Below are positions 1-64,000 of a stretch of 64,000 bases of DNA, piece after piece. The translations under genes were made by a program, and so were the position numbers. The stretch covers positions 3,036,001 through 3,100,000 of the forward strand of contig NZ_CP015519.1 of assembly GCF_001887775.1 (NCBI RefSeq), read 5' to 3'. The stretch comes from Syntrophotalea acetylenivorans (lineage in GTDB: Bacteria; Desulfobacterota; Desulfuromonadia; Desulfuromonadales; Syntrophotaleaceae). Each line of letters opens with the position of its first letter. Position 1 is the stretch's first letter. The notes under the pieces are model-generated. The model did not search any database, had not been told where the DNA came from, and worked only from the letters and a program-made list of their open reading frames with translations.

Positions 1-66
1 GCCGGCGAGGGGAGCCAGGAACAGAATAGCGAGTATCAGGATGACGGGTCGCAATCGACTATTCAT
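1..66 (-). CDS. Putative lipoprotein, 5' end only (runs off left edge)
   Basis: The reverse strand has an ATG at 66, four bases past the argH stop. It encodes a basic start (MNSRLRP), a hydrophobic stretch, and LAPLAG just before the window edge. This is a signal peptide, and LAG is the usual lead-in to a lipobox cysteine, which would be the next codon outside the window. The tight spacing to argH indicates translation in the same operon. In related genomes a small lipoprotein gene commonly sits between argH and lysA, which fits, but only 22 residues are visible and the mature protein cannot be judged. Confidence 0.55.
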   Translation of the reverse strand, partial: MNSRLRPVILILAILFLAPLAG

Positions 67-70
67 GGCA

Positions 71-1456
71 TCAGGACCTTTCGCTCCGTTCCTGGCGAGC
101 CCGGGCTATCTCCCGTTGCACGGCCTCGCGGGCGGTGCCGCCGGTGGCACGACGGCTATTAACCGAGGCGTCCAAGGTCACGTAGTCGTAGATGTCTTCC
201 TCGATGTGCTCTGAAAACGAGCGGAATTCCTCGAGAGTCAATTCCGGAATGTCTTTATCGTTCTCAATGCAGTAGCGCACGGTCTTACCGACGATCTCGT
301 GAGCATCACGAAAGGGGATGCCTTTGCGAACCACATAGTCGGCAACATCGGTGGCCGTGGAGAAGCCCCGTGCGGCAGCTTCCCGCATGTTGTCCGCATT
401 AACCGTGAGCTGGGCGATCATGTCAGCGAAAACCTTGAGGCTGCCTTTGACGGTGTCCAAGGTATCGAACAAGGGCTCTTTGTCTTCCTGCATGTCCTTA
501 TTGTAGGCCAGCGGCAGAGCTTTCATCACCGTCAGCAGGCTTACCATGTTTCCGTAGACCCGGCCGGTTTTGCCTCGTACCAGTTCCGGAACGTCGGGGT
601 TCTTTTTCTGCGGCATGATCGAGCTGCCGGTGCAGAAAGAATCGGACAAAGAGATAAAGTCAAAGTCGGCGCTGGACCAGATAATCAATTCTTCGGAGAG
701 CCGTGAGAGGTGCATCATCAGGATGGCCGAAGCGCCGCAGAATTCCAGGGCGAAGTCCCGGTCGGAAACCGAATCGAGACTGTTGCGGGTTACGCCGTCA
801 AAGCCGAGCTGTTCCGCAACGAATTCCCGGTCAATGGGGAAGGTGGTTCCGGCCAGAGCCCCGGCACCCAGGGGCAGCAGATTGAGTCGCTTGAAGAGGT
901 CTTTGAGACGACCGGCATCACGGCGCAACATCTCGTAATAGGCCAGCATATGGTGAGAAAAGAGCACCGGCTGGGCAGTTTGCAGGTGGGTATAGCCGGG
1001 CATGATTACCGACAGGTTGCTTTCCGCCTGTTCAAGCAATGATTCCTGCAACTTGTCAAGGTAGTCCTGGATCGTTTGCAACTCATCCCGCAGATAGAGG
1101 CGTATGTCCAGCGCGACCTGATCGTTACGGGAGCGGGCCGTGTGGAGTTTGCCACCCACCGAGCCGATGCGCTCGATAAGCTTCGCCTCAATGTTCATGT
1201 GGATATCTTCGAGAGATACGGAAAACTCGAAGTTGCCTTCCTCAATGTCCGTTAGGATCGACTCTAGACCGGAGACGATGGTCTGTGCTTCCTCATCGGT
1301 GATGATACTCTGTTTCGCCAGCATGCGTGCATGGGCGATGGACCCCTGAATATCGTAACGGTAAAGGCGCTGGTCGAAATCGATAGAAGCGGTAAAGGCC
1401 TCGACAAATTCATCGGTGGGCTGAGTGAAACGGCCAGCCCAGGGTTTTTTACTCAT
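71..1456 (-). CDS. argH: Argininosuccinate lyase
   Basis: Last step of arginine biosynthesis: cleaves argininosuccinate to arginine and fumarate in the cytoplasm, as a homotetramer of the fumarase/aspartase superfamily. The 461-residue protein has the family signature [11 protein letters not shown] at about 277-287, TARSRNDQ near 107-113 and [11 protein letters not shown] near 153-163. The start is set at [10 protein letters not shown] (ATG at 1456), which has GGAG about 10 bases upstream; a longer reading to 1513 adds 19 residues without family similarity. It is the distal arginine gene, separated from argG by about 400 bp containing a palindromic repeat. The lipoprotein gene follows after 4 bp. 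Confidence 0.97.
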
Positions 1457-1562
1457 GGTGGATGTACTCCGTTTATGGGTACAGAGCATCCGGTAGGTTG
1501 CCGGATGTCCCAAGGAAAAAGGTCAAAGTCATTTAAATCGGCCGGTTCCGCCCGGCCAGGCG

Positions 1563-1850
1563 GGTTACTTTTCTTTGTGCCGACGAAAGAAAAGTAACCA
1601 AAAGAAAGCGGCCCCACCGTTTGCCCCTGCGGGGTTCCCTCTCTTCGGGAGTTTTAATCCGGGAAAGACGAGATTCGCTGCGCTCAGACGTCTTTCTGTG
1701 CCGGATTAAAATCCCTGCGTTCGGCGGCACTCAAAGGGTGTAAAGGCCGTAAATCGTAACGCGTAAGACCTGTTGCCGTTACACCCGCTGTGACGCAGCG
1801 CAGGGCCGCAACCCCGCGGTGTTGCAGTTTTTACTAAAAAGTAAAAAGGT
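1563..1850. repeat. Palindromic intergenic element, family B copy 1
   Basis: Between argG and argH a near-perfect hairpin at 1563-1599 has arms GGTTACTTTTCTTT and AAAGAAAAGTAACC around a short loop. A GC-rich stretch with smaller inverted repeats follows, for example around 1640-1720 where GGGAGTTTTAATCCGG is mirrored by CCGGATTAAAATCCC. The same architecture recurs at 11437-11468 and 45397-45429. The hairpin could attenuate argG-to-argH transcription. No coding function is supported; short ORFs across it look spurious. Confidence 0.75.
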
Positions 1851-1862
1851 TGAACCGCCGAA

Positions 1863-3092
1863 TCAAATAGGCTGGTGCTGTTTCTTCTTCATCGCACTGC
1901 GAACCCGCAATCGCAAGGAATTGAGACGGATGAAACCTTCGGCGTCGGCCTGGTTGTAAACTTCGTCGGCCTCAAAAGTGGCGATTTCCGGATCGAACAG
2001 GCTGTCGGTCTCGGACTTACGGCCCACAACCCGGCAGTGACCCTTGTAGAGCTTGACCCGGGCCATGCCGTTGACGCACTTCTGGGTTTCGTCGATCAGG
2101 GCCTGCATGGCCTCCCGCTCGGGAGCGAACCAGAATCCGTTGTAGACCGTGGTAGCATAGCGGGGGATCATGGAGTCGCGCAGGTTGAGCACCTCGCGGT
2201 CCATGGTGATCTGCTCGATACCGCGGTGGGCCTCTTCGAGGATGGTGCCGCCGGGAGTCTCATAGACACCGCGGCTCTTCATCCCGATAAAGCGGTTTTC
2301 CATGATGTCTGCGCGGCCGATGCCGTGTTTGCCGCCCAGTTCGTTGAGCTTGGCCAGCAATTGGGCCGGGGACAGGACTTCGCCATTGATGGCTACCGGG
2401 TCGCCATGACGGAATTCGATTTCGACGTATTCCGGCTTATCCGGGGCCTTTTCAGGGCTGACCGACAGCAGGTACATTTCTTCCGGGGCTTCGGCCCAGG
2501 GGTCTTCGAGAATGCCCCCTTCAAAGGAAATGTGCAGCAGGTTACGGTCACTGCTCCAGGGCCGTTTTTTGTTTACCGGGATGGGAATCCCGTGCTTTTT
2601 GGCATAGGCAATCAACGACTCGCGGCTGTTGAGATCCCATTCCCGCCAGGGGGCGATGATTTTGATCTCTGGATCGAAGTGGTAATATCCCAGTTCGAAA
2701 CGCACCTGGTCGTTACCTTTGCCGGTGGCGCCGTGGCTGACCGCGTCGGCCCCTTCGGCAGCGGCGATCTCCATCTGCTTTTTGGAGATCAGCGGCCGGG
2801 CGATGGAGGTGCCGAGAAAGTAGCGGCCCTCGTAGATGGCGTTGGCGCGGAACATGGGAAAGACGAAGTCGCGAACGAACTCCTCGCGCAGGTCTTCGAT
2901 GTAGCATTTGCTGGCACCGGTCTGCCTGGCTTTTTCCGGAATGCCGTCGAGTTCTTCGGCCTGGCCGAGGTCGGCAGCAAAGGCGATGACTTCGCAGCCG
3001 TGTTCTTCGATCAGCCAACGCAGAATAATGGAGGTGTCGAGGCCTCCCGAGTAGGCCAGTACAGCCTTATTGACGGAACCGTGTTTGGACAT
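1863..3092 (-). CDS. argG: Argininosuccinate synthase
   Basis: Joins citrulline and aspartate, using ATP, to form argininosuccinate; cytoplasmic homotetramer. The 409-residue length is normal for the family. The N-type ATP-pyrophosphatase loop AYSGGLDTS lies at 13-21, with [11 protein letters not shown] near residue 120 and the expected GRxDIxENRxxGxKSRGxYETPGG region in the C-terminal half. The ATG at 3092 is preceded by AGGAG at good spacing. It lies between the RDD gene and argH in the minus-strand arginine cluster. A 213-bp gap upstream holds a separate palindromic repeat, so argG may have its own promoter. Confidence 0.97.
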
Positions 3093-3160
3093 TGAATATA
3101 TCTCCTTTGATCTATAAATGATCAGTTGTGCTAGTGGTTTTTATTTAACATTCTCTTTTT

Positions 3161-3250
3161 ACCACGAAGGGCACGAAGAGCACGAAGGGAACCCTGAAAA
3201 CTGATTTTCAGAGACTCTGCCTTTCTTCGTGTCCTTCGTGATCTTCGTGG
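3161..3250. repeat. Imperfect palindrome of ACCACGAAG type
   Basis: The left arm has ACCACGAAGGGCACGAAG and the right arm CTTCGTG repeats ending CTTCGTGGT, around a short centre that itself contains CTGATTTTCAG. This is a dispersed intergenic repeat type found in many deltaproteobacterial genomes (recollection). It lies between argG and the RDD gene. Only one clear copy is in this window. Confidence 0.7.
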
Positions 3251-3305
3251 TTAACGGTATTTAGTTTCGATAGAGTGAGTTCCCAAACAGGCTGACAGGG
3301 TCGGA

Positions 3306-4013
3306 TCAGAGCTTGACCACATAACTCCCGGCAATTTTGTCGTGCAGGCCCTGTTTGCGCTCGTCAAAAGCCACCATCAAATAGCCGATACCCAGAATGA
3401 TGCCCGAGACAAACTTGCCGATTGTCTCCCGCAGGGTAGCTCCACCGTAGCCGAGGTCGCCGCCGTCCTTGCGGATGACCTTGATTCGCAGGGCCATCTT
3501 ACCCAGGGTCTGGCCGCAGGAACCGGTGAAGATCACATAGTAGGCCAGGCCGAGCACCGTGGTAAAGAGCCAGGTCACCATCGCAACGGTACCGTCTGCG
3601 CTATCAAGGCCGCCTAGAAGTCCGCCGCTGGCAATGAGAATGCCGCCACAGACGAGCTGTAGAATGAAAACAACCACTGAGTCAAGCAGCGAAGCGACTA
3701 CCCGTAACCAGAATCCGGCGTACTCTTGCACTTTCGCCCCGTCCGGCAGGGCATGGGCAACCAGGGTCAGGCCGCAGTTCCGGCAACGGTCCGCGGCTTT
3801 CTGGCGCAGGTTGCAGGCAGTGCAGGTAACCAAGACCTGTTCCGGCGTTTTTACCGGTGCGGCATTCTCAGGGGGCGGCTGTACCTCTGCGTTTGGTTTG
3901 ACGAAAGGAAACGACTGGCCGCAACTCGGGCAATTGACCCGGTGGACGTCGGCAGGAATGACCTGCTCGTCGATGTCTTTACTGAACCCGCAGTGGGGGC
4001 AACGGATTTCCAT
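3306..4013 (-). CDS. Zinc-ribbon RDD-family membrane protein
   Basis: A 235-residue protein with two putative zinc ribbons at the N-terminus: CPHC near residue 5 with CPSC near 29, and CTAC near 64 with CRNC near 77. An RDD domain of about 130 residues follows, with three to four hydrophobic segments (around 103-125, 140-165 and 195-215) and the family-like GQTLGKMALRIKVI and GLHDKIAGSYVV. RDD proteins are poorly characterised membrane proteins, sometimes linked to ion transport. It sits between argF and argG, same strand, about 30 bp from the argF stop, so it is probably co-transcribed. No direct role in arginine synthesis is implied. Confidence 0.85.
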   Translation of the reverse strand: MEIRCPHCGFSKDIDEQVIPADVHRVNCPSCGQSFPFVKPNAEVQPPPENAAPVKTPEQVLVTCTACNLRQKAADRCRNCGLTLVAHALPDGAKVQEYAGFWLRVVASLLDSVVVFILQLVCGGILIASGGLLGGLDSADGTVAMVTWLFTTVLGLAYYVIFTGSCGQTLGKMALRIKVIRKDGGDLGYGGATLRETIGKFVSGIILGIGYLMVAFDERKQGLHDKIAGSYVVKL

Positions 4014-4045
4014 GATCTCTCCAGGTTGGTAAGCGTTCTGCGCAG

Positions 4046-4954
4046 CTAGCCCATCAGGCTGGCCATAATGGCCTTCTGTACATGCAGACGATTTTCTGCT
4101 TCGTCGAACACCACCGAGTGGGGGCCTTCGATGACTTCGTCGGTAATCTCTTCATCGCGGTGGGCGGGCAGACAGTGCAATACGATGCACTCAGGATCGG
4201 CTACGGCAACCACCTGACCGTTGATCTGGAAATTGGCAAAGGCCTTTTCCCGTTCTTTCTGCTCCTCTTCCTGGCCCATGCTGGCCCAAACATCGGTGTT
4301 CAGGACCTGAGCGCCACGCGCTGCTTCCAGGGGATCATTGGTGTAGATGACTTTGGCGCCCATTTTTTCGGCGCGGGCCATAACTTGCGGATCGGGCTCA
4401 TAGCCAGCCGGGGTTGCGATTCGCAGTTCAAAGCCGAAGACGGCGGCGGCGTTAATCCAGCTGTTGGCCATGTTGTTGCCGTCACCGATCCAGCAGTATG
4501 TCAGGTCCCGATAGTTGGTCTTGTGCTCGATAACGGTAAACAGATCAGCCATGAGCTGGCAGGGATGATAACTGTCGGTCAGTCCGTTGATTACCGGAAT
4601 GTCCGAGAGCCGGGCCAACTCCTCTACCGCCGCCTGAGAAAAGGTGCGGATCATGATGCCGTCGACGTAGCGGGACATGACCCGGGCGGTGTCCTTAATC
4701 GGCTCTCCGCGTCCCATCTGGGTGCTGCTGGATGAAAGGAACAGGGCGTGGCCTCCAAGCTGGTACATGCCGACTTCAAAGGAAACGCGAGTGCGGGTGG
4801 AGCTTTTCTCAAATAACATGCCCAGAGTTTGCCCTTGCAACAGGCGATGTTCTTCGCCCTGTTTTTGCTTAGCTTTTAACTCACGAGACAGGTCAAAAAT
4901 CTTTTCCAGTTCCTCAAGGGTCCAGTCGGTGAGGCAGAGGAAGTCTTTTTTCAC
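4046..4954 (-). CDS. argF: Ornithine carbamoyltransferase
   Basis: Makes citrulline from ornithine and carbamoyl phosphate; cytoplasmic, normally a trimer. The 302-residue sequence contains all the active-site signatures: the carbamoyl-phosphate loop STRTR at 52-56, HPCQ at 130-133 and HCLPAHRDEE starting at 260. Length and motifs show an intact anabolic enzyme. It follows argD after 56 bp and precedes the RDD gene in the minus-strand arginine cluster. No ArgR-type operator was recognised upstream. Confidence 0.97.
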   Translation of the reverse strand: MKKDFLCLTDWTLEELEKIFDLSRELKAKQKQGEEHRLLQGQTLGMLFEKSSTRTRVSFEVGMYQLGGHALFLSSSSTQMGRGEPIKDTARVMSRYVDGIMIRTFSQAAVEELARLSDIPVINGLTDSYHPCQLMADLFTVIEHKTNYRDLTYCWIGDGNNMANSWINAAAVFGFELRIATPAGYEPDPQVMARAEKMGAKVIYTNDPLEAARGAQVLNTDVWASMGQEEEQKEREKAFANFQINGQVVAVADPECIVLHCLPAHRDEEITDEVIEGPHSVVFDEAENRLHVQKAIMASLMG

Positions 4955-5010
4955 GATCAGTTCTCCTAATCTAGATAAGGGGCAGAACCAGGATCTACCG
5001 CCCTTTCAAG

Positions 5011-6204
5011 TTAAATTTTCTGCAGGATGCCGTCCAGAATGGTCATCGCTTCGTCGATCTCTTCGCGGGTGACAATCAGGGGCGGCAAAAAGCGCAGCAC
5101 CGTGTTGGCGGTGCAATTGATCAGCAGGCCTTGTTGCAGGGCTTGGGAAACAATATCAGCGCCCGGGATCGTCAGTTCCACGCCTAGAATAAGACCTCTC
5201 CCGCGCACTTCATTGATAAAGGGGTGGCGGCCTTTCAGCTCTTCCAGGCGATTGCGCAGGTAGTCGCCCATGGCGACGCAGTTGTCGAGCACACCGTCTT
5301 CGAGCAGGGTACGCATGGCGGTCACCGCTGCAGTGGCCATCAGCGGATTGCCGCCAAAGGTCGAACCGTGGGTGCCGGGGCCGAAACATTCAGCTGCTTT
5401 TTCCGTGGCGACCATGGCGCCGATGGGTGGTCCGCCAGCCAGAGCTTTGGCCAAGGTCAGGACGTCCGGTGCTACGCCGTCCTGCTCATAGGCGAAGAGG
5501 GAGCCGGTACGGCCGCAGCCGACCTGAACCTCATCGAAAACCAACATCAGGTCGTGCTCGTCGCAAATCTGCCGTACTGCCTCCAGGTATCCGGGAGGCG
5601 CGACGCGCACTCCGCCTTCACCCTGGACCGGTTCCAACATTACCGCGCAGATGTTGGGAGTGATCGCTTTGCGCAGGGCTTCGGCGTCACCAAAGGGTAC
5701 ATAGTGAAAGCCGGGCAACAGGGGATTGAAACCGGCCTTGACCTTGTCCTGGCCGGTAGCGCTGATGGTGCCGATGGTGCGGCCGTGAAAGGAGGCCAAG
5801 GCGGTAATAACCTCAAAGCGGTTGGAGCCATACTTTTCCGCACTGTACTTGCGCACCAGCTTCATCGCCGCTTCGTTGGCTTCGGCGCCGCTGTTGCAGA
5901 AGAACACCCGATCGCCGAAGGAATGCTCGCAGAGCAGTTCGGCCAACTCAATCTGGCTGGGGATATGATAAAAATTGGAGCAGTGGATGAGCTCAGCGGC
6001 CTGTTGCTGCAGGGCCGCAACCACTTTGGGGTGGCAGTGACCGAGGTTGTTGACCGCTACCCCGGCGAGAAAGTCGAGGTAGCGCTTACCATCCACATCC
6101 CACAGCTGGCAGCCTTCGCCGCGAGCCGCTACCAGCGGATAGCGGCCGTAGGTCTTGGCCACGTGTTTATCGCCTCTGGCGATCCATTGTGCTGAAGTGG
6201 TCAT
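5011..6204 (-). CDS. argD: Acetylornithine aminotransferase
   Basis: PLP-dependent class III aminotransferase converting N-acetylglutamate semialdehyde to N-acetylornithine; members often also act in lysine synthesis. At 397 residues it has normal family length. NSGAEANEAA lies at 104-113, FDEVQVGCGRTG near 223-234, and the predicted Schiff-base lysine is K253 in LTLAKALAGGPP. Its ATG overlaps the argB stop by one base (TAATG on the minus strand), indicating translational coupling. argF follows 56 bp downstream. Confidence 0.97.
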   Translation of the reverse strand: MTTSAQWIARGDKHVAKTYGRYPLVAARGEGCQLWDVDGKRYLDFLAGVAVNNLGHCHPKVVAALQQQAAELIHCSNFYHIPSQIELAELLCEHSFGDRVFFCNSGAEANEAAMKLVRKYSAEKYGSNRFEVITALASFHGRTIGTISATGQDKVKAGFNPLLPGFHYVPFGDAEALRKAITPNICAVMLEPVQGEGGVRVAPPGYLEAVRQICDEHDLMLVFDEVQVGCGRTGSLFAYEQDGVAPDVLTLAKALAGGPPIGAMVATEKAAECFGPGTHGSTFGGNPLMATAAVTAMRTLLEDGVLDNCVAMGDYLRNRLEELKGRHPFINEVRGRGLILGVELTIPGADIVSQALQQGLLINCTANTVLRFLPPLIVTREEIDEAMTILDGILQKI

Positions 6205-7091
6205 TAGGCAAACCTCCCTACGGCAGTGCCGATCCCTTTATCGGTAAACATTTCCAGCAGACAGGCGTGCTCCACACGTCCGTCGATGATGTGAGCCTTG
6301 TGTACCCCTTCGCTGACTGCGTCGCAACAGCAGTTGATCTTGGGTATCATGCCGCCGCTGATGGTGCCGTCGTTGATAAGGTCGGGGGCCTTGTTGATGT
6401 CGATGGTAGAAATAAGCCGGCCGCTCTTGTCCTTGACCCCCTCGATGTCGGTCAGCAGGATAAGTTTCTCCGCCCGCAGGGCGCCGGCAATGCGACCGGC
6501 TACCAGATCGGCATTGATATTGTAGGTTTCGCCGTCCAGGCCGACTCCAACCGGTGCGATGACCGGAATAAAACCGCTATCTTCCAGGGCGTTGATGATA
6601 TCCGGATTGATCTGCTCGACCTCGCCGACCATGCCGACATCGATGATTTCCGAGGTCAGGGTATCCGGATTGAGAGCTTTGACCTCCAGCTTACGGGCCA
6701 CGATCAAACGGCCGTCCTTGCCGCTCAGGCCCACCGCCTTTCCATCATGGCTGTTGATGTTGGCGACGATTTCCTTGTTGACCTTGCCACCGAGTACCAT
6801 CTCCACCACGTCCATGGTTTCCGCATCGGTCACTCGCATGCCTTGAACAAAGTTGGTTTCTTTGCCCATGGCCTCCAGCACGCGGCCGATCTGCGGACCG
6901 CCGCCGTGCACAACCACCGGATTAAGACCGATGTACTTGAGCAACACGATGTCCTTGGCAAAGCCCCTCTTGAGGTGCTCTTCGACCATGGCGTTGCCGC
7001 CGTATTTTATGACGATGGTCTTGTTGGCGAAGCGCTTGATATAAGGCAGCGCTTCCATCAACACACCCGCTTTTCTGATCAGTTCTTCCAT
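6204..7091 (-). CDS. argB: Acetylglutamate kinase
   Basis: Phosphorylates N-acetylglutamate, the second step of arginine synthesis and usually the feedback-controlled one. The 295-residue amino-acid-kinase fold shows KYGGNAM at 29-35 and HGGGPQIG at 62-69. The length and the extended N-terminal helix ([18 protein letters not shown]) resemble the arginine-sensitive hexameric form; that regulation is inferred from family knowledge. It is the first arginine gene of the cluster, 236 bp downstream of hslU, and overlaps argD by one base. Confidence 0.97.
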
Positions 7092-7161
7092 ATATCAGTT
7101 TCTTTCTGGCACCAATTGCGACCGTTGATTGAACTTGAGTAGCAGCCTGTAGAGATCTTTC

Positions 7162-7280
7162 AAAACGATTCTCTCGCTCGTTCGCATTGCTCACTTAAGC
7201 CGCAAAGACCGCAAAGAAAAGCATATCTGAATTCCTTGGCGTCTTTGCGTCTTGAGCGACTGCAAGGAGCGGGCGTGAGG
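7162..7280. repeat. Palindromic element, family C copy 1 (hslU-argB gap)
   Basis: The 236-bp gap between hslU and argB carries CTCGCTCGTTCG, GCTCACTTAAG, CGCAAAGACCGCAAAG and, further on, GGCGTCTTTGCG with GGGCGTGAG. Facing CGCAAAGAC / GTCTTTGCG blocks form an imperfect inverted repeat. Related copies lie at 24088-24192 and 50147-50258. No gene or clear terminator is otherwise visible in the gap. Confidence 0.65.
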
Positions 7281-7327
7281 CGCTTTTTGTATTATTCAAA
7301 GACGACAGTACGTCGAATAGTCAAAAC

Positions 7328-8652
<1,325 letters not shown>

Positions 8653-8656
<4 letters not shown>

Positions 8657-9186
8657 GGCAAACTCTCGGATGCGATGTGAGCGTTAGTGTAAATGCAGAT
8701 CTCTGCGGCGACCTTCAGCGCTTCTTCGGCGATTTGCCGGGCATCAAGCTGTGAATGGTTCTTCAGGGCTTTGGCCGCAGCCTGAGCAAAGGGGCCACCG
8801 GACCCGATAGCGGCGATGCCGTCATCCGGTTCGATAACGTCACCGGAACCGGACAACACCAGGGTCGTCTCCCTGTCGGCAACGATAAGCAGGGCCTCCA
8901 GCTTGCGCAGGATCTGGTCGGTGCGCCAGTCCTTGGCAAGGGCCACCGCTGCCTTGGGCAGATTGCCGCGAAACTCCTGCACTTTAGCTTCGAACTTTTC
9001 AAACAAAGTAAAAGCGTCGGCGGTGCTTCCGGCAAATCCGGCCAGGATTTGCTCATTATACATGCGACGAATCTTGCGCGCGGTATGTTTCATGACCGTG
9101 TTGCCCAGAGTCACCTGGCCGTCGCCGGCCAGAGCAATCTGGCCGTCTTTACGCACGCATACGATAGTTGTTCCGCGAATATCCAT
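8653..9186 (-). CDS. hslV: HslV peptidase subunit of the HslUV protease
   Basis: Threonine peptidase that forms a double hexameric ring capped by HslU. The 177-residue sequence has the proteasome-beta-like core, with [14 protein letters not shown] near 20-33 and [14 protein letters not shown] near 50-63. The N-terminus is MDIRG followed by TTIVCV; processing after Gly5 would expose the catalytic threonine T6, so a short propeptide replaces the Met-only leader of E. coli HslV. It is first in the minus-strand hslVU pair. A minus-strand terminator just upstream (9251-9288) isolates it from genes further right. Confidence 0.96.
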
Positions 9187-9250
9187 GGTCTCTTTTCAGG
9201 GTGAAGAACATTTTGAAAAAATAGGGGACATTCTAACACAGGCCTTAGGC

Positions 9251-9288
9251 TAAAAAAAGAAAAATGGCAAAGAACCGAACCTTTGCCA
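9251..9288 (-). terminator. Rho-independent terminator, minus strand
   Basis: The stem TGGCAAAG / CTTTGCCA has an 8-base loop, and on the minus strand it is followed by a T-rich run (plus strand aaaaaaagaaaaa at about 9252-9264). No minus-strand gene ends close by. The nearest is the cupin gene at 10801, now separated by the IS481 element. It probably terminated the cupin transcript before the insertion. Confidence 0.65.
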
Positions 9289-9455
9289 AGGGCGGTAAAA
9301 ACTGGTCGCGAGGGACATCGTGTTGTTGTTTTAAGAAGAGCTGAAAAACTGGGATCGATCTATAGAATTGTTGCCACGAAGCTCAATGAAGGTTCGTACT
9401 GTTTGTGGACGACAAAGAATACAACAAAAACTGCCGACATCGGTACGGTTCATAA

Positions 9456-10740
9456 ACATAGGTAACACTTTAGTTCAGGTACATGGGTAACACTTTTTGT
9501 ATCCTATAGGCACTTTCTACAAGGAGGTGCCCATGCCCTGGAAAGAGGTGAAACCTATGGACCAGAAGCTGCTGTTTATTGCCGACCACCTTCGAGCGAT
9601 GGACACCTTCAAAGGCCTTTGTCACCGTTACGGTATTAGCCGAAAGACCGGCTACAAGTGGGTGGCTCGCTACAGGGAACTAGGTTTCGAGGGGTTGCAA
9701 GACCAACCTCGGAAGCCCCATCAACACCCCCTGAAGACACCCTTTACCGTACGCAAAGCGATCATTGGCCTCCGTTCAAGCCAGCGGGATCCGCCGGGGC
9801 CGAAAAAGATTCAAGTGCTACTGAGGCAGAACCACCCAGAATGGGACATCCCTTCCAAGACGACCATCTACAAGGTCCTGGCGGAGGAAGGATTGATTCG
9901 TCCTCAAAGACGGCGCAAACCGGTTCCTGTCGGTCAGCAGCCCTTTTCTCCAGTGCATCACCCGAACGATGTCTGGTCGGCGGACTTCAAAGGGCAATTC
10001 AAGACTAGAGATGGCACTTGGTGTTATCCACTCACCGTAATGGATCATCAATGCCGTTACCTTTTAGAATGCATAAATTTTCCAGGGCCGCGGCTAGAAC
10101 CAACCAGAGACGCTTTTGAATCCCTTTTCCGGGAGTATGGGTTGCCATGGCGCATTCGTACCGATAATGGCGTACCCTTTGCCTCTAACTCGCCCGGTGG
10201 ACTGTCCCAGCTATCCAAATGGTGGATTCGCCTGGGCATCGTGCCAGAACGAATTGAACCGGGAAAGCCTCAACAAAATGGGCGGCATGAACGGATGCAC
10301 AGAACACTTAAGAACGCTACGGCCATTCCTCCGGCGCCAACAGCCCAGCTTCAACAGCAGGCGTTTGATGCATTTCGCCAGCAGTACAATAACGAACGCC
10401 CTCATGAAAGCCTTGGACAAACAACACCGGCATCGAAGTACAGTCCCTCAACACGCAGCATGCCTGAAAAGCTACCGGAGATAGAGTATCCTGGCTACTT
10501 TCGAATTGCCTTAGTTCATCACAGCGGCATCATTCATCATCAAGGGCATCGTGTTTACGTCGCCGGCCTTCTCAAGAGCGAAAAGGTCGGTGTCGAAGAA
10601 ACCGCTGATGGCATCTGGGACGTTCATTTTGGACCATTGAGATTAGGCAGCTTCGATATGCGGGATATCAAGAAAGCCCACAACGACTACTTGAAGCTTA
10701 ATGTGTAACCTATGTATGCGAACTTTTGTGTTACCTATGT
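9456..10740 (+). mobile_element. IS481-family insertion sequence, apparently complete
   Basis: The element is about 1285 bp. The left end starts ACATAGGTAACAC and carries a second block TACATGGGTAACAC 21 bp inside. The right end, read on the minus strand, starts ACATAGGTAACAC with TACATAGGTTACAC inside. The matched terminal region is therefore about 41 bp with two transposase-binding-like repeats at each end. One intact transposase fills the interior. I see no clear target-site duplication immediately outside the repeats, so exact boundaries are uncertain by a few bases. It lies between the cupin gene and the terminator at 9251-9288. Confidence 0.85.
9533..10708 (+). CDS. IS481-family transposase
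   Basis: A 391-residue DDE transposase. The N-terminal helix-turn-helix region covers about 15-65 (YGISRKTGYKWVARYRELG), followed by an integrase core with first Asp in WSADFKGQF, second Asp in RTDNGVPF and the Glu in GRHERMHRTLK. The reading frame is uninterrupted, so the element may be active. The start at 9533 is chosen because AAGGAGGT lies at ideal spacing; a start at 9497 would add 12 residues. The stop lies about 30 bp before the right terminal repeat. Confidence 0.92.
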   Translation: MPWKEVKPMDQKLLFIADHLRAMDTFKGLCHRYGISRKTGYKWVARYRELGFEGLQDQPRKPHQHPLKTPFTVRKAIIGLRSSQRDPPGPKKIQVLLRQNHPEWDIPSKTTIYKVLAEEGLIRPQRRRKPVPVGQQPFSPVHHPNDVWSADFKGQFKTRDGTWCYPLTVMDHQCRYLLECINFPGPRLEPTRDAFESLFREYGLPWRIRTDNGVPFASNSPGGLSQLSKWWIRLGIVPERIEPGKPQQNGRHERMHRTLKNATAIPPAPTAQLQQQAFDAFRQQYNNERPHESLGQTTPASKYSPSTRSMPEKLPEIEYPGYFRIALVHHSGIIHHQGHRVYVAGLLKSEKVGVEETADGIWDVHFGPLRLGSFDMRDIKKAHNDYLKLNV

Positions 10741-10800
10741 CCTTGACTCGTACACATCTTTTTGAGATGTCGGCAGTCGATCTTCTTCTGTATGGGACAG

Positions 10801-11145
10801 CTATTTCAAAGGGGGGGTAAAGAGGGCCAGCAATTCAACAGGCTCTTCTCCAACGTTCTTTAGATTATGAGACACGCCCGCTGGCGCCACCACACAGCAG
10901 CCGGCGGTGAGGACGGTTTCTTTCCCGTTCATGGTGCAGAGGGCTTCGCCTCCAAGGATATAAAAGGTTTCGGCCTGCTGGTCATGGGTGTGTGGCCGAA
11001 TTTCACCGCCGACTTCGATGCGGCCGCGATGAACGGAGAGGGCAGGGTTGAGGGTTGCCGTAACCACGTCGCGCAAAAAGAAGCGATCGTGGGCCGGGTG
11101 GGCATATTCTTCCTGCTCCGGGGTACGAACGATGGTTCCTTTCAT
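10801..11145 (-). CDS. Small single-domain cupin protein
   Basis: A 114-residue protein that is essentially one cupin barrel. Motif 1 is in PHTHDQQAETFYILGGEA (metal-ligand pattern H-x-H-x5-E), and motif 2 is in VVAPAGVSHNLKNVGEEP (P, G and H retained). It probably binds a metal; substrate and role are unknown. Start MKGTIVRTPEQ (ATG at 11145) is chosen because AGGAGA lies 7 bases upstream; a longer frame to 11208 adds 21 residues. It is a single gene with the IS481 element downstream, which may have cut it off from its terminator. Confidence 0.8.
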   Translation of the reverse strand: MKGTIVRTPEQEEYAHPAHDRFFLRDVVTATLNPALSVHRGRIEVGGEIRPHTHDQQAETFYILGGEALCTMNGKETVLTAGCCVVAPAGVSHNLKNVGEEPVELLALFTPPLK

Positions 11146-11208
11146 GATGGTCTCCTGGAATTGGCTGAAACTTGTAACTTCAACTTCGCCGTTTTCGGCC
11201 GGGAACAC

Positions 11209-11549
11209 ACGTAGTAACGTAAGGGTTTCTGCATGGCTTGTTGCTGGTTTTAAAGGCTTTCACACCAGCAAAACATAGGCCCCAACTCTGCAAAAGATGC
11301 GGACCGAGTGTCTTCGGAGGCAACCGTCGCAAGAGAGGGAGCCGCATAAAACCACCGTCATTGCAAAACGATTTACAGCCTGTTGCTTCCCCCGCCCCGA
11401 CAATTAACCGCCCCACGCAGTGGCAGCCATTTTTTGCCTACTTTTTGTTGGCTTGGACAAAAAGTAGGGCGTCCGGCGGGACGCGACCCGCCGGTTTTGC
11501 CCCTGAAAGGTTAGATTACAACCAGCAATCCCGCCGGTGTTGCGTATAT
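11209..11549. repeat. Intergenic region with family B palindrome copy 2 (11437-11468)
   Basis: The gap between the cupin gene and alaS has no supported gene. At 11437-11468 the hairpin CCTACTTTTTGT / ACAAAAAGTAGG surrounds an 8-base loop. It is followed by GGCGTCCGGCGGGACGCGACCCGCCGG, given here in pieces GGCGTCCGGCGGGACG and CGACCCGCCGG, a GC-rich inverted repeat. Read in reverse, this layout matches the element at 45371-45600. Confidence 0.65.
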
Positions 11550-14201
11550 TTAAGCAGTCTCCAATGCCTCGGCAATCAGCCCCGGCGCCGCCGCCAAAGC
11601 CTCGTTGAGCTGCTCGGGCTTGCTGCCCCCGGCCTGGGCCAGATCGGGTCGACCGCCACCGCCGCCACCAACCATGGCAGCCAGCTGCTTGATCAGGGCT
11701 CCGGCTTGTAGCCGTTTGGTCAGATCTTTGGTCACCGCCACCAGCAGCCCGGCTTTTCCGCCATGGGCACCGCCGAGAATCAATACCCCCGATTCCATGC
11801 GGTCACGAACCTGATCGGCCAATTCGCGCAGCGCTTTACCGTCAAGGTTGTCGGCGCGACCGCAAACCAGCTGGACCCCGGCCACCTCGCTTGCCTGGTT
11901 GAGCAGGTCGCCTGCCTGGTCAGCGTTGAGTTTGCCTTGCAGAGCTTCAACTTCCCGTTCCAGTTCTTTTTGCCGCTCCAGCAGTTTGCGCAGACGGGTT
12001 TCAAGCTGCGGTCGGTCGGTTTTGATCAGAGCCGCCAGCTGGTCGAGGGTCTGCTCCTGTTCGGCGATCAATTCCAGGGCCTTGGTGCCGGTAGCTGCCT
12101 CGATGCGTCGCACTCCGGCGGCGATACCGGTTTCCTGAACGATTTTGAACAGGCCGATATCCCCGGAGGCGCTGGTATGGGTTCCTCCGCAGAGTTCCAT
12201 GCTGAAGTCACCAACCTTAACCACGCGCACCGCTTCGCCGTATTTTTCGCCGAACAGGGCGGTGGCGCCGGCAGCGACTGCTTCGTCGGTAGACATTTGC
12301 TGAGTAGCAACCCGCAGGTTGTTGCGGATGCGCAGGTTGACCTGCTCCTCAATTCGGGCGATCTCTTCAGCGGTTAAGGCCGAGAAATGGATGAAGTCGA
12401 AGCGCAACCGCTCGGGCGTTACCAGGGAGCCGGCCTGCTGAACGTGCTCACCGAGGGTTTCGATCAGCACTTTTTGCAGAATGTGGGTGCTGGTGTGGTT
12501 GAGTGCTGTAGCTTGACGCAGGGCTTTATCGACCTTCAACTCGGCATTGGCACCCTTGGCGATGCTGCCGGAAACGATCTTGCCCACATGCACAGTCAAT
12601 TCCGGCAAGGGCTTTTTGGTGTCACTGATCGCCACCTTGCCGGTGGCCGTGGTCAGTTCGCCTCGGTCGCCGGTCTGACCGCCCGATTCGCCGTAGAATG
12701 GAGTGGAGGCGGTGATGATTTCTACCTCGTTGTCCTGGTCGGCGCGGGTCACTGGCTGACCGTCACGCAGAATGGCAACGATTTCGGAGTTGGCGGTAAG
12801 GTTGTCGTAACCGTTGAATTCGCTGCGCAGGCCATCTTCGACCAGTTGCCGGTAGATACCGGCTACGGCTTCTTCTCCGGAGCCCTTCCAGTGCTCACGG
12901 GCCTTGCGTCGCTGTTCTTCCATAGCGCTGTCGAAACCCGCCTCGTCGATGGTGATGCTCTCGCCGGCAACGATGTCGGCGGTGAGGTCGAGGGGGAAGC
13001 CGAAGGTGTCATAGAGGCGGAAGGCGATCTCTCCGGGAAGGACGGTTTGCTTCTCCTGCTGCAGGCGAGCGACCTCGTCGGTCAGGATACGCAGGCCGTT
13101 GTCCAGGGTCTGGATGAAGCGTTCTTCCTCGTTCTTGACTACTTTGGCCACGTAGTCGGTACGCTGGGCCATTTCAGGATAGGCCTCAGCCATCGATTCG
13201 AGAACGAACACCGTGCTGCGGTAAAGGACCGGCTCGTCGAAGCCGAGCATCTTGGCGTGGCGGGCGGCACGACGCATGATGCGCCGCAGTACGTAGCCTC
13301 GCCCTTCGTTGCTTGGCAGCACGCCGTCGGCAATGAGAAAGGCGGTGGCCCGGCTGTGGTCGGCGATGACCCGCATGGAGACATCCTGTTCCTCGTCGTC
13401 GCCGTATTTTTTACCGGCCAGTTTCTCGATGTAGGCGATAATGCCTCGCAGCAGGTCGCAGTCGTAGTTGCTCTGTACCCCTTGAACCACGGCAGCGATG
13501 CGCTCCAGGCCCATGCCGGTGTCGATGGAGGGTTTCGGCAATGGGGTCAGCACACCGTCGGCACTGCGGTCGAACTGCATGAAAACCAGGTTCCACAGTT
13601 CCAGGTACCGGTCGCAGTCGCAGCTGCCGATGCCGCAATCGGGACCGCAGGACATGGACTCGCCCTGGTCGATATGAATCTCCGAGCAGGGACCGCAGGG
13701 TCCTGTGTCTCCCATGGACCAGAAGTTGTCTTTTTCATCCATGCGAATGACCCGTTCTTCCGGCAGGCCGATTTGATCCCGCCAGATGGCGAAGGCCTCG
13801 TCGTCATCCTGGAATACGGTGATCCACAGCTTGGAGACGGGCAGCTCCATCTCAACGGTAAGAAACTCCCAGGCGTAGCGAATGGCGTCTTCCTTGAAAT
13901 AGTCGCCAAAGGAGAAGTTTCCAAGCATCTCGAAAAAAGTGTGATGGCGGGCGGTCCGTCCGACATTCTCAAGGTCGTTATGCTTTCCTCCGGCCCGAAC
14001 GCATTTCTGTGCGGAAGAAGCTCGCACGTAGTCACGCTTTTCGCGCCCCAAAAAAACGTCCTTGAACTGGTTCATGCCGGCGTTGATGAACAGCAGGGTC
14101 GGATCGTTGTGGGGGATCAGCGGAGAGGATGGAACCAAGGTGTGGTTACGTTCCTTGAAGTAGCACAAAAAACGGCTGCGGATTTCATTGGCTGTGAGCA
14201 T
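11550..14201 (-). CDS. alaS: Alanine-tRNA ligase
   Basis: Class II aminoacyl-tRNA synthetase charging tRNA-Ala; cytoplasmic. The 883 residues cover the full set: catalytic domain from residue 1 ([16 protein letters not shown] at the start), tRNA-recognition region, an editing domain with zinc-binding HTSTH near 570 and [13 protein letters not shown] near 668, and a C-Ala domain with the glycine-rich [15 protein letters not shown] near the end. A long antisense frame exists across this gene and is ignored. It is the last gene of the recA-pilT-recX series; a degenerate palindrome occupies the gap to recX. Confidence 0.98.
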
Positions 14202-14224
14202 GAGCGGTATCTGTTACCTTTCTT

Positions 14225-14332
14225 GATGACGTCGCAAAAAGTCCAACCCGTGGCGATGCAGTGCTCTCGGGATTTTGTGCCTTTACCCCTGAAAAGCCGC
14301 TACGCCTTGTAGGTCGCTTTTGTTTAGCCACC
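14225..14332. repeat. Degenerate palindromic element, family A copy 4
   Basis: Starts GATGACGTCGCAAAAAGTCC and ends CGCTTTTGTTTAGCCACC, the diverged ends of the approximately 126-bp family seen at 29093, 29237 and 48580. The centre (GGGATTTTGTGCCTTTACCCCTG) is altered. It covers the alaS-recX gap and includes the recX stop codon (14324-14326). Confidence 0.6.
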
Positions 14333-14803
14333 GCATGGTTTTTTCAATTGTTCCAATATGGTCGCCAGGGCGAAGCCCCGGCGTAAAAAATAATTGACGA
14401 CGCGGCGTCTCTCCCGGTCGTCAGCCAGTCGATAGTCAAAGGAAGCAAAGCGTCGCTCAAGCAGTTCGTCGAGCAGTGTCTCCTCCTTGAAATCACTTTG
14501 CAGTTCCGCCAGGGTCTGCTCGACAAGCTCTTCAGCGACGCCGGCAAGCTGCAACTCTCTTTGCAGCCGTCTTCCGACAGCCCGGCCGTTGGTCAGCAAT
14601 TGGCGGGCTTTGCAGCGGGCAAAACGACTGTCATCAACGTAGCCGTATTCCCGGCAGCGGTCCACTGCAGCGGTTACTTCATCGGCCTCGAACCCTTTGC
14701 GCCGCAGTCTGGATGTCAGTTCTTTTTCGCTGCGTTCGCGGGTCTTAAGCAGCTGCACGGCAGCGTTGAAGGCGTCATTCCTGACCATTGCCCTCGGGTA
14801 CAT
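14324..14803 (-). CDS. recX: Regulatory protein RecX
   Basis: RecX binds RecA filaments and limits RecA activity. The 159-residue, mostly helical, basic protein shows family features such as SEKELTSRLRRKGF, YGYVDDSRFARC and a C-terminal RRRVVNYFLRRGFA. The start could be ATG 14803 or ATG 14788 (MVRNDAF); both overlap the pilT 3' end, so translation is coupled to pilT. Its position downstream of recA and pilT supports the call. The stop codon lies within a palindromic repeat, so the last residues (PCGG) may be repeat-derived. Confidence 0.9.
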   Translation of the reverse strand: MYPRAMVRNDAFNAAVQLLKTRERSEKELTSRLRRKGFEADEVTAAVDRCREYGYVDDSRFARCKARQLLTNGRAVGRRLQRELQLAGVAEELVEQTLAELQSDFKEETLLDELLERRFASFDYRLADDRERRRVVNYFLRRGFALATILEQLKKPCGG

Positions 14804-15941
14804 TCTCTGTTTCGTTCTGCTGCTCTGCTTCGTGGGAGTGCTCGAAATCGTCCCAGCTCAAATCCGAGGTAGAAGAGATACCGGAGGCTTTGAGTTTGAA
14901 GTCGTCGGGGTTGGAACTTTGACGCAGGGCTTCTTCAAAACTGATGAGATTCTGTTTGTAAAGAGTCATCAGGGACTGGTCGAAGGTCTGCATGCCGTAG
15001 GAGACATAACCCTGCTGAATAGTATCGCGCAGCAGTTTGGTCTTTTCCCGGTCATCGATGAGGTCGCGGGTGCGAGCGGTGGAGACCATGACCTCTACCG
15101 CCGGGACACGACCCTTGCCATCAGCCATTGGTACCAGGCGTTGAGAGATGACTGCCTTGAGGATGCCGGACAGTTGGGCGCGGATCTGGCGGTGCTGATG
15201 GGGCGGAAATACCGAAATAATACGGTTGATCGACTCCGGTGCGTCGACGGTGTGTAGCGTGGCGAGGACCAGATGCCCGGTTTCTGCGGCATGCAGGGCC
15301 GTTTCTACCGTCTCCTGGTCTCGCATCTCGCCGACCAGAATTACGTCGGGGTCCTGGCGTAGGGCATATTTAAGAGCAGTGGGAAAGTTTTCCGTATCAC
15401 TGCCGATTTCCCGTTGGTTAATGATTGACTTGCGGTCCTTGTGAAGGAATTCGATGGGATCTTCGACGGTGATGATATGCACGGTGCGCTGGCTGTTGAT
15501 GTAGTCGATCATCGCCGCCAGGGTGGTGGACTTGCCGGAGCCGGTGGCGCCGGTAACCAATACCAGCCCGCGGGATTCCATGGCGACTTTTTTAACCACC
15601 GGCGGCAGGACCAGGTCGTCAATCTTGGGGATTAAAAAAGGTATGACACGAAACACCATGGTGATGCTGCCGCGCTGGCTGAAGACATTGGCACGGAAGC
15701 GCCCCAGGCCGGGAACACCATAGGCCATATCGATTTCGTGGGTCTCTTCGAAATGGCGCCGACGTTTCTCGTTCATGATGGCAAAGGCCATCTGTTTGGT
15801 GTCGTCGGCGCTGATTCGCTCGGCCTTGGGCAATGGCCGCAAGGCACCATCGATACGATAGATCGGCGGCAGGCCCGGTTTGATGTGGATATCCGAAGCC
15901 TTGGCCTTAAGAGCTACTGTGAGGATTTCATTCAGTTCCAT
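14775..15941 (-). CDS. pilT: PilT-type twitching motility ATPase
   Basis: Secretion-type hexameric ATPase that retracts type IV pili at the cytoplasmic membrane. From [12 protein letters not shown] the protein has 388 residues: an N-terminal PAS-like domain with SDIHI near 16-20, Walker [10 protein letters not shown] at 131-139, an Asp box in [21 protein letters not shown] and a His box in [11 protein letters not shown]. The C-terminal tail after about residue 350 is acidic. The start at 15941 overlaps the recA stop by 14 bp; an ATG at 15950 is also possible. The recA-pilT-recX order is known in related genomes. Several PilT paralogues are common in this group, so motility itself is not proven. 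Confidence 0.93.
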
Positions 15942-16965
15942 GGCTGCCATCCGCTGCAACGGCGGCCGGCGTTGCCAGGCCGAAGTGCTCAAAGAGTTTT
16001 CGTTCGATAGACAGACTCATGTCCGGGTGTTCGCGCAGAAACAGCTTGGCATTTTCCCGGCCCTGACCGATGCGCTCGCCTTCAAAGGAATACCAGGCGC
16101 CGCTCTTGTCGATAATATCGTTGGCCGCACCCAGATCGACCAGATCCCCCTCGCGGGAGATACCTTCGCCGTACATGATGTCGAACTCCGCTTCTTTAAA
16201 GGGGGGCGCGACTTTGTTTTTGACCACCTTGACCCGGGTACGGTTTCCGATCACATCCTGGCCCTGTTTGAGGGCGGCGATGCGGCGGATGTCCATACGG
16301 ACAGAAGAGTAGAATTTGAGGGCGTTGCCGCCGGTGGTGGTTTCCGGGTTGCCGAACATGACGCCGATTTTCATGCGGATCTGGTTGATGAAGATCAGAC
16401 TGCAATTCGACTTGCTGATGGTACCCGTCAGCTTGCGCAGGGCCTGGGACATGAGTCGAGCCTGCAAGCCCATGTGCGAGTCGCCCATCTCCCCTTCGAT
16501 TTCGGCCCGCGGTACCAGGGCGGCAACGGAGTCGACCACCAGCACGTCGATAGCGCCGCTACGCACCAGCACCTCGGTTATCTCCAGAGCCTGTTCACCG
16601 GTGTCGGGCTGAGAGACCAGCAGGTCGTCGGTCTTGACCCCCAGCTTGCGGGCATAGTTGATGTCCAAGGCGTGCTCGGCATCGACAAAGGCAGCGATGC
16701 CGCCTTTTTTCTGTGCCTCGGCGACAATATGCAGGGCCAGAGTCGTCTTGCCAGAAGATTCGGGGCCATAGATTTCAACAATACGGCCGCGGGGGATACC
16801 GCCGACCCCGAGGGCCAGATCGACGCTAAGCGCGCCGGTGGGGATGACCTCGATATCGGGCATGGCGGTGTCTTCGCCGAGGCGCATGATGCTGCCCTTA
16901 CCGAACTGTTTTTCAATCTGGCTCATGGCCAGGTCGATGGCGCGATCGCGGTTGTTGTCGCTCAT
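15928..16965 (-). CDS. recA: RecA recombinase
   Basis: ATP-dependent strand-exchange protein of homologous recombination and co-protease in the SOS response. The 345 residues include Walker A GPESSGKT at 67-74, Walker [13 protein letters not shown] near 139-150 and the DNA-binding loops. The very C-terminus is short and only mildly acidic. No LexA-type operator was recognised in the 33 bp before thpR, and the gene appears to be read from upstream cinA/thpR. Confidence 0.98.
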
Positions 16966-16998
16966 ATGGTTAAAATCCTTTGGTGGTTAAAGGTCGTT

Positions 16999-17577
16999 TT
17001 AAGGTTGTACTCCGGTCAGCGACACCCTGTGTCGTGGCAGGTGCAAAGCCCCTCGGGGGCCGAGTCGGCTTTCATAGAGAACCAGTTGGTCGAGTTGTGC
17101 ACTGCCGCAGTCACGATCGCTAAACGATTCGAGTATCCGGCCGGCTCCGGGATGGGACTTCCGGCTGCGGCCAAGGGTCAGATGGGGCACAAAGGGCCGA
17201 TCGTCAACTGGCAGCTGCAGAGTGCGTAACTCCGTTGCCAGGGCTTCATGTATTTGGGTCAAGGTGCGGCCGCCGTCAATGCCCAGCCAGACCACCCGTG
17301 GTCTGCTACGGGAAGGAAATGCGCCGACTCCTGAAAAAGTCGCTGTGACGGGCGGCTGCAAATCACCTATCGATAGCATAGAACTACCGAGTCTTTCAAG
17401 GGAATCTTCTGCAATATCGCCGAGAAAGGCCAGGGTCAGATGGATGGTTTCCGGCTTCACCCAGCGCACTCCCGGTAGATCCTTCGCCAACTCCTGTTGC
17501 AGTTTGCCGATGATCCGCAGGGAAGCTTCGGGCAGTGGCATGGCGACAAAGGCGCGCACTTTAGTCAGAGCCGGCAT
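16999..17577 (-). CDS. thpR: RNA 2',3'-cyclic phosphodiesterase (2H family)
   Basis: A 192-residue protein of the 2H phosphoesterase fold, formerly called 2'-5' RNA ligase LigT. The two catalytic HxTx motifs are both present: HLTL at 46-49 and HLTL at 132-135. It is expected to hydrolyse 2',3'-cyclic ends on RNA; the physiological substrate in bacteria is uncertain. It lies 16 bp downstream of cinA and 33 bp upstream of recA, so it is part of the operon pgpA-cinA-thpR-recA-pilT-recX. Confidence 0.93.
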   Translation of the reverse strand: MPALTKVRAFVAMPLPEASLRIIGKLQQELAKDLPGVRWVKPETIHLTLAFLGDIAEDSLERLGSSMLSIGDLQPPVTATFSGVGAFPSRSRPRVVWLGIDGGRTLTQIHEALATELRTLQLPVDDRPFVPHLTLGRSRKSHPGAGRILESFSDRDCGSAQLDQLVLYESRLGPRGALHLPRHRVSLTGVQP

Positions 17578-17593
17578 TCAGTTGTCCTGTTAT

Positions 17594-18832
17594 TCACAGT
17601 CGGGAGTTCAGATAACGGCGGACCCATTCCAAAGCCATGCAGCTGGCCATACGGCGAATTCGATCCCTCTCGCCGCTGAAGCGGTAGCCTTTAACCTGTT
17701 CGTTTTGTCCGTCGCTGAGGGCAAGGAATACCGTGCCTACCGGTTTTTCAGGGGAGCCTCCATCGGGGCCGGCAATACCAGTGATGGCCAATCCCAGGTC
17801 ACTGCCGGCCGTGGAGCGGATGCCTCGGGCCATAGCCAGTGCACAGGCTTCACTGACCGCGCCGGGGTTTTGCAGAATCTCGGGCGGTACCTGCAACCAG
17901 TCATGTTTGGCAGTATTGGAGTAGGTCACGGCGCCCCGTTCGAAAAAGGCCGAGGCGCCGGGTAATTCGGTGAGCATTCCGGCGACTATTCCGCCGGTGC
18001 ACGATTCGGCCAGGGCAATGGTCAGGCCGGCATCGGTGAGCATGCGACCGACGTTGCCGGCCAGAGTCTCCTGGCCGTTGGCAAATACATAGGGTTCCAG
18101 CAGCTGGCGGGTTTGAACTTCGGCTCGGTCGAGGAGTGGTTCTGCCGACTCGCCGCTGGCCCGGAGTTTGACATGGACGAAGGGGAAATCGACACCGAAG
18201 GCCAGGGCAACGCCGGTGGGCAAGGTCTGCCCATCGAACAATTCTTCGACCCTTGGCTCCGAAAGGCCAAAGACCTTAAGTATACGTTCCTGCAGGGGGG
18301 CGGTTCCACCGCTGCGTTGTTGTATGCGCGGGAGTACCTGTTGTTCGAGCATGTCAACCATTTCTTTGGGCACTCCCGGCAAAAAGAACAGATCGCAGTT
18401 CTGTTGGTGCAGGGTGAAGCCGGGGGCGGTGCCCAGGCGATTGCCGAGGATGGTCGATTTTAATGGAAGCAGGGCCTGCTTTTCGTTGCGCGGGTTCATC
18501 TCCATATTGCGCTTGGCAAAAAAGGCCCGAATCTGAGCCAACGCTTCATCGTTGAGAACCAGACGCCGACCGAAGGCCTTGGCAGCGATCCGTGCGGTGA
18601 GGTCGTCTTCGGTAGGGCCGAGGCCACCGGTGACGATGACCACTTCCCGTTTGCCGGCCAGGTCGCACAGGGCGCTTTCGATTTCCTCCTCAACATCACC
18701 CACAACCCGGGATTCCCCCACGGTATAGCCGTGAGCGCCGAGAATGCCGGCGATGCGCGAGGTGTTGGTGTCGGCCATCTCGCCATTGATCAGTTCATCG
18801 CCGGTGGCAAGTACGGCAATATTGAGACTCAT
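17594..18832 (-). CDS. cinA: CinA: nicotinamide-nucleotide amidohydrolase family protein
   Basis: A 412-residue two-domain protein. The N-terminal MoCF-like domain (starting MSLNIAVLATGDELINGE) belongs to the CinA/ADP-ribose pyrophosphatase group, and the C-terminal PncC domain from about 250 on carries LAESCTGGIVAGMLTELPG, linked to deamidation of NMN. The role is pyridine-nucleotide salvage or repair. Start at 18832 overlaps the pgpA stop by four bases (ATGA); a start at 18859 would add nine residues inside pgpA. It precedes thpR and recA; cinA next to recA is widespread. Confidence 0.95.
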   Translation of the reverse strand: MSLNIAVLATGDELINGEMADTNTSRIAGILGAHGYTVGESRVVGDVEEEIESALCDLAGKREVVIVTGGLGPTEDDLTARIAAKAFGRRLVLNDEALAQIRAFFAKRNMEMNPRNEKQALLPLKSTILGNRLGTAPGFTLHQQNCDLFFLPGVPKEMVDMLEQQVLPRIQQRSGGTAPLQERILKVFGLSEPRVEELFDGQTLPTGVALAFGVDFPFVHVKLRASGESAEPLLDRAEVQTRQLLEPYVFANGQETLAGNVGRMLTDAGLTIALAESCTGGIVAGMLTELPGASAFFERGAVTYSNTAKHDWLQVPPEILQNPGAVSEACALAMARGIRSTAGSDLGLAITGIAGPDGGSPEKPVGTVFLALSDGQNEQVKGYRFSGERDRIRRMASCMALEWVRRYLNSRL

Positions 18833-19302
18833 GCTCGACCCTCCAGAAAAAATGTCCATAGGAAGAGACCCAGGCGCAAGGACAGGGCCCCGTAGATTCC
18901 AGCAATTACATCATCCAGGACAACCCCGTAGCCGTTTTTCAGGCGTCGATCGAACCAGGACGCCGGGGGTGGTTTGGTGATGTCGAAGATACGGAAGAGA
19001 ATGAAACCGAGGATCGCATTGGTCCAGGAAAAAGGCAGAAACGCCACCGTGAATAGATAACCGACCAGTTCATCAATAACGATGCGGCCGTCATCAACTA
19101 CGCCGTAAATATGACCGGCGGCTCCGGCGGCCCAGAAAGATAAGCAGAGTAAGGCTCCCAAAGTAAGGATGTAGAGAGGCACGGGCAGAGAGGCCAGCAA
19201 GTAAAAAGCCGGAATGCCGGCCAGGGTGCCAACGGTTCCGGGGGCCACGGGGCTGTAGCCGAGGCCGGCATTGCTCGCCAGGCCAAGAACGAAGCGGCGC
19301 AT
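18829..19302 (-). CDS. pgpA: Phosphatidylglycerophosphatase A
   Basis: A 157-residue inner-membrane phosphatase that removes the phosphate of phosphatidylglycerophosphate to give phosphatidylglycerol. Family motifs are GLGYSPVAPGTVGTLAG near 14-30 and VIDELVGYL near 75-83, with FRIFDITKPPPASWFD near 103-118 and DDVIAGIYG near 129-137. About four hydrophobic segments are visible. It is the first gene of the operon running to recX and overlaps cinA by four bases. Confidence 0.94.
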   Translation of the reverse strand: MRRFVLGLASNAGLGYSPVAPGTVGTLAGIPAFYLLASLPVPLYILTLGALLCLSFWAAGAAGHIYGVVDDGRIVIDELVGYLFTVAFLPFSWTNAILGFILFRIFDITKPPPASWFDRRLKNGYGVVLDDVIAGIYGALSLRLGLFLWTFFLEGRA

Positions 19303-19425
19303 GGTTGCTCCTTAGTGTCTAAAAATGAGGGGTAGCTGAGGGCTAACAAGATAGCAATTCGGCTGGCAAAATCAAAGAGGAAATATGGTGGCGAGGAGGG
19401 GGAGCGAAAGGGGCTGGCGGGAAGC

Positions 19426-19677
19426 CTAAAAGACTTCCCACCAGGAGAATTGTGAAAGATTAGGAGTGCATTGCCGGGCCGATGGGCCAGACCGGATAAA
19501 AGAAGGGGGGGCGCCGGTTTTCTTTTTGCCGATATCGGCCATGAAATTCTGAATATCAGGCGACAGCATGAAGTCGGCAAGGGCTTTCGCTCCGGTACGG
19601 TTGACCTGCGGATGGCGGTCCGGGCCGTAGGATTTCGTAGAGATCTGCAGGCTTGGGATGAAGCCAGAACGGGTCAC
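19426..19677 (-). pseudogene. C-terminal remnant of a TupA-like tungstate-binding protein
   Basis: An 83-codon frame contains DRHPQVNRTGAKALADFML followed by SPDIQNFMADIGKKKTGAP. This resembles the last 45 or so residues of TupA/ModA-type periplasmic oxyanion-binding proteins (pattern: HPxVNxxGAKAFADFM, then GxxxxGxPLF). The signal peptide and ligand-binding lobes are missing, and the tail after GAPPSF departs from the family. I call it a decayed gene fragment. It matters because it lies next to the ModE-like operator at 19861. Resemblance was judged by eye. Confidence 0.6.
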
Positions 19678-19840
19678 TTGGCGAAGACTATGGCGTTCGG
19701 ACAGTCAGGGGCAAGTTAATTTTTGTAAAGCCGAGTTTCCTGGGCAATGCGAACTAGCAGGGGCTTAATTTCACGAAACAAGATCGGAAGATCCAAGAGC
19801 GAAAGGCTTTCCGTGGGGATTAATTCGTTATGTAAGTTTG

Positions 19841-19869
19841 TTGACAGCGGTGAATGGGTTCGTTATAGT
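19841..19869 (+). promoter_or_regulatory. Sigma-70 promoter of the TonB receptor gene
   Basis: TTGACA at 19841-19846, a 17-bp spacer, and TATAGT at 19864-19869: close to consensus. It reads toward the receptor start at 19998, leaving a leader of about 120 nt. The 24-bp operator-like palindrome starts three bases before the -10. Confidence 0.8.
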
Positions 19870-19884
19870 CGCGCGATTATAGCG
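19861..19884 (+). promoter_or_regulatory. ModE-like operator 1
   Basis: Half-sites CGTTATA and TATAGCG are separated by exactly 10 bp (GTCGCGCGAT). The reverse complement of the right half is CGCTATA, so the halves differ at one position, and the inner bases extend the symmetry to 10 of 12. Spacing and half-site match the ModE operator as I remember it from E. coli (CGTTATA-N10-CATAACG). It covers the -10 box, where a bound protein would repress. An identical half-site pair occurs at 25556-25579. The identity of the regulator is inferred; no modE gene is in the window. Confidence 0.75.
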
Positions 19885-19997
19885 CTAATTAAAAGTAGAA
19901 TTTGTTGTGAAATGTATTTTGGTCTCGGAAGGCTCTATACAAGGTTTGCGACCCATGGAGTCCCCAATAACGATGAAAGATGAAAACAGGAGGAACT

Positions 19998-21959
19998 ATG
20001 AGAACTGGTTGGTTTGCGGCATTGACCGCACTGGCTCTGCTAGCGACGCCTTTGGCGACCGGCACGGCTCTGGCTGCCGACGACGGTGTCTATCGTCTCG
20101 GCGAAGTTGTTGTTTCCGGTGAACAAGAGGGGGTCGAGGCCATCGGCACCACCCACAAGGTAACTGCCAAGGAAATCGAAACACGCGGCGTACGCACCCT
20201 CGACGAAGCCATCGACATGCTGCCCGGTGTGCAAGTCCGTACGGCTGCAGACGGTGCTCCGCGTATCGACATGCGCGGGTTCCGCACCCGTCACGTCAAG
20301 CTGTTGCTCAACGGTACACCCTTCAACGGCACCAACGACGGTCAGTTCGACCCTTCGTTGATTTCGGTGGAGAATATCGCCGAGATCACAGTCACCACCG
20401 GTGGCGGTTCCGAACTCTACGGTTCGGGTGGTAACGCCGGGATTATCAATATTGTCACCAAGAAGGGCACCAAAGGTGCTAACGGTTCCATGGGTGTTGA
20501 ACTGTCCGAGGTCGATGCCACCTTGTTGCGGGCCACCAGCTCCTACGGTACGGAAAAATACGATGTCTTTGTCAGTGGCAGCTACTACGAGCGTGATGCC
20601 TATAGGATGTCAAACCATTACGGCGAAGAACTAAATGAAGATGGCGACGAGCGGGAAAACAGCGACCGTGATCGTAAAAACTTCTTTGCCAACTTCGGTT
20701 ATCAACCGACCGACGCTACGCTGCTAGGGATGACCTTCAGCTATCTCAAAGGAGAGCGGGGTAAGCCGCCTATTACTCTTGAGGGTTACAATAGTAAGAA
20801 GGGGACGGGTGATGTTTTTGCCAAAACGATAAAATATCAACGGCAGGAAGACGAAGAATTCAACGTTCAGTTGGCCGCCAGCCACAACTTTGCCGGGCCT
20901 CTTAGTGTCAAGGGTTGGGCTTATTTTAATCGTCTTGATGTAGATGAGGAAGAGTTTGAAGATGACACTTATTCGACACTCAAAAACGGAAAAAGTGTTT
21001 ATTCCGAAACGGAAATCTCCGGTGCTAACCTGCAGTTGTCTTATGATACGCAGAATTCCGGTCGGGCGACTCTGGGTCTGATGGTGGAAAACGACGACTA
21101 TGAAAGCGAAGGAGATGATGGAGTAGAGATAGACAACGGAGATTTTCAGCTTTACTCGGCAAGCCTCGAATACGAAGTTTCCCCGATGGACAAACTCGGT
21201 GTGGTTCTCGGTGCGGGTGCTCACTTGCAGGATCGTGAAAGCGATAATGAAGAAGACTTTTCCTATCTTGTCGGTCTGACTTACGACCTGTCCGAGGGAA
21301 CCCGACTCAAGGCCTCTCACGCTCGCAAGGTGCGTTTCCCGACTATTCGTGACCTTTATGACACGGATGATGGCAAGGTGAACGAAGACCTAAAAGCGGA
21401 GACCACTTGGCATTACGAAGCTGGTATCGAGCAGGTTCTGCCGGCCAAGACCCTGTTGTCGGTAACCGGTTTCTATATCGATATCGAAGATTACATCGAG
21501 AAAGTCAATGATGTAAGGCAAAATTTCGATGAGTACGAATTCTACGGTGTGGAAGTCGGGGCGGAGAATCGTTACTTTGACCGGCTGTTCTTGCGTGTCA
21601 GCTATACCTACATGAGCACCGAGGATAAGTCGGACGATACCGAACGGGATGAGCTGCAGAATCGGCCCGAGCACAAGGTCACCCTTGAATCGACCTGTAG
21701 TCTGCCTTGGGGTCTTACCGCTTATGCAGGTGCTCAATACATGACCGACAACTATTATTACAGCGTTGACGGTAACGAAGAGCAGGACAAATTGTCGGAT
21801 ATCTTCCTGGTCGACTTCAAGCTCAATAAGGCGGCTGCCAACGGCGCTATCGATCTCTATGTCGGAGTCGACAACGTTTTCGACGAAGATTACGAGCAGA
21901 GCTACGGTTTCCCCTTGGCCGGCCGTACTTTTTATGGTGGCGCGACCTGGAAGTTCTAA
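19998..21959 (+). CDS. TonB-dependent outer-membrane receptor
   Basis: A 653-residue receptor. The signal peptide covers 1-27 (cleavage near TALA/ADD), and a TonB-box-like stretch LGEVVVSG lies near 33-40. A plug domain follows (TLDEAIDMLPGVQV, GGGSELYGSGGNAGIINIVTKKG), then a 22-strand-type barrel ending in phenylalanine (ATWKF). AGGAGG five bases upstream fixes the start. The ligand is unknown from sequence. The ModE-like operator and the tupA remnant suggest molybdate, tungstate or a chelate of them, and the nearby ExbB-ExbD-TonB could energise it. A haem or siderophore ligand remains possible. A strong terminator follows. Confidence 0.93.
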   Translation: MRTGWFAALTALALLATPLATGTALAADDGVYRLGEVVVSGEQEGVEAIGTTHKVTAKEIETRGVRTLDEAIDMLPGVQVRTAADGAPRIDMRGFRTRHVKLLLNGTPFNGTNDGQFDPSLISVENIAEITVTTGGGSELYGSGGNAGIINIVTKKGTKGANGSMGVELSEVDATLLRATSSYGTEKYDVFVSGSYYERDAYRMSNHYGEELNEDGDERENSDRDRKNFFANFGYQPTDATLLGMTFSYLKGERGKPPITLEGYNSKKGTGDVFAKTIKYQRQEDEEFNVQLAASHNFAGPLSVKGWAYFNRLDVDEEEFEDDTYSTLKNGKSVYSETEISGANLQLSYDTQNSGRATLGLMVENDDYESEGDDGVEIDNGDFQLYSASLEYEVSPMDKLGVVLGAGAHLQDRESDNEEDFSYLVGLTYDLSEGTRLKASHARKVRFPTIRDLYDTDDGKVNEDLKAETTWHYEAGIEQVLPAKTLLSVTGFYIDIEDYIEKVNDVRQNFDEYEFYGVEVGAENRYFDRLFLRVSYTYMSTEDKSDDTERDELQNRPEHKVTLESTCSLPWGLTAYAGAQYMTDNYYYSVDGNEEQDKLSDIFLVDFKLNKAAANGAIDLYVGVDNVFDEDYEQSYGFPLAGRTFYGGATWKF

Positions 21960-21988
21960 TCGAACGAAGTTGGTTTAGCTAACAATTG

Positions 21989-22023
21989 CGGCCGGATCCC
22001 ATTGAGGAGTCCGGCCGTTTTTT
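21989..22023 (+). terminator. Rho-independent terminator after the TonB receptor
   Basis: Stem CGGCCGGA / TCCGGCCG with a 13-base loop, followed by six T residues, 30 bp after the receptor stop. Confidence 0.92.
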
Positions 22024-22109
22024 ATGGTGCTTGGTACTTTTCGCAACTTGTGTGAAGGAATACAGGGGCAAAGAATTCAAAAGATGATTTCTCTCGCAGA
22101 GATGCTTTT

Positions 22110-23294
22110 TCAGGGTCGGTTTTTTTTCGCAGCGTCGATTCCTCGTTCCACCAACCGATACACTTCCGGCAACGGCAGGCCGCAATCGATTGCCAGTTGG
22201 CGACAACTTTCATATTCCGGCACCGAGCGCAGTAGCACGTCTCCCTCATAGAAATGCTTGACCTGCGCTTTCCCGAGATTGGTGGTTACAGTACCCGGTT
22301 CGCTGTGCAGTTTGTAGCGGCTAGACTCCCGCCAGCGTACTCCTCCGGCGCTGCTTTCCCGCATTATGATTCGTGCCAGTTGTTCGGATAAATGGGGCGG
22401 GGCGATAACGGTCAAAGCTAAGCCTGGTCGATTCTTCTTCATCTGCAAGGCATTGTAACCGACATCAAAAGCTCCGGCTGTCAACAGGCTGTCCATCAGG
22501 GCGCCGAGCCATTCAGGGTTGGCGTCGTCTAGATGGGTTTCAAGGATCGCCACACGGTCCCGGTCGAGGGTTTCTTCTGCCCCTGTTTCACCGAGCAGGC
22601 CCCGCAGCAGGTTTGGTCGATCCCTCAGTTCCCGTTCCCCGGCTCCATAACCGGTTTTTCCCAGGATCATGGATGGCAGGGTGCCGAAGGTAGCGATTTC
22701 AGCGGCGATAGCCGCACCGGTAGGGGTGACCAGTTCGACTCCGGCAAAATCGTGGACTATCGGCAGGCCGTTAAGGATCTCCAGGGTAGCCGGGGCCGGC
22801 AGGGGAAAGCTGCCGTGGGCGCAGCGCACCGTGCCCCGGGTCATCGGCAGGGGGGTGCAGGCGACCTGCGGATTTCCCAGCAGATGCAAGCCGATGGCGG
22901 CACCGACAATATCGACGATGGAATCGAGCGCACCAACCTCGTGAAAATGGACCGTTTCCAGAGCAACGCCATGAATCCGGGCTTCCGCTTCACCGATGCG
23001 CCGAAAGATGCGCCGCGCCAGTTCTTTAACCGGAGAGGCCAGATCGCTGTCCATCAGCATGCGGTCGATGCCGCTCCAGGTGCGGTGATGGTGTTGCTCT
23101 TTGCAGTGCACGGTCAGTTTGCTGCCGGTAATGGCCTGGCGCTGAACGGTCTTCAGTTCCAGGCGGTAGCCGTCAACGGGTAGTTTCTGCAATTCAGCTT
23201 CGAGATCTGCCAGAGATAGTCCCAGATCGAGCAGCAGACCGAGAAACATGTCGCCGGAGATGCCGGAGAAGGTGTCGAGAAACAGGGTTTTCAT
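22110..23294 (-). CDS. larC: Nickel-pincer cofactor biosynthesis protein LarC
   Basis: LarC inserts nickel into the sulfurated pyridinium mononucleotide to finish the nickel-pincer cofactor, in a CTP-dependent reaction. The 394-residue protein is one continuous frame (in Lactobacillus it is made through a frameshift). It shows LFLDTFSGISGDMFLG at the start, a His-rich QHHHRT near 68-72 and HFHEVGALDSIVDIVG at 116-131. ATG at 23294 overlaps the larB stop by four bases. Neither larA nor larE is in the window, so the client enzyme is unknown. Seen: family and order; inferred: pathway completeness. Confidence 0.92.
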   Translation of the reverse strand: MKTLFLDTFSGISGDMFLGLLLDLGLSLADLEAELQKLPVDGYRLELKTVQRQAITGSKLTVHCKEQHHHRTWSGIDRMLMDSDLASPVKELARRIFRRIGEAEARIHGVALETVHFHEVGALDSIVDIVGAAIGLHLLGNPQVACTPLPMTRGTVRCAHGSFPLPAPATLEILNGLPIVHDFAGVELVTPTGAAIAAEIATFGTLPSMILGKTGYGAGERELRDRPNLLRGLLGETGAEETLDRDRVAILETHLDDANPEWLGALMDSLLTAGAFDVGYNALQMKKNRPGLALTVIAPPHLSEQLARIIMRESSAGGVRWRESSRYKLHSEPGTVTTNLGKAQVKHFYEGDVLLRSVPEYESCRQLAIDCGLPLPEVYRLVERGIDAAKKNRP

Positions 23295-24049
23295 GATGAA
23301 TTCCGTCGGTTGATGCGGGCGGCGGCGCAAGCGGCACCGAAACCGTTGTCAATGTTGACCACCGTGACCCCGCTGGCGCAGGAATTGAGCATGCCGAGCA
23401 GTGCAGCGATGCCGCCGAAGCTGGCTCCGTATCCGACCGAGGTCGGCACTGCGATGACCGGGGACGCCACCAGGCCGCCGATCACCGAAGGCAGAGCGCC
23501 TTCCATGCCGGCTACCACGATGACTACTGCTGCGCTGCGAAGCAGGTCCAGTCGATCGAAGAGGCGGTGAATCCCGGCGACTCCGACATCAACCAGTTCT
23601 TCCACCTCGTTGCCAAGCATACGCGCTGTCTCGGCTGCTTCCCGGGCCACGGGCAGGTCCGAGGTGCCGGCACAGACCACCAGGATCTTGCCAAGGCCGG
23701 TGATTTCAATCGGGTTCTGTATCAGGGAAAAAGTTCGAGCCTCGCTGTCATAAACACCTTGGGGATATTCAGCCAACAGTTGTGCGGCCTTATCCTCGTC
23801 GAGGCGGGTGATCAGCACGTTGCTGTCACGGCGCAGCATGGCCGCGACAATAGTAATCATTTGAATCGCAGTTTTGCTGGCCCCGAGAATCGTTTCCGGA
23901 GCGCCCTGACGCAGTTGCCGATGATGATCGAGGCAGGCAATGTCGAGGTCTTCGTAGGGTAGGGTGGCGAGTCGTTCCAGGGCCTGGTCGACGGAAACCT
24001 GGCCGTCGCTCAAGCTTTCCAGTAATTTTTTCAGGTTGTCGGGATTCAA
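23291..24049 (-). CDS. larB: Pyridinium-3,5-biscarboxylic acid mononucleotide synthase LarB
   Basis: LarB carboxylates nicotinic acid adenine dinucleotide and releases AMP, the first step to the nickel-pincer cofactor. The 252-residue protein has a helical N-terminal part and a PurE/AIR-carboxylase-like C-terminal domain from about 120 (GKILVVCAGTSDLPVAREA, VVIVVAGMEGALPSVIGGL and VPTSVGYGASFGGIAALLGM). It is co-translated with larC. A repeat-filled gap of about 210 bp separates it from the DRTGG gene upstream. Confidence 0.93.
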   Translation of the reverse strand: MNPDNLKKLLESLSDGQVSVDQALERLATLPYEDLDIACLDHHRQLRQGAPETILGASKTAIQMITIVAAMLRRDSNVLITRLDEDKAAQLLAEYPQGVYDSEARTFSLIQNPIEITGLGKILVVCAGTSDLPVAREAAETARMLGNEVEELVDVGVAGIHRLFDRLDLLRSAAVVIVVAGMEGALPSVIGGLVASPVIAVPTSVGYGASFGGIAALLGMLNSCASGVTVVNIDNGFGAACAAARINRRNSS

Positions 24050-24087
24050 GGGATCTCCAAAAAATTAACAGGCAAAATCACAATCTC

Positions 24088-24192
24088 TATCTCACGCTCG
24101 TTCGTTTGGCTCACTCAAGACGCAAAGCCGAAACGAAAAATCTGGAAAGAAGGTTTTGATTGTCCTGGCGTCTTTGCGGTTTTGCGTGAGAA
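24088..24192. repeat. Palindromic element, family C copy 2
   Basis: CTCACGCTCGTTCG, GGCTCACTCAAGACGCAAAG on the left and GGCGTCTTTGCGG, TTTGCGTGAG on the right form an imperfect inverted repeat in the gap between larB and the DRTGG gene. Similar to 7162-7280, and to 50147-50258 in opposite orientation. Confidence 0.7.
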
Positions 24193-24259
24193 ACGTTTGT
24201 CGGTTTTTTTGGCCTTTAAAGATGCTAGCTCGCTTCGCCTCAGCGGCTTGTTGAAAATT

Positions 24260-25354
24260 TCAGAACAGATCATCAATGGCGTCGAAGTCCAGCTCGGTTT
24301 CTGCCAGCGATTGCAGCAAGACGATCTTTTCCTGGTCCTCGGCATCTATTTTGGCCAGGTCATTGGCGATGGTGGAAAAAACTTCCCCGCTGCTGTAGCT
24401 CTCGGCACGCATATAGGGGATCTGGCTGCGGTCGAGAATTTGCTGGGTAACTTTGGAGATGGGAAACAGGCCGGGGATCACCAATCCGGCAATTTTGCTT
24501 CGGTATTCGGGAATGTTGTACAAAGCCGCCAGGGTTACCAGGAGTTCGTTGCGGGTGCTAGTGACGATCAGTAAAGAAGATTCTTCCAGGAGGTCGTGAA
24601 CCCGTTGGGTGGAGGCAGCACCGAGCTGCGTATGGTGAACGATACGCGGTCCGGCACTCTGCTCGCCCTTGAGAGGGACGCCGAGCAGTTTGGCTATGTG
24701 GTTGAGGGTCGGATTCGCCAGCACCGGCGAGAAGTCGAAGCCGGGTACGACCTTGAAAGGTTCTCCGCTGAAGGCTTGCTGCAGGTAGGCCATGGTTTCC
24801 TGCCTTTTTTTCGACAGCAACTTGTTGATCAACATCATCCGTAAGTCGGCCTTTTCCTGGAGGAGCAGGGCCATGTTGAGGTGGACATTGTCAATCACGC
24901 GACCGATGCCGGCATCAGTCACCATCAGGATCGGTGCGTCGAGTAAACGCGCTATACGGGCATTGTTCAGACCGACCACCGACCCGACGCCACTATGACC
25001 GGCCCCCTCGATAATCAACAGGTCGCAGCGTTGCTCCAGTTCCCGGGCTGCTTGCAGGATTTGTACTTCGAGATCGCCGGGCGAGATCTTTTTATCGAGG
25101 ATCTGGCGAGTGGAGTTGGGCTGTAAAACCACCGGCGACATATAATCAAGGTCTTCTTCCAGGTCGTAGATTCTGGCCAGCAAAGCGGCATCCTGGTCGA
25201 CCCACCGGCCGTTAAATAAGGTCGGTTTCGGACCCAGTGGTTTCATAAACCCGACCCGGCGATACTTTTTGCGGGCCATATGCAACAGGGCGATGCTGGT
25301 GGTGGTTTTGCCACATTGCTGTCCGGTAGCGGCAATAAAGATTTTTTTGCACAC
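24260..25354 (-). CDS. DRTGG / phosphotransacetylase N-terminal-like P-loop protein
   Basis: A 364-residue protein with a dethiobiotin-synthetase-like NTPase domain at the N-terminus. A P-loop variant ATGQQCGKTTT lies at 8-18, with LLIIEGAGHSGVGSVVGLNNAR near 112-133. A DRTGG-type domain follows from about 215 to 325. This two-domain layout also forms the N-terminus of some phosphate acetyltransferases, but here the catalytic acetyltransferase domain is absent. It has been annotated elsewhere as a cobyrinic-acid synthase-like protein; I would not assign a reaction. It is divergent from the ECF operon, with a 316-bp shared gap. Confidence 0.75.
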   Translation of the reverse strand: MCKKIFIAATGQQCGKTTTSIALLHMARKKYRRVGFMKPLGPKPTLFNGRWVDQDAALLARIYDLEEDLDYMSPVVLQPNSTRQILDKKISPGDLEVQILQAARELEQRCDLLIIEGAGHSGVGSVVGLNNARIARLLDAPILMVTDAGIGRVIDNVHLNMALLLQEKADLRMMLINKLLSKKRQETMAYLQQAFSGEPFKVVPGFDFSPVLANPTLNHIAKLLGVPLKGEQSAGPRIVHHTQLGAASTQRVHDLLEESSLLIVTSTRNELLVTLAALYNIPEYRSKIAGLVIPGLFPISKVTQQILDRSQIPYMRAESYSSGEVFSTIANDLAKIDAEDQEKIVLLQSLAETELDFDAIDDLF

Positions 25355-25535
25355 GGCGTTGCCTTCCGAGCATGAAAGTTCAGTTAATAGTTTGGCACTA
25401 TTATATAGGCAAGCTCTGTCATTTCAAAGACTTGTTAGCCAGCCGTATGAAATGAATGGTTTTTGGCCTGTAGCAGGGAAATCAAAGAATTGGTTCGGAA
25501 GCATTTTAATCCGACTTCGGGGTTGGGGTAAATGT

Positions 25536-25564
25536 TTGACTCAGCAATAGAAATTCGTTATATT
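25536..25564 (+). promoter_or_regulatory. Sigma-70 promoter of the ECF transporter operon
   Basis: TTGACT at 25536-25541, a 17-bp spacer, and TATATT at 25559-25564, reading toward the ATPase start at 25671 with a leader of about 100 nt. The layout repeats that of the TonB-receptor promoter: the operator starts three bases upstream of the -10 in both. The rest of the 25355-25670 gap shows no gene. Confidence 0.8.
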
Positions 25565-25579
25565 CCACCGGGTATAGCG
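25556..25579 (+). promoter_or_regulatory. ModE-like operator 2
   Basis: CGTTATA, ten bases (TTCCACCGGG), then TATAGCG. Both half-sites are identical to those at 19861-19884, while the spacer is different. Conserved half-sites with a free spacer are what a dimeric regulator site looks like. It overlaps the -10 of the ECF promoter. ModE assignment rests on consensus memory. Confidence 0.75.
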
Positions 25580-25670
25580 AGGTGTTGTTGTGCCGTACTT
25601 TGTTTGGTCGTCATCAATAAGTATGCGGGCGACTTTGATGTTTGCCGTTGAGAGCGGATAAAATCGGACG

Positions 25671-27029
25671 ATGGGCGTAATTTTACGATTGAAGAAGTTT
25701 TCCTTCACCTATCCGGAGGTGGAGGCGCCCGTTTTGCAGGACCTTAACCTGGAGGTCGAAGCCGGCCGTTGTTACTGTCTGACCGGGCCGACGGGTTCGG
25801 GAAAGACGACTTTGGCTCTGGCCCTCAAAGGGTTGTTAACTGCCGGACGGTACGAGGGCGAAATCGAGGTGCCTTCGGTAACTGAGTCGACCGACATGAA
25901 TGTCGGCATGGTACTGCAAGACCCGGAGGTTCAACTACTGACGAGCACGGTGGGTGCGGAGGTGGCCTTCGGTCTGGAAAACCTTTGTGTCGAACCTGCC
26001 GAGATGCCGGAGCGGGTTTCCGCTGCCGTACAGGCCGTCGGACTCGATAAACCGCTGGATTATCCGGTGGATAAGCTTTCCATGGGGCAGAAGTATCGCT
26101 TGCTCATTGCGGCATTACTGGTTATGAAGCCTCGGTTACTTATTCTAGATGAGCCCGGCGCCCAGCTCGACCCGGAAGGTCTGGAGCTTCTTCGTAAGTG
26201 CCTGCGTCGCCTCAAGCAGGACGGAGTCGCTGTTATTTTATGCGAACACCGTCCTGATTCGTTGCTGAGCGAAATCGATACCTTCTGGCAGCTTGATGGC
26301 AGCGGCAGTTTCGCCGAAGGACGCTACCGAGGGGAGGCGCTCGCTCCCTTGGCCCCTTCATCATCGGTCGCTGGAGAAGAGACGGTGCTGCAGGTTCAGG
26401 ATCTTTCCTTTGTCGGGGTCGGTGATCAGCCGGTCTGGTCGCAGGTCTCCTTTCGTGCCGAAAAAGGCCAGCGTTATGCCCTTACCGGTCTGAATGGCAC
26501 CGGCAAGACGACCTTGCTGCGCTGCCTGGCCGGCTTCCTCAGTCCGCACCAGGGAGAGGTACAGATTCTCGGCGGTGCTCCCGATGCCAACCGTTTGCGT
26601 GGCAGGCTAGGATGCCTGTTTCAGAATCCGCAGAAGCAGATCTTTGAAAATACCGTCGGCGATGAGGTGGCTTTTCCTCTGAAGCGCTTGGGGGTTAACA
26701 AGGGGACCGTCGAAGAGCGGGTCGAAGAAACCCTGGCAGCCTGCGGAATCAGCCATCTCATCGATCAGTCGCCCCACAAACTCAGCTACGGTCAGAAGCA
26801 TCTGGTGGCGTTGGCTTCGGTGCTGGCTCCACGCCCTGACTTGTTGTTTCTCGATGATCCTTTGGCCGGGCTGGATGATGGTCACAGCAGTAAGGTGATG
26901 GAGTTGCTGGTGCATTACAATAGGCAACACGGCACGACCATGCTCTGGACCTTCCACGATCCGGAGGCCTGGGAGGGGTGGGCTGATCAGGTGCTGCACC
27001 TTGAAGGAGGCCGTCTTGTTGTCAGTTAA
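25671..27029 (+). CDS. ECF-type ABC transporter ATPase, two fused nucleotide-binding domains
   Basis: 452 residues carrying two complete ABC domains, equal to a fused EcfA-EcfA' pair. Domain 1 has Walker A GPTGSGKT at 39-46, Q-loop Q83, a signature variant LSMGQ at 136-140 and Walker B LLILDEP near 156-162. Domain 2 has Walker A GLNGTGKT at 273-280, signature LSYGQ at 371-375 and Walker B LLFLDDP at 391-397, where the usual catalytic Glu is Asp. It would power the membrane complex made by the next two genes. The proposed start has only a weak ribosome site. Under ModE-like operator 2. Confidence 0.92.
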   Translation: MGVILRLKKFSFTYPEVEAPVLQDLNLEVEAGRCYCLTGPTGSGKTTLALALKGLLTAGRYEGEIEVPSVTESTDMNVGMVLQDPEVQLLTSTVGAEVAFGLENLCVEPAEMPERVSAAVQAVGLDKPLDYPVDKLSMGQKYRLLIAALLVMKPRLLILDEPGAQLDPEGLELLRKCLRRLKQDGVAVILCEHRPDSLLSEIDTFWQLDGSGSFAEGRYRGEALAPLAPSSSVAGEETVLQVQDLSFVGVGDQPVWSQVSFRAEKGQRYALTGLNGTGKTTLLRCLAGFLSPHQGEVQILGGAPDANRLRGRLGCLFQNPQKQIFENTVGDEVAFPLKRLGVNKGTVEERVEETLAACGISHLIDQSPHKLSYGQKHLVALASVLAPRPDLLFLDDPLAGLDDGHSSKVMELLVHYNRQHGTTMLWTFHDPEAWEGWADQVLHLEGGRLVVS

Positions 27030-27708
27030 ACTCTTTTCACCTAGAAAGGTCAGTTTGCCGTCGGCGTCCCTCGAGGGTCCTGCCCCGGCCGGTGATGCCA
27101 AGTGGGTTGGTCTACGAATGCTTCTGGCCCTGACCCTCTCCTGCCTGGCCTTTGCCGCCCGCACCATTCCCTTTCTGCTGGTGTTGACTACCGTCAACCT
27201 GGCTTTGCTCTGGTACTTGGGCAATGGCCAGATATCCCTGCGCCGAGAACTTAAAGCTTTCGTTTGGCAGACCCTGGTTATCCTGGCGCTCTATCTGATC
27301 CGGTTTCAGAACCTGACCGGCCTCTGGGGAGGCTTCCAGATTTCCTGGCAGCTGTTTTTGGCTCTGTTGCCGAGCATGACCTTCGTGCGCAGCACCTCTC
27401 AAACGCGCATCGTTCAGGCCCTGAATCGGGTCATGCCCTGCCGCACGGCTTTTGTGCTCAGTACCTGCCTCAAGTTTGCTCCCCATTTGTTGGCTGAGAT
27501 ACGCAGTATCTACGAAGGGCAGGTTTTGCGCGGTGCGCGCATCTTGCCCAGAGACCTGGCGAAACCCTGGCACTGGATCGATCTGTTGCATTGCGTGGTG
27601 GTCCCGGCGGTGGTGCAAAGCATGGCTTTGGCCGGAAATATCGCTTTAGCGGCGAGAGCCCGCGATTTTGGCAGTCAGCCCAAGCGCACCTGTTGGCCCG
27701 GGCTATAA
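27019..27708 (+). CDS. ECF transporter transmembrane coupling protein (EcfT-like)
   Basis: About 229 residues with five or so hydrophobic helices (roughly 35-50, 50-72, 85-103, 110-127 and 190-210). The C-terminal cytoplasmic part has two Ala-Arg-Gly-like coupling motifs, VLRGARIL and LAARARDFG, which in EcfT contact the two ATPases. The start is a TTG at 27019 (or 27016), placed 5-8 bases after AAGGAGG; the frame opens further upstream at TTG 27001 within the ATPase gene. It overlaps the ATPase 3' end. Substrate specificity lies in the next gene, not here. Confidence 0.88.
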   Translation: MSVKLFSPRKVSLPSASLEGPAPAGDAKWVGLRMLLALTLSCLAFAARTIPFLLVLTTVNLALLWYLGNGQISLRRELKAFVWQTLVILALYLIRFQNLTGLWGGFQISWQLFLALLPSMTFVRSTSQTRIVQALNRVMPCRTAFVLSTCLKFAPHLLAEIRSIYEGQVLRGARILPRDLAKPWHWIDLLHCVVVPAVVQSMALAGNIALAARARDFGSQPKRTCWPGL

Positions 27709-27765
27709 GTGATTCTGATAAGTAGATCTAAACGAGCCGCTGTTGCTCAGGAGAAAATCTCAATT

Positions 27766-28317
27766 ATGAATCCAGTTGTTGAACCAGCCGGCGGTCTGTT
27801 TCGTCTGTCCCTTAAGGATGCGCTTTTTATCGGCTTCTGTGCCGTTTTTGCGGTATTGGCCAGAATGATGCTGCGGCTGCATCTGCATATTTCCGGTCAT
27901 GCCATGCTGGTGACCGCCTTCTTTTTGTTATTGGCCCGGGGCAGCGTCCGCTACCGGTTCGCCGCCAGTTTTGCCGGTCTACTGGCCGGCAGCGCTTCGA
28001 TTTTTCTCGGGTTCGCCAAGAGCGGCCCCTTCATGCTGGTCAAGTATCTGGCGGTAGCCCTGGTCATCGATCTGGCCGGCCTGCTGATGCCGAATCTGTT
28101 TCGTAACTATTTCTGGTGTGCTCTGGTTGGTGGAAGTGCCGGCGCAACCAAGTTTTTTACCGCCTATAGTGTGAATTTTTTAGCCGGCATGGACCGTACG
28201 GTTAATTTTCAGGCGTCGCTGCTGGAAGCGGCTGGCGCGATCTTGTTCGGGGTACTCGGTGGTCTGTTGGTCCCCGTAGTTCTTCGCCGTTTGCATGCCT
28301 ACGGCGTCATATCGTAA
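27766..28317 (+). CDS. Putative ECF S-component (substrate-binding membrane protein)
   Basis: A 183-residue, very hydrophobic protein with about six membrane helices, the size and fold class of ECF substrate-capture proteins. It has no motif I can match to known S-components for biotin, thiamin, folate, riboflavin, cobalt or nickel. Notable residues include HLHISGHAMLVTAFFLLLARG near helix 2 and KFFTAYSVNFLAGMDR before the last helices. ATG 27766 is chosen with AGGAG upstream; the frame is open to GTG 27709. Position right after EcfT supports the role. With the ModE-like operator, a Mo/W-related ligand is the leading hypothesis. Confidence 0.75.
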   Translation: MNPVVEPAGGLFRLSLKDALFIGFCAVFAVLARMMLRLHLHISGHAMLVTAFFLLLARGSVRYRFAASFAGLLAGSASIFLGFAKSGPFMLVKYLAVALVIDLAGLLMPNLFRNYFWCALVGGSAGATKFFTAYSVNFLAGMDRTVNFQASLLEAAGAILFGVLGGLLVPVVLRRLHAYGVIS

Positions 28318-28353
28318 GGAACGGCACCTGGATGCCGTCAACAAGGTGACACA

Positions 28354-29094
28354 ATGAATGTATTGATCTGTATCGACGACACGGATAATCTCGAATCCCG
28401 CGGCACCGGTGAATTGGCCACCATTATGGCTGAAGAAATCGAACGCCGCTCCTGGGGGCGCTGCGACTTCGTTACCCGCCATCAATTGTTGGTCCATCCC
28501 GACGTGCCCTATACCTCCCATAATAGCTCCATGTGTTTTTCCGCAGATATCGATCCGACTATTCTCGATTCATTGATCACCTATGCCGGCGACTTTCTTC
28601 AGCAGGAGAGCGCCGAAGGCTCCGATCCGGGCTTGTGCGTGTCGGTGATGGAGCAATTGAACCAGCCCGAGGCTGTCATCGCTTTTGGTCATTCCGCCAA
28701 AAAGGAGGTGTTGACCAAACAGGCCGCTTATGACATGGCCGCCCAGCTCGGCGTACATCTTTCCGAGCATGGCGGCACCGGCCAAGGAGTGGTTGGGGCA
28801 TTGGCCGGTATCGGTCTGCGCCTGAGTGGCAACGACGGCCGGATGAAGGGTTGGCTGAAAATCCATACTGAGAATGGCTTGGCCACGGTTGCTGACATCA
28901 TGGCACAGACCTCTCTGGGCGGTGTGCGCACGATGGACGGCAAATTGTTGTCAGAAACAGAAATAGTTGAAGTGGAGAACAAACCGAAGGCTGTTCTGCT
29001 CGATGGCAAGATCTACATGATGGTTTCGCCGCATGCCGATGAAGGTCGGGCTCGTTGGCGGACTACTCCGCGCAGTCAACTGAAAAAGTTTTGA
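28354..29094 (+). CDS. IDDTD-motif protein resembling the N-terminal domain of TiaS
   Basis: 246 residues starting MNVLICIDDTDNLESRGTG. The IDDTD stretch recalls the start of archaeal tRNA(Ile2) agmatinylcytidine synthetase, but the protein is far shorter and the context is a transporter operon. Other features are SEHGGTGQGVVGALAGIGLRLSG near 142-164 and a C-terminal basic tail. Databases sometimes label relatives as ABC substrate-binding proteins, but no signal peptide is visible. It follows the S-component by 36 bp and probably closes the ECF operon. Function unknown. The stop codon overlaps the start of a palindromic repeat. Confidence 0.7.
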   Translation: MNVLICIDDTDNLESRGTGELATIMAEEIERRSWGRCDFVTRHQLLVHPDVPYTSHNSSMCFSADIDPTILDSLITYAGDFLQQESAEGSDPGLCVSVMEQLNQPEAVIAFGHSAKKEVLTKQAAYDMAAQLGVHLSEHGGTGQGVVGALAGIGLRLSGNDGRMKGWLKIHTENGLATVADIMAQTSLGGVRTMDGKLLSETEIVEVENKPKAVLLDGKIYMMVSPHADEGRARWRTTPRSQLKKF

Positions 29095-29218
29095 TGGCGT
29101 CGCAAAAAGTCCGCCCTGCGGCGTTACGGCGTTTTTTCAGGACCTCGACATACTAAATGTATGCCTTCGACCCTGAAAAACACCAGGCCTTGCAGGACGA
29201 AATTTTTGCTTAGCCATC
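29093..29218. repeat. Palindromic element, family A copy 1
   Basis: About 126 bp from GATGGCGTCGCAAAAAGTCC to AATTTTTGCTTAGCCATC, an imperfect palindrome around CGACATACTAAATGTATGCC. Nearly the same sequence repeats 18 bp later (copy 2) and at 48580-48705. Terminal bases GATGGC and GCCATC are inverted, like a miniature element. The first two bases belong to the stop codon of the upstream gene. Confidence 0.85.
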
Positions 29219-29236
29219 CTATGTGTAGTTAACGGT

Positions 29237-29362
29237 GATGGCGTCGCAAAAAGTCCGCTTTGAGGCGTTACGGCGTATTTTCAGGACTTCGACATACTGG
29301 ATGTATGCCTTCGCCCCTGAAAAACACCAGGTCTTGCAGGACGAAGCTTTTGGTTAGCCACC
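29237..29362. repeat. Palindromic element, family A copy 2
   Basis: Starts GATGGCGTCGCAAAAAGTCC and ends TTTTGGTTAGCCACC; central CGACATACTGGATGTATGCC. Direct tandem neighbour of copy 1. Confidence 0.85.
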
Positions 29363-29406
29363 CTACGAGCTTTTGCGAGTACATCAAGTTTTGAAAGGAG
29401 TTTCCT

Positions 29407-29610
29407 ATGTGGTTGAAGGATACCCAGGGTAAGAAGGCGTTTCGTCACGGTCATGAAGCTTTTAGCCTGGCCAGCGAGGCGGCTGCGGAATGTGGTGATT
29501 TTCGTCCGGATGTCGAGGAAGAGTGGGTGGCGGATGAAGAGCGCTCCTGCTACAACTGCCGGTTGCGGCGCTGGACCGCCGAATCCTTTGTCTGTCTATT
29601 GCCGGCCTGA
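29407..29610 (+). CDS. Small Cys-motif protein, unknown function
   Basis: 67 residues with AAAGGAG at good spacing before the ATG, so it is likely translated. The C-terminus has a compact cysteine cluster, SCYNCRLRRWTAESFVC (C-x2-C-x11-C), plus a single Cys near 29, suggesting metal binding. The middle is acidic (DFRPDVEEEWVADEE). I do not recognise the family. It is followed by the Asp-repeat protein after 28 bp and may share its transcript. Confidence 0.6.
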   Translation: MWLKDTQGKKAFRHGHEAFSLASEAAAECGDFRPDVEEEWVADEERSCYNCRLRRWTAESFVCLLPA

Positions 29611-29638
29611 TCCGGAACCTGACGAAAGGGCGGAACCC

Positions 29639-30466
29639 ATGCGTTTTGTTGGAATCTTTGTTTTTTCTTTCTTGTTGTTGGCCCCTGGTCTTTCCTTGTC
29701 TGCCGAGTGGGTTCAAGAAAGCCCCGGACAAAAAGCTTATTACAACGGGCGGGGCCAGCTGGAAAAGCTGGAGATTGATGCGGACAAAGACGGACGTTTT
29801 GAAGCGGAAGAACGTTATCGCAACCAGCGTCGTGTCGAACGTCGCGAAGATCTCGATGGCGACGGCAAGTGGGAGCGTAAATATCTCTGGCATAAGGACG
29901 GTTCGGCCGAGTTGCGCGAACAGGGTCGAAAGGGGAAGCTGCAAAGGACCTTTTACGGTGTTGACGGCGCCGTGGAGCGGATCGAGAAGGATAGCGACGG
30001 GGATGGCACCTTTGAATCGAGGTGGGACTATAGTTCCGGGGTGCTGCAGTGGGTGAAAAAGCCGCGCGGGATCTGGCATTACAATAAAAAAGGAAAGTTA
30101 CGCAAGGCTGAGCTGGATGAAGACCGCAACGGACGTATCGAGCGGATTGAGTATTATCAGGGTGTAAATCGTTTGGCGAAAGTCGAGGAACTGACCGCCA
30201 ACGGTAAGGTGCGCTGCACTTGGCATTACGACGCCAATGGCAAGCCCCAACGGTCCGAAGAGGATACGGACGGTGATGGTCGTCTCGATTGTCAGCGACA
30301 ATTCCATGCCAACGGTACCATGGAGCAGACCATCGATGCCGACGAGAACGGTGTGCCGGAGGTTCGAGAGTTGTTCAATGCTACGGGTAATTTGATCAGC
30401 CGCGAAGAAGATCTCGATGGTGACGGTGTTTTCGATCTGCGTACCGGAAGAGTCTCTAAACAGTGA
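29639..30466 (+). CDS. Secreted protein with seven Asp-rich (calcium-type) repeats
   Basis: 275 residues with a clear signal peptide (about 1-22, ending LSLSAEW). Seven spaced acidic loops follow: DADKDGRFE, DLDGDGKWE, DSDGDGTFE, DEDRNGRIE, DTDGDGRLD, DADENGVPE and DLDGDGVFD. The D-x-D-x-D-G pattern resembles EF-hand, dockerin or thrombospondin-3 calcium loops. Between them lie short aromatic segments (Y/W-H-Y/D-x-N-G). It is probably a periplasmic or surface calcium-binding protein. The start at 29639 is preferred over upstream ones in the same frame because only it gives a signal peptide. It sits before exbB. Confidence 0.72.
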   Translation: MRFVGIFVFSFLLLAPGLSLSAEWVQESPGQKAYYNGRGQLEKLEIDADKDGRFEAEERYRNQRRVERREDLDGDGKWERKYLWHKDGSAELREQGRKGKLQRTFYGVDGAVERIEKDSDGDGTFESRWDYSSGVLQWVKKPRGIWHYNKKGKLRKAELDEDRNGRIERIEYYQGVNRLAKVEELTANGKVRCTWHYDANGKPQRSEEDTDGDGRLDCQRQFHANGTMEQTIDADENGVPEVRELFNATGNLISREEDLDGDGVFDLRTGRVSKQ

Positions 30467-30644
30467 TTTAGGTAGTGCCGTACTAAAACACATCTCGTTA
30501 CACTGCTGAATTTTTTCTGTGTTTCAAGCTGTTACAGGGATCTGATGCTCCTGAATGTTATGTCTTGCAGATGGAAATGGGTACTTATTTTCTCTGTAAA
30601 TTGATATTGCGAAAGCTCAACTTTTTTTTAGGGAGAAGCGATCA

Positions 30645-31340
30645 ATGGAAAGTCTCGTTGCTTTTTTGAGCAAAGCCGGTCCTATTGGCATTGCCATTGT
30701 CGGCTCATCGGTAATTGCGCTGTTTATCATTATCGAACGCTGCTGGGCCTTTCGCCAATTGCGACTCAAGGATGCCCGGGTTTTGCACCGGTTGCGTAAG
30801 CGGGTTACCGAAGGATCCTATACCGAAGCCATGGCCTTACTGCGGGAGGAATCTCATCCTTTGGCCATCGCCATGACGCCGATACTAACCCGCCTCGCCG
30901 GGTCACAACGGACCACGCGCGCCGCTCTGGAAAAATCTATTGCCCACGTCGCAGCCCGTGAAATTCGCCAGATGGAGCGATTTTTACCCACCCTGTTTTT
31001 GATCTCCAGCGTAACACCGCTGCTCGGTCTATTCGGTACCGTTACCGGCATGATCAAGGCCTTTCAGGCCATTCAACATCTCGGCGGCAAGGTCAATGCC
31101 TCGGTTCTGGCCGGCGGTATCTGGGAAGCCATGTTGACAACCGCTCTTGGTCTCGGGGTTGCGATTCCGGCCATGGTGGCCCACAACTATCTACAGGGCA
31201 AGGTGCATGTGGTGGTAGCCGACATCAAGGAAGAGTCGGGAGTATTGCTCGACGAGCTGGAAGAGGCCGGTTGCCTGAATTCGACGAACAAGCCCGCTTC
31301 GGTTCATGAGAGACACGCCGCTCAACGGGAGAATGGCTGA
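30645..31340 (+). CDS. exbB: ExbB/TolQ-family proton channel protein
   Basis: 231 residues, MotA/TolQ/ExbB family, with three membrane helices (about 12-30, 110-135 and 155-180) and the typical TPLLGLFGTVTGMIKAFQAI motif near 125-145. With ExbD it forms the proton-driven motor for TonB at the inner membrane. AGGGAG precedes the ATG. The stop overlaps the exbD start (TGATG). TolQ is an alternative, but the tonB-like gene downstream and the absence of tolA/tolB/pal favour ExbB. Confidence 0.88.
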   Translation: MESLVAFLSKAGPIGIAIVGSSVIALFIIIERCWAFRQLRLKDARVLHRLRKRVTEGSYTEAMALLREESHPLAIAMTPILTRLAGSQRTTRAALEKSIAHVAAREIRQMERFLPTLFLISSVTPLLGLFGTVTGMIKAFQAIQHLGGKVNASVLAGGIWEAMLTTALGLGVAIPAMVAHNYLQGKVHVVVADIKEESGVLLDELEEAGCLNSTNKPASVHERHAAQRENG

Positions 31341-31735
31341 TGGATATCCCGGTACGGACCAAAAGCACCGGGCTTAACCTGACTCCGCTTATCGACATCG
31401 TCTTTTTGTTGCTGGTGTTTTTTCTTTTGACCACCCAGTTTATCGAAGAAGACGGTATCGGAGTCAAACTGCCCAGTTCCAACTCTGTCACCACCCGCGA
31501 TCGAGATGAGGTAGCCATAGCCATTACCAAAAAAGGGGATCTCTTTGTCAAGGGGCAACGATTGCCCCTCGCCAGCCTGACCGCTAAGTTGGAACAAGTT
31601 CTTGGCGCCGATACAACGGTTGTCGTGCGAGGAGACCGTGAAGTGGCCCTGCAGACCTTGGTCTCGGTGATGGAAAAGGCCAAAGAAGCCGGGGCCGCCC
31701 GGCTGGTGGTCGCAACTCTTCAAGAGGGTAACTGA
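31340..31735 (+). CDS. exbD: ExbD/TolR-family protein
   Basis: 131 residues with a short cytoplasmic N-terminus, one membrane helix at about 12-33 containing the conserved Asp in NLTPLIDIVFLLLVFFLL, and a periplasmic domain with VVVRGDREVALQTLVSVM. Partner of ExbB in proton-driven energy transfer. Translationally coupled to exbB; tonB starts 3 bp later. Confidence 0.9.
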   Translation: MDIPVRTKSTGLNLTPLIDIVFLLLVFFLLTTQFIEEDGIGVKLPSSNSVTTRDRDEVAIAITKKGDLFVKGQRLPLASLTAKLEQVLGADTTVVVRGDREVALQTLVSVMEKAKEAGAARLVVATLQEGN

Positions 31736-31738
31736 GGT

Positions 31739-32440
31739 ATGGTAGCCAGGCAACGATGGGCCTTGGGAGGCTCTCTGCTCATACATGCGGCTCTGGTGTT
31801 GCTTCTTGGTGCCAGTCTGATGACTCCCCAGCGAATCGTTAATCGTATCGAAATCGATCTTGAAGGAGTGGCCGCTCCCAACCGGGCACTCGGTGTGCAG
31901 ACCCCGAACCCTTCGCAGATTCCCCATCAGCCTACCACCGCAGCTGTGCCGGTTCAGACTACGGTACCCATGCACCTGCAGATGCCGCAGGTGGTACCGC
32001 CGCGTCCAGCGACCAGTTTCGATGCCGACGCCTCTCTGGTCGCCCCGGCGGCTCCAGCACTGCCCGGCAGCCCTGCGGTTGCCTTACAACGACCGGTTGG
32101 AGGTACTGCGGGCGGGGGAAGTGGAAAGCATGATACTGGACGCGGCTCTGCTCTTGATGGGTATCGCAACAGGGTTCGTATGCATATCGATCGGGCCAAA
32201 CGATATCCGAAGATTGCCCAGCAACGGCGTATCGAAGGGATGGCTGTCGTTTCCTTTCGGCTTAGTTCCGCCGGTAAAGTCATTGCTGGCCCAGACCTGG
32301 TCAAGGGGTCCGGCTACGGTCTGATCGACAGAGCTTCTCTGCGAGCGGTCACCCGGGGGGCTCCCTATCCTAAATATCCCGGGCCTGCAGATCCCGCCGG
32401 TCATGCTTTTGAAGTGCCGGTGCGCTTTTATCTGCGGTAA
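31739..32440 (+). CDS. tonB: TonB-like energy-transducing protein
   Basis: 233 residues: an N-terminal signal-anchor helix at about 8-25, a Pro-rich periplasmic linker (about 45-125), and a TonB C-terminal domain from about 150 (YPKIAQQRRIEGMAVVSFRL through PKYPGP to EVPVRFYLR). It spans the periplasm to contact outer-membrane receptors. It could serve the receptor at 19998, 10 kb away, though genomes of this group usually have several TonB systems. No ModE-like box was seen upstream of exbB. Confidence 0.88.
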   Translation: MVARQRWALGGSLLIHAALVLLLGASLMTPQRIVNRIEIDLEGVAAPNRALGVQTPNPSQIPHQPTTAAVPVQTTVPMHLQMPQVVPPRPATSFDADASLVAPAAPALPGSPAVALQRPVGGTAGGGSGKHDTGRGSALDGYRNRVRMHIDRAKRYPKIAQQRRIEGMAVVSFRLSSAGKVIAGPDLVKGSGYGLIDRASLRAVTRGAPYPKYPGPADPAGHAFEVPVRFYLR

Positions 32441-32521
32441 GACCTAGCGCCGAAATTCCTTCTACAACCCTCTTCTCCTCAAATTTTTACCCCTTGGTAC
32501 GGCACCCATACTCCCCCAGGT

Positions 32522-32551
32522 TTGACCTGGCTGTCAGCCAGAGGGTACAAT
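32522..32551 (+). promoter_or_regulatory. Candidate promoter with two small palindromes
   Basis: TTGACC at 32522-32527, an 18-bp spacer, and TACAAT at 32546-32551, about 100 bp before the gene at 32655. The palindromes CCAGGTTTGACCTGG and TGGCTGTCAGCCA abut over the -35 and the spacer and could be operators. Confidence 0.5.
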
Positions 32552-32654
32552 AAAACATGACCAATTAAGTCCTTGTTTTTCAGATGAGGTACCTCCTCGG
32601 GGTATATCCGGCAAGGGGGATCATAGTTCGAAGAACATGGGGGAAGGAGTTGAC

Positions 32655-33005
32655 GTGAGGCAGATTGTAGAAATAACCCCGGTAACACTGAGAAGAATAC
32701 GCAATTATGGTCAGGTTGCCGAGAATAAGACGAAAATGGCCCACAAGAAGCAGTGGATGTCCATGACTCTGGAAAACATGCAGGAATATCAGGAAACTCT
32801 GAAACATTCCGATAATGCCAGTGCCGTGGTGGGCTATGCCAGCTTCCTGTTCCGGGTGCAAAACGGTATGACGCCTCCGCGAATCCTCTATGGCGAGCAG
32901 TTGTTAAGAAATACTCTGGTCCATCTTTTGAAAGAATTGCACATTCCGATTGTGCTGGTCGATGTGGTCGAGGAAGAACACGAGACTATTGTTGCTCCTG
33001 GATGA
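32655..33005 (+). CDS. Hypothetical protein, 116 residues
   Basis: Start GTG at 32655 is preferred since GGAAGGAG lies six bases upstream. No family recognised. The sequence begins VRQIVEITPVTLRRIRNYG, is rich in charged residues and helix-forming stretches, has no signal peptide or membrane helix, and ends in an acidic DVVEEEHETIVAPG. A strong bidirectional terminator follows. It stands alone between tonB and the efflux operon on the other strand. Confidence 0.6.
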   Translation: MRQIVEITPVTLRRIRNYGQVAENKTKMAHKKQWMSMTLENMQEYQETLKHSDNASAVVGYASFLFRVQNGMTPPRILYGEQLLRNTLVHLLKELHIPIVLVDVVEEEHETIVAPG

Positions 33006-33056
33006 GGTTATGTAGGGGTTGCTTGGCGTTGAATTAAGCAGCCAGGCAGGAAAACA

Positions 33057-33093
33057 AAGGCCGCCGCGACGAACCAATCGCGGCGGCCTTTTT
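33057..33093. terminator. Bidirectional terminator
   Basis: Stem AAGGCCGCCGCGA / TCGCGGCGGCCTT with an 8-base loop, a T run on the plus strand and a CCTTTGTTTT tail on the minus strand. It separates the convergent gene at 32655 and the RND gene, whose stop codon begins right after it. Confidence 0.9.
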
Positions 33094-36000
33094 CTATCCT
33101 CTCTCTTTGTCGTGGTCGCGAGCCACCAACATATAGATCGAGGGAACGACGAACAGGGTAAAAAGGCTGCCGATAAACATGCCCCCGACCAGCACCAGAC
33201 CGATGGAATTTCTAGCGGCGGCGCCGGCACCACTGACCAGGGTCAGAGGGAAATGACCGGCGATAGTCGCGGCGCTGGTCATGAGGATCGGCCGCAGGCG
33301 GATGATCGATGCCTGACGGATAGCCTCGAGTTTGGGTAAGCCGATTAATTGTTGTTGATTGGCGAATTCGACGATGAGAATACCGTTTTTGGCCACCAGT
33401 CCAACCAGGGTGACCAGTCCGACCTGGGAATATATATTCAGGGTCGTAGTCCAGCCGGAAGTCCAGAAGCCAACGTTCGGATCGGGAATTTTCAAAAAGG
33501 TAAAGAGCAAGGCGCCGAACATGCCCAGAGGTACGGAACCGGCGAGAATAACAAAAGGATCCCGAAAGCTGTTGAACTGGGCCGACAGTACCAGGAAAAT
33601 CAGGGCGACTGCCAGTGCGAAAGCGGGCAGAAAACGACCGCTCTCCGTACGCAACTGGCGGGATTCTCCGGTGTAATCGATGGTGTAACCGGCGGGCAGA
33701 ATTTTGGTCGCTTCGTCTTCGAGAAATTTCAGGGCTTCATCCAGGGGGCGCATGGAAATACCGCTCAACTTGACGGCGTTAAGCTGTTGCAGGCGATTCA
33801 AAGAGCGGGGTACGGTGCTGTTGCGAATAGTGGCGATGGTGCTCAGGGGAATCAATTGTCCGGCGGGGCCGGTGACGTGAATGTTCTGTAGCTGTTCGGG
33901 CGTCAGTCGGTCGGTTCGCTGAATCTGCGGAATGACTTTATAGCTACGGCCAGCGATGTCGAAACGGTTGACATAATCGCCACCGACCATGGCTGCCAGG
34001 TCGCCACCGACTTGTTTAAGGTCGAGTCCAAGCATGGCAACCTTATCGCGATCGATAATGAATTCACTCTGGGGTTGGTCGATCTTGACGTCAATAATCG
34101 GCGGGAAAAGGAACATGCCGCTTTGCATGGCTTTGAACTGCAGTTGCTGGGCGAATTGCAGGATCTGCTCGGTGTCGGCTGTTGAGGCGAGGACGAATTC
34201 AACGGGGAAATCGCCGCCACCGGGAAGGGCCGGTGGAGTGACCGGGAACATTCGGATGCCGGGAATGCCGCTCAGTTTCTGCTGGACCTCCGGCAAGATT
34301 TGAAAAACGGTGCGCTCGCGTTGTTCCCAGGGCTTGGTCACCAGGCCGCCAAAACCGGAGGTTGCCGAGGTAAGCTGGAAGGTGAAATCGGTCTCGGGAA
34401 TGCCAAGGAAAATATCGTTGGCCGCCGCGGCATAGAGACTGGTCTGGTCCAGGGAGGCATCGGCCGAGGCTTCAAGAATACCGAAAATAACCCCTTGGTC
34501 TTCGCTCGGCGCCAGTTCCACCGGGGACATGAGGTAAAGGGGTACCGCCAGCAGGGTGATAACGACCCAGACCAGATAGACAGCCGGCCGCCAACGGAGG
34601 GTATAGTCGAGCAGACGACCGTAGCCTTTGCTGGCCCGGTTAAAGAGACGGACGCTGGTGGCGGCCAGGCCATGGTCCTCGATGTCCGGTTTGAGCAGAT
34701 AAGCCGACATCATTGGCGACAGGGTCAAGGCGACTACGGTAGAAATGATCACGGCCCCCGCCAGAGTGAAGACGAATTCCTGGAAAAGAGCCCCGGTCAA
34801 GCCACCCTGCAGCCCTATTGGGGCGTAGACGGCAGCCAGAACAATGGTGGTGGCAATCACCGGCCCGATCAGTTCCCGGGCGCCCTGTATCGCTGCATCC
34901 AAAGGTCTGAGCCCCTTGCGTAAGAGGCGTTCGACGTTTTCCACCATGACAATAGCGTCGTCGACAACCAATCCTACGGAAAGGACGATGGCCAACAGGG
35001 TCAGCAGGTTGACGGTAAAGCCGAAGACCTGCATGAGAAAAACCGCCCCGATCAGCGAGAGGGGGATGGCCACCACCGGAACCAGCACCGACCGCAGGGA
35101 GCCGAGAAATAGAAAGATCACCACCACCACGATAAGCAGGGTTTCGATCAGGGTCTTGATGACCTCGTTGATGGCGTCCTGAATATATTCAGTGGCGTCG
35201 TAGGCGACCCGTGCCGAGATACCCTGGGGCAAATCCCGTTGAATGGCCTCCATTTCCTGGCGAATGCGTTGAATGACGTCGAGGGCATTGGCGTTAGGCA
35301 AGGACCAGATACCCATAAAAACGGCCGTCTGGCCGGAAAATCGCACTTCCTGGGTATAGTTTTCAGCTCCCAACACGATATCGGCGATGTCCTCCAGGCG
35401 CACAAAAGCACCATCCTGTTGCCGGATCACCAGTTGCTTGAACTCCTGGACAGTCTGAAGATTGGTGTTGGCGGTAAGGTTGATCTGAATCAGGGCGCCT
35501 TTGGTTTGGCCGAGGGCCGCCAAATAGTTGTTGCTTGCCAGCGCTTGGCGAACTTGTGCCGGGCTGACGTTGAAAGCGGCCATTCTCTCAGGCTTCAGCC
35601 AGACGCGCATGGCAAAAGTGCGGGCCCCGAGGATGTCGGCGCGTTGCACGCCTTCTACCGCGGCCAGGCGGGGTTGGACCACCCGCGTCAGGTAATCGGT
35701 AATTTCATTCTGCAGCAACACATCGGAAGAGAAGCTCAGGTAGGCCGAGGCGAAAGCGCTGTCTGCCGATTCGATGTTGATAACCGGCACTTCGGCTTCC
35801 GGCGGCAGGTCGTTGCGTACCTGGTCAACCTTGGAGCTGATTTCCGCCAACGCCCTGGTCGAGTCGTAGTTGAGCTTGAGGCGGACTTTGATGGTAGAAA
35901 GACCCAGAGTGCTCTGCGACTCGATATAGTCGATACCGTCGGCGGCGGCGATGGCTCGTTCCAGGGGAGTCGTAACGAAACCGCGCACCAGGTCGGCGCT

Positions 36001-36162
36001 GGCACCGACATAGACGGTTGTCACCGTAACTGCGGCGTTTTCGCTGCGGGGATACTGGCGGACATTCAGAGAGCGGATCGCCTGCAGACCTGCGATGGTG
36101 ATCAGCAGACTGACCACCAGGGCCAATACCGGGCGACGTATAAAAAGATCGGTAAAGTGCAT
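33094..36162 (-). CDS. RND efflux transporter, HAE1 (AcrB/MexB-like) permease
   Basis: 1022 residues, standard for the hydrophobe/amphiphile efflux family. It has an N-terminal helix after MHFTDLFIRRPVLALV, two large periplasmic loops and two sets of membrane helices. Helix 4 has the proton-relay aspartates in GLVVDDAIVMVENVER near 400-415. It pumps hydrophobic compounds across the envelope using the proton gradient. The membrane-fusion partner lies immediately upstream. No TolC-like channel gene is present, so it must use one encoded elsewhere. No regulator gene is adjacent. Confidence 0.93.
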   Translation of the reverse strand: MHFTDLFIRRPVLALVVSLLITIAGLQAIRSLNVRQYPRSENAAVTVTTVYVGASADLVRGFVTTPLERAIAAADGIDYIESQSTLGLSTIKVRLKLNYDSTRALAEISSKVDQVRNDLPPEAEVPVINIESADSAFASAYLSFSSDVLLQNEITDYLTRVVQPRLAAVEGVQRADILGARTFAMRVWLKPERMAAFNVSPAQVRQALASNNYLAALGQTKGALIQINLTANTNLQTVQEFKQLVIRQQDGAFVRLEDIADIVLGAENYTQEVRFSGQTAVFMGIWSLPNANALDVIQRIRQEMEAIQRDLPQGISARVAYDATEYIQDAINEVIKTLIETLLIVVVVIFLFLGSLRSVLVPVVAIPLSLIGAVFLMQVFGFTVNLLTLLAIVLSVGLVVDDAIVMVENVERLLRKGLRPLDAAIQGARELIGPVIATTIVLAAVYAPIGLQGGLTGALFQEFVFTLAGAVIISTVVALTLSPMMSAYLLKPDIEDHGLAATSVRLFNRASKGYGRLLDYTLRWRPAVYLVWVVITLLAVPLYLMSPVELAPSEDQGVIFGILEASADASLDQTSLYAAAANDIFLGIPETDFTFQLTSATSGFGGLVTKPWEQRERTVFQILPEVQQKLSGIPGIRMFPVTPPALPGGGDFPVEFVLASTADTEQILQFAQQLQFKAMQSGMFLFPPIIDVKIDQPQSEFIIDRDKVAMLGLDLKQVGGDLAAMVGGDYVNRFDIAGRSYKVIPQIQRTDRLTPEQLQNIHVTGPAGQLIPLSTIATIRNSTVPRSLNRLQQLNAVKLSGISMRPLDEALKFLEDEATKILPAGYTIDYTGESRQLRTESGRFLPAFALAVALIFLVLSAQFNSFRDPFVILAGSVPLGMFGALLFTFLKIPDPNVGFWTSGWTTTLNIYSQVGLVTLVGLVAKNGILIVEFANQQQLIGLPKLEAIRQASIIRLRPILMTSAATIAGHFPLTLVSGAGAAARNSIGLVLVGGMFIGSLFTLFVVPSIYMLVARDHDKERG

Positions 36163-36224
36163 GACAGCAACGGTTCCGTTTTATAGGTTAAGTGATTCAG
36201 GCATTACTTCCTGATGCGCCGCCA

Positions 36225-37343
36225 TCAGTTGTTCTCGGGCGTCGGGGCAATGTCGAATTTTGGCGCCAGGGTATTGTCGATGATCACCTGCTGGCCGTTG
36301 CGCAGCTTGAAGACGCCGCTGCTGGCCAACTTTTGCCCCGGTTCCAGCCCGGACTGCACCGCCACAAAATCGCCACGTTTCTCGCCCAGCCGTACAAATT
36401 GCTGTCGCAATACCAAACCGGCTTTACCGTCTGCTTCTTCGATGAGAAACACCGAATCGCTATAGGGTGCATAGAGTACGGCTGTGGCCGGGATAACCAG
36501 GACTTGTTTTTGGGCCGGCAGCACGACTTTTGCCTCGACAAACATTCCGGGTCGCAAAATATCATCCGGGTTTTTCAGGGTTGCCTGAAGGCGAATGTTG
36601 CGGGTGTCGCTATCGACTTCGGGGCTGATTGTGGTGAGGCGACCCTCGACGCTTTTGTTGGGAAAGGCGTCGCTGGTGACGCGCACGGTTAAACCGGTGC
36701 GCAGTTTGGACAGGGTTTGCTGAGGCAGGGAGAAATTAAGATAAATAGGGTCGAGGGTCTGCAGTGAAACAATGTCCTGCCCCGATTGCAGCTGTTGGCC
36801 CAGGTCGACCTGTCGGATGCCGAGCCGACCGCTGAAAGGAGCGCGAATAGCCTTTTTGGCAATCGTGGCCTGAATGTCGTCGGCTTCGGCGATAGCCTGG
36901 CGAAGTTTGGTAACTGCATTGTCGTATTCTGCCTGGGAGACAACTTTTTCTGCCAGCAGTTTGTCGGCCCGCTGCAGGTTGATCTTGGCCAGATCAGACG
37001 CGGCCTTGGCTCCGGGCAGCAAAGCGCGCTCCGAAGAACTGTCCTGTTCCAGCAACAGAGTGCCTTCGCTGACCATGGCACCGGATTGAAAGTGAATGCG
37101 TGTCACCCTGCCGGGCAGTTCGGCGGCCACGGTCATGCCCTGTACCGCCTTTAATGAGCCGACGGCAGGCAGCAGGGTTTCCCAGTCAGTATTGATGACC
37201 TCAGTGCTGGTGACGGTTTCAGGCGGAGGACGAAACTCGGCGCCCTGATCGATCATTTTGCGGATCTGCAGAAACTTAACGCCGGCGAGGGCGCCTATCA
37301 GTAGTAGCAAGCCGAGGATGGTTACAATGATGCGCTTGGTCAT
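36225..37343 (-). CDS. RND efflux membrane-fusion protein
   Basis: 372 residues, periplasmic adaptor of the AcrA/MexA type. The N-terminal membrane anchor (IIVTILGLLLLIGALAGV) has no lipobox. A split biotinyl-lipoyl-like domain contains the first half GRVTRIHFQSGAMVSEGTLL and second half APFSGRLGIRQVDLGQQLQ, with a short coiled coil between, then beta-barrel and membrane-proximal domains. It links the permease to an outer-membrane channel. Start at MTKRIIV (37343) with AGGA upstream. It is 62 bp ahead of the permease gene in the same operon. Confidence 0.92.
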   Translation of the reverse strand: MTKRIIVTILGLLLLIGALAGVKFLQIRKMIDQGAEFRPPPETVTSTEVINTDWETLLPAVGSLKAVQGMTVAAELPGRVTRIHFQSGAMVSEGTLLLEQDSSSERALLPGAKAASDLAKINLQRADKLLAEKVVSQAEYDNAVTKLRQAIAEADDIQATIAKKAIRAPFSGRLGIRQVDLGQQLQSGQDIVSLQTLDPIYLNFSLPQQTLSKLRTGLTVRVTSDAFPNKSVEGRLTTISPEVDSDTRNIRLQATLKNPDDILRPGMFVEAKVVLPAQKQVLVIPATAVLYAPYSDSVFLIEEADGKAGLVLRQQFVRLGEKRGDFVAVQSGLEPGQKLASSGVFKLRNGQQVIIDNTLAPKFDIAPTPENN

Positions 37344-37575
37344 TTTCAGGTATCCTGTCAAAAGTGGCCGTTGCTGGTGGGACGGGGAGGTGCAAAGTAT
37401 TATGCGGCGGATGAGGCGGATGCAGCCACCGGTGCTTTATATGAGAAAACCAAGATTAAGATGATGGCGGGGGTGCTGTCAATGCGCAAACAATCAGGGA
37501 CGATAAATGGTTTAGAAAATACTGGCTAGGGCTATGAGAATTTGGAGGCAGGCATCTATGATATCGTCGCAAAAG

Positions 37576-37611
37576 TCCACCCCGCGATTTCCTATGCCGG
37601 TCCGGGGTGGA
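37576..37611 (-). terminator. Terminator after the antiporter-HD operon
   Basis: Stem TCCACCCCG / CGGGGTGGA followed on the minus strand by CTTTTG; it lies 29 bp after the HD gene stop. The plus-strand tail ATTCTTTT makes it possibly bidirectional. The rest of 37362-37639 shows no gene; flanking GTCGCAAAAGTCC hints at a relic of repeat family A. Confidence 0.7.
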
Positions 37612-37639
37612 TTCTTTTGTGCGGGCAATTGCCGGCATG

Positions 37640-38221
37640 CTAGAGTTCTTCCCGCTGTCCGGTCAGATCCAGCCATAGTTCCAGATAGAGATCGTAGGCG
37701 TCCATTTTATCCAGGTGTCCAAGGGAACCCAGGGAGTCGGCTCGCAATAGGGAGAGGAGCAACGGAAAGTCTCTGTGGGTAATAAAATTAATATGTCTTT
37801 TGCTCGCCTGATTGGGGCTGGTCAATTGCCAGGCTAGATGGAAAGTGTGGTGGCGTACTGCCCAGGCAATTCGTCGGCACCGACCTTCGGGCATGCCCAG
37901 GCGTTCTAAAAGCTCGGCCGCGAGTTTGGCCCCCGCCCGGTCATGGCCACGGGAGTGGATTCCTGCCTCGTGCAGTTCGGTGGAAAGGGGTTTGCCGATG
38001 TCGTGCAGAAGAGCCGCCCACAGCAGGTCGGGGTCGCAATCGTTTGGGCAGGCCTCTATAGTCAGTCGGGTATGGGTGGCGACGTCTCCCTCGGCGTGAA
38101 AGCGAGGCGACTGGGGGGTGTCGGCCATAGGTTCCAGCTCTGGAAGAATGGTAACCAGTTCTTCCCACCAGCCTGCCGGCCGTTCGGCCAAGAGTTTTTC
38201 GATTGCAGCGTAGTCATTCAC
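37640..38221 (-). CDS. HD-domain phosphohydrolase-like protein
   Basis: 193 residues from a GTG start (VNDYAAIEKLL) preceded by GGGAGAAG. An HD-superfamily metal site is visible: HAEGDVATHT, then LLWAALLHDIGKP with the HD pair, then HDRAGAKLAAELLERLG. The arrangement resembles the HD domain of CCA-adding tRNA nucleotidyltransferases, but the polymerase part is absent. Probably a nucleotide phosphohydrolase; substrate unknown. The start overlaps the antiporter stop by 8 bp, so the two are translated together. A longer frame up to 38470 is a shadow within the antiporter gene. Confidence 0.8.
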   Translation of the reverse strand: MNDYAAIEKLLAERPAGWWEELVTILPELEPMADTPQSPRFHAEGDVATHTRLTIEACPNDCDPDLLWAALLHDIGKPLSTELHEAGIHSRGHDRAGAKLAAELLERLGMPEGRCRRIAWAVRHHTFHLAWQLTSPNQASKRHINFITHRDFPLLLSLLRADSLGSLGHLDKMDAYDLYLELWLDLTGQREEL

Positions 38222-40208
38222 AGGTCTTCTCCCAAGAGCAGATGCCATGCAGCAGTTGGCGGACCCGCTGAATCTCCTCGTCGTTGCCGAGCAGAATAAG
38301 GGTGTCCCCCTGCTCCAATTGAAAGTCTGGCGATACGTTGTAGAGAGTCCTTTCGCGGCGCAATACTCCCAGGACCATGGCCCCGGTGCGGCTGCGAAAG
38401 GCCATCTCGGCCAGAGTCCGGCCGAGGCAAGGGGAATCGCCAGGTACCGCCTGGTACTCCACTTGTCCACCTTCGAGGACCGAGAGTGTTGGTGCCTCGG
38501 TGGATGCTCCTTGCCGGGGGGAGCGCAATTGGCTGTAGTGGGCGCGTCGCAACTGGGTCAGGTGCTGCAGAATTCGTCCTTCAGCGATGCCGAAGCGTCG
38601 CAACAGGTAGCTTGACAGTTGTAAGCTGGCTTCCAGTTCGTCGGGGATCACCTCGTCAGCGCCCAGATCTCGCAGATAATCCAGCTCGGCCCGGTAGCGG
38701 GTGCGGGCTAAAATGTAGAGGTCGGGGTTGAGTTCGCGACCGGCGCGGATGGCTCGGCTCAGGGCTCCGGGATCGTTGACGGCCAGCACCAGGGCCCTAG
38801 CTCGTTTGATTCCCAGTTCTTCGAGTACCGGCGGCGCGGTGGCATCGCCGTAGACGATGAATTCTCCATCCCGACGGCCGTTTCTTACAGACTCGCTGTT
38901 CAGTTCGATAAAAAGATGGGGAATCTGCATCTCGTGCAATATTCCACCGACGTTGCGCCCTGACAGGCCGTAACCGACGATAATCACGTGCCCCTCAAGG
39001 TTGGCGGTACGTTCCAGGGTTTCGGCCTCCATCTTGCCGCCTTTATGCCCCAGCAGGTTAGCGATTGTTGCCGCCAGAGCCGGTGCGCGAGGCACTAACA
39101 GAGGGGTGACGACCATCGACATAGCGATTACCGACAGGGCCAGTTGGTAGGGTTGGGGATCTACCAGGCCCAGGCTGGAAGCCTGCTTGAGCAGTACGAA
39201 GGAGAACTCACCAACCTGAAACAGGATGAGGCCGGCGGCCAGAGAAACCCGAAGCGGGCAGCGGGCGAACAGGGCGGCAACACCGGCGGTGCCGATCTTG
39301 AGCAAGGAGAGAACCAGCAGAAAACCGAGGACCAGATGCCAGGAGTGAGCCAGCATTCGAACGTCGACCAACATGCCCATGGAAACGAAGAATATCGCCA
39401 GAAAGGTATCGCGAAAGGGCAGAATGTCGGCCATTGCCTGATGGGAATAGTCCGACTCAGCCAGGAACAATCCGGCCAGAAATGCGCCCAGGGCCAGGGA
39501 AAATCCGGCCAGAGAGGTAACCCAGGCGGTGCCGAGCACCAGGGTTAGCAGGGTCAGTCGAAACAGTTCCGGAGAACTGGTTCGCAGTACCCCCCGCAGC
39601 AGCGGTTTGAGCAGGTAGCGGACAAACAGGGAAAGTCCCCCCATGAGGCCGATGGCATTAACGATTGCAAGCCAGGAGAATTGTCCGGCTCCCTCGCTCA
39701 AGAAGGGCAACAGTACCAGAAAGAATACCACGCATAGATCCTGAACCAGCAGTATCGCCAGAGACACCCGGCCATGGATGGTGTCCATCTCCCCCTGTTC
39801 GATCAGCAGCTTGAGAACGATGGCTGTGGAGGAGAGGGCCAGAGCCATACCCAGAGCCCAGGCGGCCCCGTTGCTCAGCCCCAGGAAGCGGCAGGCGGCC
39901 CAGATCAACGGAATGCTGAGTGCCACCTGAGCGGTGCCGCCGATCAGCATCAGTCGTCGCAGTCGCAGGATTCGGGCAAAAGGAAATTCAAGGCCGATGG
40001 TGAACAGCAGCAGGATAACCCCGATCTCAGCCAATACTTCGACTTCATGGAGCCCTTTTATCAGATGAAATCCGTAAGGACCGACCAGCATACCGGTGGC
40101 CAGGTAGCCGATGATCGGCGACTGTTTGAGGCGGCTGAACAGCCAGGCATTGGCCAGAGCCAGGGCCAGCAGAATCAGCATGTCTTGAAGGAAAACAAGT
40201 TCCGTCAT
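38214..40208 (-). CDS. Monovalent cation/proton antiporter with TrkA-N and TrkA-C domains (CPA2, Kef-like)
   Basis: 664 residues. About 12 membrane helices fill 1-385 (sodium/hydrogen exchanger fold). A Rossmann TrkA-N domain starts at VIIVGYGLSGRNVGG near 412 and binds NAD(H) or nucleotides, and a TrkA-C (RCK-C) domain lies near 575-655 (GDTLILLGNDEEIQRV). The family exports potassium or sodium in exchange for protons under nucleotide control. It is coupled to the overlapping HD-domain gene, which might act on the same nucleotide signal (inference). Confidence 0.9.
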   Translation of the reverse strand: MTELVFLQDMLILLALALANAWLFSRLKQSPIIGYLATGMLVGPYGFHLIKGLHEVEVLAEIGVILLLFTIGLEFPFARILRLRRLMLIGGTAQVALSIPLIWAACRFLGLSNGAAWALGMALALSSTAIVLKLLIEQGEMDTIHGRVSLAILLVQDLCVVFFLVLLPFLSEGAGQFSWLAIVNAIGLMGGLSLFVRYLLKPLLRGVLRTSSPELFRLTLLTLVLGTAWVTSLAGFSLALGAFLAGLFLAESDYSHQAMADILPFRDTFLAIFFVSMGMLVDVRMLAHSWHLVLGFLLVLSLLKIGTAGVAALFARCPLRVSLAAGLILFQVGEFSFVLLKQASSLGLVDPQPYQLALSVIAMSMVVTPLLVPRAPALAATIANLLGHKGGKMEAETLERTANLEGHVIIVGYGLSGRNVGGILHEMQIPHLFIELNSESVRNGRRDGEFIVYGDATAPPVLEELGIKRARALVLAVNDPGALSRAIRAGRELNPDLYILARTRYRAELDYLRDLGADEVIPDELEASLQLSSYLLRRFGIAEGRILQHLTQLRRAHYSQLRSPRQGASTEAPTLSVLEGGQVEYQAVPGDSPCLGRTLAEMAFRSRTGAMVLGVLRRERTLYNVSPDFQLEQGDTLILLGNDEEIQRVRQLLHGICSWEKTCE

Positions 40209-40530
40209 GGGTAGGCCTTATAGGGCAAAGAAGTTAAAAGGGTCGGATGGTGTGCGAATGGCTATGTAAGAACTATAGCAGAGCCCAAACTTTCGGGAAA
40301 CTTAATGTCACCCTGTTGTAAAGGTTGTTGGTCCGGGTTTGGTCACCGAACTTAATCGTGTAGTGCGGTCGGAGCTTTCTCATGTTTCAGGAAAAATTGG
40401 AACCACCCCTCGTGTGAGGTTGACTATCGGCCTTTACAACGAGATGATATATCGAAAGAGAGTGGTTGTTTATTGGCGCCGGTTCCCGCTCAGGGCATAA
40501 AGGAGTTGTCATGGATAGGCGGAAAACGAA

Positions 40531-40764
40531 ATGACGGATAAACTAATTTGTCACTGTATCGGGGTTACTGAGGACAAAATTGTTCAGGCCATTCGAGAGG
40601 GCTCTCATACCCTTAAATCGATTCGGGAATCGACCAAGGCATGTACCGGGAACCGGTGCAAAGAGCTGAACCCCAAAGGGCGATGCTGTTCCGATGATAT
40701 CATTGCGATCATTAGGCGGGAAATCGGAAATGATAAGGACACGAATTTCTGTGGCAAAAAGTAA
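40531..40764 (+). CDS. BFD-like [2Fe-2S] protein
   Basis: 77 residues with the bacterioferritin-associated-ferredoxin-like cysteine pattern CHC near 8-10, CTGNRC near 38-43 and RCC near 51-53, expected to bind one [2Fe-2S] cluster. The domain is often fused to NAD(P)H oxidoreductases; here it stands alone. Possible roles are electron transfer or regulation of iron release. The 320-bp upstream gap (40209-40530) has no gene; a TTGACT at 40420 has no good -10. A terminator-like hairpin follows at 40862. Confidence 0.8.
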   Translation: MTDKLICHCIGVTEDKIVQAIREGSHTLKSIRESTKACTGNRCKELNPKGRCCSDDIIAIIRREIGNDKDTNFCGKK

Positions 40765-40861
40765 TTGCAAGTCTGAAACGAAGCCAACAACAAAACCTTG
40801 CACGATTAAATCATGCTGAAGGGGATTTTAGTTTTCCCAAGGAATTTATGAGGCCCCTATA

Positions 40862-40911
40862 AAATCGCCCCTGAACTTTTTATAGGTTCAAGGGCGATTT
40901 GAATTTTCTTT
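40862..40911. terminator. Hairpin terminator between BFD gene and thiC
   Basis: Stem AAATCGCCC-CTGAAC / GTTCA-GGGCGATTT with tail GAATTTTCTTT on the plus strand and TTTTATA on the minus strand. It lies between convergent genes and can serve both. Confidence 0.8.
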
Positions 40912-40940
40912 GATCTATCTTCCTGCCGTATTCCTCAGCT

Positions 40941-42227
40941 CTATTTCTTTCTTTCGTCCATCACCTTATAGGCACAGAACTCGCCGCACATGGTGCAGGC
41001 GCCGTGTTCCTCGTCGACCCCCGATTCGCCCCGTCTCTTTCGGGCAAGTTCCGGGTCTATGGCCAGGCAGTATTGGGTTTCCCAGTCGAGGGCCTTGCGC
41101 GCTTTGCTCATGGCGATATCTTTTTCCATGGCTCCGGGCAGGCCTTTGACGATGTCGGCGGCGTGGGCGGCGACGCGGGTGGCCATCACACCTTCGTGCA
41201 CATCTTTGACGTTGGGCAGACAGAGGTGCTCGCTGGGGGTGACGTAGCAAAGGAAGTCGGCCCCGGCGCTGGCGGCAATGGCGCCACCGATGGCACAGGT
41301 GATGTGATCGTAACCGGGGGCGATATCGGTGACCAGCGGGCCGAGTACGTAGAAGGGCGCGCCGTGGCAGAGCCGTTTTTGCAGCTGGATGTTGGCCTCG
41401 ATCTGGTTAAGGGGCACGTGACCGGGGCCTTCGATCATGACCTGGATGCCGGCGTCCCAGGCGCGCTGGGTGAGCTCACCAAGGATGATCAGTTCGTGGA
41501 TCTGTGCCCGGTCGGTGGCGTCGGCCAGACATCCGGGACGGAAACCATCGCCGAGGGACAGGGTGGCGTCGTAGGGCTTAACCAGTTCCAGCAGGCGGTC
41601 GTAGTGTTCGAAAAGGGGGTTTTCAGCATCGTTGTGGGCCATCCAGGCTACGGTGAAAGAACCGCCTCTGGAGACTACCTCCATGATCCGGCCTTCGTTG
41701 TCCATACGCTCGACGGTGGCGCGGGTTACGCCGCAGTGCACGGTGATGAAATCGACGCCGTCATCGAGATGTTTCTTGATGCCGTCAAAGATTTCATCGA
41801 CGCTCATATCGACAATGGCCTTGCCTTTTTTTACCACCGTGTCGCAGGCGGCCTGATAGAGGGGCACACTGCCGATGCAGGCCTGGGTCTCGGCGATGAT
41901 GGCGTGGCGGATTTCATCAATGGGTCCGCCGGTGGACAGGTCCATGATGGCGTCGGCCCCGGCAGCTACCGCGACTCGGGCTTTTTCCAGTTCCTTGTCG
42001 ATGCTGGTGTCGTCCTTGCTGGTACCGATATTGGCATTGACCCGGGTTGGCAGGCCCTTGCCCACGGCCAGCGGCAGGCCGTTGGTGTGCCTGTTGTTAT
42101 GGCAGACGATGGCCGTGCCTTCGGCGATCCGTTGGCGCAGGATTTCCGCATCGATACCGGCAGCCTCGGCAGCCTGTTGCATTTTATCGGAGACGATGCC
42201 CTGGCGGGCGAGTTCGAGCTGGGTCAT
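40941..42227 (-). CDS. thiC: Phosphomethylpyrimidine synthase
   Basis: Radical-SAM enzyme converting aminoimidazole ribotide to the thiamin pyrimidine HMP-phosphate. The 428-residue short form lacks the N-terminal extension of the E. coli protein. Conserved stretches include NANIGTS, DLSTGGPIDEIR, TVHCGVTR and EGPGHVPLNQIEANI. The C-terminal cluster motif reads CTMCGEFC, that is C-x2-C-x3-C, one residue shorter than the C-x2-C-x4-C of E. coli ThiC. The close paralogue BzaF (hydroxybenzimidazole synthase) is the alternative, but position 74 bp after thiE-thiD and downstream of a TPP riboswitch supports ThiC. Confidence 0.93.
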   Translation of the reverse strand: MTQLELARQGIVSDKMQQAAEAAGIDAEILRQRIAEGTAIVCHNNRHTNGLPLAVGKGLPTRVNANIGTSKDDTSIDKELEKARVAVAAGADAIMDLSTGGPIDEIRHAIIAETQACIGSVPLYQAACDTVVKKGKAIVDMSVDEIFDGIKKHLDDGVDFITVHCGVTRATVERMDNEGRIMEVVSRGGSFTVAWMAHNDAENPLFEHYDRLLELVKPYDATLSLGDGFRPGCLADATDRAQIHELIILGELTQRAWDAGIQVMIEGPGHVPLNQIEANIQLQKRLCHGAPFYVLGPLVTDIAPGYDHITCAIGGAIAASAGADFLCYVTPSEHLCLPNVKDVHEGVMATRVAAHAADIVKGLPGAMEKDIAMSKARKALDWETQYCLAIDPELARKRRGESGVDEEHGACTMCGEFCAYKVMDERKK

Positions 42228-42301
42228 TAGTCTACCTTTCAGATCTCTTACATGTAAGTTTTTGCGAACGCTTCATAAATCTCAGGGTTGATAAAGAGGA
42301 T

Positions 42302-43756
42302 TCATTGCTCAGTTCGATCAATTGTTCTCATCAGCTTTTGCGCTGCGGCAAAGTGATTGACCGGCCCGTGGCCGGCACCGAGATCGGGGGCGGTGCGGAT
42401 CGCCTCGGTGATAAATTCTTTGGCCAGGGTGACCGCCTGCGGCAGAGGGTGACCGCTTGCCAGCAGGGCGGCGATGGCGGCTGAACTTGTGCAGCCGGTG
42501 CCGTGGGTATTGCGACAGTCGATGCGTTTAGCCGGCAGACGGTACAGGGTCTCACCGTCCAGCAGCAGATCGATGGCTTCCCCCTCGAGATGGCCGCCTT
42601 TGAGCAGCACGTTGCGCGCCCCGAGCTGCTGCAGCCGTCGCCCGGCCTTTTCCATGTCTGCTTCGTTATACACCGGCAGGCCGGTTAGCTCGGCGGCTTC
42701 CGGCAGATTGGGGGTGAGCAGATAGGTTTGGGGCAGCAACTGGTTGCGGCAGGCTTCGACGGCTTCCTGTCTAAGGAGCGGGGCGCCGCCCTTGGCGATC
42801 ATTACCGGATCGACCATTGCCAGTAGACCGTGCTGTTTTAGGCGGTCGGCGACCAGGCGAACGATGCCGGCGTCGAGGAGCATACCGGTTTTAATCACCT
42901 CCGGGGCGAGATCGTCCAACACCGCTGCCAACTGTTCGTCGACAAAGTCGACAGGCACCGGGTGAATGCCCCGTACCCCGCAGGTGTTCTGGGCGGTCAG
43001 GGCGGTGATGACGCTCATGCCGTAGCTGCCCAGCAGGGTGATGGTTTTCAGGTCGGCCTGGATGCCGGCCCCGCCGCCGCTGTCGGAACCGGCCACGGTC
43101 AGCACCCGGCCATGGGGGACAGGTTGACGTCGGTTGAACTGCAGGGCGATTTCACGGGCCGCAAGGGCCGGCGCGGGGTCGGCCATAACGGCTGATATCA
43201 GGGCGATAGAATCAGCACCGGCTTCGATTACTTCGCCGACCCGATCGCGGTTGATGCCTCCGATAGCTACCAGAGGTACGTCGATGGCTTGGCGAATGGC
43301 ACGCAAGGTATCGAGGCCGATATGCACCGCATCGCTTTTGCTTCCGGTCGGATAGATGCTGCCGACAGCCACGTAGTCGGCCCCGGCTTCTTGTGAAGCG
43401 ACCGCCTGCTCAACGGTACGGTTCGAGGTGCCGATAATTTTATCCGGACCGAGTAAAGTGCGGGCCGCAGCGACAGCCATATCCTGCTGGCCGAGGTGCA
43501 CGCCGTCGGCCTGACAGTCCATGGCCAGATGCGGATCGTCATTGATAATGAACAGGGCTCCGGCCTGTCGGCACAGGTCGGCCAGTTGTTTGGCCTCGCT
43601 TTGTATTTCGGCGGCAGAGCGGTCCTTGGCCCGGTACTGAACGATGGCCGTCCCACCTTGCAGGGCCGCGCGTACCTTGGTGAAGAGCTGTTCACCTCGC
43701 GCGCCATCGGTAATGAGATAAAGGCCGGTCAGTTTGTCTGTTTTACTGTCATTCAT
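42302..43756 (-). CDS. thiED: Fused thiamin-phosphate synthase / HMP(-P) kinase
   Basis: 484 residues in two domains. The N-terminal ThiE TIM barrel (about 1-205, with GGTAIVQYRAKD, DGVHLGQQDM and VAVGSIYPTGSKSD) joins HMP-pyrophosphate and thiazole phosphate. The C-terminal ThiD ribokinase-like domain (about 215-484, with VLTVAGSDSGGGAGIQADLK and NTHGTGCTSSAAIAALLA) phosphorylates HMP twice. The fusion puts consecutive steps in one protein. Start at MNDSKTDKL (43756); an upstream in-frame start would add 16 residues. First gene after the TPP riboswitch; thiC follows. Confidence 0.95.
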   Translation of the reverse strand: MNDSKTDKLTGLYLITDGARGEQLFTKVRAALQGGTAIVQYRAKDRSAAEIQSEAKQLADLCRQAGALFIINDDPHLAMDCQADGVHLGQQDMAVAAARTLLGPDKIIGTSNRTVEQAVASQEAGADYVAVGSIYPTGSKSDAVHIGLDTLRAIRQAIDVPLVAIGGINRDRVGEVIEAGADSIALISAVMADPAPALAAREIALQFNRRQPVPHGRVLTVAGSDSGGGAGIQADLKTITLLGSYGMSVITALTAQNTCGVRGIHPVPVDFVDEQLAAVLDDLAPEVIKTGMLLDAGIVRLVADRLKQHGLLAMVDPVMIAKGGAPLLRQEAVEACRNQLLPQTYLLTPNLPEAAELTGLPVYNEADMEKAGRRLQQLGARNVLLKGGHLEGEAIDLLLDGETLYRLPAKRIDCRNTHGTGCTSSAAIAALLASGHPLPQAVTLAKEFITEAIRTAPDLGAGHGPVNHFAAAQKLMRTIDRTEQ

Positions 43757-43852
43757 GGCCAGAAGTCTTTCGGTCCTTGCCGTTGGGCAAAATAAAAACG
43801 CCACGGTCGGTTGCGGGACACGTGACGATAGAAACGGTAATCGGCTCTAGTC

Positions 43853-43942
<90 letters not shown>

Positions 43943-44160
43943 CTGTCGATGCTGACATTGTATAGTATCTTTCCGGCGTACGGTAATTTTTGTCACCGCT
44001 GTCGGTAGCCGTGACTCTATCGGAAGGGGGTCGATTCTGTCAAGGCGAGGGGGCGGTAGTGACGACATTTGTCCTTTACAGCCTTCCAGCGGCGTACTAA
44101 AATTTCCTACTTCATTTTCCGCTCCATACATCTGTTTGCTCCAACACGGAATTCGCCACC

Positions 44161-45294
44161 ATGCACCATTGCCAGGGACATCGCCCCACCTACGTTGAAA
44201 TTGATCTTGCCGCCTTGCAGCACAATTTTCGCCAGGCCCGTCACCAGGCCGGCGACGGCTGCGCGTTGCTAGCGGTGGTCAAGGCCGATGCTTATGGTCA
44301 CGGTGCCGATCGCATCGCCCCGGCTTTGCAGCAGGCCGGGGCCGACCTGTTCGGGGTGGCGATGGTCGAAGAGGGGGTGGAATTACGCCGGGTTGGAGTC
44401 AATCGCCCGATCCTGGTGCTGGGTGGAGTTTATCCAGGCCAGGAGCCGGATATACTGGCCAATCAACTGGTGCCAGTGATTTTCGATCTGGAGACCGCGT
44501 ACCGTCTCAACACCCTTGCTTTGGCCGAAGGCCGGAAACTTTCCTACCATCTCAAGGTCGATAGCGGCATGGGGAGGCTCGGTTTTCGTGCTGAGGAATT
44601 ACCGGCAACCCTGACGGCATTGGCCGCGTTACCGGGATTGGCTATGGATGGTCTGATCTCCCACCTTGCCGTGGCGGACGACCCGACCCATCCCTTAACA
44701 GCTGAGCAGGTCCGTCTGTTTCGCGAGGCCCTTCGCCTGGTCCGCGCAGCCGGTTTTACTCCCAGGCACATTCATCTTAGCAACAGTGCCGCTCTGTTTT
44801 CCCAACAGTTCCCCGAGTGTAACCTGGTGCGGCCTGGTATCGTACTTTATGGTGGTCTTCCCGCTCCTGATTTTGCCGGGCGCCTCGACTTGCAGTCGGT
44901 GATGAGCTTTCGCACTGCGGTGGCCCAGCTTAAAGACATTCCGGCAGGAACCGGGGTTTCTTACGGTCACCGTTTCATCGCCGAACGCCCCACGAGGTTG
45001 GCGGCGATTCCGGTCGGCTATGCCGACGGCTACAGCAGGCATTTATCCAATGTGGGCGAAGTACTGATTCGCGGCCAGCGGGCGCCGGTGGCGGGGACTG
45101 TTTGCATGGACTGGACCTTGATCGACGTCACCGATATACCATGCGTTGAGGTTGGCGACGAGGTTACCCTGCTTGGGCGAGACAACGGCCAGGTGATTAC
45201 TGCTGAAGAGTGGGCGCAACGGATTGATACCATCAATTATGAGGTCTTCTGCCAGATCAGTAAACGGGTGCCGCGGGTTTATCTGGGTGGTTGA
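44161..45294 (+). CDS. alr: Alanine racemase
   Basis: PLP enzyme that interconverts L- and D-alanine for peptidoglycan. 377 residues; the PLP lysine is in LAVVKADAYGHG near residue 42, the N-terminal TIM barrel contains KVDSGMGRLGF, and the C-terminal beta domain has the catalytic-tyrosine region GVSYGHRF plus the late CMDW and NYEVFCQ signatures. No strong Shine-Dalgarno is seen before the ATG. The gap 43943-44160 upstream holds only the divergent thiamin-operon promoter region. Confidence 0.95.
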   Translation: MHHCQGHRPTYVEIDLAALQHNFRQARHQAGDGCALLAVVKADAYGHGADRIAPALQQAGADLFGVAMVEEGVELRRVGVNRPILVLGGVYPGQEPDILANQLVPVIFDLETAYRLNTLALAEGRKLSYHLKVDSGMGRLGFRAEELPATLTALAALPGLAMDGLISHLAVADDPTHPLTAEQVRLFREALRLVRAAGFTPRHIHLSNSAALFSQQFPECNLVRPGIVLYGGLPAPDFAGRLDLQSVMSFRTAVAQLKDIPAGTGVSYGHRFIAERPTRLAAIPVGYADGYSRHLSNVGEVLIRGQRAPVAGTVCMDWTLIDVTDIPCVEVGDEVTLLGRDNGQVITAEEWAQRIDTINYEVFCQISKRVPRVYLGG

Positions 45295-45370
45295 AGTATA
45301 AAACACGTGCAAAGTGGGTTTTGTCCGGTTAGCAACTTGCCTTTTGAGATTGCTAATAGAAATGCTTAAC

Positions 45371-45610
45371 CGCGGGGTTGCGTCCCCGCGCGACGCCTTA
45401 CTCTTTTTGTTGCGCGGCAAAAGAGTAAGCAGAAAAGCGCGCCCCGGCTCCTGGTCCTGCGGGTCCCCTGCGCTTCGCAGACGTTTTGCGGGCGGAAAAA
45501 AACTCGCTGGCGCTCAAACAGTTTTCCCGCCTGTTTCGCAAAACGCCCACTTCGCTCCGGCGGCGTCACAGGGGAGGGAAGGGCAAAGAGAAGTAAGACG
45601 CCCGGCCGGA
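45371..45610. repeat. Palindromic element, family B copy 3
   Basis: The hairpin CTTACTCTTTT / AAAAGAGTAAG at 45397-45429 is preceded by the palindrome CGCGGGGTTGCGTCCCCGCG. Downstream, GC-rich inverted segments appear, for example GACGTTTTGCGGGCGG against CCGCCTGTTTCGCAAAACG, given in parts. It fills the alr-to-RACo gap. The open frame through it is spurious. Confidence 0.7.
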
Positions 45611-45658
45611 CGGAACTGGCCGATTTATTCCAGTTTAGATCCAAAGAGGGGCAGTGCT

Positions 45659-46891
45659 GTGACAGATAAAGAGACATTATTGGCCCTCGATCTGGGCACC
45701 ACCACCCTGGCCGGCCGACTCATCGACCGCCGTGGGCAAGTGATAGCCGAAGCGACCCTGCGCAATCCCCAGGCCTCGTTGGGGGCGGACATCGTTAGCC
45801 GGCTGGAACTGGCCTTGAAGGGGCAGGGAAAGCAGCTGCAAAAGCTGTTGGTTGAAGGTTTGGAACGCCTGATTGGCGAGTTGCTGCGGGCTGCCGGCGT
45901 GAACCGTGAGGACATCAGTTCCGCTGCTGCGGCGGGAAACGCCGGCATCAGTGTGCTGCTGCGATGCCTTCCGGTGGATAAAATCCTTTTCCCTCCCCAT
46001 CGGCCGGAACAAAAGCAGGGACTGTATCTCTCGCCGGATCAGCTCGGCCTTGACCTTCCGGTGCCCCTCTACCTCTTCCCCCTGGTCACCGGCTATGTCG
46101 GCGGCGACCTTGTCGCTTTTCTGTTGGATCAGGCTCCTTACCGCAACAATACCCTCTATCTCGATATTGGAACCAATGGTGAATTGGCCCTGCATTCAAA
46201 TGGACAATGGTGGACCACCTCGGTAGCTGCCGGCCCGGCCTTTGAGGGTGAAGGGATCGGCTGTGGCATGGCCGCCGCAGCGGGAGCCGTCAGTGGTGTC
46301 ACTCTGGACGGCGACCGTCTGCGCCTTGAGGTCATCGGTGGAGGCGTGCCTCGCGGGCTTTGCGGCAGCGGACTTGCCGAGACGGTTGCGGCGGCTCTGG
46401 AGGGCGGGCTGATCGACAGTCATGGTACTTTTGCCGACCCTTTGCAGGTGTCGAGCAATCTGGCCCGTTACTTGGACGGCGGGGAAGGCGAACGCTGCTT
46501 GCGGCTCTATAGGGATGCTACCGTCGATCTCTGCCTGACCCAGGAAGACCTGCGCACCTTTCAACTGGCCAAGGGCGCGATCCGGGCCGGGGTCGATTGT
46601 CTGCTGGCCAGAGCCGGGCTGGCCGCCGACTCTGTGGAGGAGGTTGTTGTGACCGGCGCCTTCGGCTTTTCCCTGGCGTCCCGTATACTGAAAAGGGTTG
46701 CCATGTTGCCGGAAAACATGATAGATAGGGTACGCTTCGCCGAGGCTGGTGTGCTGGCGGGTTGCTGCCGCTTCCTGCTCGATGAGGCGGGGTCTGAGAA
46801 GGCCCAGCGACTGGCCGATGCGCTGACTCCCTATCCGCTGTCCGGAACACCGGCTTTTGAAAAAGCCTTTTTAAGTGCCCTCGATTTCTAA
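45659..46891 (+). CDS. RACo-like ASKHA ATPase (DUF4445), lacking the ferredoxin domain
   Basis: 410 residues from a GTG with AGAGGGG upstream. The actin-like ATPase core of corrinoid-protein reductive activators is recognisable: LALDLGTTTLAGRL near 8-21, TGYVGGDLVAFLL near 146-158, LYLDIGTNGELALH near 166-179, GGGVPRGLCGSGLAE near 230-244 and VVTGAFGFSL near 330-339. RACo proteins normally carry an N-terminal [2Fe-2S] domain; it is missing here, so it may work with a separate ferredoxin. Client (methyltransferase or other corrinoid protein) unknown. Ends at a terminator. Confidence 0.8.
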   Translation: MTDKETLLALDLGTTTLAGRLIDRRGQVIAEATLRNPQASLGADIVSRLELALKGQGKQLQKLLVEGLERLIGELLRAAGVNREDISSAAAAGNAGISVLLRCLPVDKILFPPHRPEQKQGLYLSPDQLGLDLPVPLYLFPLVTGYVGGDLVAFLLDQAPYRNNTLYLDIGTNGELALHSNGQWWTTSVAAGPAFEGEGIGCGMAAAAGAVSGVTLDGDRLRLEVIGGGVPRGLCGSGLAETVAAALEGGLIDSHGTFADPLQVSSNLARYLDGGEGERCLRLYRDATVDLCLTQEDLRTFQLAKGAIRAGVDCLLARAGLAADSVEEVVVTGAFGFSLASRILKRVAMLPENMIDRVRFAEAGVLAGCCRFLLDEAGSEKAQRLADALTPYPLSGTPAFEKAFLSALDF

Positions 46892-46918
46892 AAAACCGCC
46901 TGCTGACGGTTTTTTTTA
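46891..46918 (+). terminator. Rho-independent terminator after the RACo-like gene
   Basis: Stem AAAAACCG / CGGTTTTT with an 8-base loop and a run of T; the first base overlaps the stop codon end. Confidence 0.88.
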
Positions 46919-47006
46919 TTTTTTGCAGACCGTGCGGCTCTTCTGCGTTCTTTAGCAGGGGAACTGCTAGAAATATTTTTGTATCAATGCAGGAAAGGAC
47001 CTTGCT

Positions 47007-48572
47007 ATGGCCGTCATCAAACGCGCCCTTATCAGTGTTTCGGATAAAACCGGAATTGTCGACTTCGCCAAACAACTCAGTACCTTTGGCGTAGCCATTC
47101 TCTCCACCGGCGGCACCGCTGCCCTGCTGCGCAAGGAAGGGTTGCAGGTACAGGACGTCTCCGACTACACCGGCTTTCCGGAAATGCTCGACGGCCGGGT
47201 TAAAACCCTGCACCCCAAGGTTCATGGAGGCCTGCTGGGAATGCGGGACAATCCTGCCCATGTGGCCAAAATGACTGAGCATGGCATCGAACCCATCGAC
47301 ATGGTCGTGGTTAATCTCTATCCTTTTGAGGCCACGGTAGCCAAAAAGGACTGCAGCCTGGAAGATGCTATTGAAAATATCGACATCGGTGGCCCGACCA
47401 TGCTGCGCAGCGCGGCCAAGAATAATCGGGACGTAACCGTGGTCGTTGATCCGGCAGATTATTCGGTGGTACTGGCAGAGATGGGAGACAACGCCGGAAA
47501 TGTTTCGGCAGAAACCAATTTCAACCTGGCGGTCAAAGTCTATCAGCGCACCGCGGCCTACGATGCGGCCATCAGCAACTGGCTCGGCAAGCGTCTCGGT
47601 GAAGAAGAAACGACTTTCCCTGCGACCCTGACCGTACAGTACAAAAAAGCTCAGGAGATGCGCTACGGCGAGAACCCCCATCAGCAGGCGGCTTTCTTCG
47701 TCGAGGCCGAAGGTCAGGAAGCTTCTATCTCCACCGCCCGTCAGCTGCAGGGCAAGGCTTTGTCTTATAACAATATTGCCGATACCGATGCCGCACTGGA
47801 ATGTGTCAAGCAATTCGATGAGGGGCCGGCCTGCGTTATCGTCAAGCATGCTAATCCCTGTGGTGTGGCAATCGGTGAGAATTTGCTCGAAGCCTATGAA
47901 CGTGCCTTTTCCACGGATCCCGAATCGGCCTTCGGCGGTATCGTGGCCTTTAACCGTGGCCTCGACGCAACCACCGCCCAGGCGATTATCGATCGCCAGT
48001 TCGTCGAGGTAATCATTGCCCCGGCCGTGACCAAAGAAGCGGCTGCTGCGGTTGCTGCCAAAAAGAATGTCCGTCTTCTCGAGTGCGGCTTCTGGCCCGA
48101 AACTCCGGCGGATCGTCTTGATTTCAAACGAGTCAACGGTGGTCTCCTGGTGCAGGATGCCGATCTGTTGCTGACGAATGAACTTAAGGTGGTGACCAAG
48201 CGCAAGCCGACGGACAAAGAGATGCAGGATCTTCTCTTTACCTGGCGGGTCGCCAAGTTCGTCAAGTCGAATGCTATTATCTACGGCAAGGACGGCATGA
48301 CTATCGGCGTTGGAGCCGGTCAGATGAGCCGGGTCAACTCGGCACGTATTGCGGCCATCAAGGCGGAACACGCCGGCCTGGAAGTAGAAGGCTCAGCTAT
48401 GGCTTCCGATGCTTTCTTCCCCTTCCGCGATGGCATCGACAATGCTGCTGCTGCCGGTATCACTGCAGTGATTCAGCCGGGCGGTTCGATTCGTGACGAA
48501 GAAGTAATCGCTGCGGCCGACGAAGCCGGAATAGCCATGGTCTTTACCAGCATGCGGCATTTCAAGCACTAA
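47007..48572 (+). CDS. purH: Bifunctional AICAR formyltransferase / IMP cyclohydrolase
   Basis: Catalyses the last two steps to IMP. 521 residues: the N-terminal cyclohydrolase domain (about 1-195; [47 protein letters not shown]) and C-terminal formyltransferase domain (about 196-521; [49 protein letters not shown] given in parts [11 protein letters not shown] and [10 protein letters not shown]). AAAGGACC precedes the ATG. A long antisense frame is a shadow. purD and purE follow, separated by repeats. Confidence 0.97.
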
Positions 48573-48579
48573 TGGCGTC

Positions 48580-48705
48580 GATGGCGTCGCAAAAATTCCG
48601 CCCTACTGCGTTACGGTGGTTTTTCAGGATCTCGACATACTGATGTATGCCTTCGTCCCTGAAAAACCACCAGGCCTTGTAGGACGAAATTTTTGCTTAG
48701 CCATC
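48580..48705. repeat. Palindromic element, family A copy 3
   Basis: From GATGGCGTCGCAAAAATTCC to AAATTTTTGCTTAGCCATC, centre CGACATACTGATGTATGCC. It starts 8 bp after the purH stop and matches copies 1 and 2 closely. Confidence 0.85.
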
Positions 48706-48838
48706 TGGCTGCGAATTTGTGAGCCCATTTGGCATCGACATGAGGGACGAAATCCCACGGTGTTCGGGCTTTCAATGTAGCGTTTTGGAGCTATTCAGGT
48801 CGCTGGTCGAAAGAAGCGGCTAGAAAGGGATAATCGAT

Positions 48839-50110
48839 ATGAACGTTCTGGTAATTGGCGGCGGCGGGAGAGAGCACGCCCTGGTCTGGAAAATTTCCCA
48901 GTCCCCCCTGGTGGAAAAGATCTTTTGCGCACCGGGTAATGCCGGCATCGCCGAGTTGGCCCAATGCGTCGATTTCAAGGTTGATGATATCGAGGGCCTG
49001 CTGGCCTTCGCTCAAGAGCAGCAGATCGGCCTGACCGTGGTCGGACCGGAACTGCCCCTGACCCTGGGTCTTGTCGATCGCTTTCGCGAGGCCGGCCTGA
49101 CCGTCTTCGGAGCCGATAAAAAAGCGGCTCAGATCGAGGGCAGTAAAAGCTTCTCCAAGGATCTGATGGCCAAATATGGTGTACCGACGGCCGCCTACGG
49201 TACCTTTACCGATCCCGAGCAGGCGAAAGACTTTATCCGTGAGCAGGGCGCTCCCATCGTGGTCAAGGCTGATGGCCTGGCCGCCGGAAAGGGTGTTATC
49301 GTGGCCCAAACCGAGGCGGAGGCTATCGCTGCGGTAGAGGATATCCTCTGTGAAGGAGCCTTTGGTGCCGCTGGCAGCCGCGTGGTTATCGAGGAATTCC
49401 TGGAAGGGGAGGAGGCTTCATTCCTGGCCTTTACCGACGGCGAGAATATCGTGTCGCTGGCTTCTTCCCAAGACCACAAGCCGGCCCTGGACGGTGACAC
49501 CGGTCCCAATACCGGTGGCATGGGTGCCTATTCTCCGGCGCCGGTGGTCACCGATGCGATTCATCAGCAGATTCTCGAAAAAGTGCTGAAGCCGACCATT
49601 GCCGGCATGGCCGCCGAAGGTTGCGATTATAGCAGCATTATCTACGCCGGCTTGATGATCAAGGACGGCGAACTCAAGGTTTTGGAATTCAACGCCCGCT
49701 TCGGCGATCCCGAGACTCAGCCTCTGTTGGCTCGCCTCAAGTCGGACATTGTGCCGGTTTTGTTGGCTTGTGCCAAAGGCGACCTGTCCGGTATCGAATT
49801 GGAGTGGCACGACAAGGCCGCAGTATGCGTAGTTATGGCGGCAGGTGGTTATCCCGGTGCCTACGAGAAGGGCCAGGTCATCGAAGGCCTCGAAGCCGCG
49901 GCGGCCATCGACGATCTTACCGTGTTTCACGCCGGCACCGTTGAAAAGGACGGGAAGGTGGTGACCGCCGGTGGTCGTGTGCTGGGTGTGACCGGGCTGG
50001 GCTCTACCGTGGCCGAGGCCATCGAAACAGCCTATAAGGGTGTCAAGGCCATTAGTTGGCCCGAGGTTCATTACCGCAGCGATATCGGTCGCAAGGCGTT
50101 GAATCGGTAG
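48839..50110 (+). CDS. purD: Phosphoribosylamine-glycine ligase
   Basis: ATP-grasp enzyme making GAR from phosphoribosylamine and glycine in purine synthesis. 423 residues with the N-terminal GGGGREHALVWK (near 7-18), the ATP-grasp core (VVKADGLAAGKGVIVA near 140-155, GPNTGGMGAYSPAP near 221-234) and FNARFGDPETQ near 280-290. Intact and standard length. Confidence 0.97.
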   Translation: MNVLVIGGGGREHALVWKISQSPLVEKIFCAPGNAGIAELAQCVDFKVDDIEGLLAFAQEQQIGLTVVGPELPLTLGLVDRFREAGLTVFGADKKAAQIEGSKSFSKDLMAKYGVPTAAYGTFTDPEQAKDFIREQGAPIVVKADGLAAGKGVIVAQTEAEAIAAVEDILCEGAFGAAGSRVVIEEFLEGEEASFLAFTDGENIVSLASSQDHKPALDGDTGPNTGGMGAYSPAPVVTDAIHQQILEKVLKPTIAGMAAEGCDYSSIIYAGLMIKDGELKVLEFNARFGDPETQPLLARLKSDIVPVLLACAKGDLSGIELEWHDKAAVCVVMAAGGYPGAYEKGQVIEGLEAAAAIDDLTVFHAGTVEKDGKVVTAGGRVLGVTGLGSTVAEAIETAYKGVKAISWPEVHYRSDIGRKALNR

Positions 50111-50146
50111 TAGGCTGCTGGAAAAGCCCCAAATTTTTTAAAAAAG

Positions 50147-50258
50147 GCCCCACGCCCGCTCCTTTCAGTCAAAGACGCCAAGAGAGGCAAAACCCTTCTT
50201 ATAGGGTTTTCTTTGCGGCCTGAGTGAGCAGAGTGAACGGGTGTGAGAATTATTTTGA
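50147..50258. repeat. Palindromic element, family C copy 3 (inverted orientation)
   Basis: CCCACGCCCGCTCC, GTCAAAGACGCCAAGAG on one side, CTTTGCGGCCTGAGTGAGC and GTGAACGGGTGTGAG on the other, around AACCCTTCTTATAGGGTT. Lies between purD and purE. Confidence 0.65.
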
Positions 50259-50307
50259 AGTTTTACCCCGATTTTTAGAACCAACTTAAAAAAGGAGAGT
50301 CTTTACT

Positions 50308-50826
50308 ATGAGTGACAAGCCACTGGTCGGTATCCTGATGGGTAGCGACAGCGACTACGAAATTATGGCAGAGGCAGCCCGGGCTCTGAAGAGCTTCGGT
50401 ATCCCCTATGAAATGCAGGTTTCCAGCGCCCACCGCTCGCCGGCGCGCACTGCCGGTTATGCCCGCCAGGCCCGCGAGCGCGGCATCCGCGCCCTGATCA
50501 TCGGTGCCGGCGCCGCCGCCCACCTGGCCGGGGTGGTCTCCGCCGAAACGACCCTGCCGGTGATTGGCGTGCCCATCGATTCCTCGGCACTTAAGGGTCT
50601 CGACGCACTGCTGGCCACAGTACAGATGCCTGCCGGAATTCCGGTAGCGACCATGGCCATCGGCAAGGCCGGCGCCCGTAATGCCGGCATCTTTGCCGCC
50701 CAACTGCTGGGGGCCAGCGACGAACAAATGGCTGCCAAACTGGCCGACTTCAAAGCCGACATGGCGGAGAAGGTGGCTGTCAAGTCCGACGCCTTGCAGG
50801 AACGTCTGGCCGCCGACGGCCTATAG
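50308..50826 (+). CDS. purE: N5-carboxyaminoimidazole ribonucleotide mutase (class I PurE)
   Basis: Converts N5-CAIR to CAIR. 172 residues with [13 protein letters not shown] near 9-21, [10 protein letters not shown] near 39-48 and [24 protein letters not shown] near 67-90 (in parts [12 protein letters not shown] and TTLPVIGVP). AAGGAGAG precedes the ATG. No purK is adjacent. A strong terminator follows. Confidence 0.96.
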
Positions 50827-50843
50827 TTTTTTCCTAGTTGCAG

Positions 50844-50885
50844 CGGCCGTACAAAAGACCTATGTGTTTTGTACGGCCGTTTTTT
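50844..50885 (+). terminator. Rho-independent terminator after purE
   Basis: Stem CGGCCGTACAAAA / TTTTGTACGGCCG with a 10-base loop, then TTTTTT. Confidence 0.93.
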
Positions 50886-50896
50886 CAGGAGCTGCC

Positions 50897-52288
50897 ATGC
50901 CCGGTAAACCGCGTCGATCTTCATCCCTGTGGACCTTTCTCTGCTCTCTTAAGTTGACCGTCGCCACTTTGCTGCTGCTGGCAGCAACCTCCGTTCTCGG
51001 TACGGTCATCCCGCAGAAGCTTTCCTCTCTCCAATACCAACAACATTACGGCGAAAAAGCACAGCTGCTCCAGGCTCTGCAACTGGACGATATGTACCAT
51101 TCCGTCTGGTTTATGGCGTTACTCGGCTTGTTTGTTCTTAATCTGGTTGCCTGCTCTCTGCGGCGCCTGCCGGCCGTCTGGCGTACCGTTACCCGGCCGC
51201 CATTAGTGGCCGATAGCGCTCTGCTCCGTTCGCTATCTCATAAGACGACCCTGCGGGTTGCCTTTTCTGTGGAAGAGACTGCAAAAAGACTTGAGCCGTT
51301 GGTGAGACAGCGATTTGCCGGACCCCGGCAGACCGCGGGGTCGGAACAAGAGGTCTGTCTGTTTGCCGAGCGGCGCCGCTACGCCCGTTTCGGGGCCTAT
51401 GTCACCCACTTGGCGATTCTGTTCATTATTCTGGGCGCTCTGATCGGGAACTGGTACGGTTTCGATTCCTTTGTACCCGTGGGCGAAGGGGAGACGGTCA
51501 CCCAGCTGCCGGCCAGTGAAGGACAAGCGCCGATCGAGCTTGGATTCGGTCTGCGTTGCGACGATTTTTCGGTGAGCTACTATGAGGGCAGTGCACGGCC
51601 GCGGGAATATCGCAGTCTGCTGACGGTCCTTGAAAATGGGCAGGAGGTGCCCGGTTACACCGCGGTTCCGGTGGTGGTTAACCGGCCATTGCAGTACCGC
51701 GGCTTGACCTTTTATCAGTCGAGCTACGGGCTTGCGGAGATGCCTCTGTTTCACCTGCAGGTGCGCATGCCGGATGGTACCGAGTTGCAGTTGGCAGGTC
51801 GGCCGGGCCAGCAGATGTCCCTTGCCGATGGCGGATTCCTGCGGGTGGTGGATTATACCCCGGCCTTTCGCGATCTGGGAGGGGCGGCGTTGGTCGAGGT
51901 GCTTACCGCCGAAGGCAACAGTCTGCCGGTTATTGCCGCTATGCAGGAGGTGCCGGAGGACATGAATCACCGCTCTCCCTATGACTTGCAATTGCTGCGG
52001 GTGGAGGAACGCTACTACACAGGCCTTCAGGTAGCTCGGGACCCCGGGGTGCCTCTGGTCTGGCTCGGCTGCTTGCTGCTGGTGCTCGGTTCTTTGAGTG
52101 CTTTTAGTCTGGCTCACCAGCGTCTGTGGCTGACAATTCGACCGACGGCCGCTGGTTGTGAGGTGCAGGTAGCGGGCAGCAGTCATCGCAACCAACCGGC
52201 TTTTGCCGGCACCTTTGAGCGGTTGTGCGAGGAACTGGCGACGGAGCTTGAAGCAACTAACAATTCGGCGAAGGAGGGTCGGTCATGA
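50897..52288 (+). CDS. resB: ResB-type cytochrome c biogenesis protein (System II)
   Basis: 463 residues with four membrane helices (about 17-37, 67-88, 165-185 and 395-415) and a large periplasmic domain between the third and fourth. Together with ResC/CcsA it exports haem and attaches it to apocytochromes c in the periplasm. Start at 50897 has AGGAG five bases upstream; an open frame extends back into purE and is ignored. The stop overlaps the ccsA start (ATGA). Fits a cytochrome-rich organism. Confidence 0.92.
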
Positions 52289-53136
52289 ACAGTGCACAAC
52301 TCTTCAATCTGACCACGGCTGTCTACTTTGTTGCCATGGTCATGCTGGCCGTGGTTATGGTACTGCGCAACCGGCGTCTTGGCATTTTGGCCGTGGCGAC
52401 GGTCTGGTGCGGTTTCTTTGCCCACAGCGCCGCTATCGGATTGCGTTGGATCGAATCCTACCGTTTGCCCGGTGCCATCGGCCATGCGCCCCTCAGCAAT
52501 CTCTATGAATCGGTGGTTTTTTTCGCCTGGTCTATAGTGCTTATCTATCTGCTCATCGATTTACGGCTTCGGCAGCGGGCCGTGGGTGTTTTTGTGGTGC
52601 CCTTTGCCCTGTTGGCCATGTGCTGGGCCCAGCTGTGGGGCAACGATGCCATTGAACCGCTGGTGCCGGCCTTGCAAAGCAACTGGTTGACCTATCATGT
52701 GGTGACCTGCTTTCTCGGCTATGCCGCCTTTGCCGTGGGTTGCGCGGTCTCGATCATGTACTTGTTTAAGAGTGCTTCTGCGGCGCCTAAAGCTGATAAG
52801 GCTGACGATCTGTTGCCGAGCCTGGAGGTGCTTGATGCTCTCAACTACAAGGCGATCATGATCGGCTTTCCCTTTTTGACGCTGGGTATCGTCACTGGCG
52901 CAGCTTGGGCCAATTACGCCTGGGGTACCTACTGGAGTTGGGACCCGAAGGAAACCTGGAGCCTGATCGTCTGGTTTATTTATGCGGCGTTTTTGCACGC
53001 TCGTCTTACTCGTGGTTGGAGTGGTCGTCGGGCCGCCTGGCTGTCGATCCTCGGTTTTGCAGCCACCCTGTTCTGTTATCTGGGGGTCAATCTCATTCCG
53101 GCTATCGGCGGGTTGCACTCCTACGGCGGCGGCTGA
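52285..53136 (+). CDS. ccsA: CcsA/ResC-type cytochrome c biogenesis protein
   Basis: 283 residues, about eight membrane helices. The periplasmic tryptophan-rich haem-handling motif is present as [19 protein letters not shown] near 211-229, and conserved histidines flank it ([12 protein letters not shown] near 70-81; a late one in IGGLHSYG). Partner of ResB in System II. Coupled to resB by a 4-bp overlap. Confidence 0.93.
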
Positions 53137-53141
53137 ATTCG

Positions 53142-53918
53142 ATGCCTGCAGATTCTCTGGACCAAGGTTCATTCGAATTGAAGGAGGGAGAAACCCTTGA
53201 CGATCTGCGTCTTGGCGGATTGAAGATCATTCAACGTCAGGACGGCTATCGTTTCTCCCTCGATCCGGTGCTGCTCTGTGCTTTTGCCCGGGTTGCCACC
53301 GATGAAACAGTGGTCGACCTGGGCAGCGGCAGCGGTATTATCCCTCTGTTGTTGGCCAGGCGAAGCGAGACCCGGAACATTGTCGGTGTTGAACGGCAAT
53401 CGGCTATGGTCGCCCGTTCCCGGCGCAGCGTGAAACTCAATGGATTGGAAAACCGTATCACGATTCGGGAAGGGGACTTACGGCAGGTTCGCAACTTGCT
53501 GGACGCCGAAAGCGCCCAGGTGGTGGTAGCCAATCCACCCTTTCGCAAGGCGGATAGCGGCCGGTTATCGCCACAATCGGAAAGGGCTCAGGCCCGTCAC
53601 GAAATGGCCGGTGATTTAGCAGACTTTGTCGCCGCAGCCGCTTATCTGCTTGGTACCGGCGGTCGCTGCTATCTGGTCTATCTGGCCGAGAGATTGGCTG
53701 AGTTGCTTGCACTGCTGCGACAGGCCGGACTGGAGCCGAAGCGATTGCGCTGCATCCATTCCCGCATCGGAGAGGCCGCCCGCATGGTATTGGTGGAAAG
53801 TCGCAGGGGCGGCAGGGGCGGTATGACGATAGAGGCGCCGTTGTACGTCTATGATGGAGAAGCCTATAGCGCCGAGGTGTTGAGCTGTTACGGAGAGGCT
53901 TGCGTGAAGGGCAATTAG
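53142..53918 (+). CDS. tRNA (adenine-N6) methyltransferase, TrmN6/YfiC-like
   Basis: 258 residues. SAM-binding Rossmann motif VVDLGSGSGIIPLLLA near 56-71 and the N6-adenine catalytic motif NPPF in VVANPPFRK near 130-138 (NPPY class). The N-terminal RQDGYRFSLDPVLLCAF matches the TrmN6 family that modifies A37 of tRNA1-Val. Exact target is inferred. Start ATG 53142 lies 5 bp after the ccsA stop with a weak ribosome site. Ends 4 bp from the convergent DUF721 gene. Confidence 0.85.
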   Translation: MPADSLDQGSFELKEGETLDDLRLGGLKIIQRQDGYRFSLDPVLLCAFARVATDETVVDLGSGSGIIPLLLARRSETRNIVGVERQSAMVARSRRSVKLNGLENRITIREGDLRQVRNLLDAESAQVVVANPPFRKADSGRLSPQSERAQARHEMAGDLADFVAAAAYLLGTGGRCYLVYLAERLAELLALLRQAGLEPKRLRCIHSRIGEAARMVLVESRRGGRGGMTIEAPLYVYDGEAYSAEVLSCYGEACVKGN

Positions 53919-53922
53919 GCGC

Positions 53923-54462
53923 TCAGGCCTTGTTTTCCGTGCCGCCTTCAGAAGAGCTGTTTTGTGATTCTTTGCGGGCTTTGTTTACCTGAGCCTGGCG
54001 GCGAAACAAACGTTGTAACCCTTGGCGCAGTCCTTCGTCGGATAAGGACGCAACCGCCCGGGAGATCTGCTCCTCTTCACCGGCGGAAAGTTGGGTTTTC
54101 TGCCAGCGCAATACAGGTGCCTTGACGGCAACGGGGGCATTGTCTTTGCGGGGACGGCCGCGCCGCAGGTAGATGTCCTGAATCAAATCCTCGCCAAGGG
54201 CGGTATTAAGCCGGGCGAGGATTTTCGGTTTCATCAATTGGAGTTGCTGCATCCAGACAGCGTGATCAACCCATACTTCCAGAGTGTTGTCACGCATTCT
54301 GGAGGGGCGGGCGCGAGCGGCGATTTGCGGACCGACCACTTTGTCCCAGAGTTGCCAGGCACGGTAACGGCGCATTTTGTCTTCCATGCCCCGTTGTTGA
54401 AACAACTTGCCGATTACGGCACCGACGCCATCGATGTTGCGGCTGCGATTAGATCTGCTCAT
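53923..54462 (-). CDS. DUF721 / DciA-like protein
   Basis: 179 residues. The N-terminal half (about 10-100) matches the DUF721 domain, with WDKVVGPQIAARARPSRMRDN given in parts WDKVVGPQIAARA and TLEVWVDHAVWMQQLQLMK. The C-terminal half is basic and low-complexity. In other bacteria this domain is DciA, the ancestral loader of the replicative helicase DnaB. The role here is inferred by domain only. Divergent from ffh. Confidence 0.75.
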   Translation of the reverse strand: MSRSNRSRNIDGVGAVIGKLFQQRGMEDKMRRYRAWQLWDKVVGPQIAARARPSRMRDNTLEVWVDHAVWMQQLQLMKPKILARLNTALGEDLIQDIYLRRGRPRKDNAPVAVKAPVLRWQKTQLSAGEEEQISRAVASLSDEGLRQGLQRLFRRQAQVNKARKESQNSSSEGGTENKA

Positions 54463-54641
54463 ATCCTGGAGAGTCCTGTAGTCCGATCTTCTGTTTAATA
54501 GGGCACAGTTTATAGGTCACCTCGGGCGTCTGTCAATTATCATGATGGCCGCTGTAAAAGGTTGTTGACGTAGCTCTTGTCCCGGGTTGTTTGTGCCTTC
54601 CTCTCACGCTGGTGATGCCGTGGGCTGGCGGGGTTTTTCCC

Positions 54642-54670
54642 TTGACAAAGCCGGGGGTGTTAAATATAGT
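54642..54670 (+). promoter_or_regulatory. Sigma-70 promoter of the ffh operon
   Basis: TTGACA at 54642-54647, a 17-bp spacer, TATAGT at 54665-54670, about 49 bp before the ffh ATG. Near-consensus, as expected for a housekeeping operon. Confidence 0.85.
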
Positions 54671-54718
54671 TCGCATTTGCGCAATTTAGCGCAACCGGTG
54701 CGTCTTGTTCGGGGAATC

Positions 54719-56071
54719 ATGTTCGACAATCTTTCTGAAAAACTCGATTCAGTTTTTAAAAAACTGCGTGGTCACGGGGTCCTTTCCGAGGATAACATCA
54801 AGCAGACAATGCGCGAGGTGCGCCTGGCGTTGCTTGAGGCTGATGTTAACTTTCGAGTGGTCAAAGAGTTTGTCGCCACGGTACGCGAACGGGCCGTCGG
54901 TCAGGAGGTTCTCAAGAGTCTCAACCCGGCTCAGCAGGTTATCAAGGTTGTAAGGGACGAACTTGGCCGATTGATGGGCGAAGGTGAGGAAAACAGCCTC
55001 GATCTGGCAGCCCGTCCTCCGGTGGCAATCATGTTGTGCGGCCTGCAGGGTGCTGGCAAGACCACTTCCTGCGCCAAACTGGCCCTGCAGTTGCGACGCC
55101 AAAAGCGTAACCCGCTGTTGGTGCCGGCCGATATTTACCGTCCGGCAGCTATTGATCAGCTCAAAACGTTGGGCAAGCAACTTGATATTGCGGTATTTGA
55201 TAGCCAGCCCGACCGCGACCCGGTGTTGATTTGTGAAGAAGCGCAGCGCTATGCCGAGCTCAACGGCTACGATACTCTGATCCTCGATACCGCCGGGCGT
55301 CTGCATATCGACGAACAGTTGATGGCCGAACTGGTGCGGATCAAGGACTCGTTGCAGCCCCGCGAAATTTTGTTGGTGGCGGATGCCATGACCGGCCAGG
55401 ATGCGGTCAATGTAGCCGAGACTTTCAATGCGCAGCTGGAAATCAGCGGCGTGATTTTGACCAAGCTTGACGGCGATGCCCGTGGTGGTGCCGCCTTGTC
55501 AATACGTGCAGTAACCGGCAAGCCGATCAAGCTGGTCGGTATGGGGGAAAAGCTCGATGCTCTCGAGGTTTTCCATCCGGATCGTATGGCCCAGCGCATT
55601 CTTGGTATGGGCGATGTGCTGTCCCTGATCGAAAAGGCCGAAGCGGCCATGGATCAGGAAGATGCTCAGCGCATGGAGCAGCAACTGCGTCAGGACGGTT
55701 TCACTTTGGAAACCTTCCGCGACCAGATGCAGACCATCAAGAAGATGGGTAACCTCGAATCGATCCTCAAGATGATTCCAGGAGCTGGCAAGGCCATGAA
55801 ACAGATGGGCAATATGCAGCTTCCGGATAAGGAAATGAAGAAGATCGAGGCCATCATTAATTCCATGACTCCCCGTGAGCGACGCGATCAGAAGATTCTC
55901 AACGGCTCGCGGCGCTTGCGTATCGCCAAGGGGAGCGGCACGACGGTGCAGGATGTTAATCAGTTGATGAAGCGCTTCGGTGAAGCGCAGAAAATGATGA
56001 AAAAGTTGCAAAAAATGGGTCCCAAGGGTATGAAAAACCTCATGGGGCGCGGAGGCGGCCTGCCTTTTTAA
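54719..56071 (+). CDS. ffh: Signal recognition particle protein Ffh
   Basis: GTPase that binds 4.5S RNA and signal sequences to target membrane proteins. 450 residues: N domain (1-90), G domain with P-loop GLQGAGKTT at 108-116, DTAGRL near 188-193 and TKLDGDARGGAALS near 245-258, and a methionine-rich M domain from about 300 (KKMGNLESILKMIPG, MMKKLQKMGPKGMKNLMG). Start at MFDNLSEKL, because the long upstream frame covers the promoter. First gene of the translation/RNA-modification operon. Confidence 0.97.
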   Translation: MFDNLSEKLDSVFKKLRGHGVLSEDNIKQTMREVRLALLEADVNFRVVKEFVATVRERAVGQEVLKSLNPAQQVIKVVRDELGRLMGEGEENSLDLAARPPVAIMLCGLQGAGKTTSCAKLALQLRRQKRNPLLVPADIYRPAAIDQLKTLGKQLDIAVFDSQPDRDPVLICEEAQRYAELNGYDTLILDTAGRLHIDEQLMAELVRIKDSLQPREILLVADAMTGQDAVNVAETFNAQLEISGVILTKLDGDARGGAALSIRAVTGKPIKLVGMGEKLDALEVFHPDRMAQRILGMGDVLSLIEKAEAAMDQEDAQRMEQQLRQDGFTLETFRDQMQTIKKMGNLESILKMIPGAGKAMKQMGNMQLPDKEMKKIEAIINSMTPRERRDQKILNGSRRLRIAKGSGTTVQDVNQLMKRFGEAQKMMKKLQKMGPKGMKNLMGRGGGLPF

Positions 56072-56245
56072 GACCAGGCATTCGCTAGGTAGTGTTCATC
56101 CGGAAACCATGGATGGGCACAACGCCGTTTTCAGATGGGAAACGACATGTTTCCCGATGAAAACCAGGTAGGTACCTTCTTACTTAATACAGATATCCAG
56201 CAATCACAACGGGAAACCGTTCGACACATCCAGGAGGAATAGCAC
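56072..56245 (+). other. rpsP leader with three small hairpins
   Basis: The 174-bp ffh-rpsP gap has inverted repeats CATCC/GGATG (around 56098-56114), GGGAAA/TTTCCC (56137-56155) and AACGG/CCGTT (near 56210) before AGGAGGAAT. None has a T run, so they are more likely RNA-stability or translational leader structures than a terminator. Function inferred. Confidence 0.35.
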
Positions 56246-56506
56246 ATGGCAACAAAAATCAGACTAGCCCGTGGCGGCGCCAAGAAGAAGCCTTTTTATC
56301 AGGTGGTGGTAGCCGACGAGCGTTTCCCGCGTGACGGCCGTTTTATTGAAAACCTCGGGCAGTATGACCCGCGCCAGAACCCGGTAATGGTCAACATCGA
56401 CGAAGACCGGGTGATGGAATGGCTGAAGAAAGGTGCTCAGCCTACCGACACCGTGCGGCGGTTGCTGCGCGACAAGGGCCTTTGGGCCAAGTTCAAGCAG
56501 GCTTAA
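56246..56506 (+). CDS. rpsP: 30S ribosomal protein S16
   Basis: 86 residues, starting [18 protein letters not shown] with [11 protein letters not shown] near 31-41, typical of S16. AGGAGGAAT ahead of the ATG. Order rpsP-khpA-rimM-trmD-rplS is the conserved bacterial arrangement. Confidence 0.98.
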
Positions 56507-56566
56507 TCAACCTGCAGGCAAGTCGGGGCCGAAGTGGGGATGCTGTTCTTAAGCAAGGACTGACCC

Positions 56567-56800
56567 ATGAAAGAGCTCATCGAATTCATCGCCAGATCTC
56601 TTGTCGAAAACCCGGATGCGGTCACCGTCACGGAAGAAGAGGGCGGGGATGGCAGTATCCTTCTTCAGCTGGTTGCGGCGCCTGAGGATATGGGCCGCAT
56701 TATCGGCAAGCAGGGACGCACGGCCAAGGCCATGCGCACCCTGCTGAATGCCAAGGCCACGCGGGAAGACAAGCGGGCCAGTTTGCAGATTTTGGAGTAA
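56567..56800 (+). CDS. khpA: KH-domain RNA-binding protein
   Basis: 77 residues, a single KH domain with the RNA-binding loop IIGKQGRTAKAMRTLL near 45-60. KhpA homologues act as small RNA chaperones, often with KhpB/Jag. Its stop overlaps the rimM start by one base (TAATG). Confidence 0.93.
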   Translation: MKELIEFIARSLVENPDAVTVTEEEGGDGSILLQLVAAPEDMGRIIGKQGRTAKAMRTLLNAKATREDKRASLQILE

Positions 56801-57336
56801 TGACGAATTCTTCCACAGAGTTGCTCCGAATTGGAGTAGTAGCGGGTAGCCATGGTTTGCGCGGTGAACTTAAACTGCGTGGTGAAGATCCTGACTTTTC
56901 GGTACTGCAGGAGCACGATGAGCTCTTAATACAGGTGACGGGAAGTGCGCCGCTGGCTTGTCGGATTGTACGCCGCAGTACGGTTCGCGGAAACCTGGTG
57001 GTCAAACTGACCGGGTTCGATAATGTCGAAGCGGTTCAGGGGTTGATCGGCGCTGCGGTCCTGGTCGAAGTGAACCGATTGCCCGCCCTTCCGCAGGGTG
57101 CTTATTACTGGCATCAATTACGTGGATTGCGGGCTATCGATAAGCAGGATGGCGACCTCGGTGCCCTCAGCAATCTTTTTACTACCGCTGCTCACGATAT
57201 CTATGTGATCAATGGGCGTTACGGCGAGGTGCTGATCCCCGCGGTCCCGCAATTTATTACCAAGATTGATTTGGCCGCCGGGCAAATTCTTTTTGATCTG
57301 CCCGAAGGCCTGGTGTCCAAGCCTGATGATCTTTGA
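56800..57336 (+). CDS. rimM: Ribosome maturation factor RimM
   Basis: 178 residues. The N-terminal RimM barrel ([20 protein letters not shown] near 7-26, in parts [15 protein letters not shown]) and a C-terminal PRC-barrel ([29 protein letters not shown]) are both visible. Assists 30S assembly by binding S19. Overlaps trmD by 11 bp. Confidence 0.96.
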
Positions 57337-58069
57337 ACTACTGACCCTGTTTCCCGCCCTGTGCGATTCACCTTTTGCCGATAGTATTCTCGGCAAGGCG
57401 GTGGACAAGGGGTTGATCGATATCTCAGCGCATAATCTGCGGGATTGGGCCGAGGGCCGGCACAAGATTACAGACGACACTCCCTATGGTGGTGGCGACG
57501 GCATGGTTCTCAAGCCGGAGCCTGTGGCTAAAGCTTTGGATGATCTCCGTAGTAGCGGACCACGACCCCGGGTGTTGTTGATGACCCCCCAGGGGGTACC
57601 TTTTCGGCAACATCATGCTCAGCAATTGGCCAAGGAAGAGCGGCTGGTTTTTGTCTGTGGGCGTTATGAAGGTTTCGACGAGCGAATCCGCACCCTGGTC
57701 GACGACGAATTCTCCATCGGGGATTTTGTGCTGACTGGTGGCGAACTGGCGGCAATGGTCATGATCGATGCCGTCGCGAGACTCGTGCCCGGTGTGCTTG
57801 GCAGTAGTGGGAGTGCGGTCAGCGATTCCCATGCCGACGGTTTGCTGGAACACCCTCATTATACGCGTCCGGCCACATTTCGCGACATGGCCGTGCCCGA
57901 TGTTTTATTGTCCGGTAATCACGGAGCCATTGAACGCTGGCGACGCCGTGAACAGCTTAGGCGGACTCTGCAGCGCCGACCCGACTTGCTGGAAAAAGCC
58001 GTATTGAGCGAACAGGACCAGCGCTGGCTTGAGGAACTCCGCCAGGAACTGAAAAGCGGTGTCAAATGA
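57326..58069 (+). CDS. trmD: tRNA (guanine37-N1)-methyltransferase
   Basis: 247 residues, SPOUT-class enzyme that makes m1G37 and prevents frameshifting. Key segments are [17 protein letters not shown] near 50-66, [13 protein letters not shown] near 107-119 and [15 protein letters not shown] near 130-144 (trefoil knot). Start ATG 57326 lies inside the end of rimM; the frame opens earlier. Overlaps the next gene by four bases. Confidence 0.97.
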
Positions 58070-58632
58070 AGCAGCCGGCTGTTGCTATAGCTTTGGTGCA
58101 TCACCCCATTGTCGATCGGCGAGGTGATCTGGTCACCACGGCGGTAACCAATCTGGATATCCACGATCTGGCTCGTACTGCGCGAACCTACGGGGTCTCC
58201 AGGGTTTACCTGGTGACTCCCCTGGCGGAGCAGCAGCAGTTGGTGGATCGTATTCTGCAGCACTGGCGGCAGGGGCATGGATCCAGCTACAACCCTAAGC
58301 GGGCCGAGGCCCTCAAGCTGGTTGTTGTAGCCGCCAGTCTGGAAGAGGCTCTGGCCGACTGGCAGCAGGTCAGCGGAGCCGAGCCGTGGCCGGTGCTTAC
58401 CGGTGCTGCGAGTCAGGGCGGTATCTCTTTTGGCCGTTGCCGGGAGATTTTAGCCGAGCGGTCGCTTCTGCTTGTACTTGGTACGGGCTGGGGGCTGGCG
58501 CCGGAACTGTTTGAACAGGGTTGGACGGTGCTGGAACCGATTGTCGGTGCTGGCGACAATTATAATCATTTGCCGGTGCGCTCGGCAGCTGCGATCATGC
58601 TCGATCGGCTGTTGGGGACAGTGGCAGACTAA
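58066..58632 (+). CDS. SPOUT-type RNA methyltransferase (PF09936 family)
   Basis: 188 residues. The sequence starts with [21 protein letters not shown] (in parts AVALVHHP-like and [13 protein letters not shown]), and the C-terminal [17 protein letters not shown] and [22 protein letters not shown] form a knot-type SAM site. This family lies next to trmD in deltaproteobacteria and some thermophiles. RNA target unknown. Coupled to trmD (ATGA overlap), rplS follows after 45 bp. Confidence 0.85.
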
Positions 58633-58677
58633 ACGATAAAGCTAGAACAAAAACAGCATGTTGCTGAGGAGGAAGAT

Positions 58678-59025
58678 ATGAACGTTATTGATCGTTTGGA
58701 AATGGAACAGATGAAGAAGGATCTTCCAGTTTTTAAGGCTGGAGATACCCTGCGAGTACACGTCAAGATCGTCGAAGGCGACAAGCAGCGTATCCAGGTC
58801 TTTCAGGGGGTTTGCATCAAGCGTATGAACCGCGCCCTGGGTTCGACTTTTACCGTCCGCAAGGTTTCCGGCGGCATGGGTGTTGAGCGTGTGTTCCCTC
58901 TCCACTCACCGGTAGTCGAGAAAATCGAAGTGCTGATGGTCGGTCGCGTACGTCGGGCCAAGCTTTATTACCTGCGCAAGCTGCAGGGTAAAGCCGCTCG
59001 TATCCGCGAAAAGCGTACCGCATAA
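58678..59025 (+). CDS. rplS: 50S ribosomal protein L19
   Basis: 115 residues; [20 protein letters not shown] near 15-34 and [18 protein letters not shown] near the end are diagnostic. GAGGAAG precedes the ATG. Followed by a terminator. Confidence 0.98.
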
Positions 59026-59046
59026 AACCAGATCACTGGGTTCGTT

Positions 59047-59078
59047 AAGGCCTCGGCTAGTCGCCGGGGCCTTTTCTG
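59047..59078 (+). terminator. Terminator after rplS
   Basis: Stem AAGGCC-CGGC / GCCG-GGCCTT with one bulge each side and a 5-base loop, then TTTTCTGTT. Confidence 0.82.
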
Positions 59079-59208
59079 TTCAACAGCTGATTAAGATGTT
59101 ATGCGGCTTTCTATCGACTCAAGCCCTACGGGTTGCGGCCAGGCCAGCCGGTAACTATTATGTGGGGCGGTTTCTGTATGATTCCGTATTTCGAAAGGAG
59201 AGGTTCTG

Positions 59209-59859
59209 GTGACTCTGGAGCTTTTTCCACCGGCAGAGGAGCATCCTCTGCAGTTTGAAAGACGTCTGCAGCGGCAGGGTTATAAGCTTGTTGCCGGTAT
59301 CGATGAGGCGGGACGGGGTCCCTTGGCCGGGCCGGTATTGGCTGCCGCGGTAGTGTTGCCGGAGCACTTCGAACTTCCGGGTTTAACGGATTCAAAAAAA
59401 CTCTCCCATGCTGCCCGGGAGAGGCTCTTCCCTTTGATTCGCCAACAGGCCCTGGCTGTGGGCATTGGTCATGCCAGTCCGGCGGAAATCGATCAGCTCA
59501 ATATTCTGCAAGCAACCCTTCAGGCTATGTTGCGAGCCGTCAGTCGCCTGTCGCCGGTTCCCGACTATCTTCTTATTGACGGCATCACGCCGCTACCCCA
59601 TGCGATACCCCAGCAGACTTTGAAAAAAGGCGATAGTCGTTCCCTGTCCATCGCAGCCGCCTCGGTGATTGCCAAAGTGGTGCGCGACCGGTTGATGGTT
59701 CATTACGATCGACGCTTCCCCGGCTACGGTTTCTCCGGTCACAAAGGCTACGGCAGCGCCGCCCATCGGCAGGCGATTGTCGATCTCGGTCCCTGCCCGA
59801 TTCATCGGGCCACCTTTCGCGGAGTCAAGGAGTATCTGCCTGTCCGCACAAGTCCTTGA
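59209..59859 (+). CDS. rnhB: Ribonuclease HII
   Basis: 216 residues from a GTG start preceded by AAAGGAGAGG. Catalytic signature GIDEAGRGPLAGPV near 29-42, TDSKKLS near 60-66, DGITPLP near 125-131 and a later Asp in VRDRLMVHYD. Removes ribonucleotides and RNA primers from DNA. It commonly follows rplS. The C-terminal EYLPVRTSP is short, without the usual extended tail. The 143-bp gap downstream shows nothing clear. Confidence 0.95.
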   Translation: MTLELFPPAEEHPLQFERRLQRQGYKLVAGIDEAGRGPLAGPVLAAAVVLPEHFELPGLTDSKKLSHAARERLFPLIRQQALAVGIGHASPAEIDQLNILQATLQAMLRAVSRLSPVPDYLLIDGITPLPHAIPQQTLKKGDSRSLSIAAASVIAKVVRDRLMVHYDRRFPGYGFSGHKGYGSAAHRQAIVDLGPCPIHRATFRGVKEYLPVRTSP

Positions 59860-60002
59860 TTTAACCGTCACTCGTTATCTCACCTGTTAGCCTGTAGCTC
59901 TTCTTCAAGGTTATTCTTAGTTGGACCCCGATAGCATAGCATTTAAACAAAGCCTTTCGATGCGATGATTCCCAGTAAGTAAGGCAATGATCGCCTATCG
60001 CA

Positions 60003-60197
60003 TCAGGCCTCCCGAGCACGGTAGTCTGCAATTTTGCGTTCGGCTTCCTCGTAGTTTAATACAACGGACTGGGGTTCGAGAGTGCGCCTTTCATCAAGAT
60101 ACATCGAGACTTCGGCGACATGGGTGCCGTGGTCATAAAAAGTGACAATCACGCCATAGTCGATAAATTCATAAATTTTTTCCAAAACCATCTCCAT
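60003..60197 (-). CDS. Small hypothetical protein
   Basis: 64 residues, MEMVLEKIYEFIDYG at the start and a charged C-terminus (EEAERKIADYRAREA). No signal peptide, membrane helix or cysteine. Ribosome site weak, so translation is uncertain. No family recognised. The next 375 bp (60198-60572) hold no supported gene; a GGAGGTAAAATC near 60250 is not followed by a convincing frame. Confidence 0.4.
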   Translation of the reverse strand: MEMVLEKIYEFIDYGVIVTFYDHGTHVAEVSMYLDERRTLEPQSVVLNYEEAERKIADYRAREA

Positions 60198-60572
60198 TTC
60201 AATGGCGAGATTATTCCCGCGACTGTTGCAGTAGATTATTCAAAAACCCAGGAGGTAAAATCAATAGGCAAATGTTTAGAACTTTTTAGGAATGCTCGCC
60301 ATTTCTTGGATGTATGGTTTACTGAAGAATAGTTGTGGCCTTATTTATGTTTCTGCGATCCGCATAAATCTTGCATGGCTACAGTGTTGAGCGCATTGAG
60401 GTACGTTTTTTTGACAACCCGGGTTTTGCCGCTGCCTTGGTAGGGGGAATAGGGTGTAGTGTTAATTCGAGACTCATATTGACTGGGTGCTGGCACCACA
60501 TATGTTCTGCCTTCTGAAACTCGAACAAAAGAATTATACGAACCCCTGCCAAATCATTGCCATAGAGGTTCC

Positions 60573-61901
60573 ATGCAACTGATTCGTTTAACCGTGGCGC
60601 AAAAGATTGCTCTTGGGTATCTGCTGGTTGTCGGTTTTTGTCTGACGGCCATCATCTATGCCTTGATGTCTCTGAGTAGTCTGATGGGCCACTCGGAACA
60701 GTTGGTTTCCGTAGAATTCCGCACCTTCACATTGTCGCGCGACCTCTCCCGGAGTCTTTTGGATCAGGAGCGATTGGAAAAACAGATTCTGGTGTTGCGA
60801 GATGCCTCCATGTTGCCGTTGCTCGAAAGTCGACAGCTGGAAGTCGCCGGCACCTGGCGTCAGATAATCATAATTTCTCAAGACGATCATTTTCTCCCGC
60901 TGCAGAAGGTTTATTCCAAGTTCGATCAGGCCAGCCGCAAAAGTCTGGCATTGTTGACAGAAGAAAACTGGGACGCGGCAGAGCAGCATTCTATGCAGAC
61001 CCTGTCGCCTCGCCGCGACAGGCTGCTAAAAGTTCTCGAGGTGTTTCGGCAGCGCCGGGGAGAGGTCATGGACGATACCATACGACTCTATGCCGGCGAT
61101 ATACAGCAGGGGTACCGTCTGACACTCGCCCTGGCTTTTGCCGGCATCGGCCTTGCTGCCGTTGTGGCCGTCGGGGTCATTCTCAAGATTCATCGAAGCG
61201 TCGGTCAACTCACCCGGGCTACCAAAGCCATCGCCGCAGGCAGTTACGACTATCCCCTTAACCTGGAGAGTCACGACGAATTCGGTCATTTGGCTCGACA
61301 TTTTGCCGATATGTCCCAGAAGCTCAGGGCCCTGGAAGAACTTCACCTCGACGCCAATCCCTTGACAAGATTGCCAGGTAATTTGACCATCAAGAGTGAA
61401 CTGGAAAACCGTATCGCCGACGGTCAGCCTTTTGCCCACATCTATGTCGATCTTGATTATTTCAAAGCCTACAACGATCGTTACGGATACCAGGCCGGCA
61501 GCGATGTCATCTCGCAGGTAGGAGATATGGTCAAAGACATCGGTACCCACTTCGGTACTCCACAGGATCTGATCGGTCACGTCGGCGGTGACGATTATGT
61601 GCTGCTGAGTACGCCAGATCGCGCCGAACAGATTGCCGCCGAGTTGATCAAGGCGTTTGATGCTCTTGTACCCGGTCTCTACAACGAAAAGGATCGCCAG
61701 GTCGGCTACTTTAAAGGAATGGATAGGTATGGCGTCGAAAGGGAATTCCCTCTGCTGTCCATGTCCATTGCTATCGTCTGCTCAAATAATTTAGCAAATC
61801 CCACGGCTGAGTCCATCGGCCGCGAGTGTGCAAAGATGAAAGAACACCTGAAAAAGCTGCCCGGCAGCAACTATCTTATCGATCGCCGCGAGCTACGTTG
61901 A
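60573..61901 (+). CDS. Membrane HAMP-GGDEF protein with a degenerate GGDDY site
   Basis: 442 residues: helix 1 at about 12-33, a periplasmic helical sensor region to about 183, helix 2 at 184-206, a HAMP domain at about 207-257, and a GGDEF-fold domain at 265-440. The fold markers YVDLDYFKAYNDRYGYQAG (near 291-309) and GHVGGDDYVLL (near 335-345) are present, but the signature is GGDDY instead of GGDEF/GGEEF. Diguanylate cyclase activity is therefore doubtful; it may be a c-di-GMP or GTP binder or a variant cyclase. The lipoprotein gene starts 2 bp after its stop. Confidence 0.85.
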   Translation: MQLIRLTVAQKIALGYLLVVGFCLTAIIYALMSLSSLMGHSEQLVSVEFRTFTLSRDLSRSLLDQERLEKQILVLRDASMLPLLESRQLEVAGTWRQIIIISQDDHFLPLQKVYSKFDQASRKSLALLTEENWDAAEQHSMQTLSPRRDRLLKVLEVFRQRRGEVMDDTIRLYAGDIQQGYRLTLALAFAGIGLAAVVAVGVILKIHRSVGQLTRATKAIAAGSYDYPLNLESHDEFGHLARHFADMSQKLRALEELHLDANPLTRLPGNLTIKSELENRIADGQPFAHIYVDLDYFKAYNDRYGYQAGSDVISQVGDMVKDIGTHFGTPQDLIGHVGGDDYVLLSTPDRAEQIAAELIKAFDALVPGLYNEKDRQVGYFKGMDRYGVEREFPLLSMSIAIVCSNNLANPTAESIGRECAKMKEHLKKLPGSNYLIDRRELR

Positions 61902-61903
61902 TT

Positions 61904-62305
61904 ATGCGCTTATTGCTCTGCCTCTCTCTTTTGATTCTGCTCACTGCATGCACGGGCACCTCCCGGCCTATGTGGCTGACTCCTGCCGATCAACAGCTAT
62001 TTGTCCTGGGGATGGAGGCGCTCGATAACGGAGAAGGGTTGCCTGCGGCCTTCGCTACACTGCAGAGTCGCTACCCCGATAGCCCCTGGTCCACCAAGGC
62101 AGATACTATTCAGACATTGTTGGACACCATTGAAAACCAGCAGAAAGTTATTAAGCGCCTTAAAAAATCCCAGTCGGTCAGTGACAAGCAGAACCAAAAA
62201 CTTCGACAACAGATAGCATCGCTGGAAACGGAACTCAAAGCGTTGGAAACCGAGCGCACCAAACTTCGACAGTTGCTGATCGATCTGGAACAGCGCGGTC
62301 GATAA
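61904..62305 (+). CDS. Small coiled-coil lipoprotein
   Basis: 133 residues. Lipoprotein signal peptide MRLLLCLSLLILLTAC with lipobox LTAC (Cys16). A short helical-repeat-like region follows (GLPAAFATLQSRYPDSPW), then a long coiled coil from about 70 (IENQQKVIKRLKKSQ to LETELKALETERTKLRQLL). Probably anchored in the envelope. Immediately downstream of the GGDDY protein, so likely its functional partner. No family name assigned. Confidence 0.78.
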   Translation: MRLLLCLSLLILLTACTGTSRPMWLTPADQQLFVLGMEALDNGEGLPAAFATLQSRYPDSPWSTKADTIQTLLDTIENQQKVIKRLKKSQSVSDKQNQKLRQQIASLETELKALETERTKLRQLLIDLEQRGR

Positions 62306-62583
62306 TCATTCGAAACAACCTTTGCCGATCCCGGCGGCACACGATTTTCCCTCCCTTTCAGCTGCCCATCTGTTCTTCGATGGGTTCCTTAAGATATCTT
62401 TTCTGGGTCAATCCGTTTCCAAAGACCTTGTTACGGCCGGCGGTGCCCAGGTCCAGCGAAATCAACTCGTGCAATTTGAGTTTCTTGCAAGGCGAATTCT
62501 GGAATTATTGACCGGGAAAAATTAAAATGCTATAAATGTTCCCGCGTTATTTGATCCTACTTTGGTTGCCCTGAATCCGGCGG
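62306..62583. other. Non-coding or decayed stretch
   Basis: No supported gene. A 67-codon plus-strand frame at 62322-62525 has no ribosome site and no recognisable family. It marks the boundary between the core genome and the accessory tail. Confidence 0.4.
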
Positions 62584-62624
62584 ATGCATGGCTCCACAAC
62601 CGAAACTCCTCGAGCAACTTGGCC

Positions 62625-62814
62625 GTTAGGCAAAAAGTCAGCGCCCCTATCCAAAACCAAACGTGCCACTTGTCATGCCTTTCGCTCTTTTGCCACCCAT
62701 TTGCTGGAAGTGGGATATGACATTCGGACGGTTCAAGAACTTTTGGGCCATCGCGATGTCAAGACCACAATGATTTACACTCATGTTCTTAACCGCGGGC
62801 CAAGAGCTGTTTAA
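62625..62814 (+). pseudogene. C-terminal fragment of an integron integrase (IntI-like tyrosine recombinase)
   Basis: From about 62650 the frame reads [20 protein letters not shown] and continues with [26 protein letters not shown]. This is the C-terminal catalytic box of integron integrases, with H-x-x-R, the LGH histidine and the tyrosine in IYTH. The catalytic stretch has lost one codon: usual FRHSFATH is FRSFATH here. The N-terminal 80 percent, including the first catalytic arginine and the integron-specific helix, is missing. A GTTAGGC core lies at 62625, just before the homology. The fragment ends pointing toward the cassette region. Confidence 0.75.
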
Positions 62815-62849
62815 AGTCCAGTTCATGGCCTTTGAACAGCTCTGTATTG

Positions 62850-63017
62850 GTAGTGTTATACGGGTCCGCATAAAATGCCGATAAATTTTGTTAGGTATTA
62901 GCCAAGTATATGAAATTGAGCTATTTGTGCTTTTTGGGTAAAAATTATCAGGAGTGTTATGCGGGCAAAAAAACACTATTCGGCGGTTTATACGGACCCG
63001 CCTAAACACTGTTAGGC
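62850..63017 (+). other. Integron-type recombination site region (att-like)
   Basis: Two perfect GTTRRRY cores occur, GTTAGGT at 62890-62896 and GTTAGGC at 63011-63017. The region is strongly palindromic: AGTGTTATACGGGTCCGCAT near 62852 is mirrored by ATACGGACCCGCCTAAACACT (given in parts ATACGGACCCG, CCTAAACACT) near 62991-63010. A second hairpin pairs AGTGTTATGCGGG near 62953 with CCCGCCTAAACACT. Extra-helical bases in such folds are typical of attC sites. I could not define standard R and L boxes throughout, so this is attC/attI-like, not proven. Confidence 0.5.
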
Positions 63018-63025
63018 TCCAAAAA

Positions 63026-63631
63026 ATGGAAATATATTCCTATGTACTAAAACACGACTCAGGATTTGCGCCAAATCCGTTCCACGGATTCCTCACGCTA
63101 GCCACTTGCAAGCCAGCCATCCGCAGGAATGCAAGGGCAGGTGACATTTTGTTCGGAACTGGTTCAAAAAACACCGTAGGAAATAATAAGTTGGTTTATG
63201 CTGCAATTGTTTCCAAGGTTGTACAAATCACCGAATACGACATCAATCCAAAATTTGAAGTTAAAAAACCAACAATAAATGGTGAATGGTACAGCAAGCA
63301 CGGAGACAATATTTACAGTGTCGAAAACGCACATTGGATACAAAGAAGAAATCCGCACCACAATCGAAACGACATAAAAAGAGACACTAGTGGCAGCAAC
63401 GTATTAATTTGTTATGAATTTTGGTATTTCGGTAAAAGTGCAGTCACAATTCCCGGACATCTTCAACACATCATCAAAAAAGGCCCAGGGCATAAGCGAA
63501 TTTCAGAAAACAAAGAAATTATGCAGGTTAGTCAATGGCTCCATTCTCTCCCAAAAGGAATCAACGGAACACCAGAAATGGAGCCTAACAAACTAATCAA
63601 CCGGCCGGAAAATACCTCTGAAAAAATTTGA
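63026..63631 (+). CDS. Nmad2-like protein (nucleotide modification-associated domain 2)
   Basis: 201 residues from ATG 63026, nine bases after the GTTAGGC core, the usual placement of a cassette gene. The start EIYSYVLKHDSGFAPNP, then TLATCKPAIRR and GDILFGTGSKN, matches my recollection of the Nmad2 family, predicted enzymes or readers tied to modified nucleotides in phages and defence islands. Later parts (GHKRISE, MQVSQWL) are basic. The gene is clearly more AT-rich than the core genes, which indicates transfer. Activity unknown. A longer frame from GTG 62954 runs through the recombination site and is rejected. Confidence 0.7.
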   Translation: MEIYSYVLKHDSGFAPNPFHGFLTLATCKPAIRRNARAGDILFGTGSKNTVGNNKLVYAAIVSKVVQITEYDINPKFEVKKPTINGEWYSKHGDNIYSVENAHWIQRRNPHHNRNDIKRDTSGSNVLICYEFWYFGKSAVTIPGHLQHIIKKGPGHKRISENKEIMQVSQWLHSLPKGINGTPEMEPNKLINRPENTSEKI

Positions 63632-63644
63632 AAACCATAACCTA

Positions 63645-63700
63645 AGTTTTCGGTGGTTCGTATTTGTCGCGTCGCCGCCGGTTATCATGAACCGTTAGTT
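63645..63700 (+). other. Degenerate attC-like site after the Nmad2 gene
   Basis: ACCTAAG near 63650 (RYYYAAC type, one mismatch) and GTTAGTT at 63694-63700 flank GGTTCG and TGAACC, which can pair. This would be the 3' attC of the cassette, though spacing is irregular. Weak evidence. Confidence 0.35.
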
Positions 63701-63714
63701 TTCGGCCCTACCCA

Positions 63715-64000
63715 TGAAAAGTGGACACCCTAATCAATGAGGGTATTCTTGATTAAGAGGTCTCATTATGGCGGGAAAGAAAACCACAGCTTATTCAGAA
63801 CTGTTTAGGCGCGAAGCTGTACGATTAGCTGATTTAGCCGACAGAACAGCCGCCGATGTGGCGCGGGAATTGTGGGCTCGCCAGTGACTGTTATCCCGGC
63901 CGTGAGTCCTGCGACGGATCCTCGGGGGAATTGTTCAGCCGGCCGACTGGTTTGAACACGATTCGATACCAGCTGCAGGAAAAGGGTCGGTGAATATCGG
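63715..64000 (+). mobile_element. Left end of a decayed IS3-family-like element
   Basis: TGAAAAGTGGACACCC at 63715-63730 looks like the terminal inverted repeat of IS3-group elements. It is followed at 63768-63887 by a 39-codon OrfA start (KTTAYSELFRREAVRLAD, then DVARELWARQ) of the HTH transposase type. A TGA stop follows RQ, where relatives continue with a few more residues (LL and R are still readable after the stop: CTG TTA TCC CGG). Past about 63905 no transposase similarity is visible to the window end. Truncated or decayed; the right end lies outside or is lost. Confidence 0.6.
63768..63887 (+). pseudogene. IS3-type OrfA transposase fragment
   Basis: 39 residues of the HTH-containing OrfA, ending prematurely at a TGA in a position where full-length relatives continue. 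Preceded by AAGAGG. Non-functional as it stands. Confidence 0.6.

Follow-up and report, generated by a model that had tools for sequence, protein, structure and literature searches.

Candidate ModE operators over the promoters of a TonB-dependent receptor gene and an ECF transporter operon in Syntrophotalea acetylenivorans

Genes and promoters of the receptor and ECF loci

The Syntrophotalea acetylenivorans genome is a single contig of 3,218,469 bp, and the stretch analysed here (the window, 64,000 nucleotides) covers its positions 3036001-3100000. Within the window, a gene for a TonB-dependent outer-membrane receptor and an operon for an ECF-type importer each follow a strong sigma-70 promoter on the + strand, and each promoter is overlapped by a predicted ModE operator. 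The features considered are as follows, in window coordinates:

19466..19623, - strand, tupA remnant (last ~53 codons, frameshifted; tblastn E 9e-19)
19841..19869, + strand, sigma-70 promoter of the TonB receptor gene (TTGACA-17-TATAGT; equal geometry in relatives)
19861..19884, no strand, ModE box 1, predicted operator (CGTTATAGTCGCGCGATTATAGCG), covering the -10 hexamer at 19864-19869
19998..21959, + strand, TonB-dependent outer-membrane receptor (Pfam Plug and barrel; ORF 19980-21959, with AGGAGG just before the ATG at 19998)
25536..25564, + strand, sigma-70 promoter of the ECF operon (TTGACT-17-TATATT)
25556..25579, no strand, ModE box 2, predicted operator (CGTTATATTCCACCGGGTATAGCG), covering the -10 hexamer at 25559-25564
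25671..27029, + strand, EcfAA', two fused ECF/CbiO-type ATPase domains (TIGR04520/TIGR04521/cbiO matches in two stretches)
27001..27708, + strand, EcfT, CbiQ-family coupling protein (homologues match PF02361)
27766..28317, + strand, EcfS, predicted S component (ORF open from 27709; the start codon in relatives is the ATG corresponding to 27766 here)
28354..29094, + strand, TiaS/Mmp11-like protein, a relative of the TiaS kinase domain and a conserved cassette member
30645..31340, + strand, ExbB
31340..31735, + strand, ExbD
31739..32440, + strand, TonB energy transducer

The ECF components were assigned with unequal ease. The EcfT of the window has no match to PF02361 (CbiQ) itself, and the family was matched by 11 of 12 aligned homologues (best 1.2e-20); in L026, EcfT is fused to EcfAA'. 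Given that a sequence search of EcfS against solved structures returned no match, we turned to a fold search. The best PDB matches of its AlphaFold model (pLDDT 76) in Foldseek were the ECF S components 5edl, ThiT and RibU, with a probability of 1.00 and TM of 0.5-0.6, at E-values of only 1e-3 to 1e-2. Basic residues R56, H58, H64, R77 and K104 of EcfS are invariant or near-invariant and might suit an anion site, without proving one. The TiaS-like protein hints at a reaction on an organic molecule; its structure model was of low confidence (pLDDT 56) and was left out of the interpretation. The ExbB-ExbD-TonB genes also lie downstream of these genes in sister genera. Between the receptor gene and the ECF operon the window carries larC and larB, and in its genus the two units are separated by larC, larB and an AAA_26/DRTGG gene.

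The original prediction was that one ModE-like repressor binds both promoters, and its description of the sites held. The two 24-bp boxes have identical half-sites (CGTTATA and TATAGCG) across a 10-bp gap with differing spacers, and both begin 3 nt ahead of the -10 hexamer of a strong promoter with 17-bp spacing. Such agreement is indeed unlikely by chance: allowing up to two mismatches, boxes 1 and 2 were the only matches in the window, shuffled sequences held 0.10 matches on average, and 0 of 100 shuffles contained as many. When the upstream regions were shuffled separately, the match was equalled in 0 of 400 shuffles of either.

The box and ModE in this genome and across the order

A scan of the whole 3.2-Mb genome with CGNTATA-N10-TATANCG, as the prediction had proposed, gave few matches: three exact places, compared with about 0.11 expected from base composition, and one place with a single mismatch. 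A reversed control pattern had no exact places and two at up to one mismatch. All three exact places precede transport operons. Beyond the two in the window, the third (genome positions 41681-41704) lies 81 bp upstream of the wtpABC molybdate/tungstate ABC operon, where it likewise overlaps a promoter (TTGACG-17-TATATT). The operon begins with a gene for WtpA, a tungstate-binding protein (NCBIfam equivalog cut-offs passed), and continues with a permease gene, an ATPase gene and another gene for WtpA. Widening the regulon by a two-mismatch genome scan returned noise (73 places vs 92 for the control). The anticipated ModE homologue is also present, as a full-length protein of 269 aa (modE, genome positions 1704997-1705806) with both Mop domains (two TOBE/Mop matches), and E. 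coli ModE (1b9m) aligns with it along its whole length (E 1.6e-32). The genome additionally encodes modC-modA-modB, and no box was found at up to two mismatches before modCAB, modE or the molybdenum-storage-protein (MoSto) gene.

We surveyed the box in 136 genomes of the order Desulfuromonadales. Exact boxes stand immediately 5' of modE-wtpA (G022), modE-tupA (G070), modE-modA (G128) and modA (G099), while G102 has a one-mismatch box before modE and an exact box between modE and modA. These positions directly upstream of modE, mod, tup and wtp operons indicate that the box is a ModE operator. A long ModE gene was present in 18 of the 24 genomes that have an exact box, compared with 23 of the 112 that have none (p 6e-7; p 0.03 for the control pattern), and in 16 of the 17 cassette genomes of the order (p 5e-9), p values that are optimistic because the genomes are related. 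Where a genome of the order encodes ModE, the box was found at 0-2 mismatches in 22 of the 23 upstream regions tested, each match being equalled by at most 4 of 400 shuffles. No box was seen in G110, which alone among the order's cassette genomes lacks a ModE domain. Short ModE-like proteins are likewise common in the order.

Among relatives, box 1 is exact in G013 and has one mismatch in G011, G004, G005 and G007, and box 2 is kept at one mismatch in G013, G011, G012, G004 and G007. Both boxes together occur at 0-1 mismatch in G013, G011, G004 and G007, and G005 has them at 1-2 mismatches, values that shuffles rarely or never equalled; G009 has an ECF box at two mismatches and a receptor gene without a clear box. 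Cassette promoters in the window's family follow TTGAC(A/T)-N17/18-TATA(T/G)T with the box starting 3 nt ahead of the -10 hexamer, and the wtpA promoters of this family, which the box overlaps as well, have a -35 hexamer of TTGAC(A/T/G). Of the findings that would have spoken against the prediction, neither scattered genome-wide matches nor the lack of a ModE homologue was seen. The box is kept before orthologous genes in relatives, and elsewhere in the order it stands immediately 5' of modE or of mod, tup and wtp genes. Outside the order, the box was absent from the upstream regions of cassettes, and a TunR-type motif (CGGTCACG-N14-CGTGACCG) was not found there either; ModE-like proteins in these cassette genomes are mostly short.

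A conserved cassette and its probable substrate

Four families of the Desulfuromonadales share the gene order TonB receptor, EcfAA', EcfT, EcfS, TiaS/Mmp11-like protein, and other Desulfobacterota have it with variations. In most of the other families the receptor gene adjoins the ECF genes, and in most of the window's family the cassette is split into two transcription units with the ModE box kept on both. As judged from gene order, the receptor gene and the ECF operon are two halves of one conserved cassette. The adjacency of these genes in other lineages strengthens the original proposal that a single repressor would serve both.

Molybdenum and tungsten genes recur around the cassette. The cassette operon of G076 opens with modE, and tupABC and moeA follow a short way downstream. 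The place of the window's tupA remnant is taken in G013 and G011 by an intact tupA, divergent to the receptor gene around the box, and tupA stands beside the cassette in G005, G011 and G013. A MoSto gene lies near the cassette in sister genera and elsewhere in this genome, and G041 has AOR, moaA and MOSC genes beside its cassette (moaA and MOSC read from sequence). AOR-family genes were found in 17 of 17 cassette genomes (p 0.03), an association given little weight because they are also common in genomes without the cassette and present in most of them.

Taking together the boxes, their overlap with the promoters, the presence of ModE, conservation and linkage, all read from sequence, and the modelled fold of the S component, we infer that the genome's ModE uses both sites as operators and represses through them a TonB and ECF uptake route whose substrate is probably tungstate/molybdate or a chelate thereof. 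We put the probability of this reading at roughly three in four. Its regulatory part, ModE as regulator of both promoters, is close to certain in silico, and the substrate, probably tungstate/molybdate or a chelate, is drawn from linkage only. By analogy with known ModE action, a ModE dimer loaded with molybdate or tungstate would cover the -10 box of both promoters and keep RNA polymerase out. Scarcity of Mo or W would make ModE let go of both operators, and the TonB receptor and the dedicated ECF importer (EcfAA'-T-S and the TiaS/Mmp11-like protein), with an ExbB-ExbD-TonB set encoded just downstream, would be switched on together, as would wtpABC at its separate locus. In this reading, receptor and importer form the two halves of one uptake route.

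Several observations count against this reading: modCAB, modE and the MoSto gene of this genome lack a box, cassettes outside the order have no box and few Mo/W neighbours, the S components nearest to EcfS in structure (ThiT, RibU) bind vitamins, and a TiaS-type kinase-domain relative belongs to the cassette. The last three would also fit another substrate. ModE could control both promoters of a cassette whose cargo is an organic compound (a vitamin, a pterin-like molecule or one open to phosphorylation) needed with Mo/W enzymes and modified by the TiaS-like protein. We consider this unlikely, however. A switch relieved by Mo/W scarcity suits metal uptake better than cofactor salvage, the cassette's neighbours are tupA, tupABC, modE, moeA, MoSto and AOR-moaA, and the near-invariant basic residues of EcfS are such as an anion site might have. 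The lar genes between the two operators, which are nickel-cofactor genes, and the CbiQ family of the T component would fit nickel or cobalt transport, but this is barely probable: larBC are neighbours of the cassette in the window's family but in no other, EcfS has no Pfam or NCBIfam match, CbiM/NikM included, and its model has the vitamin-type S fold, and control by ModE would have no reason. Nickel was rejected as substrate because larBC accompany the cassette in one family only.

Readings that dispense with ModE fare no better. The box could belong to another regulator with a ModE-like operator, given that the assignment is based on consensus and context and that many genomes of the order also encode short ModE-like proteins; yet exact boxes immediately 5' of modE in several genomes, the fit to the E. 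coli ModE consensus (PMC545781, PMC2700814) and the joint lack of ModE and box in G110 make this very improbable. Because the left half-site shares bases with the -10 hexamer, its conservation is partly that of the promoter, and two AT-rich -10 regions might resemble each other by chance. This explanation is negligible, as the right half-site (TATANCG) lies outside the promoter hexamers and is also conserved in relatives, and as neither the three exact places against an expected 0.11 nor the match unequalled in 400 shuffles fits it.

Returning to ModE-controlled tungstate/molybdate uptake, we lean slightly towards viewing the TonB receptor, ECF importer and ExbBD-TonB set under ModE as a fourth route of Mo/W uptake next to Mod, Wtp and Tup, in which an S component of the vitamin type has been adapted to a metal oxyanion. 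Known high-affinity bacterial Mo/W uptake proceeds by binding-protein-dependent ABC importers, and outer-membrane passage of Mo/W oxyanions is usually ascribed to porins. If the reading is true, the cassette would carry Mo/W actively across the outer membrane, perhaps in chelated form, and ECF S components would gain a new class of substrate. A search of the open literature (subscription papers, RegPrecise and other regulon databases lay outside it) found no description of a ModE-controlled TonB and ECF cassette, or of ECF or TonB systems with Mo/W. The box is a known kind of operator, and the TonB and ECF system under its control appears to be undescribed in the literature searched.

Comparison with known systems

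The ModE operator of E. coli and Geobacter sulfurreducens is ATCGNTATATA-N6-TATATANCGAT (PMC545781, PMC2700814), and the ModE-like half-sites and spacing claimed for the window agree with this E. coli-type consensus as quoted for G. sulfurreducens (PMC545781, PMC2700814). The systems are also alike in having a full-length, two-Mop ModE and an operator before a Mo/W ABC transporter. They differ in that the window boxes lack the inner TA of each half, the targets here include a TonB receptor gene and an ECF operon, and modCAB and modE of this genome have no box. No E. coli-type ModE sites were reported at Desulfuromonas mod operons (PMC545781); modCAB is without a box here too, and the boxes stand elsewhere.

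With the WtpABC, TupABC and ModABC importers the cassette shares its apparent regulator and probable substrate, and wtpABC of this genome has a matching box. Those importers use a periplasmic binding protein and a canonical ABC permease, in contrast to the ECF importer and TonB receptor of the cassette. Group I ECF systems (CbiMNQO, NikMNQO) similarly combine their own EcfA ATPases, a CbiQ-type T component and an S component in one operon. Unlike them, the cassette has an S component other than CbiM/NikM, an outer-membrane receptor, ExbBD-TonB, a TiaS-like protein and predicted ModE control. The receptor, related weakly in sequence to receptors of known structure, resembles TonB metallophore and B12 receptors in its plug and barrel domains and in the ExbB-ExbD-TonB genes close by. 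Those receptors are controlled by Fur or a cobalamin riboswitch, whereas the receptor of the cassette stands under a ModE-type box.

Genes of the window and of a distant genome

Window coordinates of the features discussed here are:
9497-10708, 403-aa ORF, putative insertion element
22110-25354, larC, larB and AAA_26/DRTGG protein genes
28354-29094, TiaS/Mmp11-like protein gene

The three genes lying between the two predicted ModE operators represent the arrangement of the window's genus, and their linkage to the cassette was absent in other families. A constant member of the cassette is the TiaS/Mmp11-like protein, which carries a DDTD motif. The 403-aa ORF appears transposase/integrase-like, judging from its own sequence. 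Genes resembling those for the molybdenum-storage protein and ModB/ModC adjoin an S-component-like gene in a distantly related genome (L137:48-4045); this last gene is divergent, at 26% identity.

Boxes beside a CoA-binding-protein gene

In the window's own genome, CGTTGTATTGCATGCTATACAACG forms a perfect intergenic palindrome 3' of a CoA-binding-protein gene (C1:2073006-2073029; L079:5007). Exact ModE boxes adjoin the same gene in genomes G006 and G009 (listed at L013:1501 and L016:1501), where no obvious target gene was found.

A second TonB receptor

The window's genome encodes a second TonB receptor (L080:3062-5218), which is probably an additional ModE target: a 2-mismatch ModE box lies ∼100 bp upstream (C1:2047317-2047340; L080:5318). 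This receptor shares 52–57% identity with receptors of bacterial family f7 (L142, L143), which have both exact and 1-mismatch ModE boxes in tandem.

Follow-up and report, generated by a model that had tools for sequence, protein, structure and literature searches.

Molybdenum and tungsten limit many anaerobic conversions, among them aldehyde, formate, acetylene and benzoyl-CoA chemistry. The known uptake routes for the two metals are ABC importers served by a binding protein, or permeases, and we know of no ECF S-component for an oxyanion. Tungstate and molybdate were growth-limiting trace elements in Pelobacter cultures (PMC4275255), a ModE regulon has been predicted for Geobacter sulfurreducens (PMC2700814), and the genome paper on P. 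carbinolicus drew attention to receptors close to molybdopterin riboswitches and suggested that they serve in the transport of metals (PMC3543383), a remark that is the nearest published hint we found. The sequence-only reading of the DNA described here had stated that no ECF system for Mo/W is known, and our literature search likewise found neither an ECF nor a TonB system for these metals described, which is weak evidence of novelty given that it covered open-licence papers only. Here we present a locus of Syntrophotalea acetylenivorans that we interpret, with a probability of about 0.75, as a ModE-repressed, TonB-energised ECF importer for tungsten and/or molybdenum, where transport, ligand and ModE binding are all inferred. 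Its parts within the window, by which we mean the whole 64-kb stretch of DNA that was analysed, are as follows.

19841..19869, + strand: promoter of the receptor gene, TTGACA-17-TATAGT, read from the sequence
19861..19884, + strand: ModE-like operator CGTTATAGTCGCGCGATTATAGCG, overlapping the -10 box of the receptor promoter
19980..21959, + strand: TonB-dependent outer-membrane receptor, 659 aa
25536..25564, + strand: promoter of the ECF operon, TTGACT-17-TATATT, read from the sequence
25556..25579, + strand: ModE-like operator CGTTATATTCCACCGGGTATAGCG, overlapping the -10 box of the ECF-operon promoter
25671..27029, + strand: EcfAA, two ECF-type ATPases fused in one protein of 452 aa, from profile matches
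about 27019..27708, + strand: EcfT transmembrane coupling protein, from sequence, synteny and the match of its orthologues to CbiQ (PF02361)
about 27766..28317, + strand: EcfS (S-component), 183 aa, with conserved R37, G44-H45 and D102
28354..29094, + strand: IDDTD protein, 246 aa, a TiaS TCKD (kinase) domain standing alone, followed by a C-terminal part
29407..29610, + strand: small Cys protein, 67 aa (CYNCRLRRW...C)
30645..31340, + strand: ExbB-like protein, an accessory part missing in some relatives, named by sequence reading and synteny
31340..31735, + strand: ExbD-like protein, accessory, named likewise
31739..32440, + strand: TonB-like protein, accessory, named likewise

Gene content and synteny were computed directly. 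The four open reading frames between 25671 and 29094 all lie where the sequence-only reading had placed them, and the compact operon that it proposed is real, with a gene order that is kept among relatives. That reading left out two parts of the system, the TonB-dependent receptor (19980-21959) and the small Cys protein (29407-29610), a family that adjoins IDDTD in 57 of 92 loci. The match of the receptor to TIGR01785 spans residues 40-659 of 659 and it also matches TIGR01783, both scores falling under the subfamily cut-offs. Its gene stands 5.7 kb upstream of the ECF operon in the window, with LarB and LarC encoded between the two, an arrangement (LarBC together with a BioD-like gene) that is found in close relatives only; in most relatives the receptor gene lies directly upstream of ecfAA as the first gene of the operon. 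EcfAA contains two ABC_tran stretches and ranks best against the ECF_ATPase and CbiO profiles, as expected of the fused double ATPase that had been claimed, while remaining below the equivalog cut-offs of TIGR04520/04521. The EcfT gene begins with a TTG start codon preceded by AAGGAGG, and the assignment of its product, also made previously, rests on orthologues, nine out of nine tested exceeding the CbiQ PF02361 cut-off, the window protein itself having no Pfam match of its own. No gene for a binding protein and none for chelator biosynthesis was recognised in the operon.

The sequence-only reading knew no match for the S-component among vitamin, nickel or cobalt S-components, and profile searches place the window EcfS in no Pfam or NCBIfam family. 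A fold search with its AlphaFold model (pLDDT 83.6) returned solved S-components as the best matches, led by YkoE (5EDL, TM 0.69) and followed by ThiT, PanT and RibU, at a probability of 1.00 but an E value of only 3e-3. The likeness comes from this directly computed fold comparison; the EcfS family profile found no match among PDB sequences. Weak matches to PF09819 occur in 9 of 26 members of the EcfS family but not in the window protein, which is only distantly YkoE-like. On the strength of the model, EcfS is thus an S-component of ECF fold without a family name.

The regulatory sequences connect the locus to Mo/W. The published ModE consensus is ATCGCTATATA-N6-TATATAACGAT (PMC2700814). When the 3,218,469-base genome was searched for the ModE-like palindrome CGNTATA-N10-TATANCG, three perfect matches were found against 0.02-0.11 expected from the base or dinucleotide composition of the window. 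All three precede transport genes, which upholds the operator claimed earlier at this promoter: one is upstream of the receptor gene, one upstream of the ECF operon and the third upstream of wtpA, the gene behind it scoring above the WtpA model cut-off. WtpA is a tungstate-binding protein. At both the receptor and the ECF-operon promoters the left half-site overlaps the -10 box. The genome also encodes a full-length ModE (C1:1705078-1705794) that comprises a ModE-type HTH and a pair of TOBE domains; its HTH part reaches 95.4 bits against TIGR00637 (cut-off 98.5). ModE senses the oxyanion. The operators were computed directly, while the binding of ModE to them and the direction of control are inferred. 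Among relatives, ModE-like sites stand before receptor or ecfAA genes, most receptor promoters carrying one with no more than one mismatch, and a Fec-type/IDDTD operon from Bacillota (L062) has one perfect site in front; at one locus (L028) no ModE site was recognisable.

A second class of regulator appears in the relatives. The riboswitch class comprising Moco and tungsten-cofactor types was described by Regulski et al. (2008; PMC2408646), and its model RF01055 exceeds the gathering threshold in 26 of 64 IDDTD loci, heading an unbroken same-strand run to IDDTD in 22 of the 64 scanned. In Geomonas it heads IDDTD-EcfAA-T-S-receptor operons, lying 171 bases (L042) or 101 bases (L056) before IDDTD. 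RF01055 is absent from the 64-kb window; the S. acetylenivorans genome has four such elements outside it, one of them before an AOR-like gene. In a rough alignment one locus alone (L073) shows an extra hairpin of ~20 nt, which suggests that the other elements may be of the P3-less, tungsten-cofactor type, something that so rough an alignment cannot establish. As far as sequence can tell, RF01055 in the relatives' operons is a second regulator, independent of the ModE sites, that points to Mo/W. Control of relatives by B12, TPP or biotin would have refuted the sequence-only reading, and no such element controlling the operons was found in the loci scanned, in which one TPP riboswitch lay ~7.6 kb and one cobalamin riboswitch ~8.5 kb from IDDTD. 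What the ModE sites and riboswitches reveal is that control responds to Mo/W; they do not identify the ligand.

The operon is patchily distributed. In a set of 88 genomes of the order Desulfuromonadales, all with a completeness of 90% or more, 15 encode EcfS and 17 encode IDDTD, and 71 have neither. The joint occurrence of S-component and IDDTD, put forward earlier as a check, is complete from the side of EcfS, with all 15 EcfS genomes also encoding IDDTD in an adjacent gene (Fisher p about 4e-15, uncorrected for kinship). Searching GTDB genomes with an IDDTD profile identified at least 201 relatives, from which 80 loci were taken; these come from Geobacterales, Shewanella and others, and from Syntrophomonas, Sporomusa, Clostridium magnum, Neobacillus and Pelotomaculum in the Bacillota. 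The order receptor-EcfAA-EcfT-EcfS-IDDTD is conserved in relatives and is often followed by ExbB-ExbD-TonB genes.

Clustering of the neighbours of 93 IDDTD loci placed a FecB-type importer component in 31, a FecCD-type in 30, a molybdenum-storage-like protein in 17 (PDB match to MosB, E 1.5e-73), TupA in 11, TupB in 9, MoeA in 6 and a MOT1-like protein in 4. The TupA/TupB, MoeA and MOT1 labels rest on reading representatives, and the TupA-like and FecB/FecCD labels were checked by profile. In one Fec-type operon the binding protein matches HI_1472 (MolA, a molybdate/tungstate binder) at 1.6e-27, a single unnamed binding protein being the only better match, and the first genes of some Fec-type operons encode lipoproteins of sulfite-oxidase fold (Oxidored_molyb). 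In one locus (L118) AOR, ThiF, ModE, receptor-EcfAA-T-S-IDDTD, a TonB-domain protein, a porin and TupABC-like genes stand in a row, with a storage-protein-like gene nearby. Whether ModE sites or Mo-enzyme genes lie beside the system had been left as a question by the sequence-only reading; ModE sites, Moco/Tuco riboswitches and Mo/W genes all adjoin it. Genomic evidence from two phyla thus ties the system to Mo/W, and the proposal of an ECF transporter for a Mo/W-related ligand is supported by all three, with the ligand itself inferred.

The IDDTD protein had been likened to the N-terminus of TiaS, an archaeal tRNA enzyme, and this relation was recovered directly by both profile and structure. 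The solved relatives of its model (pLDDT 94.2) in the fold search are TiaS (3AMT, 4RVZ) and 3U02, the alignment with TiaS being limited to residues 1-157. D8 and D9 are invariant in the 68 rows of the alignment and T18, found in 64 of the 68, aligns with T18 of TiaS, the residue that is self-phosphorylated. IDDTD is not TiaS itself, scoring 39.6 of 600 bits against the full TiaS profile and lacking the rest of that protein, nor is it methanogenesis marker protein 11, for which it is far under the TIGR03280 cut-off (E 2e-12, 46.8 of 255.8 bits). Nothing of relevance on that marker protein came up in the literature searched. Because D8, D9 and T18 match the kinase domain of TiaS, an ATP-dependent phosphotransfer is likely, the reaction being inferred from sequence and model and the substrate unidentified. 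Since IDDTD also adjoins TupABC-like or storage-protein genes where there is no dedicated importer (L081, L085, L090), its role probably concerns the handling of Mo/W as a whole and not a single transporter.

Taken as a Mo/W importer, the system may be expected to work as follows. With Mo/W plentiful, oxyanion-loaded ModE would sit on the -10 boxes and shut both promoters. Under Mo/W shortage a ligand containing Mo/W would pass the outer membrane through the TonB-dependent receptor, which probably draws its energy from the ExbBD-TonB encoded nearby, a pairing that is inferred; EcfS would bind the ligand without a periplasmic binding protein, EcfT and the fused ATPase would drive it into the cytoplasm, and IDDTD and the small Cys protein may then act on what has been imported or at an early stage in the use of Mo/W.

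The form of the ligand is less certain than the metal. ModE control argues for a role in metal supply, the presence of a receptor argues for a ligand that is large or very scarce, and the MolA-like alternative importer makes oxyanions possible. By inference a Mo/W complex is slightly favoured over the bare oxyanion, and we would propose, tentatively and without holding it to be established, a W/Mo complex with an organic carrier (a tungstophore or molybdophore, or scavenged cofactor), with IDDTD freeing or activating the metal in an ATP-dependent step. If true, this would represent a new route of Mo/W acquisition and a new enzyme family common to many Mo/W-using bacteria. Import of tungstate, molybdate or thiotungstate as such, by which the system would match Mod, Tup, Wtp and MolABC in function but be of ECF type and have a receptor that serves very low concentrations, is a sub-case of the Mo/W importer that leaves the form open, and remains possible if rather doubtful. 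The importer that replaces the ECF type in other IDDTD operons resembles MolA, TupAB and MOT1-like carriers adjoin IDDTD, and the conserved R37, H45 and K/R129 of EcfS could hold an anion. However, WtpA is already present and co-regulated, and an anion as small as tungstate or molybdate does not usually need a TonB receptor.

It is unlikely that the system salvages the pterin cofactor, taking up intact or dephosphorylated molybdopterin/Tuco for IDDTD to re-phosphorylate in the way that vitamin importers are paired with kinases. The kinase-type domain of IDDTD would suit such a role, as would the cofactor-sensing riboswitch class that heads the relatives' operons, the Oxidored_molyb lipoproteins that lead some Fec-type operons and the vitamins that ECF S-components usually carry. 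However, MoaA is encoded in all 24 IDDTD genomes tested (23 over cut-off), so these are not auxotrophs and salvage is not required, and its obligate form was rejected; moreover, the signal of ModE is the oxyanion, its other perfect site here controls tungstate uptake, and MoSto and TupAB adjoin IDDTD. Nickel transport for the neighbouring LarBC nickel-pincer pathway, conceivable by analogy with ECF-type nickel importers and from the position of LarB and LarC between the receptor and ECF genes, is very improbable and was rejected, as LarBC, which lies close to the system in L020 and L022-L024, was not seen in the L027-L029 stretches, which keep receptor-ECF-IDDTD, and the regulators are Mo/W ones. 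Equally hard to sustain, and likewise rejected, is an importer of thiamin or another vitamin of the YkoE kind lying near Mo/W genes by chance: YkoE, the nearest solved S-component, is a distant one of thiamin type and some family members match PF09819 weakly, but the window EcfS shows no YkoE/PF09819 match, where clustering with a non-metal vitamin family was to have refuted the sequence-only reading, no TPP element was found adjoining the operons in the 64 loci scanned, and several lineages repeat the association with RF01055 and ModE sites.

Uptake of Mo/W through an ECF transporter and an outer-membrane receptor would widen the range of ECF transporters by one substrate class and would suggest that porins do not suffice for part of the Mo/W, its form being too large or too rare, while IDDTD and the small Cys protein offer a testable handle on an unrecognised Mo/W step in Desulfuromonadia, Bacillota and others.

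IDDTD shares its first ~157 residues, including D8, D9 and T18, with TiaS (tRNA-Ile2 agmatidine synthetase), but at 246 aa is without the remaining parts of that enzyme; methanogenesis marker protein 11 and 3U02 of P. furiosus are TiaS-like as well, and IDDTD resembles them through a weak profile match and a fold match to 3U02. Like the window system, the Group I ECF transporters (CbiMNQO, NikMNQO, YkoEDC) have A, T and S genes of their own in a single operon, a pair of ABC halves, an S-component fold and a T protein of CbiQ type (in the window's case seen in orthologues); the system described here differs in its unnamed S family, its Mo/W regulation and its partners, a TonB receptor and IDDTD. 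With ModABC, TupABC, WtpABC and MolABC it shares the apparent metal and control by ModE or the Moco/Tuco riboswitch, and TupAB and MolA-like genes occur in the same neighbourhoods as IDDTD-type systems. In contrast to these importers, it has no recognised periplasmic binding protein and is built on an ECF architecture with an outer-membrane receptor.

The predicted tungsten/molybdenum ECF operon shares the window with further features:

22110-24049, the nickel-pincer cofactor genes for LarC and LarB, flanked by the TonB-dependent receptor gene and the ECF operon
43842-43946, minus strand, TPP riboswitch

The gene for IDDTD, the operon's TiaS-kinase-domain-like protein, is separated from the small Cys gene by two tandem copies of a repeat of about 140 bases (29095-29365), which occurs in at least 44 copies across the Syntrophotalea acetylenivorans genome. 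A similar repeat lies upstream of ecfAA, the fused double ECF ATPase gene, in a relative with receptor, ECF and IDDTD genes (L022). The S. acetylenivorans genome also has, at L114:538-6276, a second TonB receptor gene; a Moco/Tuco riboswitch (RF01055) precedes this one, and a ResB-like gene and a sulfite-oxidase-fold/tetrapyrrole methylase fusion come after it.

Syntrophomonas-type genomes contain a tandem array of three IDDTD paralogues (L070:6184-8449 and L079:8456-10762). The Fec-type IDDTD operons of Bacillota, in which a FecB/FecCD-type importer takes the place of the ECF transporter, open with genes for Big_5-domain proteins (L036, L044, L045, L049 and L064), several of which adjoin large S-layer-type proteins. 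These Big_5-domain proteins are possibly a stand-in for the outer-membrane receptor.
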